64,000 nt of DNA from Nocardioides seonyuensis. GTDB taxonomy: Bacteria; Actinomycetota; Actinomycetes; Propionibacteriales; Nocardioidaceae. The position numbers and the translations under genes are program-made. The stretch's first letter is position 1. Every line of letters starts with the position of its first letter. A model generated the notes under the pieces. That model saw only the letters and a list, made by a program, of their open reading frames with translations. It was not told where the DNA came from and ran no database searches. The DNA is taken from positions 2,914,001 through 2,978,000 of the forward strand of contig NZ_CP038436.1 of the NCBI RefSeq assembly GCF_004683965.1, given 5' to 3'. Of the stretch, positions 1 to 64,000 are shown in pieces.

Positions 1-1
1 C

Positions 2-628
2 GCACGTGACTATCCCGTCGCGCTGGTCAACTCCGTCAACCCGGTGCGCCTCCAGGGCCAGAAGACCGCGGCGTTCGAGATCGCGGACTTCCTGGGCGAC
101 GCGCCCGACCACCACCTGCTGCCCGTCGGCAACGCCGGCAACATCTCCGCCTACTGGCTCGGCTACACCCAGTACGAACAGCTCGGGCGCACCACGAAGC
201 GACCTGTGATGCACGGCTTCCAGGCCGAGGGCGCCGCCCCGCTGGTGACCGGCGAGCCGTTCCCGGACCCCGAGACCAAGGCGACGGCGATCCGCATCGG
301 CAACCCCGCGTCCTGGCACCTCGCAGAGCAGGCGGCCAAGGAGTCCGAGGGCGAGTTCACCGCGCTCTCAGACGAGCAGATCCTGGCCGCTCAGGTCGAG
401 CTCGCCCGCCGCGAAGGGGTGTTCGTGGAGCCCGCGTCGGCTGCTGGCGTGGCGGGGCTGCTCGCCCACCTCGAGGCGGGCGCCGACTTCTCCGGCCAGG
501 TGGTCGCCATCACCGTCACCGGCCACGGCCTGAAGGACACCTCGACGGCCCTGGAGTCGTTCACCGACGTGGTCGACACGGTCGTCGACGCCGACGTGGA
601 CGCCGCGGCCAGAGCCGCCGGCCTGTAG
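2..628 (+). CDS. thrC: Threonine synthase, 3' part (5' end outside window)
   Basis: C-terminal 208 residues of threonine synthase, the PLP enzyme that converts O-phosphohomoserine to threonine in the cytoplasm. The frame is open from base 2 with no start, so the gene begins upstream of the window. Visible family signatures are [13 protein letters not shown] near the beginning and the glycine-rich phosphate-binding stretch [12 protein letters not shown] about 40 residues in. The stop (626-628) lies 3 bases before the GTG of the homoserine kinase gene, so the two last steps of threonine synthesis are co-transcribed. Identification is firm from sequence and context. Confidence 0.95.
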
Positions 629-631
629 CCC

Positions 632-1531
632 GTGGCGACCTTCGTCGAAGGCCCCGTGAGGGTCTCCGTCCCCGCAACCGCTGCCAACCTCGGCCCCGGG
701 TTCGACTCGTTGGGGCTCGCGCTCTCCCTGCACGACGAGCTGCTCGCCGAGGTCACGCCCGACGGCCTGGAGATCGACGTGAGCGGCGAGGGCGCCGGCA
801 GCGTCCCCCTCGACGAGTCGCACCTGGTGGTGCGGGCCATGCGCGCGGCCTTCGACCTGATGCAGGCCGAGCCGTCCGGGTTGCGGCTGGAGTGCCGCAA
901 CGCCATCCCGCACAGCCGGGGGCTCGGGTCGTCCTCGGCCGCGATCGTGGCGGGGGTGACCCTCGCACGCGCCCTGGTGGCGGGCGGCCAGCTGCTGCTC
1001 TCCGACGAGGCTCTCTTCGATCTTGCGGCCGACCTCGAGGGACACCCCGACAACGTGGCGCCCGCCTTCTACGGCGGCTTCGTCATCTCCGGCCGGGAGG
1101 ACGGGCGGTGGTACGCCGTGGCCTCGGGGGTCGACCCGCGCGTCACGCCGGTCGTCTTCGTCCCGCCGACCCCGGTGTCGACCGAGCATGCCCGCAGCCT
1201 GCTGCCCGACGTCGTGCCCCACTGCGACGCAGCCTCCCAGGCCGGTCGTACGGCGCTGCTCGTCGCCGCGCTCGCGGGTCAGCCCGAGCACCTCCTCACC
1301 GCGACCCGCGACTGGCTGCACCAGGAGCAACGCCGGTCCGCGATGCCCGACACCCTGGCGCTGGTGGACTCCTTGCGCGCCGACGGCATCCCGGCGGTGG
1401 TGTCGGGGGCAGGACCGGCTGTGCTCGCCTTCGCGGCGGCGGACACCTCCCGGCTCACCCGTCGATGTCCTCGAGGCTGGGTCGCACACGCCCTGGCGGT
1501 CGAGGCCGCCGGCGCTCGCCTGCTAGCCTGA
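632..1531 (+). CDS. thrB: Homoserine kinase
   Basis: A 299-residue GHMP-family kinase that phosphorylates homoserine for threonine synthase encoded just upstream. The N-terminus has the VSVPATAANLGPGFDSLGLA signature (residues 11-30). The ATP-binding motif IPHSRGLGSSSAA lies at about 92-104, and a C-terminal GAGP segment (VSGAGPAVLAF) matches the third GHMP motif. The GTG at 632 is chosen because it directly follows the thrC stop and gives a full-length family N-terminus. The following 122 bp hold no gene; they include a TAGCCT hexamer at 1524-1529 that could serve the rho transcript. Confidence 0.96.
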   Translation: MATFVEGPVRVSVPATAANLGPGFDSLGLALSLHDELLAEVTPDGLEIDVSGEGAGSVPLDESHLVVRAMRAAFDLMQAEPSGLRLECRNAIPHSRGLGSSSAAIVAGVTLARALVAGGQLLLSDEALFDLAADLEGHPDNVAPAFYGGFVISGREDGRWYAVASGVDPRVTPVVFVPPTPVSTEHARSLLPDVVPHCDAASQAGRTALLVAALAGQPEHLLTATRDWLHQEQRRSAMPDTLALVDSLRADGIPAVVSGAGPAVLAFAAADTSRLTRRCPRGWVAHALAVEAAGARLLA

Positions 1532-1653
1532 CGGCGCGTCGCTCGACGTGTCGCCCGTCCCGGCTCTCGCCGCGCGCACGGGCACCTCAACTCCGAGGTC
1601 CGCAGTGGCCCTTCACGGCCCTGACGTGACCGCGCAACGTGTGAAGGACTCAC

Positions 1654-3504
1654 GTGACCGAGACCCCCGAGAACACTCCCGCACCCTCCGCCGCAGCGGA
1701 CGCGCCGCCGGCCAAGAAGCGTGGAGGTGGGCTGAACGCCATGCTGCTGGCCGACCTGAAGTCCATGGCCGCCGGGCTCGGAATCGCGGGCGCGGGTTCG
1801 ATGAAGAAGGCACAGCTCGTCGAGGCCATCAAGAACCAGGGCACGCCGGTGAGCAAGCCGGCCCGGACCGATCAGCGCGCGACGAAGGACGAGCCGACCA
1901 CGCCGCCCGCCCAGGAGCGTGCTGCCGAGTCGACCGGCTCAACGGACTCGCAGGAGGCCGGCAAGCAGGACTCGGGCAAGCAGGACTCTGGCAAGCAGGA
2001 CTCTGCCAAGCAGGACTCTGCCAAGCAGGACTCGGGCAAGCAGGACTCGGGCAAGCAGGACTCGGGCAAGCAGGACTCGGGCAAGCAGGAGCGTGCGAAG
2101 CAGGACCGGTCGAAGGGACAGCAGGCCCAGCAGAAGCAGGAGCGCCAGGGCAAGCAGGACCAGTCCCGGCAGGACCAGGGCAAGCAGGACCAGTCCCGGC
2201 AGGACCAGGGCAAGCAGGACCAGTCCCGGCAGGACCAGGGCAAGCAGGACCAGTCCCGGCAGGAGCAGGGCAAGCAGGACCAGTCCCGGCAGGACCAGTC
2301 CCGGCAGGACCAGGACCAGTCCGGGGACGACGACGGTGAGGGCGGGAGCCGCCGCAACCGCCGCCGTCGCGGGCGCGAGCGCCAGGCGCCCCGCGTCGGG
2401 CGCAACGAGCCCGACACCACGATCCTCGAGGACGACGTCCTGGTTCCCGCAGCCGGAATCCTCGACGTGCTGGACAACTACGCGTTCGTCCGCACCTCCG
2501 GCTACCTGCCTGGCAGCGAGGACGTCTACCTCTCGTTGTCGATGGTCCGCAAGTTCGGCCTGCGCAGGGGTGACGCGGTGGTCGGCCAGGTGCGCCAGCC
2601 ACGCGAGGGGGAGCGCCGCGAGAAGTTCAACCCGATGGTGCGCGTCGACAGCGTGAACGGCGCCGACCCCGAGTCCGCGCGCGAGCGCCCGGAGTTCACG
2701 AGCGCGACGCCGGTCCACCCTCACCAGCGCTTGCGGCTGGCGACCGACTCCACGGACGTGACCGGCCGGGTCATCGACATCGCCGCACCTGTCGGCAAGG
2801 GTCAGCGCGGCCTGATCGTGACGCCGCCGCGAGCCGGCACGACCTCGATCCTGCGCTCGCTCGCCGCGTCCGTCACCGCCAACAACCCCGAGTGCCACCT
2901 CATGGTCGTGCTCGTCGGTGCGCGGCCCGAGGAGGTCACCGACTTCCGGCGGGCAGTCAAGGGCGAGGTCGTCGCCTCCACCTTCGACCTCCCGCCCGCC
3001 GACCACGTCCTGGTCTCGGAGCTGGCCATCGAACGGGCCAAGCGACTCGTCGAGCTCGGTCACGACGTCGTCGTGCTGCTCGACTCGCTGACCAGCCTGG
3101 GCCGCGCCTACAACCTGGCGGCACCTGCCAACGGCCGGCTGCTCGCCGGCGGAGTCGACGCCTCCGCCGTGCACCCTCCCAAGCAGCTCTTCGGGGCCGC
3201 TCGCAAGCTGGAGGATGCAGGCTCCCTGACGATCCTCGCCTCCGTGCTCGTGGAGACGGGGTCGGCCACCGACGAGCTGTTCTTCGAGGAGCTGCGCGGC
3301 ACGGCCAACCTCGAGCTGCGCCTGAGCAGCGAGCGCGCTGCCCAGGGCCTGGTGCCAGCCGTCGACCCCGCCAGGTCCGGCACCCGCCACGAGGAGAAGC
3401 TGCTGGCGCCTGCCGAGGGTGCCGTGGTCGGAGACCTCCGCCGCAAGCTCGCCGACGCCACCACCCAGCAGGCCGTGGAGAAGCTCGTCGCCAGCTCGCG
3501 CTGA
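1654..3504 (+). CDS. rho: Rho-family transcription terminator homologue with degenerate ATPase site
   Basis: A 616-residue Rho homologue at the normal actinobacterial rho locus (thrB-rho-rpmE-prfA). Order: a helical Rho_N-like segment (about 25-70); a charged low-complexity insert (about 104-228) built of KQDSG and GKQDQSRQDQ repeats; a cold-shock-type primary RNA-binding domain (about 260-345, containing YAFVRTSGYLPGSEDVYLS); then the RecA-like motor. By eye against E. coli and Streptomyces Rho, key motor residues differ. Walker A reads PPRAGTTS (Lys to T396). The DERPEE motif reads GARPEE (catalytic Glu to A423). DSITR reads DSLTS (R to S481). The R-loop basic residue is A538, and the RKIAEKR stretch reads SERAAQG (R353 equivalent G565). 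The Walker B Asp (D477) and the final GTR arginine remain. Known Rho is an ATP-driven helicase; I infer this copy binds RNA but is ATPase-dead. Confidence 0.9.
   Translation: MTETPENTPAPSAAADAPPAKKRGGGLNAMLLADLKSMAAGLGIAGAGSMKKAQLVEAIKNQGTPVSKPARTDQRATKDEPTTPPAQERAAESTGSTDSQEAGKQDSGKQDSGKQDSAKQDSAKQDSGKQDSGKQDSGKQDSGKQERAKQDRSKGQQAQQKQERQGKQDQSRQDQGKQDQSRQDQGKQDQSRQDQGKQDQSRQEQGKQDQSRQDQSRQDQDQSGDDDGEGGSRRNRRRRGRERQAPRVGRNEPDTTILEDDVLVPAAGILDVLDNYAFVRTSGYLPGSEDVYLSLSMVRKFGLRRGDAVVGQVRQPREGERREKFNPMVRVDSVNGADPESARERPEFTSATPVHPHQRLRLATDSTDVTGRVIDIAAPVGKGQRGLIVTPPRAGTTSILRSLAASVTANNPECHLMVVLVGARPEEVTDFRRAVKGEVVASTFDLPPADHVLVSELAIERAKRLVELGHDVVVLLDSLTSLGRAYNLAAPANGRLLAGGVDASAVHPPKQLFGAARKLEDAGSLTILASVLVETGSATDELFFEELRGTANLELRLSSERAAQGLVPAVDPARSGTRHEEKLLAPAEGAVVGDLRRKLADATTQQAVEKLVASSR
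1963..2082 (+). repeat. Eight 15-bp tandem repeats inside the Rho-family gene
   Basis: Eight in-frame copies of a 15-bp unit encode KQDSG, with two copies reading KQDSA. The repeats sit in the low-complexity insert ahead of the RNA-binding domain. Near-identity at DNA level makes the tract prone to slippage, so its length may vary between strains. Confidence 0.95.
2149..2298 (+). repeat. Five 30-bp tandem repeats inside the Rho-family gene
   Basis: Five in-frame copies of a 30-bp unit encode GKQDQSRQDQ (one copy ends QEQ), followed by a partial SRQDQ copy. Together with the upstream 15-bp repeats they form a roughly 125-residue hydrophilic tract rich in Lys, Gln, Asp, Ser and Arg. Confidence 0.95.
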
Positions 3505-3630
3505 CACTGCGCGACGAGGAATGTGCGGATTGGCGCCGCTGTTGGACCCGGTGGCACACTTGTGCGTCGGTTCCGGTTCACGTCGTTCGCATCCGCGCGA
3601 GGACGACCCGGAGCAATCGAGAGGACACCC

Positions 3631-3879
3631 ATGAAGAAGGACATCCACCCCGACTACGTCGAGACCCAGGTGACCTGCACCTGCGGTGCGTCGTTCACCA
3701 CCCGCAGCACCGCGACCTCCGGCTCGATCCGCGCCGACGTCTGCTCGCAGTGCCACCCGTTCTACACCGGCAAGCAGAAGATCCTCGACACCGGCGGCCG
3801 CGTCGCCCGCTTCGAGGCCCGCTACGCCAAGAAGGCGCCGGCGAAGGCTGCCGACCAGGACGCTGCAGAGAGCAAGTAG
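3631..3879 (+). CDS. rpmE: Large-subunit ribosomal protein L31 (zinc-type)
   Basis: An 82-residue L31 of the 50S subunit. It begins MKKDIHPDY and carries four cysteines (C16, C18, C38, C41) in the CxC...CxxC pattern of the zinc-binding C+ form, followed by [17 protein letters not shown], the family hallmark. The ATG at 3631 is chosen because it gives the conserved N-terminus and has GAGAGGA a few bases upstream; the open frame extends further 5' but that part is not L31. The C-terminus has a short charged tail. The C+ form implies dependence on zinc; a C- paralogue, if any, is not in this window. Confidence 0.97.
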
Positions 3880-3888
3880 CCCTGCACC

Positions 3889-3923
3889 AGCGCCGACCCC
3901 CCGCACTGCGGGCGGTCGGCGCT
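3889..3923 (+). terminator. Hairpin after rpmE
   Basis: A perfect 10-bp inverted repeat, AGCGCCGACC (3889-3898) with GGTCGGCGCT (3914-3923), encloses a smaller CCGCA/TGCGG stem. It is followed by CCTCATTTTC. It lies between the rpmE stop and the prfA start and fits an intrinsic terminator or attenuator with a weak U-run. Confidence 0.7.
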
Positions 3924-3973
3924 CCTCATTTTCAGCGCATCAGTCGCCGGACACCCGGCAGAAGGAGCACACC

Positions 3974-5047
3974 GTGTTCGAGGCCGTCGCCGGGCTCGCG
4001 AACGAGCACGCCGAGCTCGAGATGCGCCTGGGGGCCCCCGAGACCCACGCCGACCAGCGACTGGCCAAGCAGCTCAACCAGCGCTACGCCGAGCTCTCGG
4101 CCGTGCTCGCCACGTGGCGTGAGTGGCTCGCCCTGGGGGGCGACATCGACGCCGCCCGCGAGCTCGCCGCCGACGACCCGGCGTTCGCCGCCGAGGCCGA
4201 CGAGCTCACCGCGCGGCGTGCGACGGTCGAGGAGAGGCTGCGCCACCTCCTCGTGCCCCGCGACCCGACGGACGCCAAGGACGCCATCGTCGAGGTCAAG
4301 TCGGGGGAGGGTGGTGAGGAGTCAGCGCTGTTCGCCGGTGACCTCCTCCGCATGTACTCCCGGTTCGCCGAGACCCGCGGGTGGCGTACCGAGATCCTCG
4401 ACGCCACCGAGTCCGACCTCGGCGGCTACAAGTCCGTGACGATGGCGGTCAAGGCCAAGGGCACCCCCGCGCCGGGAGAGGCGCCCTACGCCCTGCTGAA
4501 GTTCGAGGGCGGCGTGCACCGCGTCCAGCGAGTGCCGGTGACCGAGTCCCAGGGTCGCGTGCACACCTCTGCGGCCGGAGTGCTCGTGATGCCGGAGGCC
4601 GAGCAGGTCGACGTCGTGGTCGACGACAACGACCTGCGCATCGACGTCTTCCGCTCCAGCGGCCCGGGTGGTCAGAGCGTCAACACCACCGACTCCGCAG
4701 TCCGGATCACGCATGTGCCGACAGGCATCGTCGTCAGCTGCCAGAACGAGAAGTCGCAGCTGCAGAACAAGGAGTCCGCTATGCGGATCCTGCGTGCCCG
4801 GCTGTTGGCGGCGGCCCAGGAGGAGGCCGACGCCGAGGCCAGTGAGGCACGCAAGAGCCAGATCCGCACGGTGGACCGGTCCGAGCGGATCCGCACCTAC
4901 AACTTCCCCGAGAACCGCATCTCCGACCACCGCACGGGCTACAAGGCCCACAACCTCGACACCGTCCTCGACGGCGAGCTGGGGCCTGTCATCGACAGCG
5001 CCGTGACCGCCGACCTCGAGGCGCGCCTCGCGTCGTTGGAGGAGTGA
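3974..5047 (+). CDS. prfA: Peptide chain release factor 1
   Basis: A 357-residue class I release factor reading UAA and UAG. The stop-codon recognition tripeptide is PVT (188-190, in [13 protein letters not shown]), the RF1-type PxT and not the RF2 SPF. The catalytic GGQ loop is at 232-234 in [18 protein letters not shown]. The GTG at 3974 is preferred over longer in-frame starts because it is preceded by AGAAGGAG and gives the standard RF1 length. The stop overlaps the GTG of prmC by 4 bases, coupling the factor to the enzyme that methylates its GGQ glutamine. Confidence 0.97.
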
Positions 5048-5904
5048 GCACCGTGCGCCGCCAGGAGGTCCTCCGGGGCGCGGTGACCGCCCTCTCAGGG
5101 GCGGGTGTCGCGAGTCCCGAGCACGACGCTGCCGAGCTGCTGGCGTTCGTCCACGGAACCACCCGCGCGAGGCTCTTCGAGCTCGACGACGTCTCCGACC
5201 AGGCACGCGGGCGGTACGACGCCCTGGTGGCCCGTCGTGCGGCGCGTGAGCCGCTCCAGCACCTGACCGGGACCGCCGCGTTCCGCCACGTCGAGCTGTC
5301 GGTCGGCCCAGGTGTCTTCGTGCCCCGCCCCGAGACCGAGCTGCTCGCAGGGTGGGCGATCGAGGCCGCACGACTGTCCCAGCACGAGAACCGGAGCTGC
5401 CGCGTCGTCGATCTGTGCACCGGGTCCGGTGCCATCGCGAAGGCGGTCGCCCACGAGGTCCCCGAGGCTGACGTCCACGCCGTCGAGCTGGACCCGTCCG
5501 CGTTCGCCTGGGCCGAGCGCAACCTGGAGGGCACTGGCGTCGACCTGCGTCAGGGCGACATGGCCACCGCTTTCGAGGAGCTCGCCGGCACCGTGGACGT
5601 CGTCGTGTGCAACCCGCCCTACATCCCGCTCGAGGCATGGGAGTCGGTCGCCCTCGAGGCTCGTGACCACGACCCCCACCTCGCGCTCTTCTCCGGTCAG
5701 GACGGCCTCGACGCGATGCGCCTCCTCGAGCAGCGCGCGAGCCTGCTGCTGAGGCCGGGAGGCGTCGTGGGGGCCGAGCACGCCGACGCCCAGGGTGAGT
5801 CGGCGCCCGGAGTCTTCCGTGCCCGACCACACTGGCGCGAGGTGGTCGACCATCTCGATCTCGCGGGTCGTCCGAGGTACCTCACCGCGCGACTGGCAAC
5901 ATGA
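5044..5904 (+). CDS. prmC: Release factor glutamine N5-methyltransferase
   Basis: A 286-residue SAM-dependent methyltransferase that modifies the Gln of the GGQ motif in release factors. The N-terminal helical substrate-binding part (1-90) ends in [10 protein letters not shown]. The SAM-binding motif [12 protein letters not shown] is at about 121-132, and the catalytic NPPY motif at 190-193. It starts inside the prfA stop (GTGA overlap) and itself overlaps the next gene by ATGA, so translation is coupled along prfA-prmC-sua5. Confidence 0.96.
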
Positions 5905-6566
5905 CCCCCGTGCAAAGGCTGCCCACCTCGACCGATGACGAACGCGACGCTGCCGTGGAGGCGGCCGCCGGCGCTGTGCGCCGCGGTGAGCTGGTCGTCA
6001 TACCGACCGACACCGTCTACGGCATCGCCGCCGACGCCTTCTCGCACGAGGCGGTCGGAGCCCTGCTCGCGGCGAAGGGTCGGGGTCGTGAGATGCCGCC
6101 TCCTGTCCTGGTCTCGAGCGCGACGACCCTCCAGGCGCTGGCCGTCGCCCTGCCTGACTGGGTCCAGCCACTGGTTCAGGAGTTCTGGCCGGGTCCGCTC
6201 ACCCTGATCTGCCTCCAGCAGCCCTCACTGACCTGGGACCTCGGGGACACCCAGGGAACCGTCGCCGTGCGCATGCCGGACGACCAGCTCGCCCTGGCCG
6301 TCCTCGAGCGCACCGGCCCGCTCGCGGTGAGCTCGGCCAACCTCACCGGCCGGCCCGCCGCCACGGACGCCGATGCGGCGGTGGAGATGCTCGGGGACGT
6401 CGTCAGCGTCGTGGTCGACGCGGGCACCTCCGGTGGGGGAGAGGCCTCGACCATCGTGGACACCACGGGCGCGCAGGGCCGGATCGTACGCCGGGGAGCC
6501 CTGTCCCTCGAGGCTCTCAACGCGGTGCTGCAGCCCCACGGCGTCACGCTGACGGACGAAGGCTAG
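5901..6566 (+). CDS. L-threonylcarbamoyladenylate synthase, Sua5/YrdC/YwlC family
   Basis: A 221-residue Sua5/TsaC-type enzyme that makes threonylcarbamoyl-AMP from threonine, bicarbonate and ATP for the t6A modification of ANN-decoding tRNAs. Recognisable elements are ELVVIPTDTVYGIAADAF near the start, KGRGREMPPPVLV, FWPGPLTLI, VAVRMPDD and LAVSSANLTGRPA. It has the YrdC domain only; the C-terminal Sua5 extension is missing or minimal. Translational coupling to prmC through ATGA is the common actinobacterial arrangement. Confidence 0.93.
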   Translation: MTPVQRLPTSTDDERDAAVEAAAGAVRRGELVVIPTDTVYGIAADAFSHEAVGALLAAKGRGREMPPPVLVSSATTLQALAVALPDWVQPLVQEFWPGPLTLICLQQPSLTWDLGDTQGTVAVRMPDDQLALAVLERTGPLAVSSANLTGRPAATDADAAVEMLGDVVSVVVDAGTSGGGEASTIVDTTGAQGRIVRRGALSLEALNAVLQPHGVTLTDEG

Positions 6567-6582
6567 GGGCGACGAGCGCCCG

Positions 6583-7719
6583 ATGCGGGAGTACCTCCTC
6601 GTCTTCCTCGTGGCCCTCGTGGTCACCTACCTCCTCACGGTCATCGCCCGCGAGATCGCGTTGCGCACCGGTGCGGTCGCGAAGGTGCGTGACCGTGACG
6701 TGCACGCCACGCCGATCCCCTACGGCGGCGGGCTGGCGATGCTGGGTGGTCTCGTGGCCGGCTACCTCGTGGCCCGCGAGCTGCCGTTCCTCTCGCGAAG
6801 TCAGGACTTCGTCTTCCAGGACTCCGGCACGGTGGTCCTCTGTGGCGGGCTCGTCTGCGCCCTGGGCCTGCTCGATGACATCTTCGACCTCGACGCCCTG
6901 ACGAAGTTCGGTGGCCAGCTGTTGGTCGCTGGACTTCTCGTGCAGCAGGGCGTGCGCCTCTACTACCTCCCGGGACCCGACGGCACGCAGTTCGCCCTGG
7001 ACAACGCGCAGGCGGCCCTGCTGACCCTGCTGGTCGTCATCGGCACCATCAACGCGGTCAACTTCGTGGACGGACTGGACGGGCTGGCTTCCGGCGTGGT
7101 GGGAATCGGTGCCCTGGCACTCTTCCTGTTCACCTACATCCTCTCGGACCAGAACGACCTGACCCTGGCCACCACCGGTGCCCTGCTCAGCGCTGCCCTC
7201 GCGGGCGCATGCGCCGGCTTCCTGCCCCACAACTTCCACCCGGCCCGACTCTTCATGGGCGACTCGGGGTCGATGCTCATCGGCCTGGTCCTCTCCGCCA
7301 GCGCGTTGACCCTGACCGGCCAGTTCGACGGCAACGCGATCCAGAGCGGCGGCAACAGCTTCTTCGTGACGGTGCTCCCGGTGATGCTGCCGGTCTCCTT
7401 GCTGATGGTGCCGCTGCTCGACCTCGTGCTCGCCGTCGTACGACGCACCCGTGCTGGCCGCTCGCCGTTCAGCCCGGACAAGCAGCACCTCCACCACCGC
7501 CTCCTCGAGATCGGCCACTCCCAACGACGGGCGGTCTTCATCATGTGGATGTGGGCGGGCCTGCTCGCCACCGGAGCGGTGCTCGTGAGCCTCTACAGCG
7601 GGCAGCAGGTGTGGATGGGCCTGGCTGCGATGTTCGTCGTGGTGGTCGCTCTCACCTTCGTGCTGCCGATCCTGCACCGGCCGCCGAAGACCGGTCTGGG
7701 CGACCCACGACTCGACTGA
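6583..7719 (+). CDS. Polyprenyl-phosphate N-acetylhexosamine-1-phosphate transferase, MraY/WecA/TagO family
   Basis: A 378-residue polytopic membrane protein with about eleven hydrophobic segments. It transfers a sugar-1-phosphate (usually GlcNAc-1-P) from a UDP-sugar to undecaprenyl or decaprenyl phosphate, the first membrane step of arabinogalactan or teichoic-type wall polymers. Family motifs are LGLLDDIFDLDALTKF (catalytic Asp pair), NAVNFVDGLDGLASG, ARLFMGDSGSMLIG and the C-terminal cytoplasmic HLHHRLLEIGHS. It lies between sua5 and the atp operon, as rfe does in mycobacteria. The exact sugar cannot be read from sequence. Confidence 0.92.
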   Translation: MREYLLVFLVALVVTYLLTVIAREIALRTGAVAKVRDRDVHATPIPYGGGLAMLGGLVAGYLVARELPFLSRSQDFVFQDSGTVVLCGGLVCALGLLDDIFDLDALTKFGGQLLVAGLLVQQGVRLYYLPGPDGTQFALDNAQAALLTLLVVIGTINAVNFVDGLDGLASGVVGIGALALFLFTYILSDQNDLTLATTGALLSAALAGACAGFLPHNFHPARLFMGDSGSMLIGLVLSASALTLTGQFDGNAIQSGGNSFFVTVLPVMLPVSLLMVPLLDLVLAVVRRTRAGRSPFSPDKQHLHHRLLEIGHSQRRAVFIMWMWAGLLATGAVLVSLYSGQQVWMGLAAMFVVVVALTFVLPILHRPPKTGLGDPRLD

Positions 7720-7741
7720 GGAGCACGGGGGACGAGCCGGG

Positions 7742-7777
7742 TTGGTGGCGTCCCGCGACTTTGTGATAGTTTTCACG
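7742..7777 (+). promoter_or_regulatory. Candidate atp-operon promoter with Crp/GlxR-like operator
   Basis: TTGGTG (7742-7747), a 17-bp spacer and GATAGT (7765-7770) give a reasonable vegetative promoter 82 bp before the first atp-region start codon. A near-perfect Crp/GlxR-type palindrome, TGTGATAGTTTTCACG (7762-7777; consensus TGTGA-N6-TCACA, 9 of 10 conserved positions), overlaps the -10. That position suggests repression, although the regulator is inferred only from the motif. Confidence 0.6.
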
Positions 7778-7858
7778 AGCGCCTCGGGGCTCGTTCTCCG
7801 GGGTCCCGGCCACACGCTGGTCGATCGCCAGAACGCCCTCCACAGAACGGCCGCCACC

Positions 7859-8329
7859 ATGACGACCGAGTCGAAGCAGGACACCCCGCCGCGCTCGCGC
7901 GGCCGCGGTGCTTCCCCGCTCCTCGGTGCAGCGGTCGCCTCGGCGGTCCTGGTCGTGATCCTGGGGGTGATCGCCCAGGTGGCAGCCGGGTCGGCCGGCC
8001 TCAAGGGAGCGCTCGCCGGCGGCGGCCTCGCCCTGGTCGTCTTCCTCGTCGGCACGCTCGTCGTCGCCACGGTGGCCCGCCTGGTCCCCGCGATGTCGTT
8101 GCTGATCGCCCTGCTGACCTACGTGCTCCAGGTCGTCCTGATGGGCGTCGTCGTGCTGGCGCTGGTCCGTTCGGACCTCGGTGGGCAACAGCTGTTCCGC
8201 GAGTGGTTCGCGGGCGCGGTCATCTCCGTGACGATGCTGTGGCTCGGCGTCCAGGTGTGGCTGTTCACCAGGCTGCGGATCCCGGTCTACGAGCTCCCCG
8301 ACCACCGCGCACCCGGGGGTGAGGCATGA
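7859..8329 (+). CDS. Small membrane protein preceding the ATP synthase operon (AtpI-like position)
   Basis: A 156-residue protein with a hydrophilic N-terminus (MTTESKQDTPPRSRGRG) and four hydrophobic segments, at about 20-42, 47-68, 72-98 and 112-135. It occupies the position of the conserved actinobacterial membrane gene before atpB (Rv1303-like in mycobacteria), so a role in assembling or stabilising the Fo c-ring or stator is plausible by context only. The ATG at 7859 is chosen because upstream in-frame codons run through the promoter region. Its stop overlaps the next gene by ATGA. Confidence 0.8.
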   Translation: MTTESKQDTPPRSRGRGASPLLGAAVASAVLVVILGVIAQVAAGSAGLKGALAGGGLALVVFLVGTLVVATVARLVPAMSLLIALLTYVLQVVLMGVVVLALVRSDLGGQQLFREWFAGAVISVTMLWLGVQVWLFTRLRIPVYELPDHRAPGGEA

Positions 8330-8625
8330 CCTCCTCGACTGCTAGTGTGCGCAACGCGATGCCCGACCACAGCAGCCCCTCGGTCGAGCCCACCGGCGAT
8401 CCGTGGCACGCGTTCGGATTCATCGTGTCCGGCGTGCTGGTCTACGGACTGGCAGGGTGGGCTGCTGACCGCTGGTTCGGGACATCGTGGCTGGTGGTCG
8501 TCGGGATCCTGTTCGGCGCCGGCATGGGCATCTACATGACGTGGGCGAGATTCAACAAGCCCTACTCCCAGGTCTTCGACAAGTTGAGCGAAGACGAGAA
8601 GAACGACACAGGAGAACTCAGGTGA
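8326..8625 (+). CDS. AtpZ/AtpI-family small ATP synthase accessory protein
   Basis: A 99-residue protein with two transmembrane helices (about 28-48 and 53-75) separated by a short loop, GWAADRWFGTS. It ends in a charged tail. The pattern WHAFGFIVSGVLVYGLAGW...GILFGAGMGIYMTWARF matches the AtpZ/AtpI group found as an ATP synthase operon leader, implicated elsewhere in Mg2+ handling or c-ring assembly. It overlaps both neighbours by four bases (ATGA and GTGA), so it is translated in step with AtpB. Confidence 0.85.
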   Translation: MTSSTASVRNAMPDHSSPSVEPTGDPWHAFGFIVSGVLVYGLAGWAADRWFGTSWLVVVGILFGAGMGIYMTWARFNKPYSQVFDKLSEDEKNDTGELR

Positions 8626-9446
8626 ACGACGTCGCGACTGCCGCGATCCGCGCGGAGGGCTTCACGCCTCCGGGCCCGGGCGACTTCAACCTGCCCCCCA
8701 TCGGCCCGGACAGGACGTTCGAGTTCCTGGGGCAGACGATGTATCTCGGCGTCACCAAGCCGATGATCCAGCTGGTCCTGTCGGCCGTCCTGATCTTCGC
8801 GTTCTTCCACTACGCCGCCAAGAAGCAGGCGATGGTGCCCGGCAAGCTCCAGTACGTCGGTGAGCAGGGCTACAACTTCGTGCGCAACTCGCTGGGTCGC
8901 GACATCCTCGGCAGCCACGACTTCATGCGCTTCGTCCCCTACCTCTTCGCGCTGTTCTTCTTCATCCTGCTCAACAACCTCTTCGCCTCGATCCCGTTCC
9001 TCCAGTTCCCGACGTTCTCCCGTTCGGGCATGGTCTACGGTCTCGCGCTGCTGAGCTGGATCATCTACAACGCGGTCGGCATCAAGAAGCACGGCTTCGG
9101 CGGCTACCTCAAGCTCCAGTCCGTCCCGGCCGGTGTCGGCGGGCCGATCCTGGCGCTGCTGATCCCGCTGGAGTTCCTCTCCAACATCATCGTCCGGCCG
9201 GTCACGCTGGCCCTTCGTCTGTTCGCCAACATGCTGGCGGGCCACCTCCTGCTCATCCTGTTCGCCCTGGGCGGCGAGTACCTCCTCCTCCACGGCGCCA
9301 CGTTGGTCAAGCCCGTCGGCATCCTGGCGTGGCTGCTCTTCATCGCCATCTCGTTCCTGGAGATCCTGATCCAGTTCCTGCAGGCCTACGTGTTCGTGCT
9401 GCTCAACGCGATGTACATCCAGAGCGCTCTCGCAGACGAGCACTGA
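8622..9446 (+). CDS. atpB: ATP synthase Fo subunit a
   Basis: A 274-residue integral membrane stator subunit that forms the proton half-channels beside the c-ring. The essential arginine lies in [15 protein letters not shown]. Other conserved parts are [14 protein letters not shown] and the C-terminal helix [21 protein letters not shown]. The GTG at 8622 overlaps the preceding stop and has AGGAG nearby; a longer upstream frame exists but lies inside the accessory gene. It is first of the eight structural subunits in the order a-c-b-delta-alpha-gamma-beta-epsilon. Confidence 0.97.
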
Positions 9447-9520
9447 TCCACCCGCGGCCCCGGCCGCACCCCAGTTGTCCCACCAGCTACTCCGTAGCAC
9501 CAACCGAAAGGAAGATTGCC

Positions 9521-9739
9521 GTGGAAGGCACTCTCAACGGCTCGCTCAACATGATCGGCTACGGCCTGGCGGCCATCGGCCCCGGTATCGGTATCGGCCT
9601 GATCTTCGCGGCCTACATCTCCGGTGTCGCTCGCCAGCCCGAGGCGCAGGGTCGCCTGCAGTCGATCGCCATCCTGGGCTTCGCCCTCGCGGAGGCGCTC
9701 GCCATCATCGGCATCGCGCTCGCGTTCGTCCTCAACTGA
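9521..9739 (+). CDS. atpE: ATP synthase Fo subunit c
   Basis: A 72-residue hairpin proteolipid of the rotor ring. It has a glycine-rich first helix ([19 protein letters not shown]), the polar loop ARQPEA and a second helix carrying the ion-binding Glu58 in [12 protein letters not shown]. The GTG at 9521 follows GAAAGGAAG and gives the usual subunit c N-terminus; the frame upstream of it belongs to the end of atpB read out of phase. No extra sodium-specific signature is evident, so a proton ring is assumed. Confidence 0.97.
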
Positions 9740-9759
9740 CCCTGGCTCACGCCGACTGA

Positions 9760-10334
<575 letters not shown>

Positions 10335-10335
<1 letters not shown>

Positions 10336-11150
10336 TGGCCCGCACCATGCGTGGAGCCTCCGCGGACGCCCTGGCTGACCTGACCAGCATCCTGGTCGGC
10401 AAGCTCGGGGGCGGCGCAGACGCGAGCCGCATCGGTGACGACCTGTTCACGGTGTCGTCGCTGCTGCGGTCCGAGGCGGCGCTCCGCCGGGTGGTGACCG
10501 ACGTGTCCGTGGACGCGCCGGCGAAGAAGAACCTCGTGACCGGGCTCCTCGCGGGCAAGGTCGACGAGGTCTCCCTCGACCTCGTCGGTGAGGCGGTGAG
10601 CCGTCGCTGGACGGTCTCTCGCGATCTCGCCGACGCGTTGGAGACCCTCAGCGAGGTCGCCGTCGTACGCTCGGCAGGCACCGAGTCGGGACGCCTGGCC
10701 GACGAGCTGTTCGCGTTCGGTCAGGCGGTCAACGACAATCCCGGGCTGCGCGACGCGCTCTCCGACCCCTCCCGGTCGGTCGAGGACAAGTCCGCCCTGG
10801 TGCGGGGACTCCTCGAGGGCAAGGCGCTGCCGGCGACGATCACCTTGGCCACGCAGTCCCTGGCCGGCACCTACCGCACGGTCGCCGCTGCGCTCGCGAC
10901 CTACCAGCAGGTGGCGGCCGAGGTGCACGGCGAGCGCGTGGCCACCGTGCGCGTCGCACACCCCCTGGCCGAGGCCGACCGCCAGCGCCTGGCCGACGCC
11001 CTGTCGCGCCAGTACGGCCGGCCGATCCAGCTCAACGTGGTGATCGACCCTGAGGTCATCGGCGGCCTCCGGGTGGAGATCGGTGACGACGTCATCGATG
11101 GCACAGTGGAGACCCGACTCGCCGACGCCCGCCGCAAGCTGGCCGGGTGA
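10335..11150 (+). CDS. atpH: ATP synthase F1 subunit delta
   Basis: A 271-residue delta (OSCP-like) subunit that links the stalk to the top of F1. It is longer than the roughly 180-residue E. coli subunit, as is usual for actinobacteria. The C-terminal part holds the conserved [19 protein letters not shown] and [21 protein letters not shown] segments typical of the family. An N-terminal helical stretch (about 1-110) contains [18 protein letters not shown]. It starts at the ATG overlapping the atpF stop. Confidence 0.95.
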
Positions 11151-11162
11151 CCAGCTCACGCT

Positions 11163-11189
11163 TTTCGAGCAGCCCATACTTTCGAGCAG
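11163..11189 (+). repeat. Direct repeat in the atpH-atpA gap
   Basis: TTTCGAGCAG occurs twice (11163-11172 and 11180-11189), 17 bp apart, in the 64-bp gap before atpA. This stretch is AT-richer than its surroundings and precedes a good ribosome site (GAGGAAGAGGAA). No function is known; it could affect local translation or mRNA processing. Confidence 0.5.
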
Positions 11190-11214
11190 TACAGATGAAC
11201 TTGAGGAAGAGGAA

Positions 11215-12858
11215 ATGACGGAGCTTTCGATTCGTCCGGACGAGATCCGGGACGCGCTGCAGCGTTTCGTGTCCGACTACAAGCCCGAGTCGGCCAGCAA
11301 GGAAGAGGTCGGCACGGTCGCGGAGGCTGCTGACGGCATCGCCCGCGTGAGCGGCCTGCCCTCGGTCATGGCCAACGAGCTGCTCGAGTTCGAGGACGGG
11401 ACGCTCGGTATCGCGCTCAACCTCGACACCCGTGAGGTCGGCGTCGTGGTGCTCGGTGACTTCGACAAGATCGAGGAGGGCCAGACCGTCCGTCGTACGG
11501 GCGAGATCCTCTCGGTCCCCGTCGGTGACGGCTACCTCGGTCGCGTGGTCGACCCGCTGGGCACCGCGATCGACGGCCTGGGCGAGATCACGCCCCTCGA
11601 GGGTCGCCGCGCGCTGGAGCTCCAGGCCCCCGGCGTGATGGTGCGCAAGTCGGTGCACGAGCCTCTGGCCACGGGCATCAAGGCGATCGACGCCCTGACC
11701 CCGATCGGCCGCGGCCAGCGCCAGCTGATCATCGGTGACCGCTCGACCGGCAAGACCACGATCGCGATCGACACGATCATCAACCAGAAGGCCAACTGGG
11801 AGTCCGGCGACCCCGACAAGCAGGTTCGCTGCATCTATGTCGCCATCGGTCAGAAGGGCTCGACCATCGCCGCCGTGCGCGGGGCGCTGGAAGAGGCCGG
11901 CGCCCTGGAGTACACCACGATCGTGGCCTCTCCCGCGTCCGACTCGGCCGGCTTCAAGTACCTCGCCCCCTACACCGGCTCGGCCATCGGCCAGCACTGG
12001 ATGTACGACGGCAAGCACGTCCTCATCGTCTTCGACGACCTGACCAAGCAGGCCGAGGCCTACCGCGCCGTGTCGCTGCTGCTGCGTCGTCCGCCGGGCC
12101 GTGAGGCCTACCCCGGCGACGTGTTCTACCTGCACAGCCGGTTGCTCGAGCGTTGCGCGAAGCTCTCCGACGAGATGGGCAAGGGCTCGATGACGGGTCT
12201 GCCGATCATCGAGACCAAGGCGAACGACGTCTCGGCGTTCATCCCGACCAACGTCATCTCGATCACCGACGGTCAGATCTTCCTGCAGTCCGACCTGTTC
12301 GCGGCCAACCAGCGCCCCGCCATCGACGTGGGTGTCTCGGTCTCGCGAGTCGGCGGCTCGGCGATGACCAAGGCGATGAAGGCGGTCACCGGCTCGCTGA
12401 AGGTCGACCTGGCGCAGTTCCGCGCCATGGAGGCGTTCGCGATGTTCGCCTCCGACCTGGACGCGGCCTCGCGTCAGCAGCTCGACCGGGGTCAGCGCCT
12501 GATGGCGCTGCTCAAGCAGCCCCAGTACTCCCCCTACCCGGTGGAGGAGATGACCGTCTCCCTCTGGACCGGGACCTCCGGTCGTCTCGACCGCGTCCCG
12601 ACCGACGACGTGCTGCGGTTCGAGAACGAGTTCCTCGACTACCTCCGTCGCAGCCACGAGGGCATCCTCGCCGGCATCCGCGAGTCGCTGAAGTTCGAGG
12701 ACTCCACCGAGGCCGAGCTCGCCAAGGCCTACGACTCCTTCCTCGACCAGTTCGAGACCTCTGACGGCCAGAGCATCAAGGCCGGCAAGGAGGAGCACGT
12801 CGCTCTCGAGGACGAGGACGTCGAGCAGGAGCAGATCGTCAAGCAGAAGCGGGGCTGA
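11215..12858 (+). CDS. atpA: ATP synthase F1 subunit alpha
   Basis: A 547-residue non-catalytic nucleotide-binding subunit of F1. The beta-barrel N-terminal domain is followed by the P-loop GDRSTGKT (174-181) and the [24 protein letters not shown] region. The signature [16 protein letters not shown] includes the arginine finger that completes the catalytic site on beta. The C-terminus carries an acidic/basic tail ([22 protein letters not shown] region), the kind of extension seen in actinobacterial alpha subunits, where it restrains ATP hydrolysis. The ATG at 11215 follows a strong GAGGAAGAGGAA ribosome site. Confidence 0.98.
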
Positions 12859-12861
12859 CAC

Positions 12862-13794
12862 ATGGCTCTCTCGGTACGCGAGTACCGCGCGCGGATCAAG
12901 TCGACGGAGTCGATGAAGAAGATCACGCGTGCCATGGAGCTCATCGCCGCGTCCCGCATCATCAAGGCACAGCAGCGGGCCCAGGCGGCCGCGCCCTACG
13001 CGCGTGAGCTCACGCGGGCGGTCTCGGCCGTCGCCACCTTCTCCAACGTCGACCACGCGTTGACGGTGGAGCCGGAGAACCCCACGAAGGCGGCGATCCT
13101 CATCGTCACCTCCGACCGGGGACTCGCCGGCGCCTACTCCTCGAGCGTGCTCAAGGAGGCCGAGCGTCTCATCGAGAAGCTCAAGGGCGAGGGCAAGGAC
13201 GTCGACCTCTACATCTCCGGTCGCAAGGGCGAGGCCTACTTCAAGTTCCGCCAGCGCCCGATCGTGCAGGCGTGGACCGGCTTCTCCGACCAGCCGACCT
13301 ACGACGTCGCCCAGGACATCGGCGCCACGCTGATCTCCGCCTTCCTCAACGAGACCGGGGAGGCGCCCGAGCAGGACACCGCCCCTGGTGTCGACGAGGT
13401 CCACGTGATCTACACGCGGTTCCGCTCGATGCTCAGCCAGGAGCCCACCGCGGTGCGGCTGCTGCCCCTCGAGGTCGTGGAGGGCGAGGAGAAGCCGGCG
13501 GCCGAGGACGTGCTGCCGCTCTACGAGTTCGAGCCGTCGCCCAGCGACGTCCTGGACTCACTGCTGCCGCGCTACGTGCAGAGCCGGATCTTCTTCGCCC
13601 TGCTGCAGGCGGCCGCCTCCGAGCTGGCCGCTCGCCAGAAGGCGATGAAGGCTGCCACCGACAACGCCGACGAGCTCATCAAGAAGTACAAGCGCATCGC
13701 CAACCAGGCTCGCCAGGCTGGCATTACCCAGGAAATCAGCGAGATCGTCGGTGGCGTCAACGCCCTCGCCGACGCACAAGCCGGGAGTGAATGA
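12862..13794 (+). CDS. atpG: ATP synthase F1 subunit gamma
   Basis: A 310-residue central shaft subunit. The conserved N-terminal helix ([27 protein letters not shown]) and C-terminal helix ([37 protein letters not shown]) form the coiled coil inside the alpha-beta hexamer. A globular Rossmann-like middle contains [17 protein letters not shown]. It begins 3 bases after the atpA stop. Confidence 0.97.
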
Positions 13795-15254
<1,460 letters not shown>

Positions 15255-15255
<1 letters not shown>

Positions 15256-15650
15256 TGGCTGGCTCAACTCTCCACGTCGAGCTCGTCGCAGCCGACCGAC
15301 TCGTGTGGTCGGGCGAGGCGAAGATGGTGATCGCCCGCACGACCGAGGGTGACGTCGGGATCCTGCCGGGCCACGCCCCGGTCCTCTCCGTGATCATCGA
15401 GGGGGTCGTCGACGTGCAGACCGCCGAGGGCGAGACCTGGGTCGCAGCCGTCGACGCGGGCTTCCTGTCCGTGGCCAACAACCGGGTCTCGATCCTGTCC
15501 GAGTACGCCGAGATGTCGCACGAGATCGACCTCGAGAAGGCACGCCAGGACCTCGAGCGGGCCAAGTCCGCCGGCGAGAACGACGACGAGGCTGCCGAGG
15601 CTGTCCGCCGCGCCGAGGCCCGCATCCGGGCCGTGGAGCGGGCCTCCTGA
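15255..15650 (+). CDS. atpC: ATP synthase F1 subunit epsilon
   Basis: A 131-residue rotor subunit. The N-terminal beta-sandwich (about 3-85: LHVELVAADRLVWSG, TTEGDVGILPGHAPVLS) is followed by a C-terminal helical hairpin (about 90-131) that modulates ATP hydrolysis. The ATG at 15255 overlaps the atpD stop; an in-frame GTG at 15252 would add one residue and cannot be excluded. It is the last gene of the operon and is followed at once by a strong terminator. Confidence 0.95.
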
Positions 15651-15673
15651 GGGCCGATCAAGCCTGACGCTAG

Positions 15674-15712
15674 GGTGAGCGCACGGATCAGTCGATCCGT
15701 GCGCTCACCTTT
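15674..15712 (+). terminator. Intrinsic terminator closing the atp operon
   Basis: A perfect 16-bp inverted repeat (arms 15674-15689 and 15694-15709, beginning GGTGAGCGCACGG) with a 4-base AGTC loop is followed by TTT. It is one of the strongest hairpins in the window, 23 bp after the atpC stop. Confidence 0.9.
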
Positions 15713-15773
15713 GTGGTTCGCGGCCCCGCTCGTGTGGGTCTCGGCCGCCGTCGAAGCTTGTGGGAGGGTGTGA

Positions 15774-16217
15774 ATGCCGCTCTGGGCATGGGTGCTCGAC
15801 GCCGTCGGACTGCTGCTGCTCCTCGTCCTGCTCTACGGCCTGGCCCTCATCGTCCGCAGGCGCATCCTGGCCCGGCACGGCGGTACCTTCGAGCTCAGCT
15901 CGCGCGAGCGGAGCGACCGTCCGGGCCGTGGGTGGGCCCTGGGAGTCGGGCGCTACAGCGGCGACGACCTGGAGTGGTTCCGAATCTTCTCGCTGTCGCC
16001 GAAGCCCAAGCACGTGTGGCACCGCGACCACCTGGCCTACACGGGTCGACGACCGCCTGAGGGTGGCGAGCAGCTCTCGCTCTACGCCGGTCACGTGGTG
16101 GTCTCCTGCATGCACCGTGGGGTCCCCGTCGAGCTGGCGATGAGTCAGTCCTCGCTCACGGGCTTCCAGTCGTGGCTGGAGGCGGGTCCTCCGGGGACCG
16201 ACTGGAACCGGCGCTGA
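15774..16217 (+). CDS. DUF2550 membrane protein following the ATP synthase operon
   Basis: A 147-residue protein with one N-terminal transmembrane segment (LDAVGLLLLLVLLYGLALIV, about 8-27) and a soluble domain containing GRGWALGVGRYSGDDLEWFRIFS. This matches the DUF2550 family that follows atpC in mycobacteria and relatives. Function unknown; the conserved place next to ATP synthase is the only clue. Its 3' end overlaps the convergent macrodomain gene by 62 bp (16156-16217), so the two transcripts are antisense to each other there. Confidence 0.85.
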   Translation: MPLWAWVLDAVGLLLLLVLLYGLALIVRRRILARHGGTFELSSRERSDRPGRGWALGVGRYSGDDLEWFRIFSLSPKPKHVWHRDHLAYTGRRPPEGGEQLSLYAGHVVVSCMHRGVPVELAMSQSSLTGFQSWLEAGPPGTDWNRR

Positions 16218-16701
16218 GCTCGGCCTCGATGGCGGACTGGGTCGCCGCGTCGTAGGCCACCAGCCGGATGTCCTCCAGGGAGGTGGCGGCCGACATCACC
16301 GACTCCACGGCGACGGCGATCGCATCGGCGCGCGGCCATCGGTAGACCCCTGCGCTGATCAGGGGAAACGCGATGCTGCGAGCGCCCAGGTTCTCTGCGA
16401 CCTCCAGGGAGCGGCGGTAGCAGGAGACGAGCAACCCGCGGTCGGTCTCGCCCGCCCCGTAGTTCGGCCCGACCGTGTGGACCACCCAGCGTGCCGGCAT
16501 CTTCCCGGCGGTCGTCCACCCCGCGTCACCGGTGGCCAGGCCGTGGGGGAACCTCCGGACGCAGTCGGCGAGCACGGCCGGTCCGCCGGCCCTGTGGATC
16601 GCCCCGTCCACCCCGCCGCCTCCGCGCATGGCCCGGTTGGCGGCGTTGACCACCACGTCGACGTCGAGGGTGGTGATGTCGGCGTGCACGGCGGTGATCA
16701 C
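16156..16701 (-). CDS. Macrodomain protein (ADP-ribose-binding, possible deacetylase/hydrolase)
   Basis: A 181-residue single macrodomain. Signatures are DVVVNAANRAMRGGGGVDGAIHRAGG and a later PLISAGVYRWP loop, which together bind ADP-ribose. Related bacterial proteins remove O-acetyl-ADP-ribose or mono-ADP-ribose marks; which one applies here is not readable. The GTG at 16701 overlaps the stop of the acetyltransferase gene by GTGA, so the two are co-translated. A tail rich in Ser and Pro follows the domain. Confidence 0.88.
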   Translation of the reverse strand: MITAVHADITTLDVDVVVNAANRAMRGGGGVDGAIHRAGGPAVLADCVRRFPHGLATGDAGWTTAGKMPARWVVHTVGPNYGAGETDRGLLVSCYRRSLEVAENLGARSIAFPLISAGVYRWPRADAIAVAVESVMSAATSLEDIRLVAYDAATQSAIEAELSAGSSRSPEDPPPATTGSP

Positions 16702-17282
16702 GCGATCATCCGCCTCATCACCAGGCGCGGCATCTTGCTGGCGACGGCATCGGTCTGCCCGACCACCTCGAAGCCCTGCCGCTCGAACATCGCGCGGGTG
16801 CCGACGAAGGCCATGGTGAGGTCCATCCGACCCGCGGGGTCGACGGGATAGGTCTCCACGGCCGGGGCGCCGTGTGCGGCGGCGTGCGCCACCGCACCCT
16901 CGATGAGCTGCGCGGTCACTCCCTGCCTGCGGTGCCCCGACCGTACGACGACGCAGATGATGCTCCAGACGGGCAGGTCGTCCACCGGTCTGATGAGCTT
17001 GGAGGCCACCAGCCGCGGGATGTCGCTGCGCGGGGCGACGTGGCACCAGCCCACGGGGAGCTCGTCGCGATAGGTGATCACCCCGAAGCCACCCGGCCGC
17101 GCCGCCAGCGCGCGCGCAGCCGACTCGCGGCTGCCGTCACCGAGCTCGTCGATGTCCTTGGCCCGCAGGCGGTGCGAGAGGCACCAGCAGTGCGTGCTGC
17201 GACGGTTGGGGTTGATGACGTCGGCGAAGTCGTCGAAGCGCTCGGCCGTGACCGGTTGCGTCGTCCAGGCCTCGGAGGTCAT
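16698..17282 (-). CDS. GNAT-family N-acetyltransferase
   Basis: A 194-residue acetyltransferase fold. The acetyl-CoA-binding segment is VVVRSGHRRQGVTAQLIEGAVAHA (about 112-135), with a preceding WSIICV strand and a C-terminal MFERQGFEVVG typical of GNAT domains. An HCWCLSH cysteine-tryptophan cluster near residue 32 is a feature of one subgroup of small-molecule acetyltransferases. Substrate unknown. Pairing with a macrodomain that could handle acetylated ADP-ribose is suggestive. It is downstream of the cobalamin adenosyltransferase gene by 9 bp. Confidence 0.85.
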   Translation of the reverse strand: MTSEAWTTQPVTAERFDDFADVINPNRRSTHCWCLSHRLRAKDIDELGDGSRESAARALAARPGGFGVITYRDELPVGWCHVAPRSDIPRLVASKLIRPVDDLPVWSIICVVVRSGHRRQGVTAQLIEGAVAHAAAHGAPAVETYPVDPAGRMDLTMAFVGTRAMFERQGFEVVGQTDAVASKMPRLVMRRMIA

Positions 17283-17291
17283 GCCGCGTGA

Positions 17292-17864
17292 CTACCTCTC
17301 GCCGCCGGGCTTCCACAGCACGTCGCCATTCTCCCGGTTCGCGTGCCTGGCGAGGATGAAGAGCAGGTCGGAGAGTCGGTTGAGGTACTTGATCGCGAGC
17401 AGGTTCATGGTCTCCTCGTGCTCGGCCCAGGCGGCCCAGCCCGCCCGCTCGGCACGTCGTACGACGGTGCGCGCGACGTGCAGGTGGGCGGCACCGGGGG
17501 TGCCGCCGTTGAGGATGAACGAGCGCAGGTTGGGCAGCGTCTCGTTGTAGTGGTCGCACCATCCCTCCAGCCGGTCGACGTAGTCCTGCTCGATGCGCAG
17601 CGGGGGGAACTCGGGGTCTTGGACGACCGGGGTGCAGAAGTCGGCCCCCACGTCGAAGAGGTCGTTCTGGATCCGCGTGAGCACTGTTGCGACGTCCTCG
17701 TCGAGCCCGGCGTCGGCCAGGGCGACGCCGATGAAGGCGTTGGCCTCGTCGACCGTGGCGTAGGCCTCCAGCCGCAGGTCTGTCTTCGTGGTGGTGCTCA
17801 TGTCGCCGAGCCGGGTCTGACCGGCGTCGCCGGTCCGGGTGTAGATGCGGGTGAGGTTGACCAT
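17292..17864 (-). CDS. Cob(I)alamin adenosyltransferase, PduO type
   Basis: A 190-residue ATP:corrinoid adenosyltransferase that makes adenosylcobalamin, the cofactor of the mutase encoded nearby on the other strand. Signatures are YTRTGDAGQTRLGD (8-21, ATP-binding), the YATVDEANAFIG helix, and SFILNGGTPGAAHLHVARTVVRRAER, followed by YLNRLSDLLFILAR. The ATG at 17864 is chosen because it places MVNLTRIYTRTG at the N-terminus as in the family, although the frame stays open further upstream. Confidence 0.94.
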   Translation of the reverse strand: MVNLTRIYTRTGDAGQTRLGDMSTTTKTDLRLEAYATVDEANAFIGVALADAGLDEDVATVLTRIQNDLFDVGADFCTPVVQDPEFPPLRIEQDYVDRLEGWCDHYNETLPNLRSFILNGGTPGAAHLHVARTVVRRAERAGWAAWAEHEETMNLLAIKYLNRLSDLLFILARHANRENGDVLWKPGGER

Positions 17865-18019
17865 GCCGCCGAGGGTAGCGCTGCTGAGGCCGGGCTGGAC
17901 CAGTCCGGAAATCGCTGGCTGGAATGCAACCGAACCTGGTGGGATGACGTCGTAGTATGCGTGACGAGCGTCACTGAGCAGCGGGGGACGGCTGCCCACC
18001 AAGGCGGCGAGGAGATGAG

Positions 18020-18328
18020 ATGGACATCAGGAGCGAAGGCGCGATCCTGGTGCTGAGTGGCGCGTTCGACGTGCGCAGCACAGGCGAGGTCCGCAACGCC
18101 CTCTACGAGCAGCTCGCCGGATACGACTCCGACGTGGTCGTGGACATGTCCGAGGTCTCCACCGTCGACGCCACCGCGCTGCGTGTGCTGGCGGTGGCGA
18201 CGCGCTACGCCTGGCTCACCGGTCATCACCTCACGTTGCGCAACCCGAGCCCCAGCGTGCGTCGCATGCTCCACCTGTGTCGCATGGCCCACGCGGTCGA
18301 GGTCGAGCGGACCGCAGTCTCGGCGTGA
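18020..18328 (+). CDS. STAS-domain anti-sigma factor antagonist
   Basis: A 102-residue stand-alone STAS domain of the SpoIIAA/RsbV type. The core reads VVVDMSEVSTVDATALRVLAVA; the usual phospho-acceptor motif DSSG is DATA here, leaving a Thr at the modified position. Such proteins bind anti-sigma kinases and release sigma factors, switching by phosphorylation. No kinase or sigma gene adjoins it. RBS GAGGAG precedes the ATG. The 155-bp upstream gap contains a TAGTAT hexamer at 17953-17958 that may be its -10. Confidence 0.85.
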   Translation: MDIRSEGAILVLSGAFDVRSTGEVRNALYEQLAGYDSDVVVDMSEVSTVDATALRVLAVATRYAWLTGHHLTLRNPSPSVRRMLHLCRMAHAVEVERTAVSA

Positions 18329-18375
18329 GGGCTGCGTCACATGTCCAGCCGATGACGCCCCGGTGACCGTCGGCT

Positions 18376-18381
18376 TACGCT
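18376..18381 (+). promoter_or_regulatory. Leaderless-type -10 for ecm
   Basis: TACGCT (18376-18381) lies 7 bases before the ATG at 18389, the spacing expected when transcription starts at the initiation codon. ATGACG (18352-18357), 18 bp upstream, may act as the -35. There is no Shine-Dalgarno-like run. Confidence 0.55.
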
Positions 18382-18388
18382 GTCGCCC

Positions 18389-20430
18389 ATGACCGAACAG
18401 CGCCCCGAGACGGCTGAGCCCACCAAGGACAAGCCGACCAAGGACAAGCCGTGGGTGATGCGCACCTACGCCGGCCACTCCACGGCCGAGGCGTCCAACG
18501 CGCTCTACCGCACCAATCTCGCCAAGGGCCAGACCGGCCTCAGCGTGGCCTTCGACCTCCCGACGCAGACCGGCTACGACCCCGACAGTCCGCTGAGCCG
18601 CGGCGAGGTCGGCAAGGTCGGCGTCCCCGTGCCGCACCTGGGTGAGATGCGCAAGCTGTTCCACGACATCCCGCTCACCGGGATGAACACCTCCATGACG
18701 ATCAACGCCACGGCGATGTGGCTGCTCGCGATGTACCAGGTCGTGGCCGAGGAGCAGAACCCCGACCTCGAGCCGAGCGAGGTCGCCGGGCAGCTCGCCG
18801 GCACCACCCAGAACGACATCATCAAGGAGTACCTCTCCCGGGGACCTACGTGTTCCCCCCCGAGCACTCGCTCCGGCTGATCAGCGACATGATCGCCTAC
18901 ACCGTCCACGAGATCCCCAAGTGGAACCCCATCAACATCTGCAGCTACCACCTGCAGGAGGCAGGGGCCACCCCCGTCCAGGAGCTCGCCTACTCGCTGT
19001 GCACCGCCATCGCGGTCCTCGACCAGGTGAAGAGCTCGGGCAAGGTCTCCGAGGACGACTTCGAGAAGGTCGTCGGGCGCATCTCGTTCTTCGTCAACGC
19101 CGGGGTGCGCTTCATCGAGGAGACCTGCAAGATGCGGGCCTTCGTCCAGCTCTGGGACGAGATCACCCGTGAGCGCTACGGCGTGACCGACCCCAAGATG
19201 CGTCGCTTCCGCTACGGGGTGCAGGTCAACTCGCTCGGCCTCACCGAGGCCCAGCCCGAGAACAACGTGCAGCGCATCGTCCTGGAGATGCTCGGTGTGA
19301 CGCTCTCCAAGGACGCCCGCGCCCGCGCCGTGCAGCTGCCCGCCTGGAACGAGGCGCTCGGCCTGCCCCGCCCCTGGGACCAGCAGTGGTCGCTGCGCCT
19401 CCAGCAGGTGCTCGCCTTCGAGTCCGACCTGCTCGAGTACGACGACATCTTCGCCGGCAGCCACGTCGTCGAGGCCAAGGTCGCCGAGCTGGTCGAGGGT
19501 GCCAAGGCCGAGATCGACCGCGTGCAGGCCATGGGCGGTGCCATCGCCGCCGTCGAGTCGGGCTACATGAAGTCCAACCTCGTCTCCGCCCACGCCGCTC
19601 GCCGCGCTCGCATCGAGTCCGGCGAGGAGATCATCGTCGGCGTCAACAAGTACGACACCACCGAGCCGTCGCCGCTCACCTCGAACCTCGACGAGGCGAT
19701 CATGGCCGCGGACCCGCAGGCCGAGCAGTCGGCCCTGGAGTCGGTGCGCGCCTGGAAGGCGCAGCGTGACGAGGCCGAGGTGACTGCCGCGCTCGAGGCG
19801 CTGGCCGCCGACGCCAAGACCGACAAGAACCTCATGCACGCCACCCTTGCGGCGGCACGCGCGGGCGCCACCACGGGGGAGTGGGCCGGCACGCTGCGCG
19901 AGGTCTTCGGCGAGTTCCGGGCGCCCACGGGCGTCTCGGGTGCGGTCGGCGTCGCCGAGGCGGGCGCCGAGCTGACCACGGTCCGCGAGCGGGTCAAGGC
20001 CACCGGTGACGAGCTGGGCGGCGGGCGCCTGCGCGTGCTCGTCGGCAAGCCCGGCCTCGACGGCCACTCCAACGGCGCCGAGCAGGTCGCCGTACGCGCC
20101 CGCGACGCCGGCTTCGAGGTGATCTACCAGGGCATCCGGCTGACTCCCGAGCAGATCGTCGCGGCTGCGGTCGCCGAGGACGTCCACCTCGTGGGGCTCT
20201 CGATCCTGTCTGGCTCCCACATGGAGCTGGTGCCGGACGTGCTCGAGGGCCTGCGCGCAGCAGGCCTCGGTGACGTGCCCGTGATCGTGGGGGGCATCAT
20301 CCCCACCTCCGACGCCAAGGCGCTGCAGGAGCAGGGGGTGGCGGCCGTCTACACCCCCAAGGACTTCGGCCTCACCGAGATCATGGGCGGTTTCGTCGAC
20401 GTCATCCGCAAGGCCCACGGCCTGGACTGA
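18389..20430 (+). pseudogene. ecm: Ethylmalonyl-CoA mutase (B12-dependent), interrupted by a one-base frameshift
   Basis: Adenosylcobalamin-dependent mutase of the ethylmalonyl-CoA pathway, which isomerises (2R)-ethylmalonyl-CoA to methylsuccinyl-CoA. The N-terminal part (RTYAGHSTAEASNALYR, LSVAFDLPTQTGYD, TQNDIIKEYLSRG) is in frame 18389-about 18843. From about 18844 the protein continues in the +1-shifted frame (TYVFPPEHSLRLISDMIAY) to 20430. The DNA reads CGGGGACCTAC where the family needs CGGGGCACCTAC, so one C is missing near 18844. The C-terminal B12 domain is intact (KPGLDGHSNGAEQ). Restored length is about 680 residues, normal for the family. I prefer ethylmalonyl-CoA mutase over methylmalonyl-CoA mutase because of overall resemblance to Ecm and the ccr gene in the same window. 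It may be a sequencing error rather than a dead gene. Confidence 0.88.
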
Positions 20431-20452
20431 GCGCGCAGGCACTACGGCTGCG

Positions 20453-20471
20453 TGAGGTAAGGCAACCCTTA
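20453..20471 (+). promoter_or_regulatory. DtxR/IdeR/DmdR-type iron box
   Basis: TGAGGTAAGGCAACCCTTA matches the 19-bp consensus TTAGGTTAGGCTAACCTAA at 14 positions. It covers the -35/spacer region of the promoter whose -10 is TAGCCT (20480-20485), so an iron-loaded repressor would block transcription of the small Cys-rich gene that follows. Confidence 0.75.
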
Positions 20472-20479
20472 GCGCGTGC

Positions 20480-20485
20480 TAGCCT
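20480..20485 (+). promoter_or_regulatory. Leaderless-type -10 for the Cys-rich small protein
   Basis: TAGCCT, six bases before the GTG at 20492, is spaced for a transcript that starts at the initiation codon. It lies immediately downstream of the iron box. Confidence 0.55.
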
Positions 20486-20491
20486 GTGTGC

Positions 20492-20710
20492 GTGGGCAAG
20501 GGCAAGAAGACGGACAAGCGGGCGTCGGCCGATGGCACGCGCATGCTCCCGAAGGTGGAGTGCTGCGTGTCGAAGAAGCGCTGCGAGCGCTGCCCCCTCA
20601 GGATGCTGAAGGAGGGCACGCTGCCCGCCGGCTACACCGTCCACAAGCGCAAGCTCATTCGTCGCGACGGCAAGAAGGTCACCAAGAAGCGGCTCGCCAA
20701 GGCTGCGTGA
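20492..20710 (+). CDS. Small basic protein with a cysteine cluster, iron-box controlled
   Basis: A 72-residue, strongly basic protein. The centre reads VECCVSKKRCERCP, four cysteines in a CC...CxxC arrangement that could bind zinc, iron or an Fe-S cluster. It is followed by LRMLKEGTLPAGYTVHKRKL and a Lys/Arg tail. I do not recognise a named family. The GTG at 20492 is preferred for its spacing to the -10 hexamer; a GTG at 20486 is also in frame. The DtxR-type iron box upstream suggests expression in iron limitation. Function unknown: metal storage, a nucleic-acid-binding regulator or a ribosome-associated factor are all possible. Confidence 0.75.
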   Translation: MGKGKKTDKRASADGTRMLPKVECCVSKKRCERCPLRMLKEGTLPAGYTVHKRKLIRRDGKKVTKKRLAKAA

Positions 20711-20742
20711 CCAGCCGTCGTCCCGCCTGAGAGACTCAGGCC

Positions 20743-21657
20743 ATGGGTCGCGTGCTGGTGGTCGGTGCCGGTGTGGTCGGGCTCAGCTGTGCCGTGCGAC
20801 TGCTCGAGGCCGGGCATCGCGTCGACGTCGTCGCGCGGGACCTGCCGATGGAGACGACCTCGGCGGTCGCTGCGGCGCTCTGGTACCCCTACCTGGCCAG
20901 CCCGCACGACCGCGTGACGGCGTGGGCCCGGACGTCGTACGACGTCTTCGCCGGGCTCGCGGCCGAACCGGGCTCCGGGGTCCGCATGCTCACCGGCACC
21001 GAGGTGCTGCGCGAGCGGCAGGCCGACCCGTGGTGGGCGGCGGCGGTGCCCCAGCTGGACCGTGAGACCGCACTGCCGCCGGGGTACGACGACGGCTGGA
21101 CGTTCGTGGCGCCGGTGGTCGACATGCCGGTCCACCTGCGGTGGCTCACCAGCCGCGTCGAGGAGCTCGGCGGAACGCTCACCCGGATGAACCTCTCGGC
21201 GCTCCCGGACTCGGAGGGCGTGCTCGTCGTCAACGCCACCGGGCTGGGGGCCCGGCACTTCGCCTCCGACCCGGCGGTGCGCCCGGTCCGCGGCCAGGTC
21301 GTGGTCGTGGAGCAGACCGGTCTCGAGCGCTGGCTCCTCGACGGTGCGGGCCTGACCTACGTGGTGCCGCGGACCCGGGAGATCGTCCTGGGCGGCACCG
21401 ACCTCGAGGGGGAGTGGAGCCGCACGCCCGACCCCGCGACGGCCGAGGCGATCCTCCATCGTGCGTGCGCGCTGGTCCCCGAGCTCGAGGGAGCGAAGGT
21501 CCTGCGCCACAAGGTGGGGCTGCGCCCGGCGCGTCCCTCCGTGCGCGTCGAGCGTCTCGGGGACGTGATCCACTGCTACGGCCACGGCGGCGCCGGTGTG
21601 ACCCTGGCCTGGGGGTGCGCCCAGGAGGTCGCCTGTCTCGCTGAGGGGGCGGCATGA
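20743..21657 (+). CDS. FAD-dependent D-amino-acid oxidase-like oxidoreductase
   Basis: A 304-residue flavoprotein of the DAO family. The N-terminal dinucleotide motif is VLVVGAGVVGLS (4-15). NATGLGAR in the middle, RPVRGQVVVVE, and the C-terminal RPARPSVRVER and GHGGAGVTLAWGCA segments match D-amino-acid or D-aspartate oxidases (flavin and carboxylate binding). It would deaminate a D-amino acid to a keto acid with release of H2O2 and ammonia. It overlaps the following phosphatase gene by ATGA, so the two are co-translated. Confidence 0.88.
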   Translation: MGRVLVVGAGVVGLSCAVRLLEAGHRVDVVARDLPMETTSAVAAALWYPYLASPHDRVTAWARTSYDVFAGLAAEPGSGVRMLTGTEVLRERQADPWWAAAVPQLDRETALPPGYDDGWTFVAPVVDMPVHLRWLTSRVEELGGTLTRMNLSALPDSEGVLVVNATGLGARHFASDPAVRPVRGQVVVVEQTGLERWLLDGAGLTYVVPRTREIVLGGTDLEGEWSRTPDPATAEAILHRACALVPELEGAKVLRHKVGLRPARPSVRVERLGDVIHCYGHGGAGVTLAWGCAQEVACLAEGAA

Positions 21658-22262
21658 GCGACCTGCAGTGCGCGGCGAGGCTGTTCGTGGCGCGCCACGG
21701 TGAGGCTGAGTACGAGTCTGGCTTCCTGTCCGACCACGGCGGATCCCTCACCCGGACAGGCCGGCACCAGGCACGCGAGCTGGCCGATGCCTTGGCGGGC
21801 CAGCGACTTGCGCGCGTCTGGACCAGCTCGATGGCTCGCGCCGTGCAGACGGCAGAGATCGTCGCCGCGCGCCTGGGCGTCGACGTCGTCGTGCGCGAAG
21901 GGCTGCGCGAGATCGGAGTGGGCGACCATGCCGGCACGATCGGCGACCCCGACCCGTTGGCCGAGACGTTCGCAGCCTGGGCCGGCGGCGACCTCGAACC
22001 GCGAGTGGCGGGAGCGGAGTGCGGCAAGGAGGTCGTGGATCGCGTCTGCGGCGTGCTGGAGGAAGTGGCCGACGCGCACCGTGGCGAGTCGGCGCTGGTG
22101 ATCAGCCACGGTGGTGCCATCTGCTGCGCCGTGCCGTACCTCGCAACCAACCTGCGAAGCGACCACGCTCTCGACGCGCCACTGGCGCACTGCGCGGTGA
22201 TCGAGCTCGACGGTGACGCCGACGGCTGGGTCGCCCGGTCGTGGGCGGGCCAACCCCTCTAG
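21654..22262 (+). CDS. Histidine phosphatase (phosphoglycerate-mutase-like)
   Basis: A 202-residue branch-1 histidine phosphatase. The catalytic RHG triad is at 14-16 (FVARHGEAEYESG), DHGGSLTRTGRHQA follows, and the second histidine is in VISHGGAI. Family members hydrolyse phosphate esters, from sugar phosphates to nucleotides. Coupling to the D-amino-acid oxidase gene does not reveal a substrate. It converges with the DUF952 gene, whose stop lies 9 bp away. Confidence 0.88.
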   Translation: MSDLQCAARLFVARHGEAEYESGFLSDHGGSLTRTGRHQARELADALAGQRLARVWTSSMARAVQTAEIVAARLGVDVVVREGLREIGVGDHAGTIGDPDPLAETFAAWAGGDLEPRVAGAECGKEVVDRVCGVLEEVADAHRGESALVISHGGAICCAVPYLATNLRSDHALDAPLAHCAVIELDGDADGWVARSWAGQPL

Positions 22263-22271
22263 AGCAATCCG

Positions 22272-22811
22272 TCAGTCGCGTCTGCTGCGGACGAGCAGCC
22301 CGACGATGCCGGCGCCGGCCACGAGTCCGATCAGTGCTCCGACGAGGGGCGCGGACTCCGACCCCGACACGCTGTCCGTCACGACGCTGCCGATGACGGT
22401 AGCGACCATGACCACGAGGGCAAGGGCCATGCGGGAAGCCATCTCCTTGGCGAACAGGGTCGCCATCGACTCGACGCCGCCGCGACTGCCGAGCGGGCGC
22501 ACGTCGATGACTGATCCCCGGTTGATCGGCCCATAGATGTGCGGGAAGGCCTCGTCGCCGACCTGTTCCTCGCGGACCTCAGCCTCCAGGTGCTCGGAAG
22601 CGATCGTCAGCAGCACGAGGGGCTCGCCGGCCTCTCGGTAGTAGCGACCGAAGACGTCCTTGACCTGCTCACGCCGGCACGCGTGGACGAAGCCCACCTC
22701 CGCGAGGTCGCGTCCCAGGGTGGAGGTCGTGTAGGAGCCGGAGCGGACGGCCGCCTGCCAGTCAGCGCGCGTGGCGATGTGGAAGATCCGCGTTGAAGGA
22801 GCTTGCGTCAC
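22272..22811 (-). CDS. DUF952 domain protein with C-terminal membrane segments
   Basis: A 179-residue protein. Residues 1-105 form a DUF952 domain (IFHIATRADWQAAVRSGSY, GFVHACRREQVKDVF, HIYGPINRGSVIDVRPL), a fold related to ADP-ribosyltransferases but of unknown activity. Residues about 120-175 add two hydrophobic helices (MALALVVMVATVIGSVV and LVGALIGLVAGAGIVGLLV), so the domain would be membrane-tethered. Most DUF952 proteins are soluble and about 110-120 residues, so the fusion is unusual. The 205 bp between this gene and nucS hold nothing I can identify. Confidence 0.8.
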   Translation of the reverse strand: MTQAPSTRIFHIATRADWQAAVRSGSYTTSTLGRDLAEVGFVHACRREQVKDVFGRYYREAGEPLVLLTIASEHLEAEVREEQVGDEAFPHIYGPINRGSVIDVRPLGSRGGVESMATLFAKEMASRMALALVVMVATVIGSVVTDSVSGSESAPLVGALIGLVAGAGIVGLLVRSRRD

Positions 22812-23016
22812 CGAGCGAGGGTATCGGCCGGCCGCTGCTACACCGCCATGTCGTCGGACATCGTTCGGGATGTGTGACGAGTCAGCTGCTTGGGCGACCG
22901 ATTCGTCGTACGTCCCGAGCGACAGTCAGGCGGCGCGCCGGGATTCGCTCCTCCTGATCGGTCTGCCGGAGCCCGTCACGATGGCAGGTGCCACCGACGA
23001 CGAACGCCGCCGACGA

Positions 23017-23703
23017 TCAGAAGAGGCGGTGCTCGGCGTCGTCCATGCCGCGCAGGGCGTCGTAGTCGACCACGGCACAGGCGATGCCCCGGTCAGCGGC
23101 GAGCACTCTGGCCTGCGGCTTGATCTCCTGGGCGGCGAAGATGCCGCGGACCTGCCCCTTGGTCGTGAGCAGCGGGTCGCGGTTGAGGAGCTCGAGGTAG
23201 CGGGTCAGCTGCTCCACCCCGTCGATCTCCCCGCGACGCTTGATCTCCACCGCGACCGAGAGCCCGGACGCGTCCCGGCACATCAGGTCGACGGGACCGA
23301 TGGCGGTGGGGAACTCGCGGCGGACCAGGGTGAGCCCGTCGGCCAGGGTCGCGGGGTGCTCGGCGAGCAGCTCCTGGAGGTGCTTCTCGACCCCGTCCTT
23401 CTGCAACCCGGGGTCGACGCCGAGGTCGTGGCTCGAGTCGTGGTGGACCTCGTCGATGAGGATGCGCAGGGTGCCGTCGGCCTTCGTCGCGGTGACGATC
23501 CACTCGAGCTGGCCGTCCTCGCTGGTGCCCTCCCGGATCGAGCACGGCGGCGACATCCAGTTGAGCGGCTTGTAGGAGCCCCCGTCGGAGTGGATCAGCA
23601 CCGAGCCGTCGCTCTTGATCATCAGCACCCGCTTGGCCATCGGGAGGTGAGCGGTCAACCGGCCCGCATAGTCCACCTGGCAGCTGGCGACGACGATCCT
23701 CAC
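23017..23703 (-). CDS. nucS: Mismatch endonuclease NucS/EndoMS
   Basis: A 228-residue endonuclease that cuts both strands at mismatches, the actinobacterial replacement for MutS/MutL. The N-terminal DNA-binding part (1-110) begins [16 protein letters not shown]. The C-terminal nuclease core has D139 (GPVDLM) and the E153-x-K155 pair ([13 protein letters not shown]). The protein ends RLF, resembling the beta-clamp-binding tail of the family. The GTG at 23703 is chosen over longer frames because it gives the family N-terminus and sits 7 bp from a TAAGGT -10, implying a leaderless mRNA. Confidence 0.95.
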
Positions 23704-23710
23704 GGGCGGG

Positions 23711-23720
23711 ACCTTACAGT
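23711..23720. promoter_or_regulatory. Overlapping divergent leaderless promoters (nucS and GNAT-MOSC)
   Basis: Only 23 bp separate two GTG starts. TAAGGT on the minus strand (23711-23716) lies 7 bases before the nucS GTG. TACAGT on the plus strand (23715-23720) lies 6 bases before the other GTG. The two -10 hexamers share two base pairs, so polymerase cannot hold both promoters at once. Confidence 0.6.
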
Positions 23721-23726
23721 GGCCCC

Positions 23727-24890
23727 GTGACGCACGGGGCGACGGCAGGGCCGGCAACAGGGGTGACCACGGGGCTGGGCGCGGGCCCCACTGGCGCGTA
23801 CGACGTCCGGCCCGCGCGCCGACGCGACCTGCCGCTGCTTGCGGGCATCGAGGACTCCGGGCTGGCCGCGTTCGAGGCCGTGCTGGGCGACCTGACGGGC
23901 GATCCGCTTGCGTCGCCCGCGCGGGCGGGCGAGGAGCGTGCGGCGGAGGACGGCTTCATCCTGGTGGCCGAGCACGCGGTCGGCGAGGAGGTCGTCGGCT
24001 TCGCCCACGTGCGCGTCCTCGACGGTCACGCCCACCTCGACCAGCTGTCCGTCCTCCCCGGCCACGGGCGTCGTGGTGTGGGTCGTGCGCTCGTCGAAGC
24101 GGCTTGCGAGCGGCTGGCCGTGCGCGGGCACGGCTCCATCACGCTGCTGACCTACGCCGAGGTGCCGTGGAACGCTCCCTTCTACTCCCGCATCGGTTTC
24201 GTCGAGGTGCCCGACGACGAGCCGCGCGGCGGTCACCTGCGACCCGTGCTCGCCGAGGAGGACAGGCTGGGCCTGGGCCGCCACGGGCGACGGGTGCTGA
24301 TGCGGCGGGTGCTGCTACGGCACCGCACGACCGAGGAGCTCACCGCGCTGCTTCCGGTCCTCGACTCCAGCCCACGTGACGAGGGCACCCTGCGCCTGCT
24401 CGTGCGCCGGCCCGCGGTGGGGGCTCGTGAGGTGCTCGACGTCGGCGTGCTGGACCTCAACGTCGGCCTCGCCGGTGACACGTGGCAGGAACGGGGGAGC
24501 AGGCGCACCGACGACGGGTCGGCGCACCCCGACATGCAGCTGAACGTGATGAGCCACCCGCTCGTCGAGTTCCTCGCCCAGGACCCCGAGCGCGAGGCAC
24601 TCGCCGGCGACCAGCTCTACCTCGACCTCGACATGTCCCACGACAACCTTCCCGTGTGGAGCGAGCTGCACATCGGGGGAGCCGGCGGTGCGGTGATCCA
24701 GGTGACCGACCAGCCCCACAACGGCTGCGGCAAGTTCATCTCCCGCTTCGGCAAGGAGGCGATGGCGTTCGTCAACGGTCCCGAGGGAAAGCCGCGCCGG
24801 TTGCGCGGGCTGTGTGCGCGCGTCGTGCGGCCCGGAGTGGTCCGCCCCGGCGACCCGGTCGTCGTACGCCGCCCCGAGGCGCAGGCCTGA
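23727..24890 (+). CDS. GNAT acetyltransferase-MOSC domain fusion
   Basis: A 387-residue two-domain protein. Residues about 25-190 are a GNAT domain ([50 protein letters not shown]). Residues about 205-385 resemble a MOSC domain ([44 protein letters not shown] with the single conserved Cys, [19 protein letters not shown]). MOSC domains bind molybdenum cofactor-type sulfur centres in sulfurases and mARC-like enzymes. The combination is uncommon; substrate unknown. It is transcribed divergently from nucS from a 23-bp spacer. Confidence 0.82.
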
Positions 24891-24913
24891 CCCATCTCTG
24901 ATGTCGGGACTGT

Positions 24914-24925
24914 TACCCCCTGGTA
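24914..24925. promoter_or_regulatory. Candidate operator TACC-N4-GGTA upstream of the hydroxyacyl-CoA dehydrogenase
   Basis: TACCCCCTGGTA is a TACC-N4-GGTA inverted repeat 24 bp before the ATG at 24950, overlapping the expected -35. The same pattern occurs at 43398-43409, and one mismatch away at 39753-39764 before ccr. CACAAT (24937-24942), 7 bp before the ATG, is the likely -10. The regulator is unknown. Confidence 0.4.
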
Positions 24926-24949
24926 GGAACCGGTGTCACAATTCCCGCC

Positions 24950-26038
24950 ATGAGCGCCCCCACTCCCGAAGCCGCCACCCCTGAGCAGATCACGCAGACC
25001 CTGGTCCAGCCCTACCTCGACCACGCCCTGCGCATGTACGAGTCCGGCTACGCCACCAGCACCGACATCGACAACGCGATGCGCTTCGGTTGCGGCTACC
25101 CCAAGGGTCCGCTGACCGTCCTGGCCGAGCGGGGCGAGTTCGCGCCCCAGGAGTCGACGGGCGAGACCGCCGCCGCCGAGCCGCGGCACGACGTGCGCAC
25201 CGTCGGCGTGGTGGGCACCGGGACCATGGCGTCCGGCATCGTCCAGGTCTTCGCCCAGGCCGGCTTCGACGTGGTCTACGTCGGCCGCGGGGACGACAAG
25301 GTCGCCGGGGTCCGGGCCGGCATCGAGAAGGCGCTGGACAAGGCGATCTCGCGCGGCAGGCTCGACGAGGCCGGCAAGACCGAGGTTCTCGGCCGGCTCA
25401 CGGGAGCCACCGAGCGCGAGGCGCTGGCCGACGTGGACCTCGTCGTGGAGGCCATCGCCGAGGACCTCGAGATCAAGCTGGCGCTGTTCCGCGACCTCGA
25501 CCGCATCTGCAAGCCGGGCGCGATCCTCGCCACCACGACCTCGTCGCTGCCGATCACCGAGTGCGCCAAGGCGACGAGCCGGCCCGAGTCGGTCATCGGC
25601 ATGCACTTCTTCAACCCCGCCGTGATCATGAAGCTCGTCGAGGTCGTCACCACCGACCTCACCGGTGCCGACGTCAACGAGACCGTGCTGGCGCTCTGCG
25701 CCAAGGTCGGCAAGGTGGCCGTCTCCTGCGGTGACCGCTCGGGCTTCATCGTCAACGCGCTGCTGTTCCCCTACCTCAACGACGCCGTCAAGCTCCTCGA
25801 GTCCGGCGTGGCCACGACGACCGAGATCGACGCGGCCATCAAGGAGCACGCGGGCTTCCCGATGGGCCCCTTCGAGCTGCTCGACGTGGTCGGCAACGAC
25901 GTGTCGCTGGCCATCCAGAAGGAGCTGTACGCCGAGTTCGGCGACGCCGCCTTCGAGCCTGCCGAGACGCTGGTCAAGGTCGTCGCCGACGGCCACCTCG
26001 GTCGCAAGACCGGCAAGGGGTTCCACGACTACAGCTGA
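24950..26038 (+). CDS. 3-Hydroxyacyl-CoA dehydrogenase, shortened paralogue
   Basis: A 362-residue protein. Residues about 85-265 are the NAD-binding domain (VGVVGTGTMASGI at 85, TTTSSLPITECA, MHFFNPAVIMKLVEVV). Residues about 270-362 are the C-terminal 3HCDH domain (GFIVNALLFPYLNDAVKLLES, GPFELLDVVGNDVSL). Residues 10-64 are a fragment of another C-terminal domain (LDHALRMYESGYATSTDID, MRFGCGYPKGPL), matching the middle of the double-length protein encoded next. It is as if the first catalytic half had been deleted. Likely reaction: reversible oxidation of 3-hydroxybutyryl-CoA with NAD. No Shine-Dalgarno is evident; the start looks leaderless. Confidence 0.88.
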   Translation: MSAPTPEAATPEQITQTLVQPYLDHALRMYESGYATSTDIDNAMRFGCGYPKGPLTVLAERGEFAPQESTGETAAAEPRHDVRTVGVVGTGTMASGIVQVFAQAGFDVVYVGRGDDKVAGVRAGIEKALDKAISRGRLDEAGKTEVLGRLTGATEREALADVDLVVEAIAEDLEIKLALFRDLDRICKPGAILATTTSSLPITECAKATSRPESVIGMHFFNPAVIMKLVEVVTTDLTGADVNETVLALCAKVGKVAVSCGDRSGFIVNALLFPYLNDAVKLLESGVATTTEIDAAIKEHAGFPMGPFELLDVVGNDVSLAIQKELYAEFGDAAFEPAETLVKVVADGHLGRKTGKGFHDYS

Positions 26039-26110
26039 GACCACCAGCACCCAGTCCAGCCCTCAGCCCCCGTGCCTGTGAGCGCGGGGGCCCGTGGCAT
26101 GCTTCGGCGC

Positions 26111-27928
26111 ATGGACGCTGTGACCCCAGACACCACCCGTCCCTTCGAGCGGATCGGGGTCGTGGGCCTCGGCACCATGGGCGCGGGCATCGCCGAGATC
26201 TTCGCGCGCAACGGCTACGAGGTCGTCGGCATCGAGATCAACGACGCCGGTCTCGAGCGCGGTCGCCAGCACATCGCCCACTCCACGGGCCGCGCGGTCT
26301 CGCGCGGCAAGCTCACCGAGGAGGAGCAGGCCGAGCTCATCGGGCGGATCACGTTCACCACCGACCTCCAGGACGCCAAGGACTGCCAGTTCGTGATGGA
26401 GGCGGTCATCGAGCAGCTGCCGGTCAAGCAGGAGGTGATCGGGCGGCTCGGCGCGATCGTCGCCCCTGACGCGATCCTGGCAACGAACACGTCCTCGCTG
26501 TCGGTCACCGAGATCTCCACGGCCACGCCGAACCCGGGTCGGGTCGTCGGAGTCCACTTCTTCAACCCGGCCCCGGTCCAGGCGCTGGTCGAGGTCGTGC
26601 GGACGGTCGTGACCGAGCCGGAGGTGCTCGACAAGGTCTCCCAGCTGCTGCGCTCCCTCGGAAAGACCCCGATCGTGTGCGGCGACAAGGCCGGGTTCAT
26701 CGCCAACACCCTGCTCTTCGGCTACCTCAACCACGCCGTGTCGATGTACGAGGGCAAGTACGCCTCCCGCGAGGACATCGACGCCGCGATGCGGTTCGGC
26801 TGCGGCTACCCGATGGGTCCGCTCGCCCTGCTCGACCTCATCGGGCTCGACACCGCCTACGAGATCCTCGACACGATGTACAAGCAGGGCCGTGACCGGC
26901 TGCACGCGCCGGCGCCCATCCTCAAGCAGTACGTCACTGCCGGCCTCCTGGGTCGCAAGTCCGGCCGCGGCTTCTACACCTACGAGGCGCCCGACAGCCG
27001 CGTCGTCGTACCCGACGCCCAGACGCCGTCCGAGGAGGACGCCCCCGAGCTCAGGTACGACATCGCCAAGGTCGGCGTCGTCGGCACCGGCACCATGGCC
27101 AGCGGCATCGCCGAGGTGTTCGCCAAGGCGGGCTTCGACGTGCTCTTCGTCGGCCGCGGCCAGGACAAGGTCGACGGCGTCATCTCATCGATCACCAGGA
27201 GCTTCGACAAGCAGATCCAGCGTGGCCGCGCGACCGAGGACGACAAGACCTCGACCCTCTCCCGCCTGCGCGGCACCACCTCCCTCGACGACCTCGCCGA
27301 CGTCGACATGGTGGTCGAGGCGATCGCCGAGGACCTCGCCATCAAGACCACGCTCTTCGAGAACCTCGACGAGATCTGCCGCGGCGGCCGGGGCGGCAAG
27401 GGCGCGATCCTGGCCACGACGACCTCCAGCCTGCCGATCATCGAGCTGGCCCGCGTCACCAGCCGTCCCCAGGACGTCATCGGGATGCACTTCTTCAACC
27501 CGGCCACGATCATGAAGCTCGTCGAGGTGGTCTCGACCGTCGCGACCGACGAGGACGTCACCGAGACCGTCCTCGCCCTGTGCGACAAGGTCGGCAAGGT
27601 CGCGGTCAGGTGTGGCGACCGCGCGGGGTTCATCGTCAATGCGCTGCTGTTCCCCTACCTCAACGACGCGGTCAAGATGCTGGAGGCCCACTACGCCACC
27701 GCCGACGACATCGACACCGCCATGAAGCAGGGCTGCGCCCTGCCGATGGGCCCCTTCGAGCTGCTCGACGTGGTCGGCAACGACGTCTCGCTGGCGATCC
27801 AGCGCGAGCTCTACCTCGAGTTCCGCGAGCCGGGCTTCGCCCCCGCACCGCTGCTGGAGCACCTGGTCACCGCCGGCTACCTCGGTCGCAAGACCAAGCG
27901 CGGGTTCCGCGACTACACGACTGCCTGA
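26111..27928 (+). CDS. Tandem-duplicated 3-hydroxyacyl-CoA dehydrogenase
   Basis: A 605-residue protein containing two complete 3HCDH units. Unit 1: NAD motif GVVGLGTMGAGI (16-27), TNTSSLSVTEIS, HFFNPAPVQALVEVV, then a C-terminal domain ending GRGFYTYEAP. Unit 2: NAD motif VGVVGTGTMASGI (321-333), TTTSSLPIIELA, MHFFNPATIMKLVEVV and its C-terminal domain. Unit 2 is much closer to the shorter upstream paralogue than to unit 1. Expected role is 3-hydroxybutyryl-CoA/acetoacetyl-CoA interconversion in beta-oxidation and the ethylmalonyl-CoA pathway. The ATG at 26111 is preferred; the frame is open 13 codons further upstream. Confidence 0.9.
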   Translation: MDAVTPDTTRPFERIGVVGLGTMGAGIAEIFARNGYEVVGIEINDAGLERGRQHIAHSTGRAVSRGKLTEEEQAELIGRITFTTDLQDAKDCQFVMEAVIEQLPVKQEVIGRLGAIVAPDAILATNTSSLSVTEISTATPNPGRVVGVHFFNPAPVQALVEVVRTVVTEPEVLDKVSQLLRSLGKTPIVCGDKAGFIANTLLFGYLNHAVSMYEGKYASREDIDAAMRFGCGYPMGPLALLDLIGLDTAYEILDTMYKQGRDRLHAPAPILKQYVTAGLLGRKSGRGFYTYEAPDSRVVVPDAQTPSEEDAPELRYDIAKVGVVGTGTMASGIAEVFAKAGFDVLFVGRGQDKVDGVISSITRSFDKQIQRGRATEDDKTSTLSRLRGTTSLDDLADVDMVVEAIAEDLAIKTTLFENLDEICRGGRGGKGAILATTTSSLPIIELARVTSRPQDVIGMHFFNPATIMKLVEVVSTVATDEDVTETVLALCDKVGKVAVRCGDRAGFIVNALLFPYLNDAVKMLEAHYATADDIDTAMKQGCALPMGPFELLDVVGNDVSLAIQRELYLEFREPGFAPAPLLEHLVTAGYLGRKTKRGFRDYTTA

Positions 27929-27934
27929 TCCCGC

Positions 27935-27950
27935 GTGGCGGGCTCGCCAC
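27935..27950 (+). terminator. Possible hairpin after the tandem dehydrogenase
   Basis: GTGGCG-GGCT-CGCCAC forms a 6-bp stem 6 bp after the stop. There is no T-run, so it may be only a transcript-end stabiliser. Confidence 0.4.
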
Positions 27951-28034
27951 CACGTGGGTGTCGCATCGGCTGCCTCCTGTTCGTAGCGTAGGCAGGGGCG
28001 GACACGAGGGTCTGCCCGACGAAAGGGAGCAGGC

Positions 28035-28409
28035 ATGCCGCACTACCTCATCTACTTCAACCAGCAGTGGGTCGGCGACCACGACGAAGCGTGGTTCGAG
28101 AGCCGAGTGGAGCCGTCCACGGCCGTCGTCCGGGACATGCAGGCCGAGGGTGTCCTGGTCTACGCGGGCGGCCTCGTCGAGGAGCTCGAGGAGGCGGCCA
28201 GTGCGGATGCCACGAGTGGCGAGCTGGTTGTGACAGACGGGCCCTTCGTGGAGACCAAGGAGTGGCTCGGTGGGCTGACCATCGTGGACGTGCCCGACGA
28301 CGAGACCGCTCGCAGGTGGGCGGGGAGGGTCGCCGAGGGGTGCGGCTGGCCCCAGGAGGTCCGTCGCTTCAAGGCTGGCTCCTTGCAGGCCGTCACGCTC
28401 GGGGGATGA
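28035..28409 (+). CDS. YCII-related (DGPF) domain protein
   Basis: A 124-residue small protein with the YCII/DGPF fold. MPHYLIYFNQQ at the N-terminus and VTDGPFVETKEWLGGLTIVDVPD in the middle are the family signatures. Members are often found beside ECF sigma factors or act as small dehydratase/dehydrochlorinase-like enzymes; no sigma gene is next to this one. GAAAGGGAG precedes the ATG. TAGCGT at 27984-27989 could be the -10. Confidence 0.85.
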   Translation: MPHYLIYFNQQWVGDHDEAWFESRVEPSTAVVRDMQAEGVLVYAGGLVEELEEAASADATSGELVVTDGPFVETKEWLGGLTIVDVPDDETARRWAGRVAEGCGWPQEVRRFKAGSLQAVTLGG

Positions 28410-28479
28410 GGATCAGAGCGGTTGCCATCTCACGCTCAGCGAGTTGAGGCTAGGTCGCGCCGGTGTCAGTGGTTCCCTC

Positions 28480-28485
28480 TACTGT
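28480..28485 (+). promoter_or_regulatory. Leaderless-type -10 for the DUF222-HNH gene
   Basis: TACTGT lies exactly 7 bases before the ATG at 28493, with no Shine-Dalgarno sequence between. Confidence 0.5.
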
Positions 28486-28492
28486 CGAAGAC

Positions 28493-29887
28493 ATGTTCGA
28501 AGGCCCGCATGACCCGCCTCCCGGATCTATGTGTGACGATCCAAGGGTGCTGCATGCGTTGAGCGTGGGGGCTTGGCGGTCGGCGGTGTCGGTGGCGCTG
28601 GAGTCGCCGAGCGGCCTGGATGACGCAGCGCGGGTGGACGCGATCCGCGCGCTGGAGGAAGCGGCGTGCGTCATCAGCGCGGCGCAGGCGGCGTTGGCGC
28701 GTGAGCTGGACGCCTCCCAACGTGCCGCGCAGGCCGAGGCAGGGGTTCCGGCGGCCCGGCGTGGTCTGGGGGTGGCCAAGCAGGTAGGGCTGGCGCGACG
28801 GGTCTCCCACGACCGCGGCGCCCGGCACCTGGGGTTGGCCAGGATCGTGGCCAGTGAGCTGCCGTGCACGTGGGCGGCCTGGCGGGCGGGCCGGATCGGT
28901 GAGTGGAAGGCCACGGTCATCGCCCGGGAGACCGCGTGCCTGAGCCTCGAGCACCGGCTCGAGGTCGATCGGCTCATCGCCGGTGACCCAGTCCGGGTCG
29001 AGGGCATGGGCGATCGTGAGCTGGCCGGGCTGTGTGCCGCGCACGCGGCACGGCTGGACGCGTCGTCAGTGACCGCGAGGCGGCGTCGCGCCGAGTCCGA
29101 GCGGCGGGTGACCTGCCGTCCCGCGCCCGACACCATGACCCACGTGAGCGCGCTCCTGCCGGTCAAGGACGGCGTCGCCGTCCACGCCGTCCTGACCCGC
29201 GCAGCCGTGCGCGCCCGTGCCGCGGGCGACGAGCGCACCCAGGGCCAGGTGATGGCAGACACCCTCGTCGCAGCGGTGCTGGCCCACGAGCAGCGCCATC
29301 AGACGACACAAGCACCGGCGCCCGGCGAGCCCCGCGCGGCCAGCTCGACCCGGGTCAACCTCAACGTGGTCATGAGCGACGCCGCGCTGTTCGGGACCAG
29401 CGAGGACCCCGCCCATCTGGTCGGCTTCGGCCCAATTCCCGCTGAGCTGGCCCGCGAGATCATCGCCGGCGCCTGTGCCCAGGGCGAGGAGCTCTGGCTG
29501 CGCCGCCTCTACGCCCACCCGCACACCGGTGAGCTGGCGAGCATGGACACCCGAGGCAGGTTCTTCCGCGGCAATCTGGCCAGGTTCATCCGGCTGCGCG
29601 ACCAGACCTGTCGTACGCCGTGGTGCGACGCCCCCATCAGACACGTCGACCACGCCCACCCCGACTCGACCGGTGGTCCAACCAGCGACGCCAACGGCCA
29701 AGGACTGTGCGAGGCCTGCAACCACGCCAAGGAGGCACCGGGTTGGCGGGCCAGACCGGGGCCGGAGGGGACCATCACGACCACCACGCCCACCGGCCAC
29801 AGACACACCAGCCGCCCACCCCCTGTCGCGACGATCAGACGGACCGACCTGCCGCCCCTACGGGTGGACTACATCCTCGCCGGCTGA
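28493..29887 (+). CDS. DUF222-HNH endonuclease family protein
   Basis: A 464-residue protein. The N-terminal two thirds are a DUF222 region (Ala/Arg-rich helices, VSHDRGARHLGLARIV, VNLNVVMSDAALFG). The C-terminal HNH nuclease motif lies in the CRTPWCDAPIRHVDHAHPDS and LCEACNHAKEAPGW segments, with paired cysteines for zinc. Such genes occur in many copies in actinobacterial genomes and resemble selfish or mobile nuclease genes; no terminal repeats or transposase are seen here. The ATG at 28493 is chosen over the GTG at 28463 because of the -10 spacing. It converges with the LuxR gene. Confidence 0.88.
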   Translation: MFEGPHDPPPGSMCDDPRVLHALSVGAWRSAVSVALESPSGLDDAARVDAIRALEEAACVISAAQAALARELDASQRAAQAEAGVPAARRGLGVAKQVGLARRVSHDRGARHLGLARIVASELPCTWAAWRAGRIGEWKATVIARETACLSLEHRLEVDRLIAGDPVRVEGMGDRELAGLCAAHAARLDASSVTARRRRAESERRVTCRPAPDTMTHVSALLPVKDGVAVHAVLTRAAVRARAAGDERTQGQVMADTLVAAVLAHEQRHQTTQAPAPGEPRAASSTRVNLNVVMSDAALFGTSEDPAHLVGFGPIPAELAREIIAGACAQGEELWLRRLYAHPHTGELASMDTRGRFFRGNLARFIRLRDQTCRTPWCDAPIRHVDHAHPDSTGGPTSDANGQGLCEACNHAKEAPGWRARPGPEGTITTTTPTGHRHTSRPPPVATIRRTDLPPLRVDYILAG

Positions 29888-29901
29888 CCCCCGGCGGGAG
29901 G

Positions 29902-32436
29902 TCACCCCTCTGAGGTGACCAGGACCGCGAGCTTGGCGCGGGTGTTGATGCCGAGCTTGCGGTAGATGTGGGTCAGGTGCGCGTCCACGGTGCGGGGTGA
30001 GACGAACAGCTCTTCCCCGATCTGACGGCTGGTGAGGCCGGTGGCGACTCGTTCGGCAACCTGGCGCTCGGCCGCGGTCAGCGCATCCAGCGGGGAGGGC
30101 GCACCGGAGGTCGCGCCATGGAACATCGCCGCGGCAAGAGCGGGTGCCTCCGGAGCGAGGTCGGCGCCGTCGAGCCAACCATCCGGGGGAGTGCGAGCGG
30201 GCTCCACCTTGAAGCGCGCCGCGTATCCCCAGGCAGCCGCGAGTCGCGGCGCGCGGATGGCTGCAGCCACGGCGGCCAGACTCCTGGCGTCGCGCTGGGC
30301 GCGGGCCTGGGTGACGGACGCGAGGCCGTCGATCGCATCGGCCGCGCGCAGGGGCATCGGCATCTGCGCTGCCTGCTCGAGGGCATGGAGGAACGTGGTG
30401 GCCGCCTGCTCGTGATCACCCTGCGCGAGCAGCGCACGCCCCAGCAGGAGTCGCGCCTCGACCGCGTCGCGTCCCAGGCGCGCGGAGTCGGCCAGGGCCA
30501 CGACGTCGGCGGCCAGGCCTGCGGCCCGCTTGGCGTCCCCGGCAGCGAAGAGCTCGCGGGCGTCCTGTGCCAGCACGGGCAGTCGCACGGCCCACGGCAG
30601 GGACTCCGTGTTGACGTCGCGGCATCGCCAGCTCGGATCCAGCCCACGCAGCATCGTCTCCGCCAAGAGGCAGACACGGTCCTCGGCGAGCTCGGTCGCC
30701 TCGGCGACCACGGCCTTCGTCGCGGCCGTCGCCTCGGTGACCCGGCCCTGCTCGAGGGCGATCCGGGCGAGCAGGGTGCGCGCAGACAGGGCGATCCAGC
30801 GCTCGTCGTTGGGGTGGGTGCCGGGCATGGCCTCGTTCGCCACTGCCGAGGCCTCGGCGAAGCGTCCCCAGGAGACGTAGCTGTCGGCGAGGGTGCGCAG
30901 CGCCTGGCGCGTCACGGCGCCGTGGGGGTCGAGGTCGATCGCACGACGCGCCTCGCTCTCGGCGGCGCGAAGATCTCCGGCGTCCAGGTGCATCTCGGCG
31001 CGGATGGACGCGGTCTTGGCGAGCTGCTCGTCCGGCAGCTCGGCGTGGACGGCGTGCTCGTCGGCCCGGTCGAGCAGCCAGAGTCCTTCATAGGTGCCGC
31101 GGACCTCAGAGGCCGCGATGCCGGCCCGGCGTGCCACCTGGGCGCCGATCGCAGGAGGCCCGTCGCCGCTGTCGAGGGCCGCCTCGAGCACCTCCAGCGC
31201 CTCTCGGGCGCGCATGGAGGTGTAGAGCGAGGAGAAGATGCGGTTGGCAATGGAGTAGCCCTCGGCCCGCGTCTCGTCACGCTCGCAGGCGAGGAGGACG
31301 GCCGAGCGCATCGCGGGAAGGTCGGTGAGCCAGGCGGCGTCGGCAGCGCCGAAATTGTCGTGCTGCGGTGCGACCTGCTCGGCCCAGATGAGCAGGCCCC
31401 GCACGATGTGCTCGGCGTCGCTTCCCGGGGCTTCCGAGGGGTCGTCGGACTCGGCGGCCGCCAAGGTGCGGACGTGGCTGCGGATGGGGGAGAGCATGTC
31501 GAAGCGACCGTCGGGCAGCACCTCGACCAGGCTGCGGCGGACCAGGGTGCCGAGCAGGCTGGTCGTCTGCGCCACGGTGCCACCGGAGACGGCCGCGAGG
31601 ACGGCCGGGCCGACCGCGACGTCGAGCAGCGACATGCGGCGCAGGAGCCGACGCTGGTCGCGGTCGAGGAGCTCGTAGGCGGAGTTGACCGCCTGGGCCA
31701 GCGTGTCGGCGGCGACGGCGTTGCCCAGCCCGACCAGGGCGCACTGGACGGCCATCTGCTCGATCAGGAGCGGCAGGCCGCCTGTCGCGACGAGCAGCCT
31801 GCGCACGTCCACGGACTGGGTGTCGAGGTCGACGGGGTGGCCCCCCGCGGCCCGGACACGGTCGAGGAACAGGTCGACGGCAGGCCCTGACAGCGGGGAG
31901 CGCGGGGTCGGCACGGGGAGCGGTCCGATCCGCACCACGCGCTCCGCGGGATCGCCGGCTCCGGCGAGCGAGGTCACGACGATCCGGGCGTCCATGGTCG
32001 AGCCGAGCACGTCGGTGATCGCCGGCCCTGCTGCTGTGGCGTCGAGGTCGAGGCCGTCGAGCACCACCAGGCAGTCGCGCCCGTCGAGAGCGCGGCTCAG
32101 CGCGCCGACCAAGGTGTCACCGGGGGCCATCTCGGCATCGAGGGCGGCCATGCAGCCCATCAGGACTCCGTCGAGGGTGCGCAGGTGTCGCGCGTCGACC
32201 CATGCGGTGTTGGCGTGGGCGCGGGTCGCATGGCGCGCCAGGAGGGACTTCCCGCACCCGGGAGGCCCGACGATGCTCACCCAACGCGACTCCTCGAGCG
32301 CGGAGGCGAGGGCACTCTGCGCTTGATCTCGTCCCAAGCACGGGGTCAGCACGCCGTGAATGTACCGCTCTACGCATTCGAAATACGTAGGACTACCGAT
32401 GTCATGGACGTCGGCACGCGGCAGAGTCATGTCCAC
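29902..32436 (-). CDS. Large LuxR-family ATP-binding regulator
   Basis: An 844-residue regulator of the LAL/MalT-like type. Residues about 35-330 form an AAA/STAND ATPase with the P-loop VGPPGCGKSLLARH (56-69) and a DCLVVLDGLDLD Walker B. Residues about 340-760 are TPR-like helical repeats, Ala- and Glu-rich. The C-terminus is a LuxR HTH (LTAAERQVAERVATGLTSRQIG, SPRTVDAHLTHIYRKL). These proteins sense a ligand through the repeat region and activate when ATP-bound. The gene is divergent from an unknown membrane protein gene across 141 bp that contain a striking palindrome, the most likely target. The GTG at 32436 is used; an ATG lies at 32430. Confidence 0.88.
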   Translation of the reverse strand: MDMTLPRADVHDIGSPTYFECVERYIHGVLTPCLGRDQAQSALASALEESRWVSIVGPPGCGKSLLARHATRAHANTAWVDARHLRTLDGVLMGCMAALDAEMAPGDTLVGALSRALDGRDCLVVLDGLDLDATAAGPAITDVLGSTMDARIVVTSLAGAGDPAERVVRIGPLPVPTPRSPLSGPAVDLFLDRVRAAGGHPVDLDTQSVDVRRLLVATGGLPLLIEQMAVQCALVGLGNAVAADTLAQAVNSAYELLDRDQRRLLRRMSLLDVAVGPAVLAAVSGGTVAQTTSLLGTLVRRSLVEVLPDGRFDMLSPIRSHVRTLAAAESDDPSEAPGSDAEHIVRGLLIWAEQVAPQHDNFGAADAAWLTDLPAMRSAVLLACERDETRAEGYSIANRIFSSLYTSMRAREALEVLEAALDSGDGPPAIGAQVARRAGIAASEVRGTYEGLWLLDRADEHAVHAELPDEQLAKTASIRAEMHLDAGDLRAAESEARRAIDLDPHGAVTRQALRTLADSYVSWGRFAEASAVANEAMPGTHPNDERWIALSARTLLARIALEQGRVTEATAATKAVVAEATELAEDRVCLLAETMLRGLDPSWRCRDVNTESLPWAVRLPVLAQDARELFAAGDAKRAAGLAADVVALADSARLGRDAVEARLLLGRALLAQGDHEQAATTFLHALEQAAQMPMPLRAADAIDGLASVTQARAQRDARSLAAVAAAIRAPRLAAAWGYAARFKVEPARTPPDGWLDGADLAPEAPALAAAMFHGATSGAPSPLDALTAAERQVAERVATGLTSRQIGEELFVSPRTVDAHLTHIYRKLGINTRAKLAVLVTSEG

Positions 32437-32489
32437 GCCGAGCGCGGCTGGACCCTACAGGGGTGGGCCCAGACGCCAGGCCACTTCGC

Positions 32490-32533
32490 AGAGCGGATCG
32501 TGGATCTTCGGGGGTTGATCCACGATCCGCTCT
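32490..32533. promoter_or_regulatory. 17-bp perfect inverted repeat in a divergent promoter region
   Basis: Arms 32490-32506 and 32517-32533 are perfect reverse complements around a 10-bp spacer. Each arm holds two GGATC blocks 7 bp apart, so the site reads GGATCgtGGATC-N10-GATCCacGATCC. It lies between divergent starts with no upstream gene to terminate, and just upstream of the -35 region of the 32578 gene. A multi-dimer operator is more likely than a terminator. Confidence 0.6.
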
Positions 32534-32565
32534 TCTGCGTCGTCCTGCCCCTCCCGGACGGGCCG

Positions 32566-32571
32566 TAGGCT
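32566..32571 (+). promoter_or_regulatory. Leaderless-type -10 for the 32578 gene
   Basis: TAGGCT ends 6 bases before the ATG at 32578. No ribosome site is present. Confidence 0.5.
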
Positions 32572-32577
32572 GGGCGC

Positions 32578-33348
32578 ATGGAACTGGTGGTGCTGCTGGC
32601 CGTGCTCGGCGGCCTGGTCGCGGTCGCCGTGGCTGCGGGACGGTCGAGCAAGAGCCGTGAGGAGGCCCGGCGTCAGGCCGAGCTCGCGCCGGTCAAGCGA
32701 CTGGCCCAGGAGGACGTCACCGCTCTCGGCGTCGAGCTACAGGACCTCGACCTCGACGTGATGGGCACCGAGCTCGAGCCGGGCGCCAACGCCGACTACC
32801 AACGCGCCCTGGACGCCTACGAGGCCGCCAAGGTCGCTGCTGACCAGCTCGCTCGCCCCGACGAGGTACGGCACGTCACCGAGATCCTGGAGGACGGGCG
32901 CTACGCCATGGCGTGCGTCCGCGCCCGTGTCGCGGGGCAGCCCCTCCCGCAGCGACGGCCGCCGTGCTTCTTCGACCCGCGCCACGGCATGTCCGTCGCT
33001 GACGTTCCGTGGACGCCTCCGGGCGGCACCAGCCGGGACGTCCCGGCATGCGCCCTCGACGTCGAGCGCGTCCGTGCCGGCGCCGAGCCCGACATTCGCA
33101 AGGTGATGGTCGGCTCCCGCCGCGTTCCCTACTGGCAGGGTGGGCGCGCCTACCAGCCCTACGCGCAGGGCTACTTCGGCGGCTTCGGGCCGATGGACTG
33201 GATGTTCATGGGCATGCTCTTCGGGGGTGGCTTCGACGGCCTGGGCGAGGGCATCGGGGCGATCGGCGAGGGGATCGGAGACCTCTTCGGAGGCATCGGC
33301 GACGGCATCGGCAACATGTTCGACGGATTCGACGGATTCGACTTCTGA
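32578..33348 (+). CDS. Unknown protein: N-terminal membrane anchor, glycine/acid-rich C-terminus
   Basis: A 256-residue protein I do not recognise. A single hydrophobic helix (ELVVLLAVLGGLVAVAVAA, 2-20) is followed by a coiled, charged region (about 25-120), a central part with CFFDPRHGMSV and an aromatic stretch. The last 60 residues are dominated by Gly, Phe, Met, Ile and Asp with repeats of the GxGIGxxxGGIGDGIG and FDGFDGFDF type. The tail resembles an amphipathic or self-associating segment. The transcript looks leaderless and lies beside a large palindrome and a LuxR-type regulator. Two bases separate it from the hydrolase gene, so they are likely one operon. Confidence 0.7.
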   Translation: MELVVLLAVLGGLVAVAVAAGRSSKSREEARRQAELAPVKRLAQEDVTALGVELQDLDLDVMGTELEPGANADYQRALDAYEAAKVAADQLARPDEVRHVTEILEDGRYAMACVRARVAGQPLPQRRPPCFFDPRHGMSVADVPWTPPGGTSRDVPACALDVERVRAGAEPDIRKVMVGSRRVPYWQGGRAYQPYAQGYFGGFGPMDWMFMGMLFGGGFDGLGEGIGAIGEGIGDLFGGIGDGIGNMFDGFDGFDF

Positions 33349-33350
33349 TC

Positions 33351-34139
33351 GTGGCGTCCACCTCAGAGCCACTGCACACCACCGAGCTCGGCGACGCCGG
33401 CGCTCGCGTGGTCTTCTGCCACGGCCTGTTCGGGCAGGGCAAGAACTGGACCCAGATCGGCAAGGCCCTCGCGCAGGACCACCGGGTGACCCTCGTCGAC
33501 ATGCCGGACCACGGCCGCTCGCCGTGGTCGGCGGAGTTCGACTTCGTCGACGCTGCCGACCAGGTCGCCGGCCTCCTCTCGGCCGACGACCCGGTGGTGC
33601 TGGTGGGGCACTCCCTCGGAGGCAAGGTCGCGATGATCGTGGCGCTGCGCCACCCCGAGCTCGTGGAGCGGTTGTGCGTGGTCGACGTGTCCCCGGTCGC
33701 CTACGCCCACAGCGAGGAGTTCCGGAACTACATGGACGCCATGCTCGAGGTGGCAGGCGCCCCGGCGGGGAGCCGCAGCGAGGTCGACGAGGCGCTCCGC
33801 CCTGCGGTGCCCAACGCCACCGTGCGCGCGTTCCTGATGCAGAACCTCCACCGTGACGGCGACCGCTGGGCGTGGCGACCCAATCTCGAGCTGCTGAGGC
33901 GTGACCTCGCCGAGCTGAGCGACTGGCCGGCAGAGGAGGTCGCCGGGCTGCCGTCGTACGACGGTGCGGTGCTGTGGGTCGCGGGCGCGAGGTCGCACTA
34001 CGTCACCGACGAGTACACCCCGGCCATGGAGGCGCTCTTCCCGCGCGTGCGCAGGGTGACCATCAAGGACGCGGGGCACTGGGTGCACAGCGAGCAGCCC
34101 GAGGTCTTCATCGAGGTGCTGCGGCGCTTCGCCGACTGA
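33351..34139 (+). CDS. Alpha/beta-hydrolase fold enzyme
   Basis: A 262-residue hydrolase. RVVFCHGLFGQGKNW holds the oxyanion-hole HG; VVLVGHSLGGKVAM carries the nucleophilic serine in GHSLGG; the acid lies in the GARSHYVTDEYTP region; and the catalytic histidine is in DAGHWVHSEQPE. The layout resembles YbfF-type esterases. Substrate unknown. The GTG at 33351 is chosen because it gives a compact fold start 2 bp after the upstream stop. Confidence 0.88.
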   Translation: MASTSEPLHTTELGDAGARVVFCHGLFGQGKNWTQIGKALAQDHRVTLVDMPDHGRSPWSAEFDFVDAADQVAGLLSADDPVVLVGHSLGGKVAMIVALRHPELVERLCVVDVSPVAYAHSEEFRNYMDAMLEVAGAPAGSRSEVDEALRPAVPNATVRAFLMQNLHRDGDRWAWRPNLELLRRDLAELSDWPAEEVAGLPSYDGAVLWVAGARSHYVTDEYTPAMEALFPRVRRVTIKDAGHWVHSEQPEVFIEVLRRFAD

Positions 34140-34143
34140 TCCC

Positions 34144-34680
34144 TCAGCCGCGCTGGCGAGCGCGGTAGGCCGCCACCGCTTCGCGGTTGCCACAGGTGGT
34201 GGAGCAGAACCGTCGAGAACGGTTGCGGGAGAGGTCGAGCACGACGTCGTCGCAGTCGTCGGCGGCGCAGGTGCCCAGTCGGCTCATCTCGTCGAGACGG
34301 ACGACGTCGACCATGGCCATCGCCGTCTCCACCAGGATCCGGTCGGCCAAGGGGCGGTCCTGGTCGATGGCGTGGAGGTGCCAGTCCCACGAGTCGTGGC
34401 GCATGAGCCTCGGGACGGCCCTGGCCTCGGCGAGCATGGCGTTGACCAGGGCCACGGCCTCGTCGCGCTCAGCGGTGAGGAGCTCCCGGAGACGAGGGCG
34501 GAGACGACGAACCTCGTCGAGCTCGGAGTCGGAGGCGTCGATGCGCCCGGTGTAGGCCCATTCCTCGAGGAACGCGGTCAGGTCGGCCACCGAGCCCAGC
34601 GGCTCGCCGGGCTCGTCACCGGAGTTGACGAGGCTGACCGCAGCCAGCAGCGCCGCATCGGTGTCATGGGTGAAAACCAT
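34144..34680 (-). CDS. CGNR zinc-finger (ABATE-domain) transcriptional regulator
   Basis: A 178-residue protein with an N-terminal ABATE/DUF1470-type ligand-binding region (about 1-125) and a C-terminal zinc finger (C-x4-C ... FCSTTCGNREAVAAYRARQR) containing the diagnostic CGNR. Such proteins are putative stress or metabolite-responsive regulators. It is divergent from an EamA exporter gene, with a shared control region of about 40 bp that holds repeated TCATGGGT elements, an arrangement typical of an autoregulated repressor and its target transporter. It converges with the hydrolase gene 4 bp away. Confidence 0.87.
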   Translation of the reverse strand: MVFTHDTDAALLAAVSLVNSGDEPGEPLGSVADLTAFLEEWAYTGRIDASDSELDEVRRLRPRLRELLTAERDEAVALVNAMLAEARAVPRLMRHDSWDWHLHAIDQDRPLADRILVETAMAMVDVVRLDEMSRLGTCAADDCDDVVLDLSRNRSRRFCSTTCGNREAVAAYRARQRG

Positions 34681-34740
34681 GTTGACACGTTACACCCGCC
34701 CGCGTAGCGTCATGGGTGTGACGACGATGACCCATGACAC
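34661..34740. promoter_or_regulatory. EamA promoter and putative CGNR operator
   Basis: TTGACA (34682-34687), a 17-bp spacer and TAGCGT (34705-34710) form a near-consensus promoter whose start would fall on the GTG at 34718. Around it, TCATGGGT occurs at 34664-34671 and 34710-34717 and inverted at 34730-34737; GTGTCATGGGT (34661-34671) and ACCCATGACAC (34730-34740) are perfect 11-bp inverted repeats inside the two divergent coding starts. Confidence 0.6.
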
Positions 34741-35719
34741 GGCGCGCGGCGCGCGCACGGGACAGGGACTGGCCCTCGCGTTGGTCTCCGCCACCGCCTT
34801 CGGCATGTCAGGCACCCTGGCCAGGGGACTGCTCGACTCCGGGTGGACGGCCGGCGCGGCCGTGTCGGTGCGCATCGGGCTGGCGGCCGTCGTGCTGCTG
34901 GTCCCCGGTCTCCTCGCCGTGCGGGGCCGCTGGCACCTGCTGCGGGACAACGTCGCCACCGTCGTCGCCTACGGCGTGGCCGCCGTCGCTGGCGCGCAGC
35001 TCTGCTACTTCTACGCCGTCACCCACCTCCAGGTCAGCGTCGCGCTGCTGATCGAGTACACCGCCCCGGTCGCGGTCGTCGTGTGGCTGTGGCTGCGCCA
35101 CGGACACCGACCGAACCGGCTCACCCTCGCCGGCGCTGCGCTCTCGATGCTGGGCCTCGCCCTCGTGCTCGACCTCGTGTCAGGTGCCGAGCTCGAGGTC
35201 GTCGGCGTGCTGTGGGCGCTCGGCGCGATGGTCGGAGCGGCCACCTACTTCGTGATCAGCGCCGACGAGGACAGCGGCCTGCCCGGGATCTCCCTGGCCG
35301 CCGGCGGCCTGGTCGTCGGTGGAGTGGTGCTGGGCGCCGCTGGCCTCCTGGGCGTGCTGCCGATGGACGCGAGCACGAACGACGCCGTCTACGACGGCAG
35401 GCACGTCCCGTGGTGGCTCCCCGTCCTCGCGTTGGGCCTGGTGACGGCAGCGGTCGCCTACGTCACAGGCATCGCGGCCAGCCGGCGCCTCGGGCCCCGG
35501 CTCGCGTCGTTCGTCGCGCTGACCGAGGTGCTGATGGCGGTCGTCTTCGCGTGGCTGATCCTCGACGAGCTGCCCCGCGGCGTGCAGCTGGCCGGCGGCC
35601 TTCTCGTGCTGGCAGGGGTCGTCCTCGTCAAGCTGGGTGAGGGCGGGGATGCCCACCTGACCGTGGAGCCCTTGCCGGACCCGCTCGAGCTGAACGTCAG
35701 CGGGCGTCCTGGCGCTTGA
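34718..35719 (+). CDS. EamA-family (DMT) transporter
   Basis: A 333-residue membrane protein with ten predicted helices in two EamA repeats (first about 10-150, second about 160-310). Signatures are ALVSATAFGMSGTLARGLLDSGW, QLCYFYAVTHLQVSVALLIEYTAPV and the repeat-2 ALTEVLMAVVFAWLILDELP. It probably exports a small metabolite such as an amino acid or drug. The GTG at 34718 is chosen from the promoter spacing; an ATG at 34712 is in frame. The last 23 bp overlap the convergent permease gene. Confidence 0.88.
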   Translation: MTTMTHDTARGARTGQGLALALVSATAFGMSGTLARGLLDSGWTAGAAVSVRIGLAAVVLLVPGLLAVRGRWHLLRDNVATVVAYGVAAVAGAQLCYFYAVTHLQVSVALLIEYTAPVAVVVWLWLRHGHRPNRLTLAGAALSMLGLALVLDLVSGAELEVVGVLWALGAMVGAATYFVISADEDSGLPGISLAAGGLVVGGVVLGAAGLLGVLPMDASTNDAVYDGRHVPWWLPVLALGLVTAAVAYVTGIAASRRLGPRLASFVALTEVLMAVVFAWLILDELPRGVQLAGGLLVLAGVVLVKLGEGGDAHLTVEPLPDPLELNVSGRPGA

Positions 35720-37004
35720 GGAACACCTCGCGGTGAAGCAGCAGCAGCGCCGCCGCCACCGGGACGGCCAGCAGGGCTCCGACGATGCCCATCATGGCGC
35801 CACCCACCAACGCCGCCACGACCGTCATCGAACCGGGGATGTCGACGGAGCGCTGCATGATGCGGGGGTAGATGAAGTAGGACTCGATCTGCTGGTAGGC
35901 CAGGTAGTAGGCCAGCGCCACGAGAGCGACAGTGGGTGACACGGTGAGCGCCAGCAACGTCATGATGGCCCCCGAGACGAAGGCGCCCACGACCGGGATC
36001 AGCGACAGCAGCCCGACGATGAAGGCCAGCGCGAAGGCGTAGTCGCCGAGTCCGACGACGAAGCTGAAGACCAGGGTGCTGATCCCGGCGAAGATCGCGA
36101 CCAGGAACGCCCCCGCGACGTAGGCCCCGGTGGAGCGGATGATCTTGTCGCCCAGCTCGCTGACGCGCGGACGACGGGAGGCGGGCGCGAGGGAGTAGGC
36201 GGCGTGCTTGATGCTGGGCAGCGAGACGAGGAAGTAGATCATCAGGACGAGGACGATCAGCGTGTTGGCGACCGTCGAGAGCACTGCCAGCCCCACACCC
36301 AGTGCGCCACCGAACACCCGCTGGCCGAAGTCGCCGTCCTGGACGTAGTCACGGACCTTGTCGAGGACGTCGTACTTGGTGTCGAGCTCCTGGATGCGCT
36401 TGTTCTGCTCGAGGTCGTCGAGCCACCCGGGGGCGTTGCTGGTGATCAACGCGATCTGGTCGCCGATGACCGGTGCCACGGCCCCGACGAACATGGCGAG
36501 CACCCCGAGCACGACGGCCAGGACGCCGAGGACGGCGAGCCCACGCCGAACGCCCCGCTTCATGAACGCCTCGACCACCGGGTTGAGGCCGATGGCGAGG
36601 AACATCGCCATGACGAGCAGGATCAGGATCGAGGAGATGCTGAAGATCTGCTCGGTCAGGAACAGCGCCACGAGAGCGCCCAGGGCGCCGAAGAAACCGA
36701 TGTTGAAGGGGGAGTGGCGAAGCAGCGGCGACCCGGAGGAGACACGCGTCGTGTCGGGCGTGACGTCGGCGTAGGGAGGATCGTCGTCGACCACCAGGGC
36801 GGTGGCATCGTCGATCTGGTGGGCGATCTCCGCGGAGGAGTCGGCGGCGTCGCGGGCCTCGGCGGCGGCCTCGTCGGCGCGATCGGCGGCCTCGTCAGCG
36901 GCCTCCGCCGCCTCCTGGGCAACCCCGGCGTGCTCCTCGACCGCCTCGGCGGGGGTCTTCTCGGAGGTCTTGGTGGCCAGGCGCGGCTGACGGAGCCGCG
37001 TCAA
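35697..37004 (-). CDS. AI-2E family (PerM-like) permease
   Basis: A 435-residue membrane protein. The N-terminal 90 residues are soluble and Ala/Glu/Asp-rich with heptad-like spacing (EAADEAADRADEAAAEARDA). Eight helices follow, including the family segments AIGLNPVVEAFMKRGVRRG, YFLVSLPSIKHAA, LSLIPVVGAFVSG, YLAYQQIESYFIYPRIM and VVAALVGGAMMGIVGALLAVP. Members export signalling molecules or ions; substrate unknown. The best start is a TTG at 37004, 5 bp after the upstream coiled-coil gene; no better ATG or GTG precedes the membrane domain. Confidence 0.87.
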   Translation of the reverse strand: MTRLRQPRLATKTSEKTPAEAVEEHAGVAQEAAEAADEAADRADEAAAEARDAADSSAEIAHQIDDATALVVDDDPPYADVTPDTTRVSSGSPLLRHSPFNIGFFGALGALVALFLTEQIFSISSILILLVMAMFLAIGLNPVVEAFMKRGVRRGLAVLGVLAVVLGVLAMFVGAVAPVIGDQIALITSNAPGWLDDLEQNKRIQELDTKYDVLDKVRDYVQDGDFGQRVFGGALGVGLAVLSTVANTLIVLVLMIYFLVSLPSIKHAAYSLAPASRRPRVSELGDKIIRSTGAYVAGAFLVAIFAGISTLVFSFVVGLGDYAFALAFIVGLLSLIPVVGAFVSGAIMTLLALTVSPTVALVALAYYLAYQQIESYFIYPRIMQRSVDIPGSMTVVAALVGGAMMGIVGALLAVPVAAALLLLHREVFLKRQDAR

Positions 37005-37009
37005 CCAGC

Positions 37010-38236
37010 TCAGGACTCGTCCTCGGCGAAGCCGGCCACCACGTCACGCAGGGCGCCCAGCTGGGCTGCCACGGCGTCACGACGCTTGGTCATCCGGTCG
37101 ACCTCGGCGCGGACAGCGGCCAGCTCTCGCTCGGCGTCGGCCGTGCCCGTGGAGGCGATGGCCTCTGCCTGCGTCTGGGCCGACGCCACGATCTGCTCGG
37201 CCTCGCGACGCGCACGCGTCAGGAGCCCCTCAGCCTCGCTCTGCGCCTGCGCGCGATGGGCCGTGGCCTGCGAGGTGGCCTCGCGGGCGCGCTGCTCGGC
37301 AGCCGCGGCGCGCTGCTCGGCCTCCTCGACCAGGCGCTGTGTCTCGGCAGTGGCGTGGGAGTGGTGCTCGGAAGCCTCGCGGGCGAGCCGTTCCTTCTCC
37401 ACCGCGAGTGTCCGTCGGGCCTCCTGGACCTCGCGATCGGCCGCAGCGCGGGCCTGCTCGGCCTCCCGCTTGGCCGAGGTGCGCAGCTCGTTGGTCTCCT
37501 GCTGTGCCGCAAGGCGGAGCTGGTCGGCCTCGCGCCGAGCGGCCGCGAGGAGGTCCTCGGCCTCGCCCTGGGCCAGCAGTCGCTCCTGCTCGGCGTCGGT
37601 CGTGAGCCTGTTGCGCATCTCGTCGAGCTCCTTGAGCTGGACCAGGCGCATGTCATCGGCCTCGCGCGCGGCATCGGCGCGGATGGCCTTGGCGTCGCGG
37701 TTGGCCTGCTCGCGGATCTCGGCAGCATCGCGAGCCGCGCTGGCGCGCACGTCGCTCGCCTCGTCCTCGGCGAGCTTGAGCATCGAGGTGGCGCGACCCC
37801 CCAGTCCGGCGTAGGAAGGGTTCTGGTTCTCCTGGAGCTCGGCGCGCAGCCGCTCGAGCTCGGCCTCGAGCTCGAGGACGCGCTGCTCGGAGGCTGTCAG
37901 GCTGGTGCTCAGACCGGACTTCTCCGCGGCCAGCTGGGTGATCCGCTGGTCCACGGCCTGCCTGTCATAGCCGCCGCGGCGGACCACGGGCAGCGCGGCC
38001 GCGGAGTGGGAGGAGCCTACGGCTGCGCGCGGTGGCAACGGCCGTGACGCGGTCGTGGCACTCGGAGGAGTCGGGGACGTGACCGCTGCCGGCAGCACCT
38101 GGGTCTCCTGGCTCGCAGGCGTGGCAGGGACGTCCGCGACAGTTGCCTGGTCGTCAGCCGGCCCTGCATCGTCGGCGTCGGGACCGGTGGGCTCCGGCTC
38201 CTCGTCGAAGATGGACAGGCCCTGGTCGCTGCTCAT
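37010..38236 (-). CDS. Long coiled-coil protein (DivIVA/FilP/Scy-like)
   Basis: A 408-residue cytoskeletal-type protein. Residues 1-85 are acidic and Pro-rich (DEEPEPTGPDADDAG). A short DivIVA-like motif (RRGGYDRQAVDQRITQLAAEKSGL, about 87-110) precedes a nearly continuous coiled coil (about 110-400) made of Ala/Glu/Arg/Gln heptads. Such proteins organise polar growth in actinobacteria. The ATG at 38236 (MSSDQGLSIF) is preferred to a longer frame that runs through the terminator region. It is followed at 5 bp by the AI-2E permease gene, suggesting they act together at the membrane. Confidence 0.8.
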   Translation of the reverse strand: MSSDQGLSIFDEEPEPTGPDADDAGPADDQATVADVPATPASQETQVLPAAVTSPTPPSATTASRPLPPRAAVGSSHSAAALPVVRRGGYDRQAVDQRITQLAAEKSGLSTSLTASEQRVLELEAELERLRAELQENQNPSYAGLGGRATSMLKLAEDEASDVRASAARDAAEIREQANRDAKAIRADAAREADDMRLVQLKELDEMRNRLTTDAEQERLLAQGEAEDLLAAARREADQLRLAAQQETNELRTSAKREAEQARAAADREVQEARRTLAVEKERLAREASEHHSHATAETQRLVEEAEQRAAAAEQRAREATSQATAHRAQAQSEAEGLLTRARREAEQIVASAQTQAEAIASTGTADAERELAAVRAEVDRMTKRRDAVAAQLGALRDVVAGFAEDES

Positions 38237-38301
38237 GCTGCGCACCCACTTCCGCGTCTGTGTGTCTGACTCTGCACAGTCTCCCCGATGGGCCCGAATC
38301 A

Positions 38302-38354
38302 CCACACCCCGGCTCGCAGACACTCTGCTCTCGAGTGTGCGAACCGGGGTGTGG
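38302..38354 (-). terminator. Long hairpin after ccr
   Basis: CCACACCCCGG (38302-38312) pairs with CCGGGGTGTGG (38344-38354), with inner stems TCGCA/TGCGA and CACTC/GAGTG, about 21 bp in all with small bulges. It lies just downstream of the ccr stop on the minus strand. No U-run follows. Confidence 0.65.
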
Positions 38355-38369
38355 GGTGGCGTCAGGGGG

Positions 38370-39710
38370 TCAGACGCCCCGGAAGCGGTTGATCGCGTCG
38401 ATGTGCTGGCTGCGCATCTCCTCGTCGAGCACGCCGAGGCCCTCCTCGGGCGAGAGGCACAGCACGCCGACCTTGCCCTGGTGGGCGTTCTTGTGCACGT
38501 CGAGCGTGGCTTGGCCGACCTCGTCGAGGGTGTAGGTCCTCGACAGCGTCGGGTGGATCTTGCCCTGGGCGACGAGGCGGTTGGCCTCCCACGACTCGCG
38601 GTAGTTGGCGAAGTGGCTGGAGATGATCCGCTTGAGGTTCATCCACAGGTAGCGGTTGTCGTACTCGTGCATGTAGCCCGACGTGGAGGCGCAAGTGGTG
38701 ATGGTGCCGCCCTTGCGCGTGACGAAGACCGAGGCGCCGAAGGTCTCCCGACCGGGGTGCTCGAACACGATGTCGATGTCCTCGCCGCCGGTGAGCTCGC
38801 GGATGGCCTTGCCCAGGCGCAGCCACTCCTTGGGGTCCTGCTTGGTGCCCTCGTCGTTCCAGAACTTGAAGTCCATCTCGGAACGGTTGATGACCTTGTC
38901 GGCGCCCATGCTGCGCACGATCTGGGCCTTCTCCTCGTTGGAGACCACGCAAATCGGGTTGGCCCCGCCGTTGAGGGCGTACTGCGTCGCGAACCCGCCG
39001 AGGCCGCCGGACGCGCCCCAGATCAGGACGTTGTCGCCCTGCTTCATGTTGCCGCCGTTGGTCGAGACCAGCTGGCGGTAGGCCGTGCAGTTCACCAGGC
39101 CGGGGGAGGCAGCCTCCTCCCAGGTGAGGTGCTCGGGCTTGGGCATCAGCTGGTTGGCCTTGACCATCGCGACGTCGGCGAGGCCGCCGAAGTTGGTCTC
39201 GAAGCCCCAGATGCGCTGCGAGGGGTCCATCATCGTGTCGTTGTGGCCGTCGGGTGCCTCGAGCTCGACCGAGAGGCAGTGGGCCACGACCCGGTCGCCC
39301 GGCTTCCACTTGTTGACCCCGGGGCCCACCTTCAGCACGACGCCGGAGAGGTCGGACCCGACGACGTGGTAGGGCAGGTCGTGCCGGGCGCCCAGGTCGG
39401 ACTCGCGGCCGTAGCGCTCGAGGAAGCCGAACGTCGAGACCGGCTCGAAGATCGAGGTCCACACCGTGTTGTAGTTGATCGCGGAGGCCATGACGGCCAC
39501 GAAGGCCTCTCCGGGACCGAGCTCGGGGAGGGCCACGTCATCGACGTGCAGCGACTTGCGCGGGTCCTTCTCCTTGGTGGTCTGCCCCTCGAACATCTCG
39601 ACCTCGTCCTTGCGGACGTGAGCGGCGCGGTAGTGGTCGGGGAGCTCCAGGTTGGCGAAGTCGTCCGAGCTTGCGTTGCCGGACTGGATGGCTTCGAGGA
39701 TGTTCTGCAC
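38370..39710 (-). CDS. ccr: Crotonyl-CoA carboxylase/reductase
   Basis: A 446-residue medium-chain dehydrogenase/reductase that reductively carboxylates crotonyl-CoA with NADPH and CO2 to ethylmalonyl-CoA, the key step of the ethylmalonyl-CoA pathway. Visible features are the NADPH-binding ASGGLGGFATQ, plus residues matching the CO2 pocket known from Kitasatospora Ccr: N81 (SAINYNTVW), F170-E171 (GFETNFGG) and H366 (SSHFANY). These support carboxylation rather than simple enoyl reduction. The GTG at 39710 is preceded by AGGAGA. Its partner mutase is encoded 18 kb away in this window. Confidence 0.95.
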   Translation of the reverse strand: MQNILEAIQSGNASSDDFANLELPDHYRAAHVRKDEVEMFEGQTTKEKDPRKSLHVDDVALPELGPGEAFVAVMASAINYNTVWTSIFEPVSTFGFLERYGRESDLGARHDLPYHVVGSDLSGVVLKVGPGVNKWKPGDRVVAHCLSVELEAPDGHNDTMMDPSQRIWGFETNFGGLADVAMVKANQLMPKPEHLTWEEAASPGLVNCTAYRQLVSTNGGNMKQGDNVLIWGASGGLGGFATQYALNGGANPICVVSNEEKAQIVRSMGADKVINRSEMDFKFWNDEGTKQDPKEWLRLGKAIRELTGGEDIDIVFEHPGRETFGASVFVTRKGGTITTCASTSGYMHEYDNRYLWMNLKRIISSHFANYRESWEANRLVAQGKIHPTLSRTYTLDEVGQATLDVHKNAHQGKVGVLCLSPEEGLGVLDEEMRSQHIDAINRFRGV

Positions 39711-39752
39711 GTGTGTCTCCTGTGAGGCAGCGGTGGCGATCGCGGGTCAAGA

Positions 39753-39764
39753 TACCCGCGAGTA
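39753..39764. promoter_or_regulatory. Possible operator upstream of ccr
   Basis: TACCCGCGAGTA is one mismatch from the TACC-N4-GGTA inverted repeat seen at 24914 and 43398, 43 bp upstream of the ccr start. Suggestive only. Confidence 0.3.
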
Positions 39765-39805
39765 GGCGAGGGTGGTCGGGCTTGTGACGTAGTTCCCAGT
39801 CGGTG

Positions 39806-40258
39806 CTAGTGCGAGCCGTCGGCCGGCTCGACCAGCTCGACCAGCACGCCACCGGCGTCCTTGGGGTGGATGAAGTTGACACGGCTCTCGGACGTGCCGC
39901 GCTTGGGCGTGTCGTAGAGCAGGCGGACGCCGCGCTCGCGCAGGGTCGCGGCCACCGCCTCGACGTCCTCGACCCGGAAGGCGAGCTGCTGGATCCCGGG
40001 TCCGGAGCGGTCGAGGAACTTGGCGATCGTCGACTCGGGGGACAGGGGTGCGAGCAGCTGGATGCAGGAGCCGGAGTCGCCCACCCCCACCATGGCCTCG
40101 CGCACGCCCTGCTCCTCGTTGGTCTCCTCGTGGAGCACCTCCATGCCGTAGACCTCGCGGTAGAACCGCATGGCCTCGTCGAGGTCGGACACGGCGATGC
40201 CCACGTGGTCGATCGCGGTGAAGAGGTGCTTGACGGAGTCGAGTTCTGGGGTCGTCAT
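39806..40258 (-). CDS. mce: Methylmalonyl/ethylmalonyl-CoA epimerase
   Basis: A 150-residue VOC-fold enzyme that interconverts the 2R and 2S epimers of methylmalonyl-CoA (and ethylmalonyl-CoA) using a divalent metal. The first half has [20 protein letters not shown] with metal-ligand His18; the second half has [18 protein letters not shown] and ends [19 protein letters not shown] with the conserved HP and Glu. The ATG at 40258 fits family length; an ATG at 40267 is 3 codons upstream. It lies 95 bp upstream of ccr on the same strand and is divergent from the thiolase gene. Confidence 0.93.
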
Positions 40259-40412
40259 GGCACACATGGTCGCAGGAGCGACATTCCCCGACAGGTGGGG
40301 TGCGGACCGTGAGACAGGTGTGACACGTGCCTCTCCCGGACACTCTCGCTGTCGCCGCGGAGTGCTAGGTACGCTCCGAGATGACACTCTTCTCACGCTT
40401 GGAGGCACCGCC

Positions 40413-41608
<1,196 letters not shown>

Positions 41609-41612
<4 letters not shown>

Positions 41613-42592
41613 GTCGGCGCACCGCCCCCGCGATCCCCGAGCTCGTCGCACGAGCGCGTGCCGGGGAGGCGGGGGCGGTCGCTCGTCTCATCACCTTGGT
41701 CGAGGACGCCTCGCCGGCCCTGCGTGAGGTGATGGCCGAGCTGAGCGCCCACCCCGGAACGGCCCACTTCCTCGGGATCACCGGATCTCCGGGAGTGGGG
41801 AAGTCGACCTCCACCAACGCCCTGGTGACGGCCCTGCGTCGGGCCGGCAAGCGGGTGGGCGTCCTGGCCATCGACCCGTCGTCACCGTTCTCCGGAGGCG
41901 CGCTCCTCGGAGACCGCGTGCGCATGTCCGAGCACGCTCTCGACCCGGGGGTCTACATCCGCTCCATGGGTGCCCGAGGGCACCTCGGGGGCCTGTCCTG
42001 GTCCACTCCCCAGGCTGCTCGGGTCCTCGATGCGGCCGGGTGCGACGTCGTCGCGGTCGAGACGGTGGGAGTCGGCCAGAGCGAGGTCGAGGTGGCCGGT
42101 CTGGCCGACACGACGATCGTCATGCTGGCGCCCGGCATGGGCGACGGCATCCAGGCTGCGAAGGCCGGCATCCTCGAGGTGGGCGACATCTACGTCGTCA
42201 ACAAGGCTGACCGCGACGGCGCCGAGGGCGTGCGGCGCGAGCTGCGGAACGTCCTCGCCATGACCGAGCGGCCTGCCGGGTCGTGGCGGCCCCCGATCGT
42301 CATGACCGTCGCCAGCAAGGGGGAGGGCGCCGAGGAGCTGGTCGCGGAGATCGAGCGCCACGGCGAGTGGCTGCGCGAGAGCGGCGAGCTCGCGCGTCGT
42401 CGTACGGCGCGGGCCAGGCGGGAGATCGAGGCCATCGCCCTGGCCGCTCTGCGGGAGCGGTGGGGCGACGTGGGTGGCCGTGGCGAGCTGGACCAGCTCG
42501 CCGAGCAGGTCGTGTCGGGGGACGTCGATCCCTACGCCGCGGCCGACGACCTGCTGCTCTCCCTCGGCCCGTCCCGAGGGGCGACCGGCTAG
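41609..42592 (+). CDS. meaB: MeaB-type GTPase chaperone of B12 mutases
   Basis: A 327-residue G3E-class GTPase that loads and protects adenosylcobalamin in acyl-CoA mutases. The P-loop GSPGVGKS is at 59-66; [15 protein letters not shown] is the metal/switch region; ETVGVGQSE and VVNKADRDG (guanine recognition) follow. The GTG at 41609 overlaps the thiolase stop by GTGA, so the protein is co-translated with thiolase. The likely client is the ethylmalonyl-CoA mutase encoded at 18389. The 3' end overlaps the convergent SDR gene by 4 bp. Confidence 0.94.
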
Positions 42593-43329
42593 CTCAGCCG
42601 GATGGTCTGGCCGGTGATGCGCGAGGCCTCCAGGGTCGCCAGGAACATCACCGTGCTGGACACAGGTCCGCGAGCGGTGGTGCCGGCGCGCACCAGGGTG
42701 TCTCCCGTGCTGAGGGCGTGCGAGCCCGAGCCGGCCGAGGGATGAGCACCAGGACCTCCCTGACGGGGGAGCAGCCCCCGGGCGGGCTCGAGCACAGAGT
42801 TGACGCGCACCCCGATACCTGCCCAGTTCTGGCCGGCGCGCGCGGTCGAGGCGGCCAGCTCCGCAGCCGCACCAGCGGGGTCGCTGGTGAGCTCGAGCCA
42901 GCGCGCCACGGCGCCGGTGTTGATCACGCACCCTCCGCCCGGAGCGGGGCTCTGGCTCAGCTTGAGACGCAGCCGGGTGGTCAGGAACATCGGCCCCAGC
43001 ACCCCGGATCGGGCCGCCTCGCCGATGAAGCTGCGCTCGCTGTCGGGGAGTCCGTAGGGAAGGCTGCAGCCCGCGGCCAGGACCAGGATGTCGAGCGGAC
43101 CGATGATCCCCACGAGGTGGTCCATGGAGTCCTGACGGGCCAGGTTGACCATCTCGTAGTCGATGCCGGCGAGATCGACGTCGTAGAGCTCGCGCAGCAT
43201 CATCGTGCCGGTCACCGTGACCTGGGCCCCGGAGTCGCGGAACGAGCGTGCGATGGCGTGACCGGCCCCGCGCGTGCCACCGACCACCAGCACGCGATAG
43301 CCAGTGAAGTCGAACGACAGCGCAGCCAT
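42589..43329 (-). CDS. Short-chain dehydrogenase/reductase-fold protein lacking the catalytic Tyr-Lys pair
   Basis: A 246-residue Rossmann protein. The cofactor motif is VVGGTRGAGHAIA (15-27), followed by ILVLAAGC where SDRs have NNAG. Where the catalytic YxxxK should follow the serine strand, the sequence is INTGAVARWLELTSDPAGAA with no Tyr or Lys. The end ([23 protein letters not shown]) matches normal SDRs. It probably binds NAD(P) but may not be a standard dehydrogenase; a regulatory or binding role is possible. RBS AAGGA is good. The 129-bp upstream gap holds a TACC-N4-GGTA repeat. Confidence 0.8.
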   Translation of the reverse strand: MAALSFDFTGYRVLVVGGTRGAGHAIARSFRDSGAQVTVTGTMMLRELYDVDLAGIDYEMVNLARQDSMDHLVGIIGPLDILVLAAGCSLPYGLPDSERSFIGEAARSGVLGPMFLTTRLRLKLSQSPAPGGGCVINTGAVARWLELTSDPAGAAAELAASTARAGQNWAGIGVRVNSVLEPARGLLPRQGGPGAHPSAGSGSHALSTGDTLVRAGTTARGPVSSTVMFLATLEASRITGQTIRLS

Positions 43330-43397
43330 GTTCCTTGCCCTCCGGGGAAAACGGCGCCACCATCCCCCTCCCGAGAATGATGGCGTAGGGAGGTTTC

Positions 43398-43409
43398 TAC
43401 CACGCGGTA
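43398..43409. promoter_or_regulatory. Candidate operator TACC-N4-GGTA upstream of the SDR-like gene
   Basis: TACCACGCGGTA, the same inverted repeat as at 24914, lies 69 bp upstream of the SDR ATG in a 129-bp gap. Confidence 0.35.
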
Positions 43410-43458
43410 ACCTGCTCGCGATAGGGGGAGACCCCGCCAGCCGCCCGGCCGCGCCCGG

Positions 43459-44037
43459 TCACCGCTCGTGCCAGAGCCGCTCCTCGTGCGTGGGGTCCGC
43501 GAGGTCGGGGTGCCCGGTGCGCACAGCCGCGAACGTCCACAGCTTGTTCAGCACGAACGAGAGGGGCGTCACCATCACGATCACGATGAGCTGCGCCCAG
43601 TAGAGCCGGGTGCGCAGGCCTGTGGAGTCGTCCAGGAGGTCGGAGGGCAGGCTCATCGGCGAGTGCGGGTGCAGCAGCAGGGTCAGCAACGCCAGTCCGA
43701 TCAGCTGGCCCATCAGGCCCACGGTCAGGAACGGCAGGTACTCCTGCCGCCACCCGGCGGCACCGGAGCTCCTGAACGTCCACGTCCGGTTGAGCTGAAA
43801 GTTCCACACGTTGGCCGCCAGGAACGCCACGGACGAGTACACGTGGTACCAGCGGAGGTTGAAGTCTGTCAGGGGGATCCCGGCGATCGCCAGGTCGAAG
43901 TCAGGTCCCATGCGCCTGACCAGGACCAGCACAGCCAGGTTGACGAGGACGCCGGTGGCACCGACGATGCCGAACCGCAGCAGCAGCACGAAGTTCTTGC
44001 GGTGCCGCTCCAGCACGCGGTCGAGTAGCCCTCTCAC
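43459..44037 (-). CDS. GtrA-family membrane protein
   Basis: A 192-residue protein with four transmembrane helices. LLLRFGIVGATGVLVNLAVLVLV (helix 1) and FLAANVWNFQLNRTWTFRS, followed by a C-terminal FVLNKLWTF repeat, identify the GtrA/DPMS-like family, thought to flip polyprenyl-linked sugars for wall or lipid glycosylation. The GTG at 44037 is preferred because it is 7 bp from a TACTGT -10 and follows directly into the conserved region; the longer frame upstream is antisense to the next gene. Confidence 0.88.
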   Translation of the reverse strand: MRGLLDRVLERHRKNFVLLLRFGIVGATGVLVNLAVLVLVRRMGPDFDLAIAGIPLTDFNLRWYHVYSSVAFLAANVWNFQLNRTWTFRSSGAAGWRQEYLPFLTVGLMGQLIGLALLTLLLHPHSPMSLPSDLLDDSTGLRTRLYWAQLIVIVMVTPLSFVLNKLWTFAAVRTGHPDLADPTHEERLWHER

Positions 44038-44044
44038 CGCACGG

Positions 44045-44100
44045 ACAGTACCGCCGCGGGACGGGGTCGACTCGACCCGCCCCGCCCGGTCCGGGACAAT
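44045..44100. promoter_or_regulatory. Divergent leaderless-type promoters (GtrA and YbbN-like)
   Basis: On the minus strand TACTGT (44045-44050) is 7 bases from the GtrA GTG. On the plus strand GACAAT (44095-44100) is 6 bases from the ATG at 44107. The 69-bp gap contains no ribosome site for either gene. Confidence 0.5.
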
Positions 44101-44106
44101 GGCGCC

Positions 44107-45039
44107 ATGACGCAGCAACCGTTCTCCCGTCCTGGCGCGATCGACCTCTCCGCCCTCGGTCAGCGGCCGGCGCAGCAGCAGGCGGTCTCGACCGCTGCCG
44201 GGCCCGGTGGGGCCTACTCCGTCGCCATCAGCCAGGACAACTTGCAGCAGGTGCTGCAGGAGTCGATGACCGCACCGGTCGTCATGGTCTTCCACTCCGC
44301 GCGACAGGCACCGGGCAGTGAGCAGTACGCCGCAGACGTCGCGGCCGAGGCCGAGCGGCTGGAGGGTCGACTGCTGGCTGCGCTCGTGGACGTCGACACC
44401 AACCCTGAGATCGCCCAGGCCATGCAGATACCGCAGGTGCCGCTGACCATGGTGATCCTCGACGGCCGTCCGGTCACCCAGCCGATCCCGGGCGCCCTGT
44501 CGCCAGATGAGATCGCGACCCTCTTCAGCCAGCTCGGTCAACAGCTGACCACGCAGGGGATCTCCGGCCGTCACCAGCCCCGGCAGGCGGTCGCCGCGGC
44601 GGGGGAGGAGGCCGAGGAGGAGGCTGTCGACCCGCGCTACGCTCCCGCGCAGGACGCCCTGGGCCGCGGTGACGTGGACGCAGCGGTCGCGGAGTACCAG
44701 AAGCTCGTCGACGCCAACCCTGCCGATGCCGAGGCCGCAGCCGGCCTGGCCATGGCCAAGGTGCTCCAGCGCACCCAGGGGGTCGACCTCCACGCTGCGC
44801 GCGCAGCCGCCGCGCAGGACCCCGACGACGTCGAGGCGCAGACCATGGTGGCCGACCTCGACATGCTGGGGGGACACGTCGAGGACGCGTTCAACCGCCT
44901 CGTCGCCCTCATCGCCCGCACCAGCGACGCGGACCGCACCAAGGCCCGCGAGCACCTGCTCGGCCTGTTCGCGGCCGTGGGCAACGACGACCCGCGCGTG
45001 CTGGCCGGGCGACGGAACCTCGCCTCCGCCCTGTTCTGA
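44107..45039 (+). CDS. YbbN/CnoX-like thioredoxin-TPR protein
   Basis: A 310-residue protein. Residues about 36-150 form a thioredoxin fold (VVMVFHSARQAPGSEQYAADV, LVDVDTNPEIAQAMQIPQVPLTMVILDGRPV), but the redox CxxC is absent (SARQAPG). Residues about 175-310 are helical TPR-like repeats (DALGRGDVDAAVAEYQKLVDANPADAEAAAGLAMAKV). The E. coli relative is a holdase that hands clients to GroEL/DnaK; without the cysteines this one would act as a non-redox chaperone. It converges with ppdK (12 bp between stops). Confidence 0.87.
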   Translation: MTQQPFSRPGAIDLSALGQRPAQQQAVSTAAGPGGAYSVAISQDNLQQVLQESMTAPVVMVFHSARQAPGSEQYAADVAAEAERLEGRLLAALVDVDTNPEIAQAMQIPQVPLTMVILDGRPVTQPIPGALSPDEIATLFSQLGQQLTTQGISGRHQPRQAVAAAGEEAEEEAVDPRYAPAQDALGRGDVDAAVAEYQKLVDANPADAEAAAGLAMAKVLQRTQGVDLHAARAAAAQDPDDVEAQTMVADLDMLGGHVEDAFNRLVALIARTSDADRTKAREHLLGLFAAVGNDDPRVLAGRRNLASALF

Positions 45040-45051
45040 GGAGAGGGCCGG

Positions 45052-47718
45052 TCAGCGCTTCTCGAGCACCGACCGTCCTGCCTCGAGCCGCGCGACCGGC
45101 ACGCGGAAGGGCGAGCACGAGACGTAGTTGAGACCCACCCGGTCGAAGAAGTGCACGGAGAGCGGATCGCCGCCGTGCTCGCCGCAGACGCCCACCTTGA
45201 GGTCGGGCCGGGTCTCGCGCCCCTTCGTCGTACCCATCTCGACCATGCCGCCCACGCCGAGCTGGTCGAGCGACTCGAACGGCGAGACGTCGAAGATGCC
45301 GTGCTCGAAGTAGCGCGAGAAGAACGCCGACTCCACGTCGTCGCGGGAGAAGCCCCACGCCATCTGGGTGAGGTCGTTGGTGCCGAAGGAGAAGAAGTCC
45401 GCGGTCTTGGCGATCCGGTCGGCGAGGAAGGCTGCGCGAGGGAGCTCGATCATGGTGCCGACCGCGATGTCGAGCTTGACGCCGCGGTCCTCCTCGACCT
45501 CGGCGATGACGCGGTCGATCTCGTTGCGAACGATCTGGAGCTCGCGCACGCTCGCGACGAGCGGGACCATGATCTCGGGACGAGGCGTGCCGTGGGCGGC
45601 CTTGCGGTCGGCGGCCGCCTCGGCGATGGCCCGGGCCTGCATGCGGAACAGCCCGGGGATCTGGATGCCGAGCCGGACGCCACGCAGGCCGAGCATGGGG
45701 TTCTGCTCGTGGAGACGGCGCACGTGCGTGAGCAGGGTCCGGGCGTGCTCGTCGACCTCGCCGCGCTCCTCTGCGAGCGCCACGTCGACGCTGAGGTCGG
45801 TGAGGTCGGGCAGGAACTCGTGCAGGGGCGGGTCGAGCAGGCGGATGGTCACCGGCAGGCCGTCCATCGCCTCCAGGATCTCGGTGAAGTCCTGTCGCTG
45901 GAGGGGGAGCAGGCCCTGCAGGGCAGCCTCCTGGCCGTCGTCGCCCTCGGCCACGATCAGCTTCTCCACCAGGGTCCGTCGCTCGCCGAGGAACATGTGC
46001 TCGGTGCGGCACAGACCGATGCCCTGGGCGCCGAAACGACGTGCTCGGGCAGCATCCTCCGGGGTGTCGGCGTTGGCACGCACGCGCAGACGGCGGGCAC
46101 CGTCGGCGTGGGCCATGATCCTGGCGACCGCGTGCGCCAGGTCGTCGTCGAGCTTCTCGCCCTCGAAGTGGCGTACGACGACCGAGTCGGCGACCGGCAC
46201 CGCCCCGGCGAACACCTCGCCCGTGGTGCCGTCGATGGAGATCACGTCACCTTCGCGGACGGTCTCACCGCCGCGCACCGTGAACTGCTTGGCCGAGCTG
46301 TCCACGTCCAGTGACTCGGCGCCGCACACGCAGGTGCGCCCCATGCCCCGGGCCACGACGGCGGCGTGCGAGGTCTTGCCGCCGCGACTGGTCAGGATCC
46401 CGCGCGCAGCCACCATCCCGCGCAGGTCGTCGGGATTGGTCTCCTTGCGGACCAGGATGACGTCCTCGCCGGCCTCGGCCCACTCCACCGCGGTGTCGGA
46501 GTCGAAGACCGCCTTGCCGACCGCAGCCCCCGGAGAGGCGTTCATGCCCGTGGCGAGGAGCGAGCGCTCGGACGAGGCGTCGAACCGCGGGAACATCAGC
46601 TGCGCCAGCTGGTCGCCGGTGACGCGCAGGACGGCCTCGTCCATCTCGATCAGGCCCTCGTCGACCATGTGGACCGCGATGCGGAAGGCCGCCTCGGGCG
46701 TGCGCTTGCCGACCCGCGTCTGGAGCATCCAGAGCTTGCCCCGCTCGACGGTGAACTCGATGTCGCACATGTCGCGGTAGTGCCTCTCGAGCCGCGCCAT
46801 GATGTCCAGCAGCTCGTCGTGCGAACGTCGGTCGATCTCGGCCATGTCGGCCAGGGAGACGGTGTTGCGGATGCCCGCCACGACGTCCTCGCCCTGAGCG
46901 TTCTGAAGGTAGTCGCCGTAGACCCCCTGCTCACCGCTCGCGGGGTCGCGGGTGAACGCCACGCCGGAGCCGGAGTCCATGCCGAAGTTGCCGAAGACCA
47001 TCGCCTGCACGTTGACGGCGGTGCCGAGGTCCTCTGGGATCCGTTCCTGGCGACGGTAGAGCCGCGCCCGGTCGGTGTTCCAGGAGTCGAAGACGGCGCG
47101 GATGGCCAGCTCGAGCTGCTCCCGCGGCTCCTGGGGGAAGTCGCGTCCCGTCTCTGTCCGGACGACCGACTTGAAGGTCTCGACCAGCCGCTGGAAGTCG
47201 TCGGCGTCGAGGTCGAGGTCGGACTCGGTGCCCTTGTCGCGCTTGGCCTCGTCGAGGGCCCTGGAGAAGAGCTCTCCGTCGACGTGCATGACGGTGGCAC
47301 CGAACATCTGGACGAGGCGACGGTAGGAGTCCCAGGCGAAGCGCGCGTTGTCGCTCCTGCGCGCCAGGCCGTGGACCGACTCGTCGTTGAGCCCGACGTT
47401 GAGGACCGTCTCCATCATCCCGGGCATGGAGAACTTGGCGCCCGAGCGGACGCTGACGAGCAGCGGGTCGTCGCCGTCGCCCAGGCTGCGACCCATGGCA
47501 CGCTCGAGATCCGCGAGGTGACTGCTGACCTCGTCGACGAGACCGGGAACCTCGCCCCCGGCGCCCAGGTAGGCGCGGCAGGCCTCAGTGGTGATCGTGA
47601 ACCCCGGTGGGACAGGCAGGCCGAGATTGGTCATCTCGGCGAGGTTGGCCCCCTTGCCGCCGAGGAGGTCCTTCTGGTCCTTGTCACCGTCACCGAAGTC
47701 GTGCACCCAGGTAGTCAC
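45052..47718 (-). CDS. ppdK: Pyruvate, phosphate dikinase
   Basis: An 888-residue enzyme interconverting pyruvate + ATP + Pi with PEP + AMP + PPi. The N-terminal ATP-grasp region starts DFGDGDKDQKDLLGGKGANLAEM. The phosphohistidine domain has GGKTSHAAVVARGMGR with H451. The C-terminal TIM barrel ends with VGVCGEHGGDPLSVHFF, with the catalytic Cys. Length is typical. In an organism growing on acetate through the ethylmalonyl-CoA route it could supply PEP for gluconeogenesis and glucan synthesis. The GTG at 47718 gives the family N-terminus. Confidence 0.96.
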   Translation of the reverse strand: MTTWVHDFGDGDKDQKDLLGGKGANLAEMTNLGLPVPPGFTITTEACRAYLGAGGEVPGLVDEVSSHLADLERAMGRSLGDGDDPLLVSVRSGAKFSMPGMMETVLNVGLNDESVHGLARRSDNARFAWDSYRRLVQMFGATVMHVDGELFSRALDEAKRDKGTESDLDLDADDFQRLVETFKSVVRTETGRDFPQEPREQLELAIRAVFDSWNTDRARLYRRQERIPEDLGTAVNVQAMVFGNFGMDSGSGVAFTRDPASGEQGVYGDYLQNAQGEDVVAGIRNTVSLADMAEIDRRSHDELLDIMARLERHYRDMCDIEFTVERGKLWMLQTRVGKRTPEAAFRIAVHMVDEGLIEMDEAVLRVTGDQLAQLMFPRFDASSERSLLATGMNASPGAAVGKAVFDSDTAVEWAEAGEDVILVRKETNPDDLRGMVAARGILTSRGGKTSHAAVVARGMGRTCVCGAESLDVDSSAKQFTVRGGETVREGDVISIDGTTGEVFAGAVPVADSVVVRHFEGEKLDDDLAHAVARIMAHADGARRLRVRANADTPEDAARARRFGAQGIGLCRTEHMFLGERRTLVEKLIVAEGDDGQEAALQGLLPLQRQDFTEILEAMDGLPVTIRLLDPPLHEFLPDLTDLSVDVALAEERGEVDEHARTLLTHVRRLHEQNPMLGLRGVRLGIQIPGLFRMQARAIAEAAADRKAAHGTPRPEIMVPLVASVRELQIVRNEIDRVIAEVEEDRGVKLDIAVGTMIELPRAAFLADRIAKTADFFSFGTNDLTQMAWGFSRDDVESAFFSRYFEHGIFDVSPFESLDQLGVGGMVEMGTTKGRETRPDLKVGVCGEHGGDPLSVHFFDRVGLNYVSCSPFRVPVARLEAGRSVLEKR

Positions 47719-47740
47719 CGGACGATCTAATCACTCCCCG

Positions 47741-48775
47741 CTAGCGGGCTCGACCCGACTCGGTGTAGGGAGCACCCTCGGTCGCCACCGCCGCGCGGAC
47801 CCGCCTGGCGGTGAAGTCGGCGGCGAGCTCGTCGACCTCTTCGAGGGAGCAGAAGCGGACCTCGCGGATCTCGCGCTCCTGCTTGACCACCCCGTCCAGG
47901 AGCTTGGGCTCGTGGATGCCACCGTCGAAGACGAGGCAGAGGGCGTCGTCCCACCCGCCCCACGGCGGGAGCCAGTCGGTGAGGAGGAGCGACTCGGCCC
48001 GGAGACGGAGGCCGAGCTCTTCCTCGACCTCGCGCTCGACGGCGGTGCGCGGTGACTCGCCGACCTCGACCACGCCGCCGGGGAGGTCCCAGTCCTGCTT
48101 GTAGGTCAGCCGGCAGAGCAGCACGCGCCCGTCCGGGTCGCGCACGAGGAGCTGCCCGATCGCCCGCTTGCGCGGAAGGAAGGAGTTGAGCAGTGCCCGG
48201 AAGCTCTCGGGGTCGCTCAGTGGAGGGTCGCTCACGAGGCGTGCATAGACCATCGCTCCCGTGGAGTCGGCGCGGTCACCGGAACCGGGCACGATCCGCT
48301 GGGTGCCCTCCAGTCGCAGTCCGGCGCGGGTGGCAACCCGGCGGCCGGCCTCGTTGCGGGGGTCGATCCTCGCCTCCACGCGCTGGAGCCCGAGCCCGCC
48401 CTCCGCCTCCTCGGCGAAGGCCCAGTCGACCAGGACCCGGACCGCCCTGGAGGCGAAGCCGCGTCCGCGGTTGCCGGCGTAGAGGGTCCAGCGCAGCTCA
48501 CCGGTGCCCTGCTGGCGCAGCGTCACCTCGACGCTCCCGACGACGCGGCCTTCGTGCTCGACCACGAAGGAGGAGCGCCGGCGGTCGGCGTCGAAGTCCT
48601 CGCGCCACTGACCGACGCGCTCGCGCAGGCGTTCGACCGAGACGTCGGTCGCGTCCCAGCCGAGCCACAGGGCCGTCTCGTCGTCGTGGCCCGCCACGGC
48701 CGCCTCGACGTCCTCGTCGCGCCATGGACGGAGCGCGATCACGCCGTCGGTGAGCGTGGGTTGGACCTGGGCCAC
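47741..48775 (-). CDS. GNAT acetyltransferase-Nudix hydrolase fusion
   Basis: A 344-residue two-domain protein. Residues about 8-180 are a RimJ-like GNAT domain (IALRPWRDEDVEAAVAG, GNRGRGFASRAVRVLVDWAF, RVEARIDPRNEAGRRVATRAGL). Residues about 200-335 are a Nudix domain with a complete box at 234-256 (consensus G-x5-E-x7-REUxEExGU; here REVEEELGL). Nudix enzymes cleave nucleoside diphosphates linked to another moiety. The joined activities suggest acetylation coupled to nucleotide clearance, perhaps in antibiotic or cofactor metabolism. It lies 22 bp upstream of ppdK and may be co-transcribed. Confidence 0.88.
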   Translation of the reverse strand: MAQVQPTLTDGVIALRPWRDEDVEAAVAGHDDETALWLGWDATDVSVERLRERVGQWREDFDADRRRSSFVVEHEGRVVGSVEVTLRQQGTGELRWTLYAGNRGRGFASRAVRVLVDWAFAEEAEGGLGLQRVEARIDPRNEAGRRVATRAGLRLEGTQRIVPGSGDRADSTGAMVYARLVSDPPLSDPESFRALLNSFLPRKRAIGQLLVRDPDGRVLLCRLTYKQDWDLPGGVVEVGESPRTAVEREVEEELGLRLRAESLLLTDWLPPWGGWDDALCLVFDGGIHEPKLLDGVVKQEREIREVRFCSLEEVDELAADFTARRVRAAVATEGAPYTESGRAR

Positions 48776-48807
48776 TCGGCCACCCTAGTCACTTGGCCCC
48801 AGACGGC

Positions 48808-50646
48808 TCAGCGGACCACGTCGAAGCGGGCCATCATCCCGTGGTCCTCGTGGTCGAGCATGTGGCAGTGGATCATGAAGGGTCCCGCGTGGTCGAGGAA
48901 GCGAGCGGCCACGTCGACGTACTCACCCGGATCCAGCCGCCAGGTGTCTTCCAGCGCCCGCTCCCACGGTGGTGGCCGGTTTCCGTCGCGGGAGACCGTG
49001 CGCCACTGCTCGGCGTGGATGTGGACGTAGTGCGTCATGTCGCTGGTGTTGCGCAGCCGCCAGCGCTCGGTGGTGCCGAGACGCACGCGGTGGTCGGGGC
49101 GATCGGGGTCGAAGGCCTTGCCGTTGACTGCCCAGAACGTGCCGTGGCGCTTGCCTCCGCCGAGGTCGAAGGTCCAGGTCTTGCTCACCTCGGCAGGCGC
49201 CCTGACCAGCTTCGGGGAGGGGAGCCGCGAGGGGAGGCGGGAAGGGTCGCGCGCGGGACGGCCCACGCGGAACTGCATGATCGGCGCGGTCCGCGAGCCC
49301 GTCCCACGCTCGTCCTGCGCGGGCACCGACTCGAGGACTACGTCCTGGCCCGAGAGACCCGTGAAGTCCACGACCACGTCGGCGCGCTGGGCAGGGCCGA
49401 GGTTGATCTCGGTGCGCACGACCGGAGTCCTGAGGAACCCGCTCCCGGTGCCCACCTGGACGAAGGGCCGTCCGTCCGAGAGCGAGAGGTTGTAGGCGGT
49501 GAACGGCGCGGCGTTGAGGAGGCGCAGCCGGTGGCGCGTGGCGCTCACCCGGTGGTACGGCGCGTAGCGGCCGTTCACGATGACGTGCGAGCCGACCGTG
49601 TGGTCGTCGGGCGGGCTCCCCGGTCCGGTGAACGACATCGTCCCGTGGTGCCCGTGCATGGTGGGGCCGTCTGCGAACGGGTTGGCCAGCGCGTTGCCCG
49701 AGGTGAAGGAGCGCTCGGAGATCATCAGGGGGAGGTCGCGCCGCCCCTTCGGCAGCCGCAGCCTGCGAGAGGCTGCGTCCTCGACGAGGAACATGCCCTG
49801 CAGTCCGCGCCAGTTGTTCCGGGCCGTCCTGTCCATGCGGTGGTCGTGGTAGAAGAAGAAGGAGGCCGGCGCGGGCCTGCCGCCGTAGGTCAGTGGGTAG
49901 CGGTAGGTCCGTGAGCTCCCTCGGCGGATGAGGTTCGTGGTGGGCTGCCCGTCCTCGCTGGAGGCGTGGTGGTCACCGTGCAGGTGGGTCGTGAGCGGTC
50001 CGGCCCGTCGTGGCAGTCGGTGCGCGAACGTCACCCTGCTCTCCCGGCCTGCGCGGCCGAGGATCGTGGGGCCGGGATAGTCGCCGCCGTAGGTCCACAT
50101 CATCGTGCGGGGTCCGCGGGGCAGTATCCGCACCGGCGCCTGCCGTACCGGGATGCGGACGTCGGTGCCCTTCAGCACTCGTGGCACGACCAGGGGCTGC
50201 TCGAACGCGACCGGCTCGGCGCCCACCCCGCCGGTCGCGTCCTCGACGACGAGCGTGCCGCGCATGAACGGGTGGAAGCGACAGATGTAGTCGTAGCGTC
50301 CGTTGGCGAGGTTCTCCACGCCCGTCACCGTCGCCGTCGTCCCGGCGTCCACACGCACGTCGAAGAGGGGCTCGCCGCGCTCGTCGACGGCCGTGGAGGT
50401 CACGGTGTGGTCATAGGTGTCGAGGTTGACGACGGTGAGCGTGCCGCCGCCGCCCACGGTCACGGTCGCCGGCACGTAGGTCGAGCCCTTGGCCTCGATC
50501 ACCAGCGTGGCCGAGCGCGGTGCCGCCGCCTGGGCGCCGGCTCCCACGGTGGATCCGGCCTCGCCGCCACTGCCGAGCGTGGGTGCCAGCACCGCCAGCA
50601 CCGTGCCGATGACCAGGAGCGCGGCCGCGCGGTATCTCCCCCTCAT
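48808..50646 (-). CDS. Secreted multicopper oxidase with extra N-terminal cupredoxin domain
   Basis: A 612-residue exported oxidase. The signal region is MRGRYRAAALLVIGTVLAVLAP. Residues about 46-138 form an additional plastocyanin-like domain with a full type-1 copper set (H80, C122, H125, M128; CRFHPFM). Three standard cupredoxin domains follow with copper motifs THLHGDHHAS, FFYHDHRMD, HYVHIHAEQWR and HCHMLDHEDHGMM (593-605). It would oxidise Cu(I), Mn or phenolics outside the membrane. The ATG at 50646 is chosen because GATAAT lies 7 bases upstream (minus strand, 50654-50659); a GTG at 50682 is in frame. It is divergent from a second cupredoxin gene. Confidence 0.9.
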   Translation of the reverse strand: MRGRYRAAALLVIGTVLAVLAPTLGSGGEAGSTVGAGAQAAAPRSATLVIEAKGSTYVPATVTVGGGGTLTVVNLDTYDHTVTSTAVDERGEPLFDVRVDAGTTATVTGVENLANGRYDYICRFHPFMRGTLVVEDATGGVGAEPVAFEQPLVVPRVLKGTDVRIPVRQAPVRILPRGPRTMMWTYGGDYPGPTILGRAGRESRVTFAHRLPRRAGPLTTHLHGDHHASSEDGQPTTNLIRRGSSRTYRYPLTYGGRPAPASFFFYHDHRMDRTARNNWRGLQGMFLVEDAASRRLRLPKGRRDLPLMISERSFTSGNALANPFADGPTMHGHHGTMSFTGPGSPPDDHTVGSHVIVNGRYAPYHRVSATRHRLRLLNAAPFTAYNLSLSDGRPFVQVGTGSGFLRTPVVRTEINLGPAQRADVVVDFTGLSGQDVVLESVPAQDERGTGSRTAPIMQFRVGRPARDPSRLPSRLPSPKLVRAPAEVSKTWTFDLGGGKRHGTFWAVNGKAFDPDRPDHRVRLGTTERWRLRNTSDMTHYVHIHAEQWRTVSRDGNRPPPWERALEDTWRLDPGEYVDVAARFLDHAGPFMIHCHMLDHEDHGMMARFDVVR

Positions 50647-50653
50647 CCGGCGG

Positions 50654-50659
50654 ATTATC
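50654..50659 (-). promoter_or_regulatory. Leaderless-type -10 for the multicopper oxidase
   Basis: GATAAT on the minus strand, a 5-of-6 match to the -10 consensus, lies exactly 7 bases before the ATG at 50646. Confidence 0.5.
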
Positions 50660-50787
50660 CGCTTCCTCGCAGTTCGCGCCACACATTCTTTCGTCCGGTC
50701 TGGACCACCGCAGAATTGCTGATGACGGATCCCGCGGTGCGTCGCACCATGGGCCGTCTATCACTCACTCGTAGGGGGCACCACCGC

Positions 50788-51624
50788 ATGTTCACTCATC
50801 TACGCACCGGACTGGCCCTGGCCTGTGCCGGTGTCCTGGTCTCCGTCCCGGCCCTGGTCACGACGTCCGCGTCCGCCGTACAGGCCGAGCAACAGGCCGG
50901 GCAGTCGCTCATCATCACCGTGGCCAAGGGATCGCTCAAGCTCAAGGGCACCAGCGGCCTGCGTGCCGGCCGGGTCAAGCTCACCGTCAAGGGTCAGCCG
51001 GCGCCGGTGACCATCATGTCCCTCGCGAAGGGCTACACCCTGCGCGAGCTGTCCACCGACTACAAGGCCGCGAACAAGGGCGACATGAAGGCGCTCAAGC
51101 GCGCCGTCGCCAACACCACGTGGTACGGCGGGCTCTCCTCCGGGAGCACCGGCACCGTCGTGCTGCCGCGCGCCGGCACCTACATCGCCGCGGTGATGGC
51201 CAACAAGGTCATGGGGCCGACCACGTTCGAGGTGGGCGCCGTCAAGAAGTCTGGGACGCCCTCGGTCGACGGCACCATCACTGCTCGCAAGGGGATGAAG
51301 TGGGGAGGAGCCGATCACCTGCCCACCAAGGGCACGCTGAGGTTCAAGAACTCCGACACCCAGCCGCACTTCCTCTCCATGGTGCAGGTCGAGGAGGGCA
51401 CCACGATCGACGACGTCATGGATGGGCTCCAGAGCGAGGAGGAGCCCGCGTGGGTCCTGTCCGGCGGAGCACACACCGACGTGCTCAGCCCGGGACGCCA
51501 GATGACGATGGACTACGACGTGCCCGCGGGCCAGTACGTCCTGCTCTGCTTCTTCCCGGACCCGAAGATGAAGGGCATGCCCCACTCGATGATGGGCATG
51601 GTCAAGATGATCCACGTCATGTGA
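50788..51624 (+). CDS. Secreted cupredoxin-like protein
   Basis: A 278-residue exported protein with a signal peptide (LALACAGVLVSVPALVTTSASA, cleaved after about residue 30). The C-terminal domain has the type-1 copper pattern H194 (QPHFLSM), C254 (LLCFFPD), H266 and M271 (MPHSMMGM), as in plastocyanin-like electron carriers. The N-terminal part (40-150) has no clear family but is beta-rich and Lys/Gly-rich. It is divergent from a multicopper oxidase, so it may pass electrons to or from it. AGGGGG precedes the ATG. A terminator hairpin follows. Confidence 0.82.
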   Translation: MFTHLRTGLALACAGVLVSVPALVTTSASAVQAEQQAGQSLIITVAKGSLKLKGTSGLRAGRVKLTVKGQPAPVTIMSLAKGYTLRELSTDYKAANKGDMKALKRAVANTTWYGGLSSGSTGTVVLPRAGTYIAAVMANKVMGPTTFEVGAVKKSGTPSVDGTITARKGMKWGGADHLPTKGTLRFKNSDTQPHFLSMVQVEEGTTIDDVMDGLQSEEEPAWVLSGGAHTDVLSPGRQMTMDYDVPAGQYVLLCFFPDPKMKGMPHSMMGMVKMIHVM

Positions 51625-51640
51625 CGTGACGCTCGGAGGG

Positions 51641-51667
51641 CCCGGAGGACGCCTGGCGTCCTCCGGG
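51641..51667. terminator. Bidirectional terminator between the cupredoxin gene and glgB
   Basis: CCCGGAGGACGCC (51641-51653) and GGCGTCCTCCGGG (51655-51667) are perfect complements around one base. The stem lies between convergent stops at 51624 and 51677 and can serve both. Confidence 0.85.
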
Positions 51668-51676
51668 TCCTGCGTG

Positions 51677-53572
51677 TCAGGCCTTGCGGAACCAGAGCGT
51701 CGCCAGCGGGGGCACCACGATGTCGGCGTGGGCCGGCTGCCCGTGGTGTCCGCCCTCGACCGCGGTGATCGCGCCGAGGTTGCCCACGCCCGAGCCTGCG
51801 TAGGCCTCGGCATCGGTGTTGAGGACCTCGTGCCAGGTGCCGGCCGTGGGGAGCGCCAGGCGGTAGTTCTCGTGGGGGTTGCCCGCGAAGTTGGACACGC
51901 AGACCACGTCGGGCTCGCCGGGGGCGCGTCGTACGAACGAGAAGGTGTTGTGACCCGCGTCGTTGGCGTCGAGCCAGGCGAAGCCCTCGGGGGCGTTGTC
52001 ACGGCCCCAGAGGGCGCCGGACGCGGCGTAGGTGTGGTTCATGTCGCGCACCATCGCGTGGACGCCGGCATGTTCGGGGTGCTCGAGGAGCCACCAGTCG
52101 AGCTCGCGGCTCTCGGCCCACTCGGACTCCTGGCCGAACTCGCACCCCATGAAGAGCAGCTGCTTGCCCGGGTGGGCCCACATGAATGCCAGGTAGGCCC
52201 GCAGGTTGGCCAGCTGCTTCCAGCGGTCGCCGGGCATCTTGCGCAGCAGCGACCCCTTGCCGTGCACGACCTCGTCGTGGCTGATCGGCAGCACGTAGTT
52301 CTCGGAGAAGGCGTAGACGAGGGAGAACGTCATTTCGCCGTGGTGGTGGTTGCGGTAGAGAGGGTCGACCGCCATGTAGTCCAGCGAGTCGTGCATCCAG
52401 CCCATGTTCCACTTGAACCCGAACCCCAGGCCGCCGTCGCTGGTCGGACCGGTCACGGCAGGCCAGGAGGTGGACTCCTCGGCGATCGTGACGATGCCGG
52501 GGATGCGCTTGTAGACGGTGGCGTTCATCTCCTGGAGGAACTGCACGGCCTCGAGGTTCTCCCTGCCCCCGTGCTTGTTGGGGCTCCACTCACCGTCCTC
52601 ACGCGCGTAGTCGAGGTAGAGCATGGACGCGACGCCGTCGACGCGCAGCCCGTCGGCATGGAACTCATCGAGCCAGTAGACCGCGTTGGCGTAGAGGAAG
52701 TTGCGCACCTCGTGGCGACCGAAGTTGAAGATGTGGGAGCCCCACTCCTTGTGCCACCCGCGCTGGGGATTGGGGTCCTCGTAGAGCGGCGTGCCGTCGA
52801 AACGGGCCAGCGCCCACTCGTCGGTGGCGAAGTGACCAGGCACCCAGTCCAGGATGACGCCGATCCCGGCCTGGTGCAGCCGGTCGATCAGTCGTTTGAG
52901 GCCGTCGGGGTCACCGAACCGTGAGTCGGGGGCGAAGTAGGAGGTCACGTGGTAGCCCCAGGACCCGCCGAAGGGGTGCTGCATGACCGGCATGAGCTCG
53001 ACGTGGGTGAACCCGAGGTCAGCGACGTAGGGGACGAGCGAGTCGGCGATCTCGTCCCAGGAGTAGAGCTCGCTGCCGGGCTCGTCGCGGTTGGGGTGCT
53101 TGCGCCACGAGGCGAGGTGGACCTCGTAGACAGACATCGGTGCGTCGGCCGGCTGCCTCTCACTGCGCCGGTCGAGCCACTCCTGGTCGCCCCACTCGTG
53201 CTGGGACCTCCACACGACCGAGGCCGTGCGAGGGGGTTTCTCGGCGTAGGCGGCGACGGGGTCCGCGCGGTCGACCCAGGCGCCGTCCGCCGTCCGGAGG
53301 CGGTACTTGTACTGATCACCCACCCCGGCCTCTGCCACGTGCACGTGCCACACGCCCGAGTCGCCCACGCGGGCCATCGGGTGCTGGGCGCCGTCCCATC
53401 CGGCCCACTGCCCGGCCACCTGCACCTCGAGGGCGTTCGGCGCCCAGACGCGGAAGCTCGTGCCGCCGCGGTCGTCGTCCACCTGGGCGCCGAGCACGCG
53501 CCACAGCTCCTCGTGGCGGCCTTCGTGGATGAGGTGGATGTCGAGATCGCCCGGCAGGCTCGTGTCGGTCAT
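51677..53572 (-). CDS. glgB: 1,4-alpha-glucan branching enzyme
   Basis: A 631-residue GH13 branching enzyme that adds alpha-1,6 links to the glucan made by GlgE. A CBM48-type N-terminal module (GTSFRVWAPNALEVQVAGQW) is followed by the catalytic barrel: GFTHVELMPVMQHPF, DWVPGHFATDEWAL, GLRVDGVASMLYLDY (nucleophile Asp) and IVTIAEESTSWP (acid/base Glu), then LPISHDEVVHGKGSLL. The extra N1 domain of longer GlgB proteins is absent, accounting for the shorter length. The ATG at 53572 overlaps the maltokinase stop (ATGA). Confidence 0.96.
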   Translation of the reverse strand: MTDTSLPGDLDIHLIHEGRHEELWRVLGAQVDDDRGGTSFRVWAPNALEVQVAGQWAGWDGAQHPMARVGDSGVWHVHVAEAGVGDQYKYRLRTADGAWVDRADPVAAYAEKPPRTASVVWRSQHEWGDQEWLDRRSERQPADAPMSVYEVHLASWRKHPNRDEPGSELYSWDEIADSLVPYVADLGFTHVELMPVMQHPFGGSWGYHVTSYFAPDSRFGDPDGLKRLIDRLHQAGIGVILDWVPGHFATDEWALARFDGTPLYEDPNPQRGWHKEWGSHIFNFGRHEVRNFLYANAVYWLDEFHADGLRVDGVASMLYLDYAREDGEWSPNKHGGRENLEAVQFLQEMNATVYKRIPGIVTIAEESTSWPAVTGPTSDGGLGFGFKWNMGWMHDSLDYMAVDPLYRNHHHGEMTFSLVYAFSENYVLPISHDEVVHGKGSLLRKMPGDRWKQLANLRAYLAFMWAHPGKQLLFMGCEFGQESEWAESRELDWWLLEHPEHAGVHAMVRDMNHTYAASGALWGRDNAPEGFAWLDANDAGHNTFSFVRRAPGEPDVVCVSNFAGNPHENYRLALPTAGTWHEVLNTDAEAYAGSGVGNLGAITAVEGGHHGQPAHADIVVPPLATLWFRKA

Positions 53573-55012
53573 GCGCGGCTTCCTCCGTCGTGTGGTGCAC
53601 CGTGGGTGATCCGTCCGAGCGCGTCGAGGGGGATTCCCTCCCAGCCCGGCCGGTTGCGGGTCTCGTAGACGGCCTCGTAGACCGCCTTGTCCGCGACGTA
53701 GGCCTGCAGCAGCGCGTCCTCCTCGTCGGTGAGGGTTCGTCCCTCGACGTAGGCCGCCAGGAAGGCGGAGCGGTTGCGGTCGGCCCACTCCGCGGCGCGG
53801 TAGGCCTGCTGCTCGGCCTCCCCGCCGGGCTCGGCGGTCATGCTGGTGAGTGCCACCACGCGCGGGGCGTAGTCGAAGGAGCGGAGCATCCCCGCGACGT
53901 CGCGCCAGGGGGAGTCGGGGCGCATCCGCTCGGCCAGCGGCTTGGCGGGCTCGCCCTCGAAGTCGAGGAACTTCCACCCCTTGACGGTGCGCAGCGTCTG
54001 GCCCAGGTGCAGGTCGCCGTGCACCTGCTGGACCTGGACCGACTCGAGTGCGGCGAGCCGGTCGAACGTCGCGCGGAGAGCCGCCTCGTGCTCGGCCAGG
54101 GCGGGTACGACGTCGAGGGCGTCGTCGAGCCTGCCGTGCATGGCGGAGCCCAGCCGGGCGACGGCCCGCGCGTCGAGGGTCTCGACGGGGAACTGCTCGG
54201 CGAGGGTGGTGTGCACCTCGGCCAGCGCGGTGCCGAGGCGGGCGGCCTCGCCGGCGAAGTCGCCACCGACCTCGTCGGCGTGCAGGTCGGCCTCGGTGAA
54301 CAGGTTGCGGACGCTGGAGAGGGCGAGCTCCCACCCGTCGCTGGCCGTGCGGAGGAACTGCTGGAGCATCGCGAGCTGGACCGTGTCACCCTCTGCGGAG
54401 TCGTCGACCAGGTCGACCCACCCGTAGAGGGCCGCGACGTGGTCGGACCCGGACTCGGTGAGGACCCGGTGGATCGCGATGTCGGGATTGATCCCGGGGG
54501 TGACCTTGCGGAAGACCTTCAGCATCGCGTCCTCGCCGAATGCGACCGAGGAGTTGGACTGCTCGCCCGGGAACAGGGTCGAGTGGGCCTCGATGTCGAG
54601 CTCGTGGTCCCCCACGCGGTGGAAGGCGAGGCCGTGCTGCGCGGGCGCCCTGTCTTCGGCGGCCGCGAACGCTCGGAGGTAGAGCGCCATCGACTCCCGG
54701 TCGTGCAGGGCGTCGTAGACGAACACGTGCCCGAGGTCGTCGTCCCACTCGCCGACGAAGGCGTGCGCCAGACGCTCGTGCGCCTCGGGGTAGGACACCA
54801 GCGGCAGCTGGTAGAGCTCGACCTCGCCGGGGCCGTCGTCGTACTGGAGCTCGGCGATCTCGACCGCCACCCGGCCTCCGTCGGGAGCGCCAGGCAGCTC
54901 ACCGACACGACGCACCGAGGTCAGCCGCCAGTCGCGTCCCTTCCCGCCGAACCACCGCGCCTCGGCGATGTGGTCGCGCAGGTGCAGGGCCAGGGGATCG
55001 GTCGTGGCAGGG

Positions 55013-55020
<8 letters not shown>
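53569..55020 (-). CDS. mak: Maltokinase
   Basis: A 483-residue kinase that phosphorylates maltose to maltose-1-phosphate, the step between trehalose synthase and GlgE. It has a eukaryotic-kinase-like C lobe with [13 protein letters not shown] (catalytic loop) and [13 protein letters not shown] (metal-binding Asp), plus an N-terminal cap with [16 protein letters not shown]. It overlaps the treS stop by 8 bp and the glgB start by 4 bp, so all three are translated together. Confidence 0.95.
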
Positions 55021-56746
<1,726 letters not shown>

Positions 56747-56766
56747 GTCCTCGGAGTGGTGGTGGG

Positions 56767-58758
56767 TCAACGGGGACTCCTGACGCTGATGACGTGGGCA
56801 GGCTCGCCGCCGGGGTCGAGGCGGACGTAGTTGTGCTGTGCCCAGCTCCAGTCGGTTCCAGTGATCTCGTCGTGGGCGACGAACGAGTCGTGCCAGTCGA
56901 GCCCGAGGGCCGGCATGTCGAGGTGGACCATCGTCTCGTGGGTGCCGTGGGGGTCGAGGTTGACCACCACGATGACCACGTCGTCGTCCGCCCGCTTGCT
57001 GAAGACCAGCACCTGGTCGTCTTCGCTGGAGTGGATGGTGACGTTGCGCAGCTGCTGGAGCGCGGGATGCTGGCGCCGGAGCTGGTTGAGGCGCGTGATG
57101 TAGGGCGCGAGCGTGCGTCCCTCCGCCTCTGCACCCTCCCAGTCCCGGATCCGGACCTGGTACTTCTCGGAGTCGAGGTACTCCTCGCTGCCCGGTCGCA
57201 CGGCCACGTGCTCGAAGAGCTCGTAGCCGGCGTAGACACCCCAGCTCGGGGAGCCACAGGCCGCCAGGACCGCACGGATCCGGAAGGCGGCGGGGCCGCC
57301 GTACTGCAAGTAGGCGTGGAGGATGTCGGGGGTGTTGACGAAGAAGTTGGGCCGCATCACGTGATCGGACTCCGAGGAGACCTCGAGGAGGTAGTCGGCC
57401 AGCTCCTGCTTGCCGGTGCGCCACGTGAAGTAGGTGTAGCTCTGGTGGTAGCCGACCGACCCGAGAGCGTGCATCATCGCCGGGCGCGTGAAGGCCTCGG
57501 ACAGGAAGAGCACGTCGGGGTCGGTACGACGCACCTCGGCGAGCAGCCACTCCCAGAACGCCAGCGGCTTGGTGTGGGGGTTGTCCACGCGGAAGATCCG
57601 CACGCCGTGGGACATCCAGTGGCGCACCACGCGCAGCACCTCGCGGCAGATGCCCTTCGGGTCGTTGTCGAAGTTGATCGGGTAGATGTCCTGGTACTTC
57701 TTGGGAGGGTTCTCGGCGTAGGCGATCGAGCCGTCGGCGCGGGTGGTGAAGAACTCGGGGTGCTCGGTCACCCACGGGTGGTCGGGAGCTGCCTGGAGGG
57801 CGAGGTCCAGCGCCACCTCGAGGCCCAGCTCGCCGGCGCGCGCCACGAACGCGTCGAAGTCGTCGAGCGTGCCGAGGTCGGGGTGCACCGCGTCGTGCCC
57901 GCCGTGGCGGCTGCCGATGGCCCACGGCGATCCGGGCCAGTCCTCCGGGGCAGGGTCGTCCACGGTGGAGGTCGATGCCTGGTTGTTCGGGCCCTTGCGG
58001 TTGACCTCGCCGATGGGGTGGATCGGCGGGAGGTAGATGACGTCGAAGCCCATCTCGGCGACGGCGTCGAGACGCTCGGCCGCCGTGCGGAAGGTGCCAC
58101 TGGTGACCTCGCCGGTCTTCGGGTCCCTGGTCGCGCCCTCGGACCTGGGGAAGAACTCGTACCAGCTGCCGAACAGCGCGCGCTGGCGGTCGGCGTACAT
58201 CCGGAACGGCCCTTCCACTGTCGTCAGCTCGCGCAGCGGGTGGGCGAGCAGGACAGCACCGAGCGCGGGGTCCTGCAGGGCGGCCAGGCGGGCCCCGACG
58301 GGGCGCGTGGTGTCACCGGCCGCCTCGATCCCTCCTGCGACGAGACGGCGGGCCGCGGCGTCGAGGTCACCGCCGTCCAGCACGCGCTCGAGGAGCAGCC
58401 GACCCTCGGTGAACATCAGCTCCACGTCGACGCCGGCCGGGATCTTCAGGCCGGCGTCGTGCTGCCAGGTGGCGAGCGGGTCGGACCAGGCGTGCACCTC
58501 GAACGACCACGACCCCTCGAGGTCAGGCGTCACCCACGCCTCGTAGCGGTCGGGCACGTCGCCGGCCCGGGTCATCCGCAGGGGCGGCCGCCGCTCGCCC
58601 CGGGGGTCGATGGCCACCACCTCCGCGGCGAGCTGGTCGTGGCCTTCGCGGAACACCGTCGCCCGCACCGGCATCGGCTCGCCCACCGTCGCCTTCGCCG
58701 GCCGGCGGCCGAGGTCGACGACGGGGGAGACGTCCATCACGGGTATGCGTCCAACCAT
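56767..58758 (-). CDS. glgE: Alpha-1,4-glucan:maltose-1-phosphate maltosyltransferase
   Basis: A 663-residue GH13_3 enzyme extending alpha-glucan with maltosyl units from maltose-1-phosphate. The N-terminal beta domains start [16 protein letters not shown]. The barrel has [18 protein letters not shown] with nucleophile D392 and [12 protein letters not shown] with acid/base E421 (close to D394/E423 of Streptomyces GlgE). [22 protein letters not shown] and [18 protein letters not shown] are typical. The ATG at 58758 gives the standard start; the frame continues upstream. It is first in the order glgE-treS-mak-glgB, a complete trehalose-to-glucan operon. Confidence 0.96.
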
Positions 58759-58799
58759 GCCCCCACACTTGCGAACGCACGGTGTCCACGCAAGCCGGG

Positions 58800-61700
58800 T
58801 CAGCGGCGACCTCGCACGACGACCCGCCTGGCGCGGCTGCGAGAGCCGGTGTAGGCAGCGCGGTCGTCGGGGCGGAACCGCACCCGTACGACGTGCTGTC
58901 CGGGCCGCAGCCTCTTGGTGAGCAGGATCCGTGCTCGCCCGTCGTCGGTGGTCACCTTGCGCCACCTGCGGCCGTCGACGCGCACGACGAAGGTGCCTGC
59001 GACCTCCTCGGCGCTGGGGCGCACCGCGAGTCGCAGCTGAGGAGCCCTGTTGCGGGGTGTCTGGCGGGCGCGCTTGATCCTCATCCGGAGCGAGGTCTCC
59101 GTGCGGGCGGCCTCCTCCGTGCCCGTGGTCGTGCCGGGCGTCGTGCCCGGGGTCGTGCCCGTGGTCGTGCCCGGGGTCGTGCCGGGGGTCGTGCTCGGGC
59201 CTGCGCCGGGTCCGGCGGTCACAGGCGGGGCTCCCGCAGCGGCGCCGAAGACCTGCAGCTCGGCAGCGTGGACGATGGTGCCCCGGTCGGAGCCGGTCTT
59301 GCAGTCCGTGTTGTTGGTCGGGTCGTCGTCCTGGTCGCCGGCGTAGGCCGCCTGCCCGGTGCACTGGTTCTCGAGCGCCACCAGGCGCACGGCCGAGGCC
59401 ACGGTGTCGGGGACGTCGAACTCGCGCATGGTCAGGTCAGGCGCGACCGGGCGCGGCAGCCCGCTCGGGAAGGCGTCGGCGGGGGAGGTGTAGAACCGCG
59501 TCCACGTGGCGTCCTGGGACTCGCACGCGCTGGTGCAGGCCTCGAGGGCGAACTGCCGCAGGGCGGTGAAGCGGGACCCCGAGTCGGGGTCCTCCTCGGC
59601 TGCGGCCAGCGGCAGGGCGTTCGGGTCCGCCGGCGCCGGGTTGAGCATGGCGCTGACCTGGACCCGCCGGACCACGTGCTGGTCACCGGCGAGGTCGATG
59701 GCCACCCAGGGGGTGGTGTCGTCGACGTTGCCGTCGGTCACCCCGCCCCAGTTCGTGGCCTCGGTGCCGTCGATGAGGTGGGCGGCGTTGCGTGACCCCG
59801 ACGTGGCGCCGAGGACCGACGCACCGGCCGCTGCGCTGGCGAGGTTGACCTGGTCGGCGACCACCACGGTCCGGGCCTTGGCGCCCTCGACGCGCAGGGT
59901 GAACCTGGTGAACCCGTGGTCAGGCGACACCGCCACCACGTCGTACGTGCCGGGTGTGAAGTCGGCACTGGCACCCAGCGGGGTGTCGGCGACCGTGTCC
60001 GCCACCGGCGAGACCCGAGCCTCGTAGTGGCCGACGTAGATCCTGGCCTGGCCCGCCGTCTCGAAGGTGACTCGAGCGTTCGCGGACGTGGGGGAGGCGA
60101 AGCTCGGCGTCGGCTCGTGGTCGTCGGGGGTGGTCACTGCGGCGTCGCGACCCATGCCGCGACGGGCGAAGGCCCGCCACAGGAGGTCCTCGTCGGCCCC
60201 GCCGAACCGCATCCGGTCGGCGGCGATCATCGCGTCCCGCGCGTCCAGCATCGAGGTCGCGCCCTGCTGCAGCAGGAACGAGTCGAACATGAGCTGGACC
60301 CAGCGGCGGTTGCCGGGGCAGTGCTCGGGGGCATACGGCGATCGCTCGGCCGTGGCCTGTGCGCACTTGAGCTGCAGCGCCCTGTCCGTCGAGGGGAAGG
60401 CCGCGTCGTACTTCTCGACCAGCGCCTGGCGCACCTCCCACTGGGTGCCGTTCCAGATCTCGCCGTCCGCGTGGACCTCGGGGCCTGTCGAGTCGAACCC
60501 GTAGTCGGAGAAGTTGAGGGGGTTGCGGTTGATGGCGTAGTCGCGGATCGCCGTCTCGAGGTTGCCCGTGGCGTAGGCGCCGATGGCCCAGATGTTGCCG
60601 CCGTTGGAGTAGCCGTGGCTGAACTGGTACTCGCCGGCGACCAGGTCGGCCCACGACTCACCCATGGCACCGCCGTGCTCGGAGGTCAGCCCGTCGTCGG
60701 GGCCGCCGACCATCCGGTTGGTGATGGCGTGGGTGTACTCATGACCGACGATCCCCATGTCGAGGCCGCCATCGGTGCACGGGGCGTAGAAGGCGCCGGC
60801 GATGGGCTGGAAGAGGTACTGGTTGGTGATGCCCGGGACACCGTCCTGCAGGGTGATCTGGTTGGCGTTGTCGCGGCCCAGGCCGGTCTGCAGCCCGCCG
60901 ATGGCGCCGGCCTGCGCGTTGCCGACCTCGGGGTCGCCGCCGACACCGCCGCGGCCTCCGTTCTCGACCTGCATGTTGTAGTTCTTCTCGGTGAAGCCGA
61001 GGTGGTAGCTGTAGTCGTGCATCCGGTTGTGCGAGGCGAACAGGTTGCCGACCGAGGCGTCGATGTCGTTCCCGCCGGGGACCAGCTGTGCTGGGTCGCA
61101 CTTGGTGTTGTTCCAGGCGTCGGTGAACTCCGAGGTGTACTCACGCGTCGGCGACACCGGGGCCTGGAGCAGCCCGCCGGGTGTCAGCGGGCTGAGCCAC
61201 GCCTCGCGCGTGGATGCGTTGTTGCCCAGCGTGGTCGAGGTCGGCAGGTTCCCGCCGGCCAGCGTGTCCCAGGGGCCGGTTGCGGCGATCTGGGCCAGCG
61301 CCAGGTCGCAGCCCTCCTCGGCGTTCCAGCAGCCCAGGACGGAGTTGGTCGGGGTCTCGTCCGGCCCGTCCAGGGTGGGGTTCGCGGCGAAGTAGCGCCA
61401 GCGGGGGTTCGCCTGGAGCGTCTCGCCGGAGGGTGCCGCCTGGTCGCTCACCAGCACCGTCAGTGCGTACTGGCCGACCACGACCGAGGCCTCGTCGAAG
61501 GGGCACACCTCGATGCCGTAGGCGCCGGCCGGGATCTTCTCGGCGGAGTACGACGCCACCTCGGGGCTGGTGAGGAGGTCCTGGCTGTGCAGGAGCTCGC
61601 CGCCGGGGCCGTAGAGCTTGAAGACGACGTCGTCGGCGGGGAGGGCGAGGGCGGCGACGTTGATCGAGCGCGTCGCGTCGTCGGTCAGCTCGAAGGTGTG

Positions 61701-62636
61701 GCGGGGTCCACAGGCAGCAGCGGTGATGGCCCCCTGGAAGAGCTGGGCGTCGTTCATGTTGTCCACCTGGTTGCGGCGCAGGAGCACCTCGCCGCTGATC
61801 GCGTCGACCAGGACCGTGTGCGCCAGGACGCTTCCACCCTCGACGTCGACCACGTTCGCCTCCCACACGGGGCGCACCGTCGCGGCGTCGACCGCGAGTG
61901 CTCGGAGCCGCACCTGCTGCTCCTGGGCGAGGCCTGCGACCTGCAGCCGGGTCCAGCGACCGAGCGCGTCCGGCATCTCGAGCGGCTCGACGTCGCCGGC
62001 CTCCGTCGCGCGTCCCACGTCGGCGGCGGCCTTGAGCCAGCCCTCGACGGCTGAGAGCGCCGGGGCGGCCGGGGCCTGTGAGGGGCGGGTGAGGGAGGAG
62101 GACGCGTAGGCGACCTGCCCGTCCGCCACACCCACGGTGACCAGGCCACCGGTGGCCGGGACCAGGTCGCCGTACCGCTGGCGGAACAGCACCGCGCGTG
62201 CGTCGCTCCCGGCGAGCTCCTGGGAGCTCACCAGCTCGAGCCCGGCGACCTGCGCGGCGGTGAGGCCGAAGACGGCGGAGTGGGTCGCCAGCCAGGTACG
62301 CGCGCCGTCGGCTGCGGCGCCGGGAGCGGGACCGAGCGAGCCGTCGGCGGGGAGGATCGAGGCCGGAGAGCCCTGGGCGTTCCAGCGCAGCCTCGCGGCA
62401 CCGAGCGAGCCGACGGCTGCGCGCTGGGAAGCGAGGGGCGTCACAGCAGGGCGCAGGTCGACGTCCGCGAGGCCGTGCACAGGGTCACCCAGCGTGCGCA
62501 CCAGGTCGGCAGCGCTCGTGGCGGGAGCAGGGCCCGCGTCGGCGGCGGGGGCCGTGGCGAGGCCGGGGAGCAGCGCGAGGGAGAGGAGGCCAGCAGCCGC
62601 CGGGGCGAGGCGGCGCGCCGAGGGGATTGTGATCAT
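58800..62636 (-). CDS. Secreted M36 (fungalysin-like) metallopeptidase
   Basis: A 1278-residue exported protease. The signal peptide is MITIPSARRLAPAAAGLLSLALLPG; an FTP-type propeptide (about 45-300) precedes the catalytic domain with zinc ligands H632 and H636 (GIVGHEYTHAITNRM) and E660 (GESWADL). A C-terminal beta-sandwich with discoidin-like traits (SRNAAHLIDGTEATNWGG) ends near residue 1135. A Thr/Pro/Gly linker (about 1146-1173) and a basic C-terminal domain follow. The ATG at 62636 is chosen as the start of the signal peptide; the open frame extends upstream through glgP. glgE follows 41 bp downstream. Confidence 0.9.
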   Translation of the reverse strand: MITIPSARRLAPAAAGLLSLALLPGLATAPAADAGPAPATSAADLVRTLGDPVHGLADVDLRPAVTPLASQRAAVGSLGAARLRWNAQGSPASILPADGSLGPAPGAAADGARTWLATHSAVFGLTAAQVAGLELVSSQELAGSDARAVLFRQRYGDLVPATGGLVTVGVADGQVAYASSSLTRPSQAPAAPALSAVEGWLKAAADVGRATEAGDVEPLEMPDALGRWTRLQVAGLAQEQQVRLRALAVDAATVRPVWEANVVDVEGGSVLAHTVLVDAISGEVLLRRNQVDNMNDAQLFQGAITAAACGPRHTFELTDDATRSINVAALALPADDVVFKLYGPGGELLHSQDLLTSPEVASYSAEKIPAGAYGIEVCPFDEASVVVGQYALTVLVSDQAAPSGETLQANPRWRYFAANPTLDGPDETPTNSVLGCWNAEEGCDLALAQIAATGPWDTLAGGNLPTSTTLGNNASTREAWLSPLTPGGLLQAPVSPTREYTSEFTDAWNNTKCDPAQLVPGGNDIDASVGNLFASHNRMHDYSYHLGFTEKNYNMQVENGGRGGVGGDPEVGNAQAGAIGGLQTGLGRDNANQITLQDGVPGITNQYLFQPIAGAFYAPCTDGGLDMGIVGHEYTHAITNRMVGGPDDGLTSEHGGAMGESWADLVAGEYQFSHGYSNGGNIWAIGAYATGNLETAIRDYAINRNPLNFSDYGFDSTGPEVHADGEIWNGTQWEVRQALVEKYDAAFPSTDRALQLKCAQATAERSPYAPEHCPGNRRWVQLMFDSFLLQQGATSMLDARDAMIAADRMRFGGADEDLLWRAFARRGMGRDAAVTTPDDHEPTPSFASPTSANARVTFETAGQARIYVGHYEARVSPVADTVADTPLGASADFTPGTYDVVAVSPDHGFTRFTLRVEGAKARTVVVADQVNLASAAAGASVLGATSGSRNAAHLIDGTEATNWGGVTDGNVDDTTPWVAIDLAGDQHVVRRVQVSAMLNPAPADPNALPLAAAEEDPDSGSRFTALRQFALEACTSACESQDATWTRFYTSPADAFPSGLPRPVAPDLTMREFDVPDTVASAVRLVALENQCTGQAAYAGDQDDDPTNNTDCKTGSDRGTIVHAAELQVFGAAAGAPPVTAGPGAGPSTTPGTTPGTTTGTTPGTTPGTTTGTEEAARTETSLRMRIKRARQTPRNRAPQLRLAVRPSAEEVAGTFVVRVDGRRWRKVTTDDGRARILLTKRLRPGQHVVRVRFRPDDRAAYTGSRSRARRVVVRGRR
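59119..59199 (-). repeat. TPGTT/TTGTT repeat linker in the M36 peptidase
   Basis: About seven imperfect short repeats encode TTPGT/TTTGT units, a flexible O-glycosylation-type linker before the C-terminal domain. Near-identical DNA makes copy number prone to change. Confidence 0.8.
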
Positions 62637-62670
62637 GTGAGGACAACGCCCCGGCGGGTCCGGGGTTATG

Positions 62671-62716
62671 CCTGTGAGTCGCACAGGTTGGTTCGACCCT
62701 GACGATGCCCTAACGT
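62671..62716 (+). promoter_or_regulatory. glgP promoter with adjacent inverted repeat
   Basis: CCTGTG (62671-62676), 5 bases and CACAGG (62682-62687) form a palindrome abutting the -35 TTGGTT (62688-62693). A 17-bp spacer leads to -10 TAACGT (62711-62716), 7 bases before the GTG at 62724, so the transcript is probably leaderless. The palindrome is a candidate operator for glgP and the divergent M36 peptidase. Confidence 0.6.
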
Positions 62717-62723
62717 CACTGAG

Positions 62724-64000
62724 GTGCGAGCGATCAGACGGTTCACCGTGCGACCTGTTCTTCCCGACGCCCTTGCGCCGCTGTCCGTCCTGGCGGGCAA
62801 CCTCCGGTGGTCGTGGCACCCGCCGACGCAGGACCTCTTCGCCGACATCGACCCCGGCCTCTGGGAGGACGTGCATCGCGATCCCGTGCGGCTCCTGGCC
62901 GCCGTCAGCAGCGAGCGACTGGGGGAGGTTGCGCGCGACGACGCGTTCATGGAGCGGCTGACCCGCCTCCACGACGACCTGCAGCGCTACTTGGGGGAGG
63001 ACCGGTGGTATGCCCGGAGGGCCGGTGACGACGCTCCCCGCTCGATCGCCTACTTCTCACCCGAGTACGGCATCACGTCGGTGCTGCCGCAGTACTCCGG
63101 CGGGCTCGGCATCCTTGCCGGCGACCACCTGAAGTCGGCGTCCGACCTCGGCGTCCCGCTGGTCGGCGTCGGCCTGCTCTACCGGCACGGCTACTTCAAG
63201 CAAGCCCTCGACAGGGACGGCTGGCAGCAGGAGAGCTACCCCCTGCTCGACCCCGACGAGCTCCCGCTCGCGCTGCTGCGCGAGGCCGACGGGTCTCGGG
63301 CCACCGTGTCCATCGCGTTGCCCGACGGGCCGGACCTGATCGCCCGGATCTGGGTCGCCCACGTCGGACGCGTGCCGCTGCTGCTCCTCGACTCCGACGT
63401 CGAGGAGAACAGCTCCCACTACCGCGACGTCACCGACCGCCTCTACGGCGGCAACTCCGAGCACCGCCTGCGCCAGGAGCTGCTCCTGGGCGTGGGAGGC
63501 GTGCGGGCGCTGCGAGCGTGGTCGCGGATCACCGGTGCTCCGGCTCCCGAGGTCTTCCACACCAACGAGGGACACGCCGGCTTCCTCGGGATCGAGCGGA
63601 TCCGCGAGCTCACGGTGGCCGACGACGGGCCGCGTCTCGACTTCGACACCGCGTTGGAGGTCTCCCGTGCGGGGACGGTCTTCACCACGCACACACCGGT
63701 GCCCGCAGGCATCGACCGCTTCCCGCGTGAACTCGTCGAGCAGTACTTCGGCGGCGTCTCGCCGACGCCCGGGGTCCCGGTCGAACGGGTGCTCGCGCTC
63801 GGCGCCGAGGACTACGAGGGTGGGGACGCCGGCGTCTTCAACATGGCCGTGATGGGCTTCCGGCTCGCCCAGCGCGCCAACGGTGTCTCGCAGCTCCACG
63901 GTGAGGTCAGCCGGGGCATGTTCAACGGGTTGTGGCCGGCCTTCGACGAGGCCGAGGTGCCGATCGGCTCGATCACCAACGGCGTCCACGGGCCCACCTG
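62724..64000 (+). CDS. glgP: Alpha-glucan phosphorylase, 5' part (3' end outside window)
   Basis: The first 425 residues of a GT35 phosphorylase that releases glucose-1-phosphate from alpha-glucan. It begins with the DUF3417-type N-terminus (LAPLSVLAGNLRWSWHPPTQDLF) of the actinobacterial GlgP subgroup. IAYFSPEYGITSVLPQYSGGLGILAGDHLKSA and FHTNEGHAGFLGIERI match the catalytic domain, and FTTHTPVPAGIDRF is visible. The PLP lysine lies beyond the window. The GTG at 62724 is fixed by the -10 spacing. It complements the GlgE operon on the other strand. Confidence 0.95.
   Translation, partial: MRAIRRFTVRPVLPDALAPLSVLAGNLRWSWHPPTQDLFADIDPGLWEDVHRDPVRLLAAVSSERLGEVARDDAFMERLTRLHDDLQRYLGEDRWYARRAGDDAPRSIAYFSPEYGITSVLPQYSGGLGILAGDHLKSASDLGVPLVGVGLLYRHGYFKQALDRDGWQQESYPLLDPDELPLALLREADGSRATVSIALPDGPDLIARIWVAHVGRVPLLLLDSDVEENSSHYRDVTDRLYGGNSEHRLRQELLLGVGGVRALRAWSRITGAPAPEVFHTNEGHAGFLGIERIRELTVADDGPRLDFDTALEVSRAGTVFTTHTPVPAGIDRFPRELVEQYFGGVSPTPGVPVERVLALGAEDYEGGDAGVFNMAVMGFRLAQRANGVSQLHGEVSRGMFNGLWPAFDEAEVPIGSITNGVHGPT

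Follow-up and report, generated by a model that had tools for sequence, protein, structure and literature searches.

The rho gene of the window, the whole stretch of 64,000 nucleotides from Nocardioides seonyuensis that was analysed, encodes a Rho protein from which residues of ATP catalysis have been lost, and the same residues are missing from 34 close relatives. We consider it probable that this protein is a motorless Rho, that is, a true rho orthologue turned pseudo-ATPase, which selection maintains for RNA binding without ATP and which probably still acts on the transcription complex. What argues for such an ATP-independent role is that purifying selection acts on a Rho present in one copy, with its predicted fold and most of its RNA cleft preserved and catalysis lost. 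Rho is generally regarded as a motor that runs on ATP and cannot do its work without translocating.

The rho open reading frame (1654..3504, forward strand, as are all window features given below) starts with GTG and encodes 616 amino acids, and by its residues the protein appears catalytically dead. Its match to the Rho equivalog profile TIGR00767 covers residues 27-613 and scores 493 bits, slightly below the curated cut-off of 509, while its score against NF006886 (PRK09376, Rho) is 448, well above the cut-off of 315. Pfam matches comprise Rho_N (PF07498, residues 27-62, 1732..1839), Rho_RNA_bind (PF07497, residues 267-340, 2452..2673), which is the primary RNA-binding site and is conserved, and the ATP-synt_ab nucleotide-binding domain, so that the protein carries all three parts (Rho_N, Rho_RNA_bind and a RecA-like core) by which Rho orthologues are recognised. 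Its AlphaFold model (mean pLDDT 89.5, pTM 0.88) predicts a complete fold, for which the best PDB matches in Foldseek are E. coli and M. tuberculosis Rho, with TM of about 0.9.

The gene order at the window is thrC-thrB-rho-rpmE-prfA-prmC, these being the names that we assume for the neighbours of rho, and thrB-rho-rpmE-prfA is what we take to be the standard locus. Upstream lies thrB (homoserine kinase, 632..1531). Downstream follow an rpmE-like (L31) frame, 3631..3879 within 3523..3879, its start inferred from the motif MKKDIH, and prfA (release factor 1), 3974..5047 within the open reading frame 3686..5047, with an inferred GTG start. The order thrC-thrB-rho-prfA is conserved: in 113 of the 113 loci of testable length, thrC, thrB, rho, prfA, prmC, sua5 and wecA (where present) are collinear.

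Residues were numbered after E. coli Rho by alignment. In the window protein Lys184 is replaced by T396 within a Walker A remnant, PPRAGTTS (residues 391-398, 2824..2847), and D210 and the catalytic E211 by G422 and A423 (2917..2922). Arg269 has become S481 (3094..3096), where Arg is still found in 33 of the 35 genomes of the clade; K326 of the R-loop has become A538 (3265..3267); and R353 has become G565 (3346..3348), with Gly in 34 of the 35 clade genomes and Asp in one. Retained are T397 (T185), R424 (R212), D477 (the Walker B residue D265, 3082..3084) and R578 (R366). Among the residues expected of an active motor, Lys184, Glu211 and Arg353, the last of which we take to be a nucleotide pocket residue, are therefore gone, and Asp265 and Arg366, presumably the arginine finger, are present. 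Position 326 is also non-basic (Thr) in M. tuberculosis Rho and so is not by itself diagnostic of motor loss. All of the positions that we take to form the RNA cleft keep their residues (Y62, F64, R66, D78, Y80, E108, F110). Every residue change named in an earlier note made from the letters of the window (T396, A423, A538 and others) was borne out by alignment to E. coli Rho, and from these residues the protein would be expected to have no ATPase activity.

The earlier note had seen the loss in a single genome. It proves to be real, but that view was too narrow. K184, E211 and R353 are all absent from 35 of 35 genomes of the window's own clade (the window genome and 34 relatives), a grouping made by at least 78% sequence identity plus the shared losses. 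The rho cores of all 35 were read over at least 98% of their length and contain no stop. Nocardioides furvisabuli JCM 13813 and Nocardioides sp. Root122 are among the named isolates that have lost these residues too. A sequencing or assembly error in the window genome, which would make the loss an artefact, is thereby extremely improbable, as the triple loss is shared by 34 further genomes and occurs in strains of different sources and assemblies, and this explanation was rejected. Of the 159 columns with a conservation of at least 95% among 74 intact Rhos, the 35-genome clade departs from only nine (62, 148, 184, 211, 288, 306, 319, 353 and 355), and the clade's replacements at 62 and 288 are absent from the window's own protein. 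Three of nine conserved ATP-site columns (those of K184, E211 and R353) are replaced against six of 150 others (Fisher p 0.009, which is indicative only, the list of ATP-site columns having been picked after the alignment was seen). Tyr62 of the RNA cleft is Cys in 32 of the 35 genomes, with Tyr in the window protein, so the cleft itself is not wholly preserved in the clade.

Only one Rho is present in the genome, which is a single contig of 3.97 Mb and 100% complete. The search for a second rho with intact GKT and DERPEE, as the earlier note had advised, was made with TIGR00767 over this complete genome and found no second Rho: rho matches at 3.9e-148, and the other matches are weak (5.9e-18, 3.7e-8 and 6.6e-4). 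The first of these is a FliI/YscN-type ATPase, and the other two, at about 14.2 and 11.6 kb in the window (about 11 and about 8 kb downstream of rho), are by appearance ATP synthase subunits. When the core protein was used as query, 211 of the 215 genus genomes gave a match at E <= 1e-60, with one match each among the best nine candidates scored per genome. A subunit that serves as a decoy for another, active Rho or poisons it would account for the selective loss of catalysis, but such a reading has next to no chance of being right where the only other profile matches are the export-type ATPase and the two ATP-synthase-like proteins; it is contradicted in this complete genome, and a single match is found in 211 of 211 matched genus genomes. 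As to what the earlier note had proposed, retention without a motor is supported and poisoning of a second Rho is contradicted. The FliI/YscN-type export ATPase is encoded at L002 1336-2997 on the reverse strand, and the genome may have flagellar genes.

The loss is not confined to the window's clade. A total of 175 Nocardioidaceae rho genes were read, 130 of them from the same genus, with at least 93% of the core covered in 164 and 72% in the lowest. K184 is absent from 72 of the 175 and from 62 of the 130 in the genus, in a sample biased by design towards low TIGR00767 scorers and genes close to the window protein, supplemented by the 30 best scorers and some intact relatives. High scorers outside the 175 were presumed intact, and for the genus the count is a lower bound of at least 62 among the 211 genomes with a match. 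Both K184 and E211 are absent from 42 of the 175. Other lineages carry GRT, GIT, GNT or GTT P-loops with E211 retained, and R353 is missing with K184 and E211 kept in 28 of the 175, three of these being just truncated there; loss of R353 only is possibly a first step towards motor loss, or else an adapted pocket. Retained throughout are D265 and T/S185 (175 of 175), R212 (126 of 126), and F64, Y80 and R66 (174 of 174 Rhos readable at these positions).

A host tree was built from thrC, thrB, prfA, prmC and sua5 of 126 genomes; it was searched quickly, several of its branches are long and not all of its rows are complete. On this tree K184 changes 14 times, at least 11 of them forced by well-supported starred branches, E211 three times and R353 15 times. 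The window's clade, 31 of whose 35 members are in the tree, forms one starred branch (99) within a 38-genome group (support 93), all 38 members of which are without K184. A comparison of 11 independent pairs for correlated loss gave 3.3 against 0.8 for R353 with K184 and 5.7 against 1.0 for K326, neither being significant, and E211 hardly ever differs within independent pairs. Outside the family, TIGR00767 finds a match in 305 of 308 Actinomycetes genomes, every one of them above the cut-off; the weakest stands at 3.4e-173 and the rest at 1.3e-183 or better. This was a screen of scores rather than residues, which a gene with a single K184 loss can still pass. Among 80 named loci, K184, E211 and R353 are kept in 74, and the six exceptions are all labelled Nocardioides. 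Loss of the motor residues is so far restricted to Nocardioidaceae among the Actinomycetes screened by score. The alignment of Nocardioidaceae orthologues thus extends the earlier finding to 34 close relatives with the same losses and to recurrent loss in the family, some lineages having lost a partial set. We put forward tentatively, as somewhat more likely wrong than right, the wider proposal that Nocardioidaceae have repeatedly made their only Rho motorless, that the Rho of the window's clade is a fixed, essential-like ATP-independent transcription or RNA factor, so that selection would preserve nothing but the ATP-independent activity of Rho, and that ATP-driven termination is absent from whole clades of free-living, GC-rich bacteria.

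Selection on rho was estimated by dN/dS (NG86) on the rho core. In 12 close pairs of the clade without motor residues, three of which are drawn from the same three genomes, the ratio is 0.00-0.07 for the rho core, 0.03-0.12 for prfA and 0.06-0.23 for thrB; rho lies below prfA in nine of the 12 pairs and slightly above it in three. The deep pair G000/G338 gives 0.22 for rho, 0.27 for prfA and 0.25 for thrB. Elsewhere the rho ratio is 0.00-0.26 in ten intact pairs, 0.02-0.16 in eight other pairs without K184 and 0.05-0.13 in three without R353. In three genomes the rho core shows zero amino acid differences despite synonymous change. The RNA-binding block has a mean pairwise identity of 98.3% in the 35 genomes of the clade against 83.6% among intact Rhos, and at matched prfA identity (0.85-0.95) the RNA-binding domain stands at 0.99 against 0.92; this high identity is partly due to the clade being a single, fairly young one. 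For the motor part at the same prfA identity, the values are 0.90-0.91 in the clade, 0.83-0.94 in intact Rhos and 0.71-0.83 in the other lineages without K184, where the pattern would fit relaxed constraint on the motor part.

These data bear on the alternative that Rho-dependent termination has become dispensable in the family and that rho is being hollowed out on its way to loss, what remains being slow decay. The many changes on the host tree (14 for K184 and 15 for R353) speak for it, as does the motor part of the other lineages without K184, at 0.66-0.71 identity against 0.77-0.83 for intact Rhos at prfA identity 0.80-0.90, most of these pairs spanning separate losses. We nevertheless regard it as unlikely, since none of the 175 genomes has a stop codon in the part of the core that was aligned (frameshifts outside these stretches would be missed), the dN/dS of the inactive Rhos lies below that of prfA in nine of the 12 close pairs, and no genome is convincingly without rho. 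The rho of the window's clade bears none of the marks of a pseudogene (stops, frameshifts, dN/dS near 1). The earlier view that the gene is retained without a motor rather than decaying, for which dN/dS in Nocardioidaceae had been proposed as a check, is supported by the low ratios and by conservation across the clade, with motor inactivity read from the residues.

As to genomes without rho, prfA was used as a probe in 14 family genomes without a good rho match, and none of the 14 is a convincing case. In seven (G245, G334, G017, G027, G039, G009, G052) only a distant release-factor paralogue matches prfA, and in two (G331, G035) nothing does; with no close prfA match in these nine assemblies, among them fragmented ones, the rho region is missing from the assembly. 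In four (G321, G026, G169, G167) prfA lies too close to a contig end to show whether rho is beside it. The last, the fragmented metagenome-assembled genome G062 (L243 1-1500), has a histidine-kinase-like frame before rpmE-prfA and no rho between them; this arrangement, which would favour a rho on its way to loss, is possibly a loss, a rearrangement or a chimera. In G316, which is 70% complete and has K184 intact, rho is split over two frames.

The residues that remain in the nucleotide pocket raise a further alternative, a slow or unusual ATPase that still terminates transcription, with R181 or some other group replacing K184 and another residue replacing E211. R181 is invariant across all 35 genomes of the clade, T185, R212, D265 and R366 are kept there (D265 in 175 of 175 Rhos read), and in several lineages K184 has become Arg with no change at E211 and R353. 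The P-loop of the clade is close to fixed as PPRTGxT, so the pocket may retain a structural or ligand-binding role, and with the four retained residues it might still bind nucleotide, or hydrolyse ATP slowly by some atypical mechanism. This alternative is quite unlikely, however, because three catalytic residues are lost together in the clade, and the replacements vary among small residues (A, T or V at 184; T or A at 211), as fits lost constraint on catalysis.

The window protein has a linker of some 200 residues, in which Q, N, S, G and charged residues are abundant. Its repeat-coded part (1960..2313, Tandem Repeats Finder) consists of KQDSG and KQDQSRQDQG repeats and is presumably disordered; 15- and 30-base tandem repeats encode it. 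RNA assemblies have been proposed for some Rhos with disordered inserts, and an RNA-condensing or storage protein, in which such a linker and the RNA-binding domain, one of the best-conserved parts, assemble on RNA under stress, was considered. It is very unlikely: intact relatives have similar linkers, which means that the linker does not go with loss of the motor. In a comparison that took in 113 of the 175 genomes, those matched by the motif used, linker length and composition are alike in the inactive clade (34 genomes) and in intact Rhos (36 genomes), with no clear difference.

For the motorless Rho that we favour, ATP hydrolysis and therefore RNA translocation would be gone, but the protein would keep its fold, retain most of the primary RNA-binding cleft and probably still assemble as a ring. 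As the sole Rho of the cell, under strong purifying selection for a task that needs no ATP, it might form a static RNA-bound ring or an open ring on C-rich nascent RNA and RNA polymerase, and influence elongation, pausing or RNA packaging without pulling. A static ring on the elongation complex is favoured because the locus, the RNA cleft and the NusG contact loop are kept; RNA binding, ring formation, contact with RNA polymerase and the cellular role are all inferred.

Several known systems resemble this one in part. With E. coli and M. tuberculosis Rho (7oqh; TIGR00767) the window protein shares gene order, domain layout, predicted fold, most of the RNA-binding cleft, the Walker B Asp, R212 and R366, but it is without K184, E211, R353 and the basic R-loop residue and scores slightly below the cut-off. 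The short form paralog_Rho2 (NF041509) is likewise a divergent Rho family, but the window protein scores 467 against its cut-off of 628, and its gene sits at the usual rho locus with no second copy found; identity with paralog_Rho2 was ruled out. F1 alpha, a pseudo-ATPase subunit, is also a RecA-like ring protein that has kept its fold and lost catalysis. Its P-loop still has the Lys, and it functions next to an active partner, whereas no active Rho partner was found for the window Rho. Finally, E. coli Rho reportedly inactivates RNA polymerase without translocation, a Rho activity that would need none, although E. coli Rho is also a motor and the window Rho is without motor residues.

If Rho has no motor, it must be asked how transcripts are ended in these GC-rich bacteria. 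The Rho-contacting loop of NusG is unchanged in 30 of 30 genomes, with no sign of co-loss; this fits ordinary termination equally well, and S10 is bound by this loop as well. At convergent gene ends no increase in terminator-like hairpins was seen: they were found in 15 of 52 gaps of two genomes with inactive Rho against 7 of 28 in one with intact Rho (p = 0.80), an underpowered comparison of three genomes made with a home-made gene caller and mononucleotide shuffles; a first run with a poorer gene caller gave 6/15 and 6/16 against 5/17.

With 42 of 175 family genomes lacking both K184 and E211, to call such genes 'termination factor Rho' on the strength of homology only may be misleading. In lineages with a selected motorless Rho, the ATP-independent activity of Rho can be put to the test directly, and close relatives with an intact Rho can serve as controls. 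The two groups differ also at position 266, presumably a bicyclomycin contact, which is Gly in 51 of 74 intact family Rhos and Ser in 35 of 35 Rhos of the window's clade.
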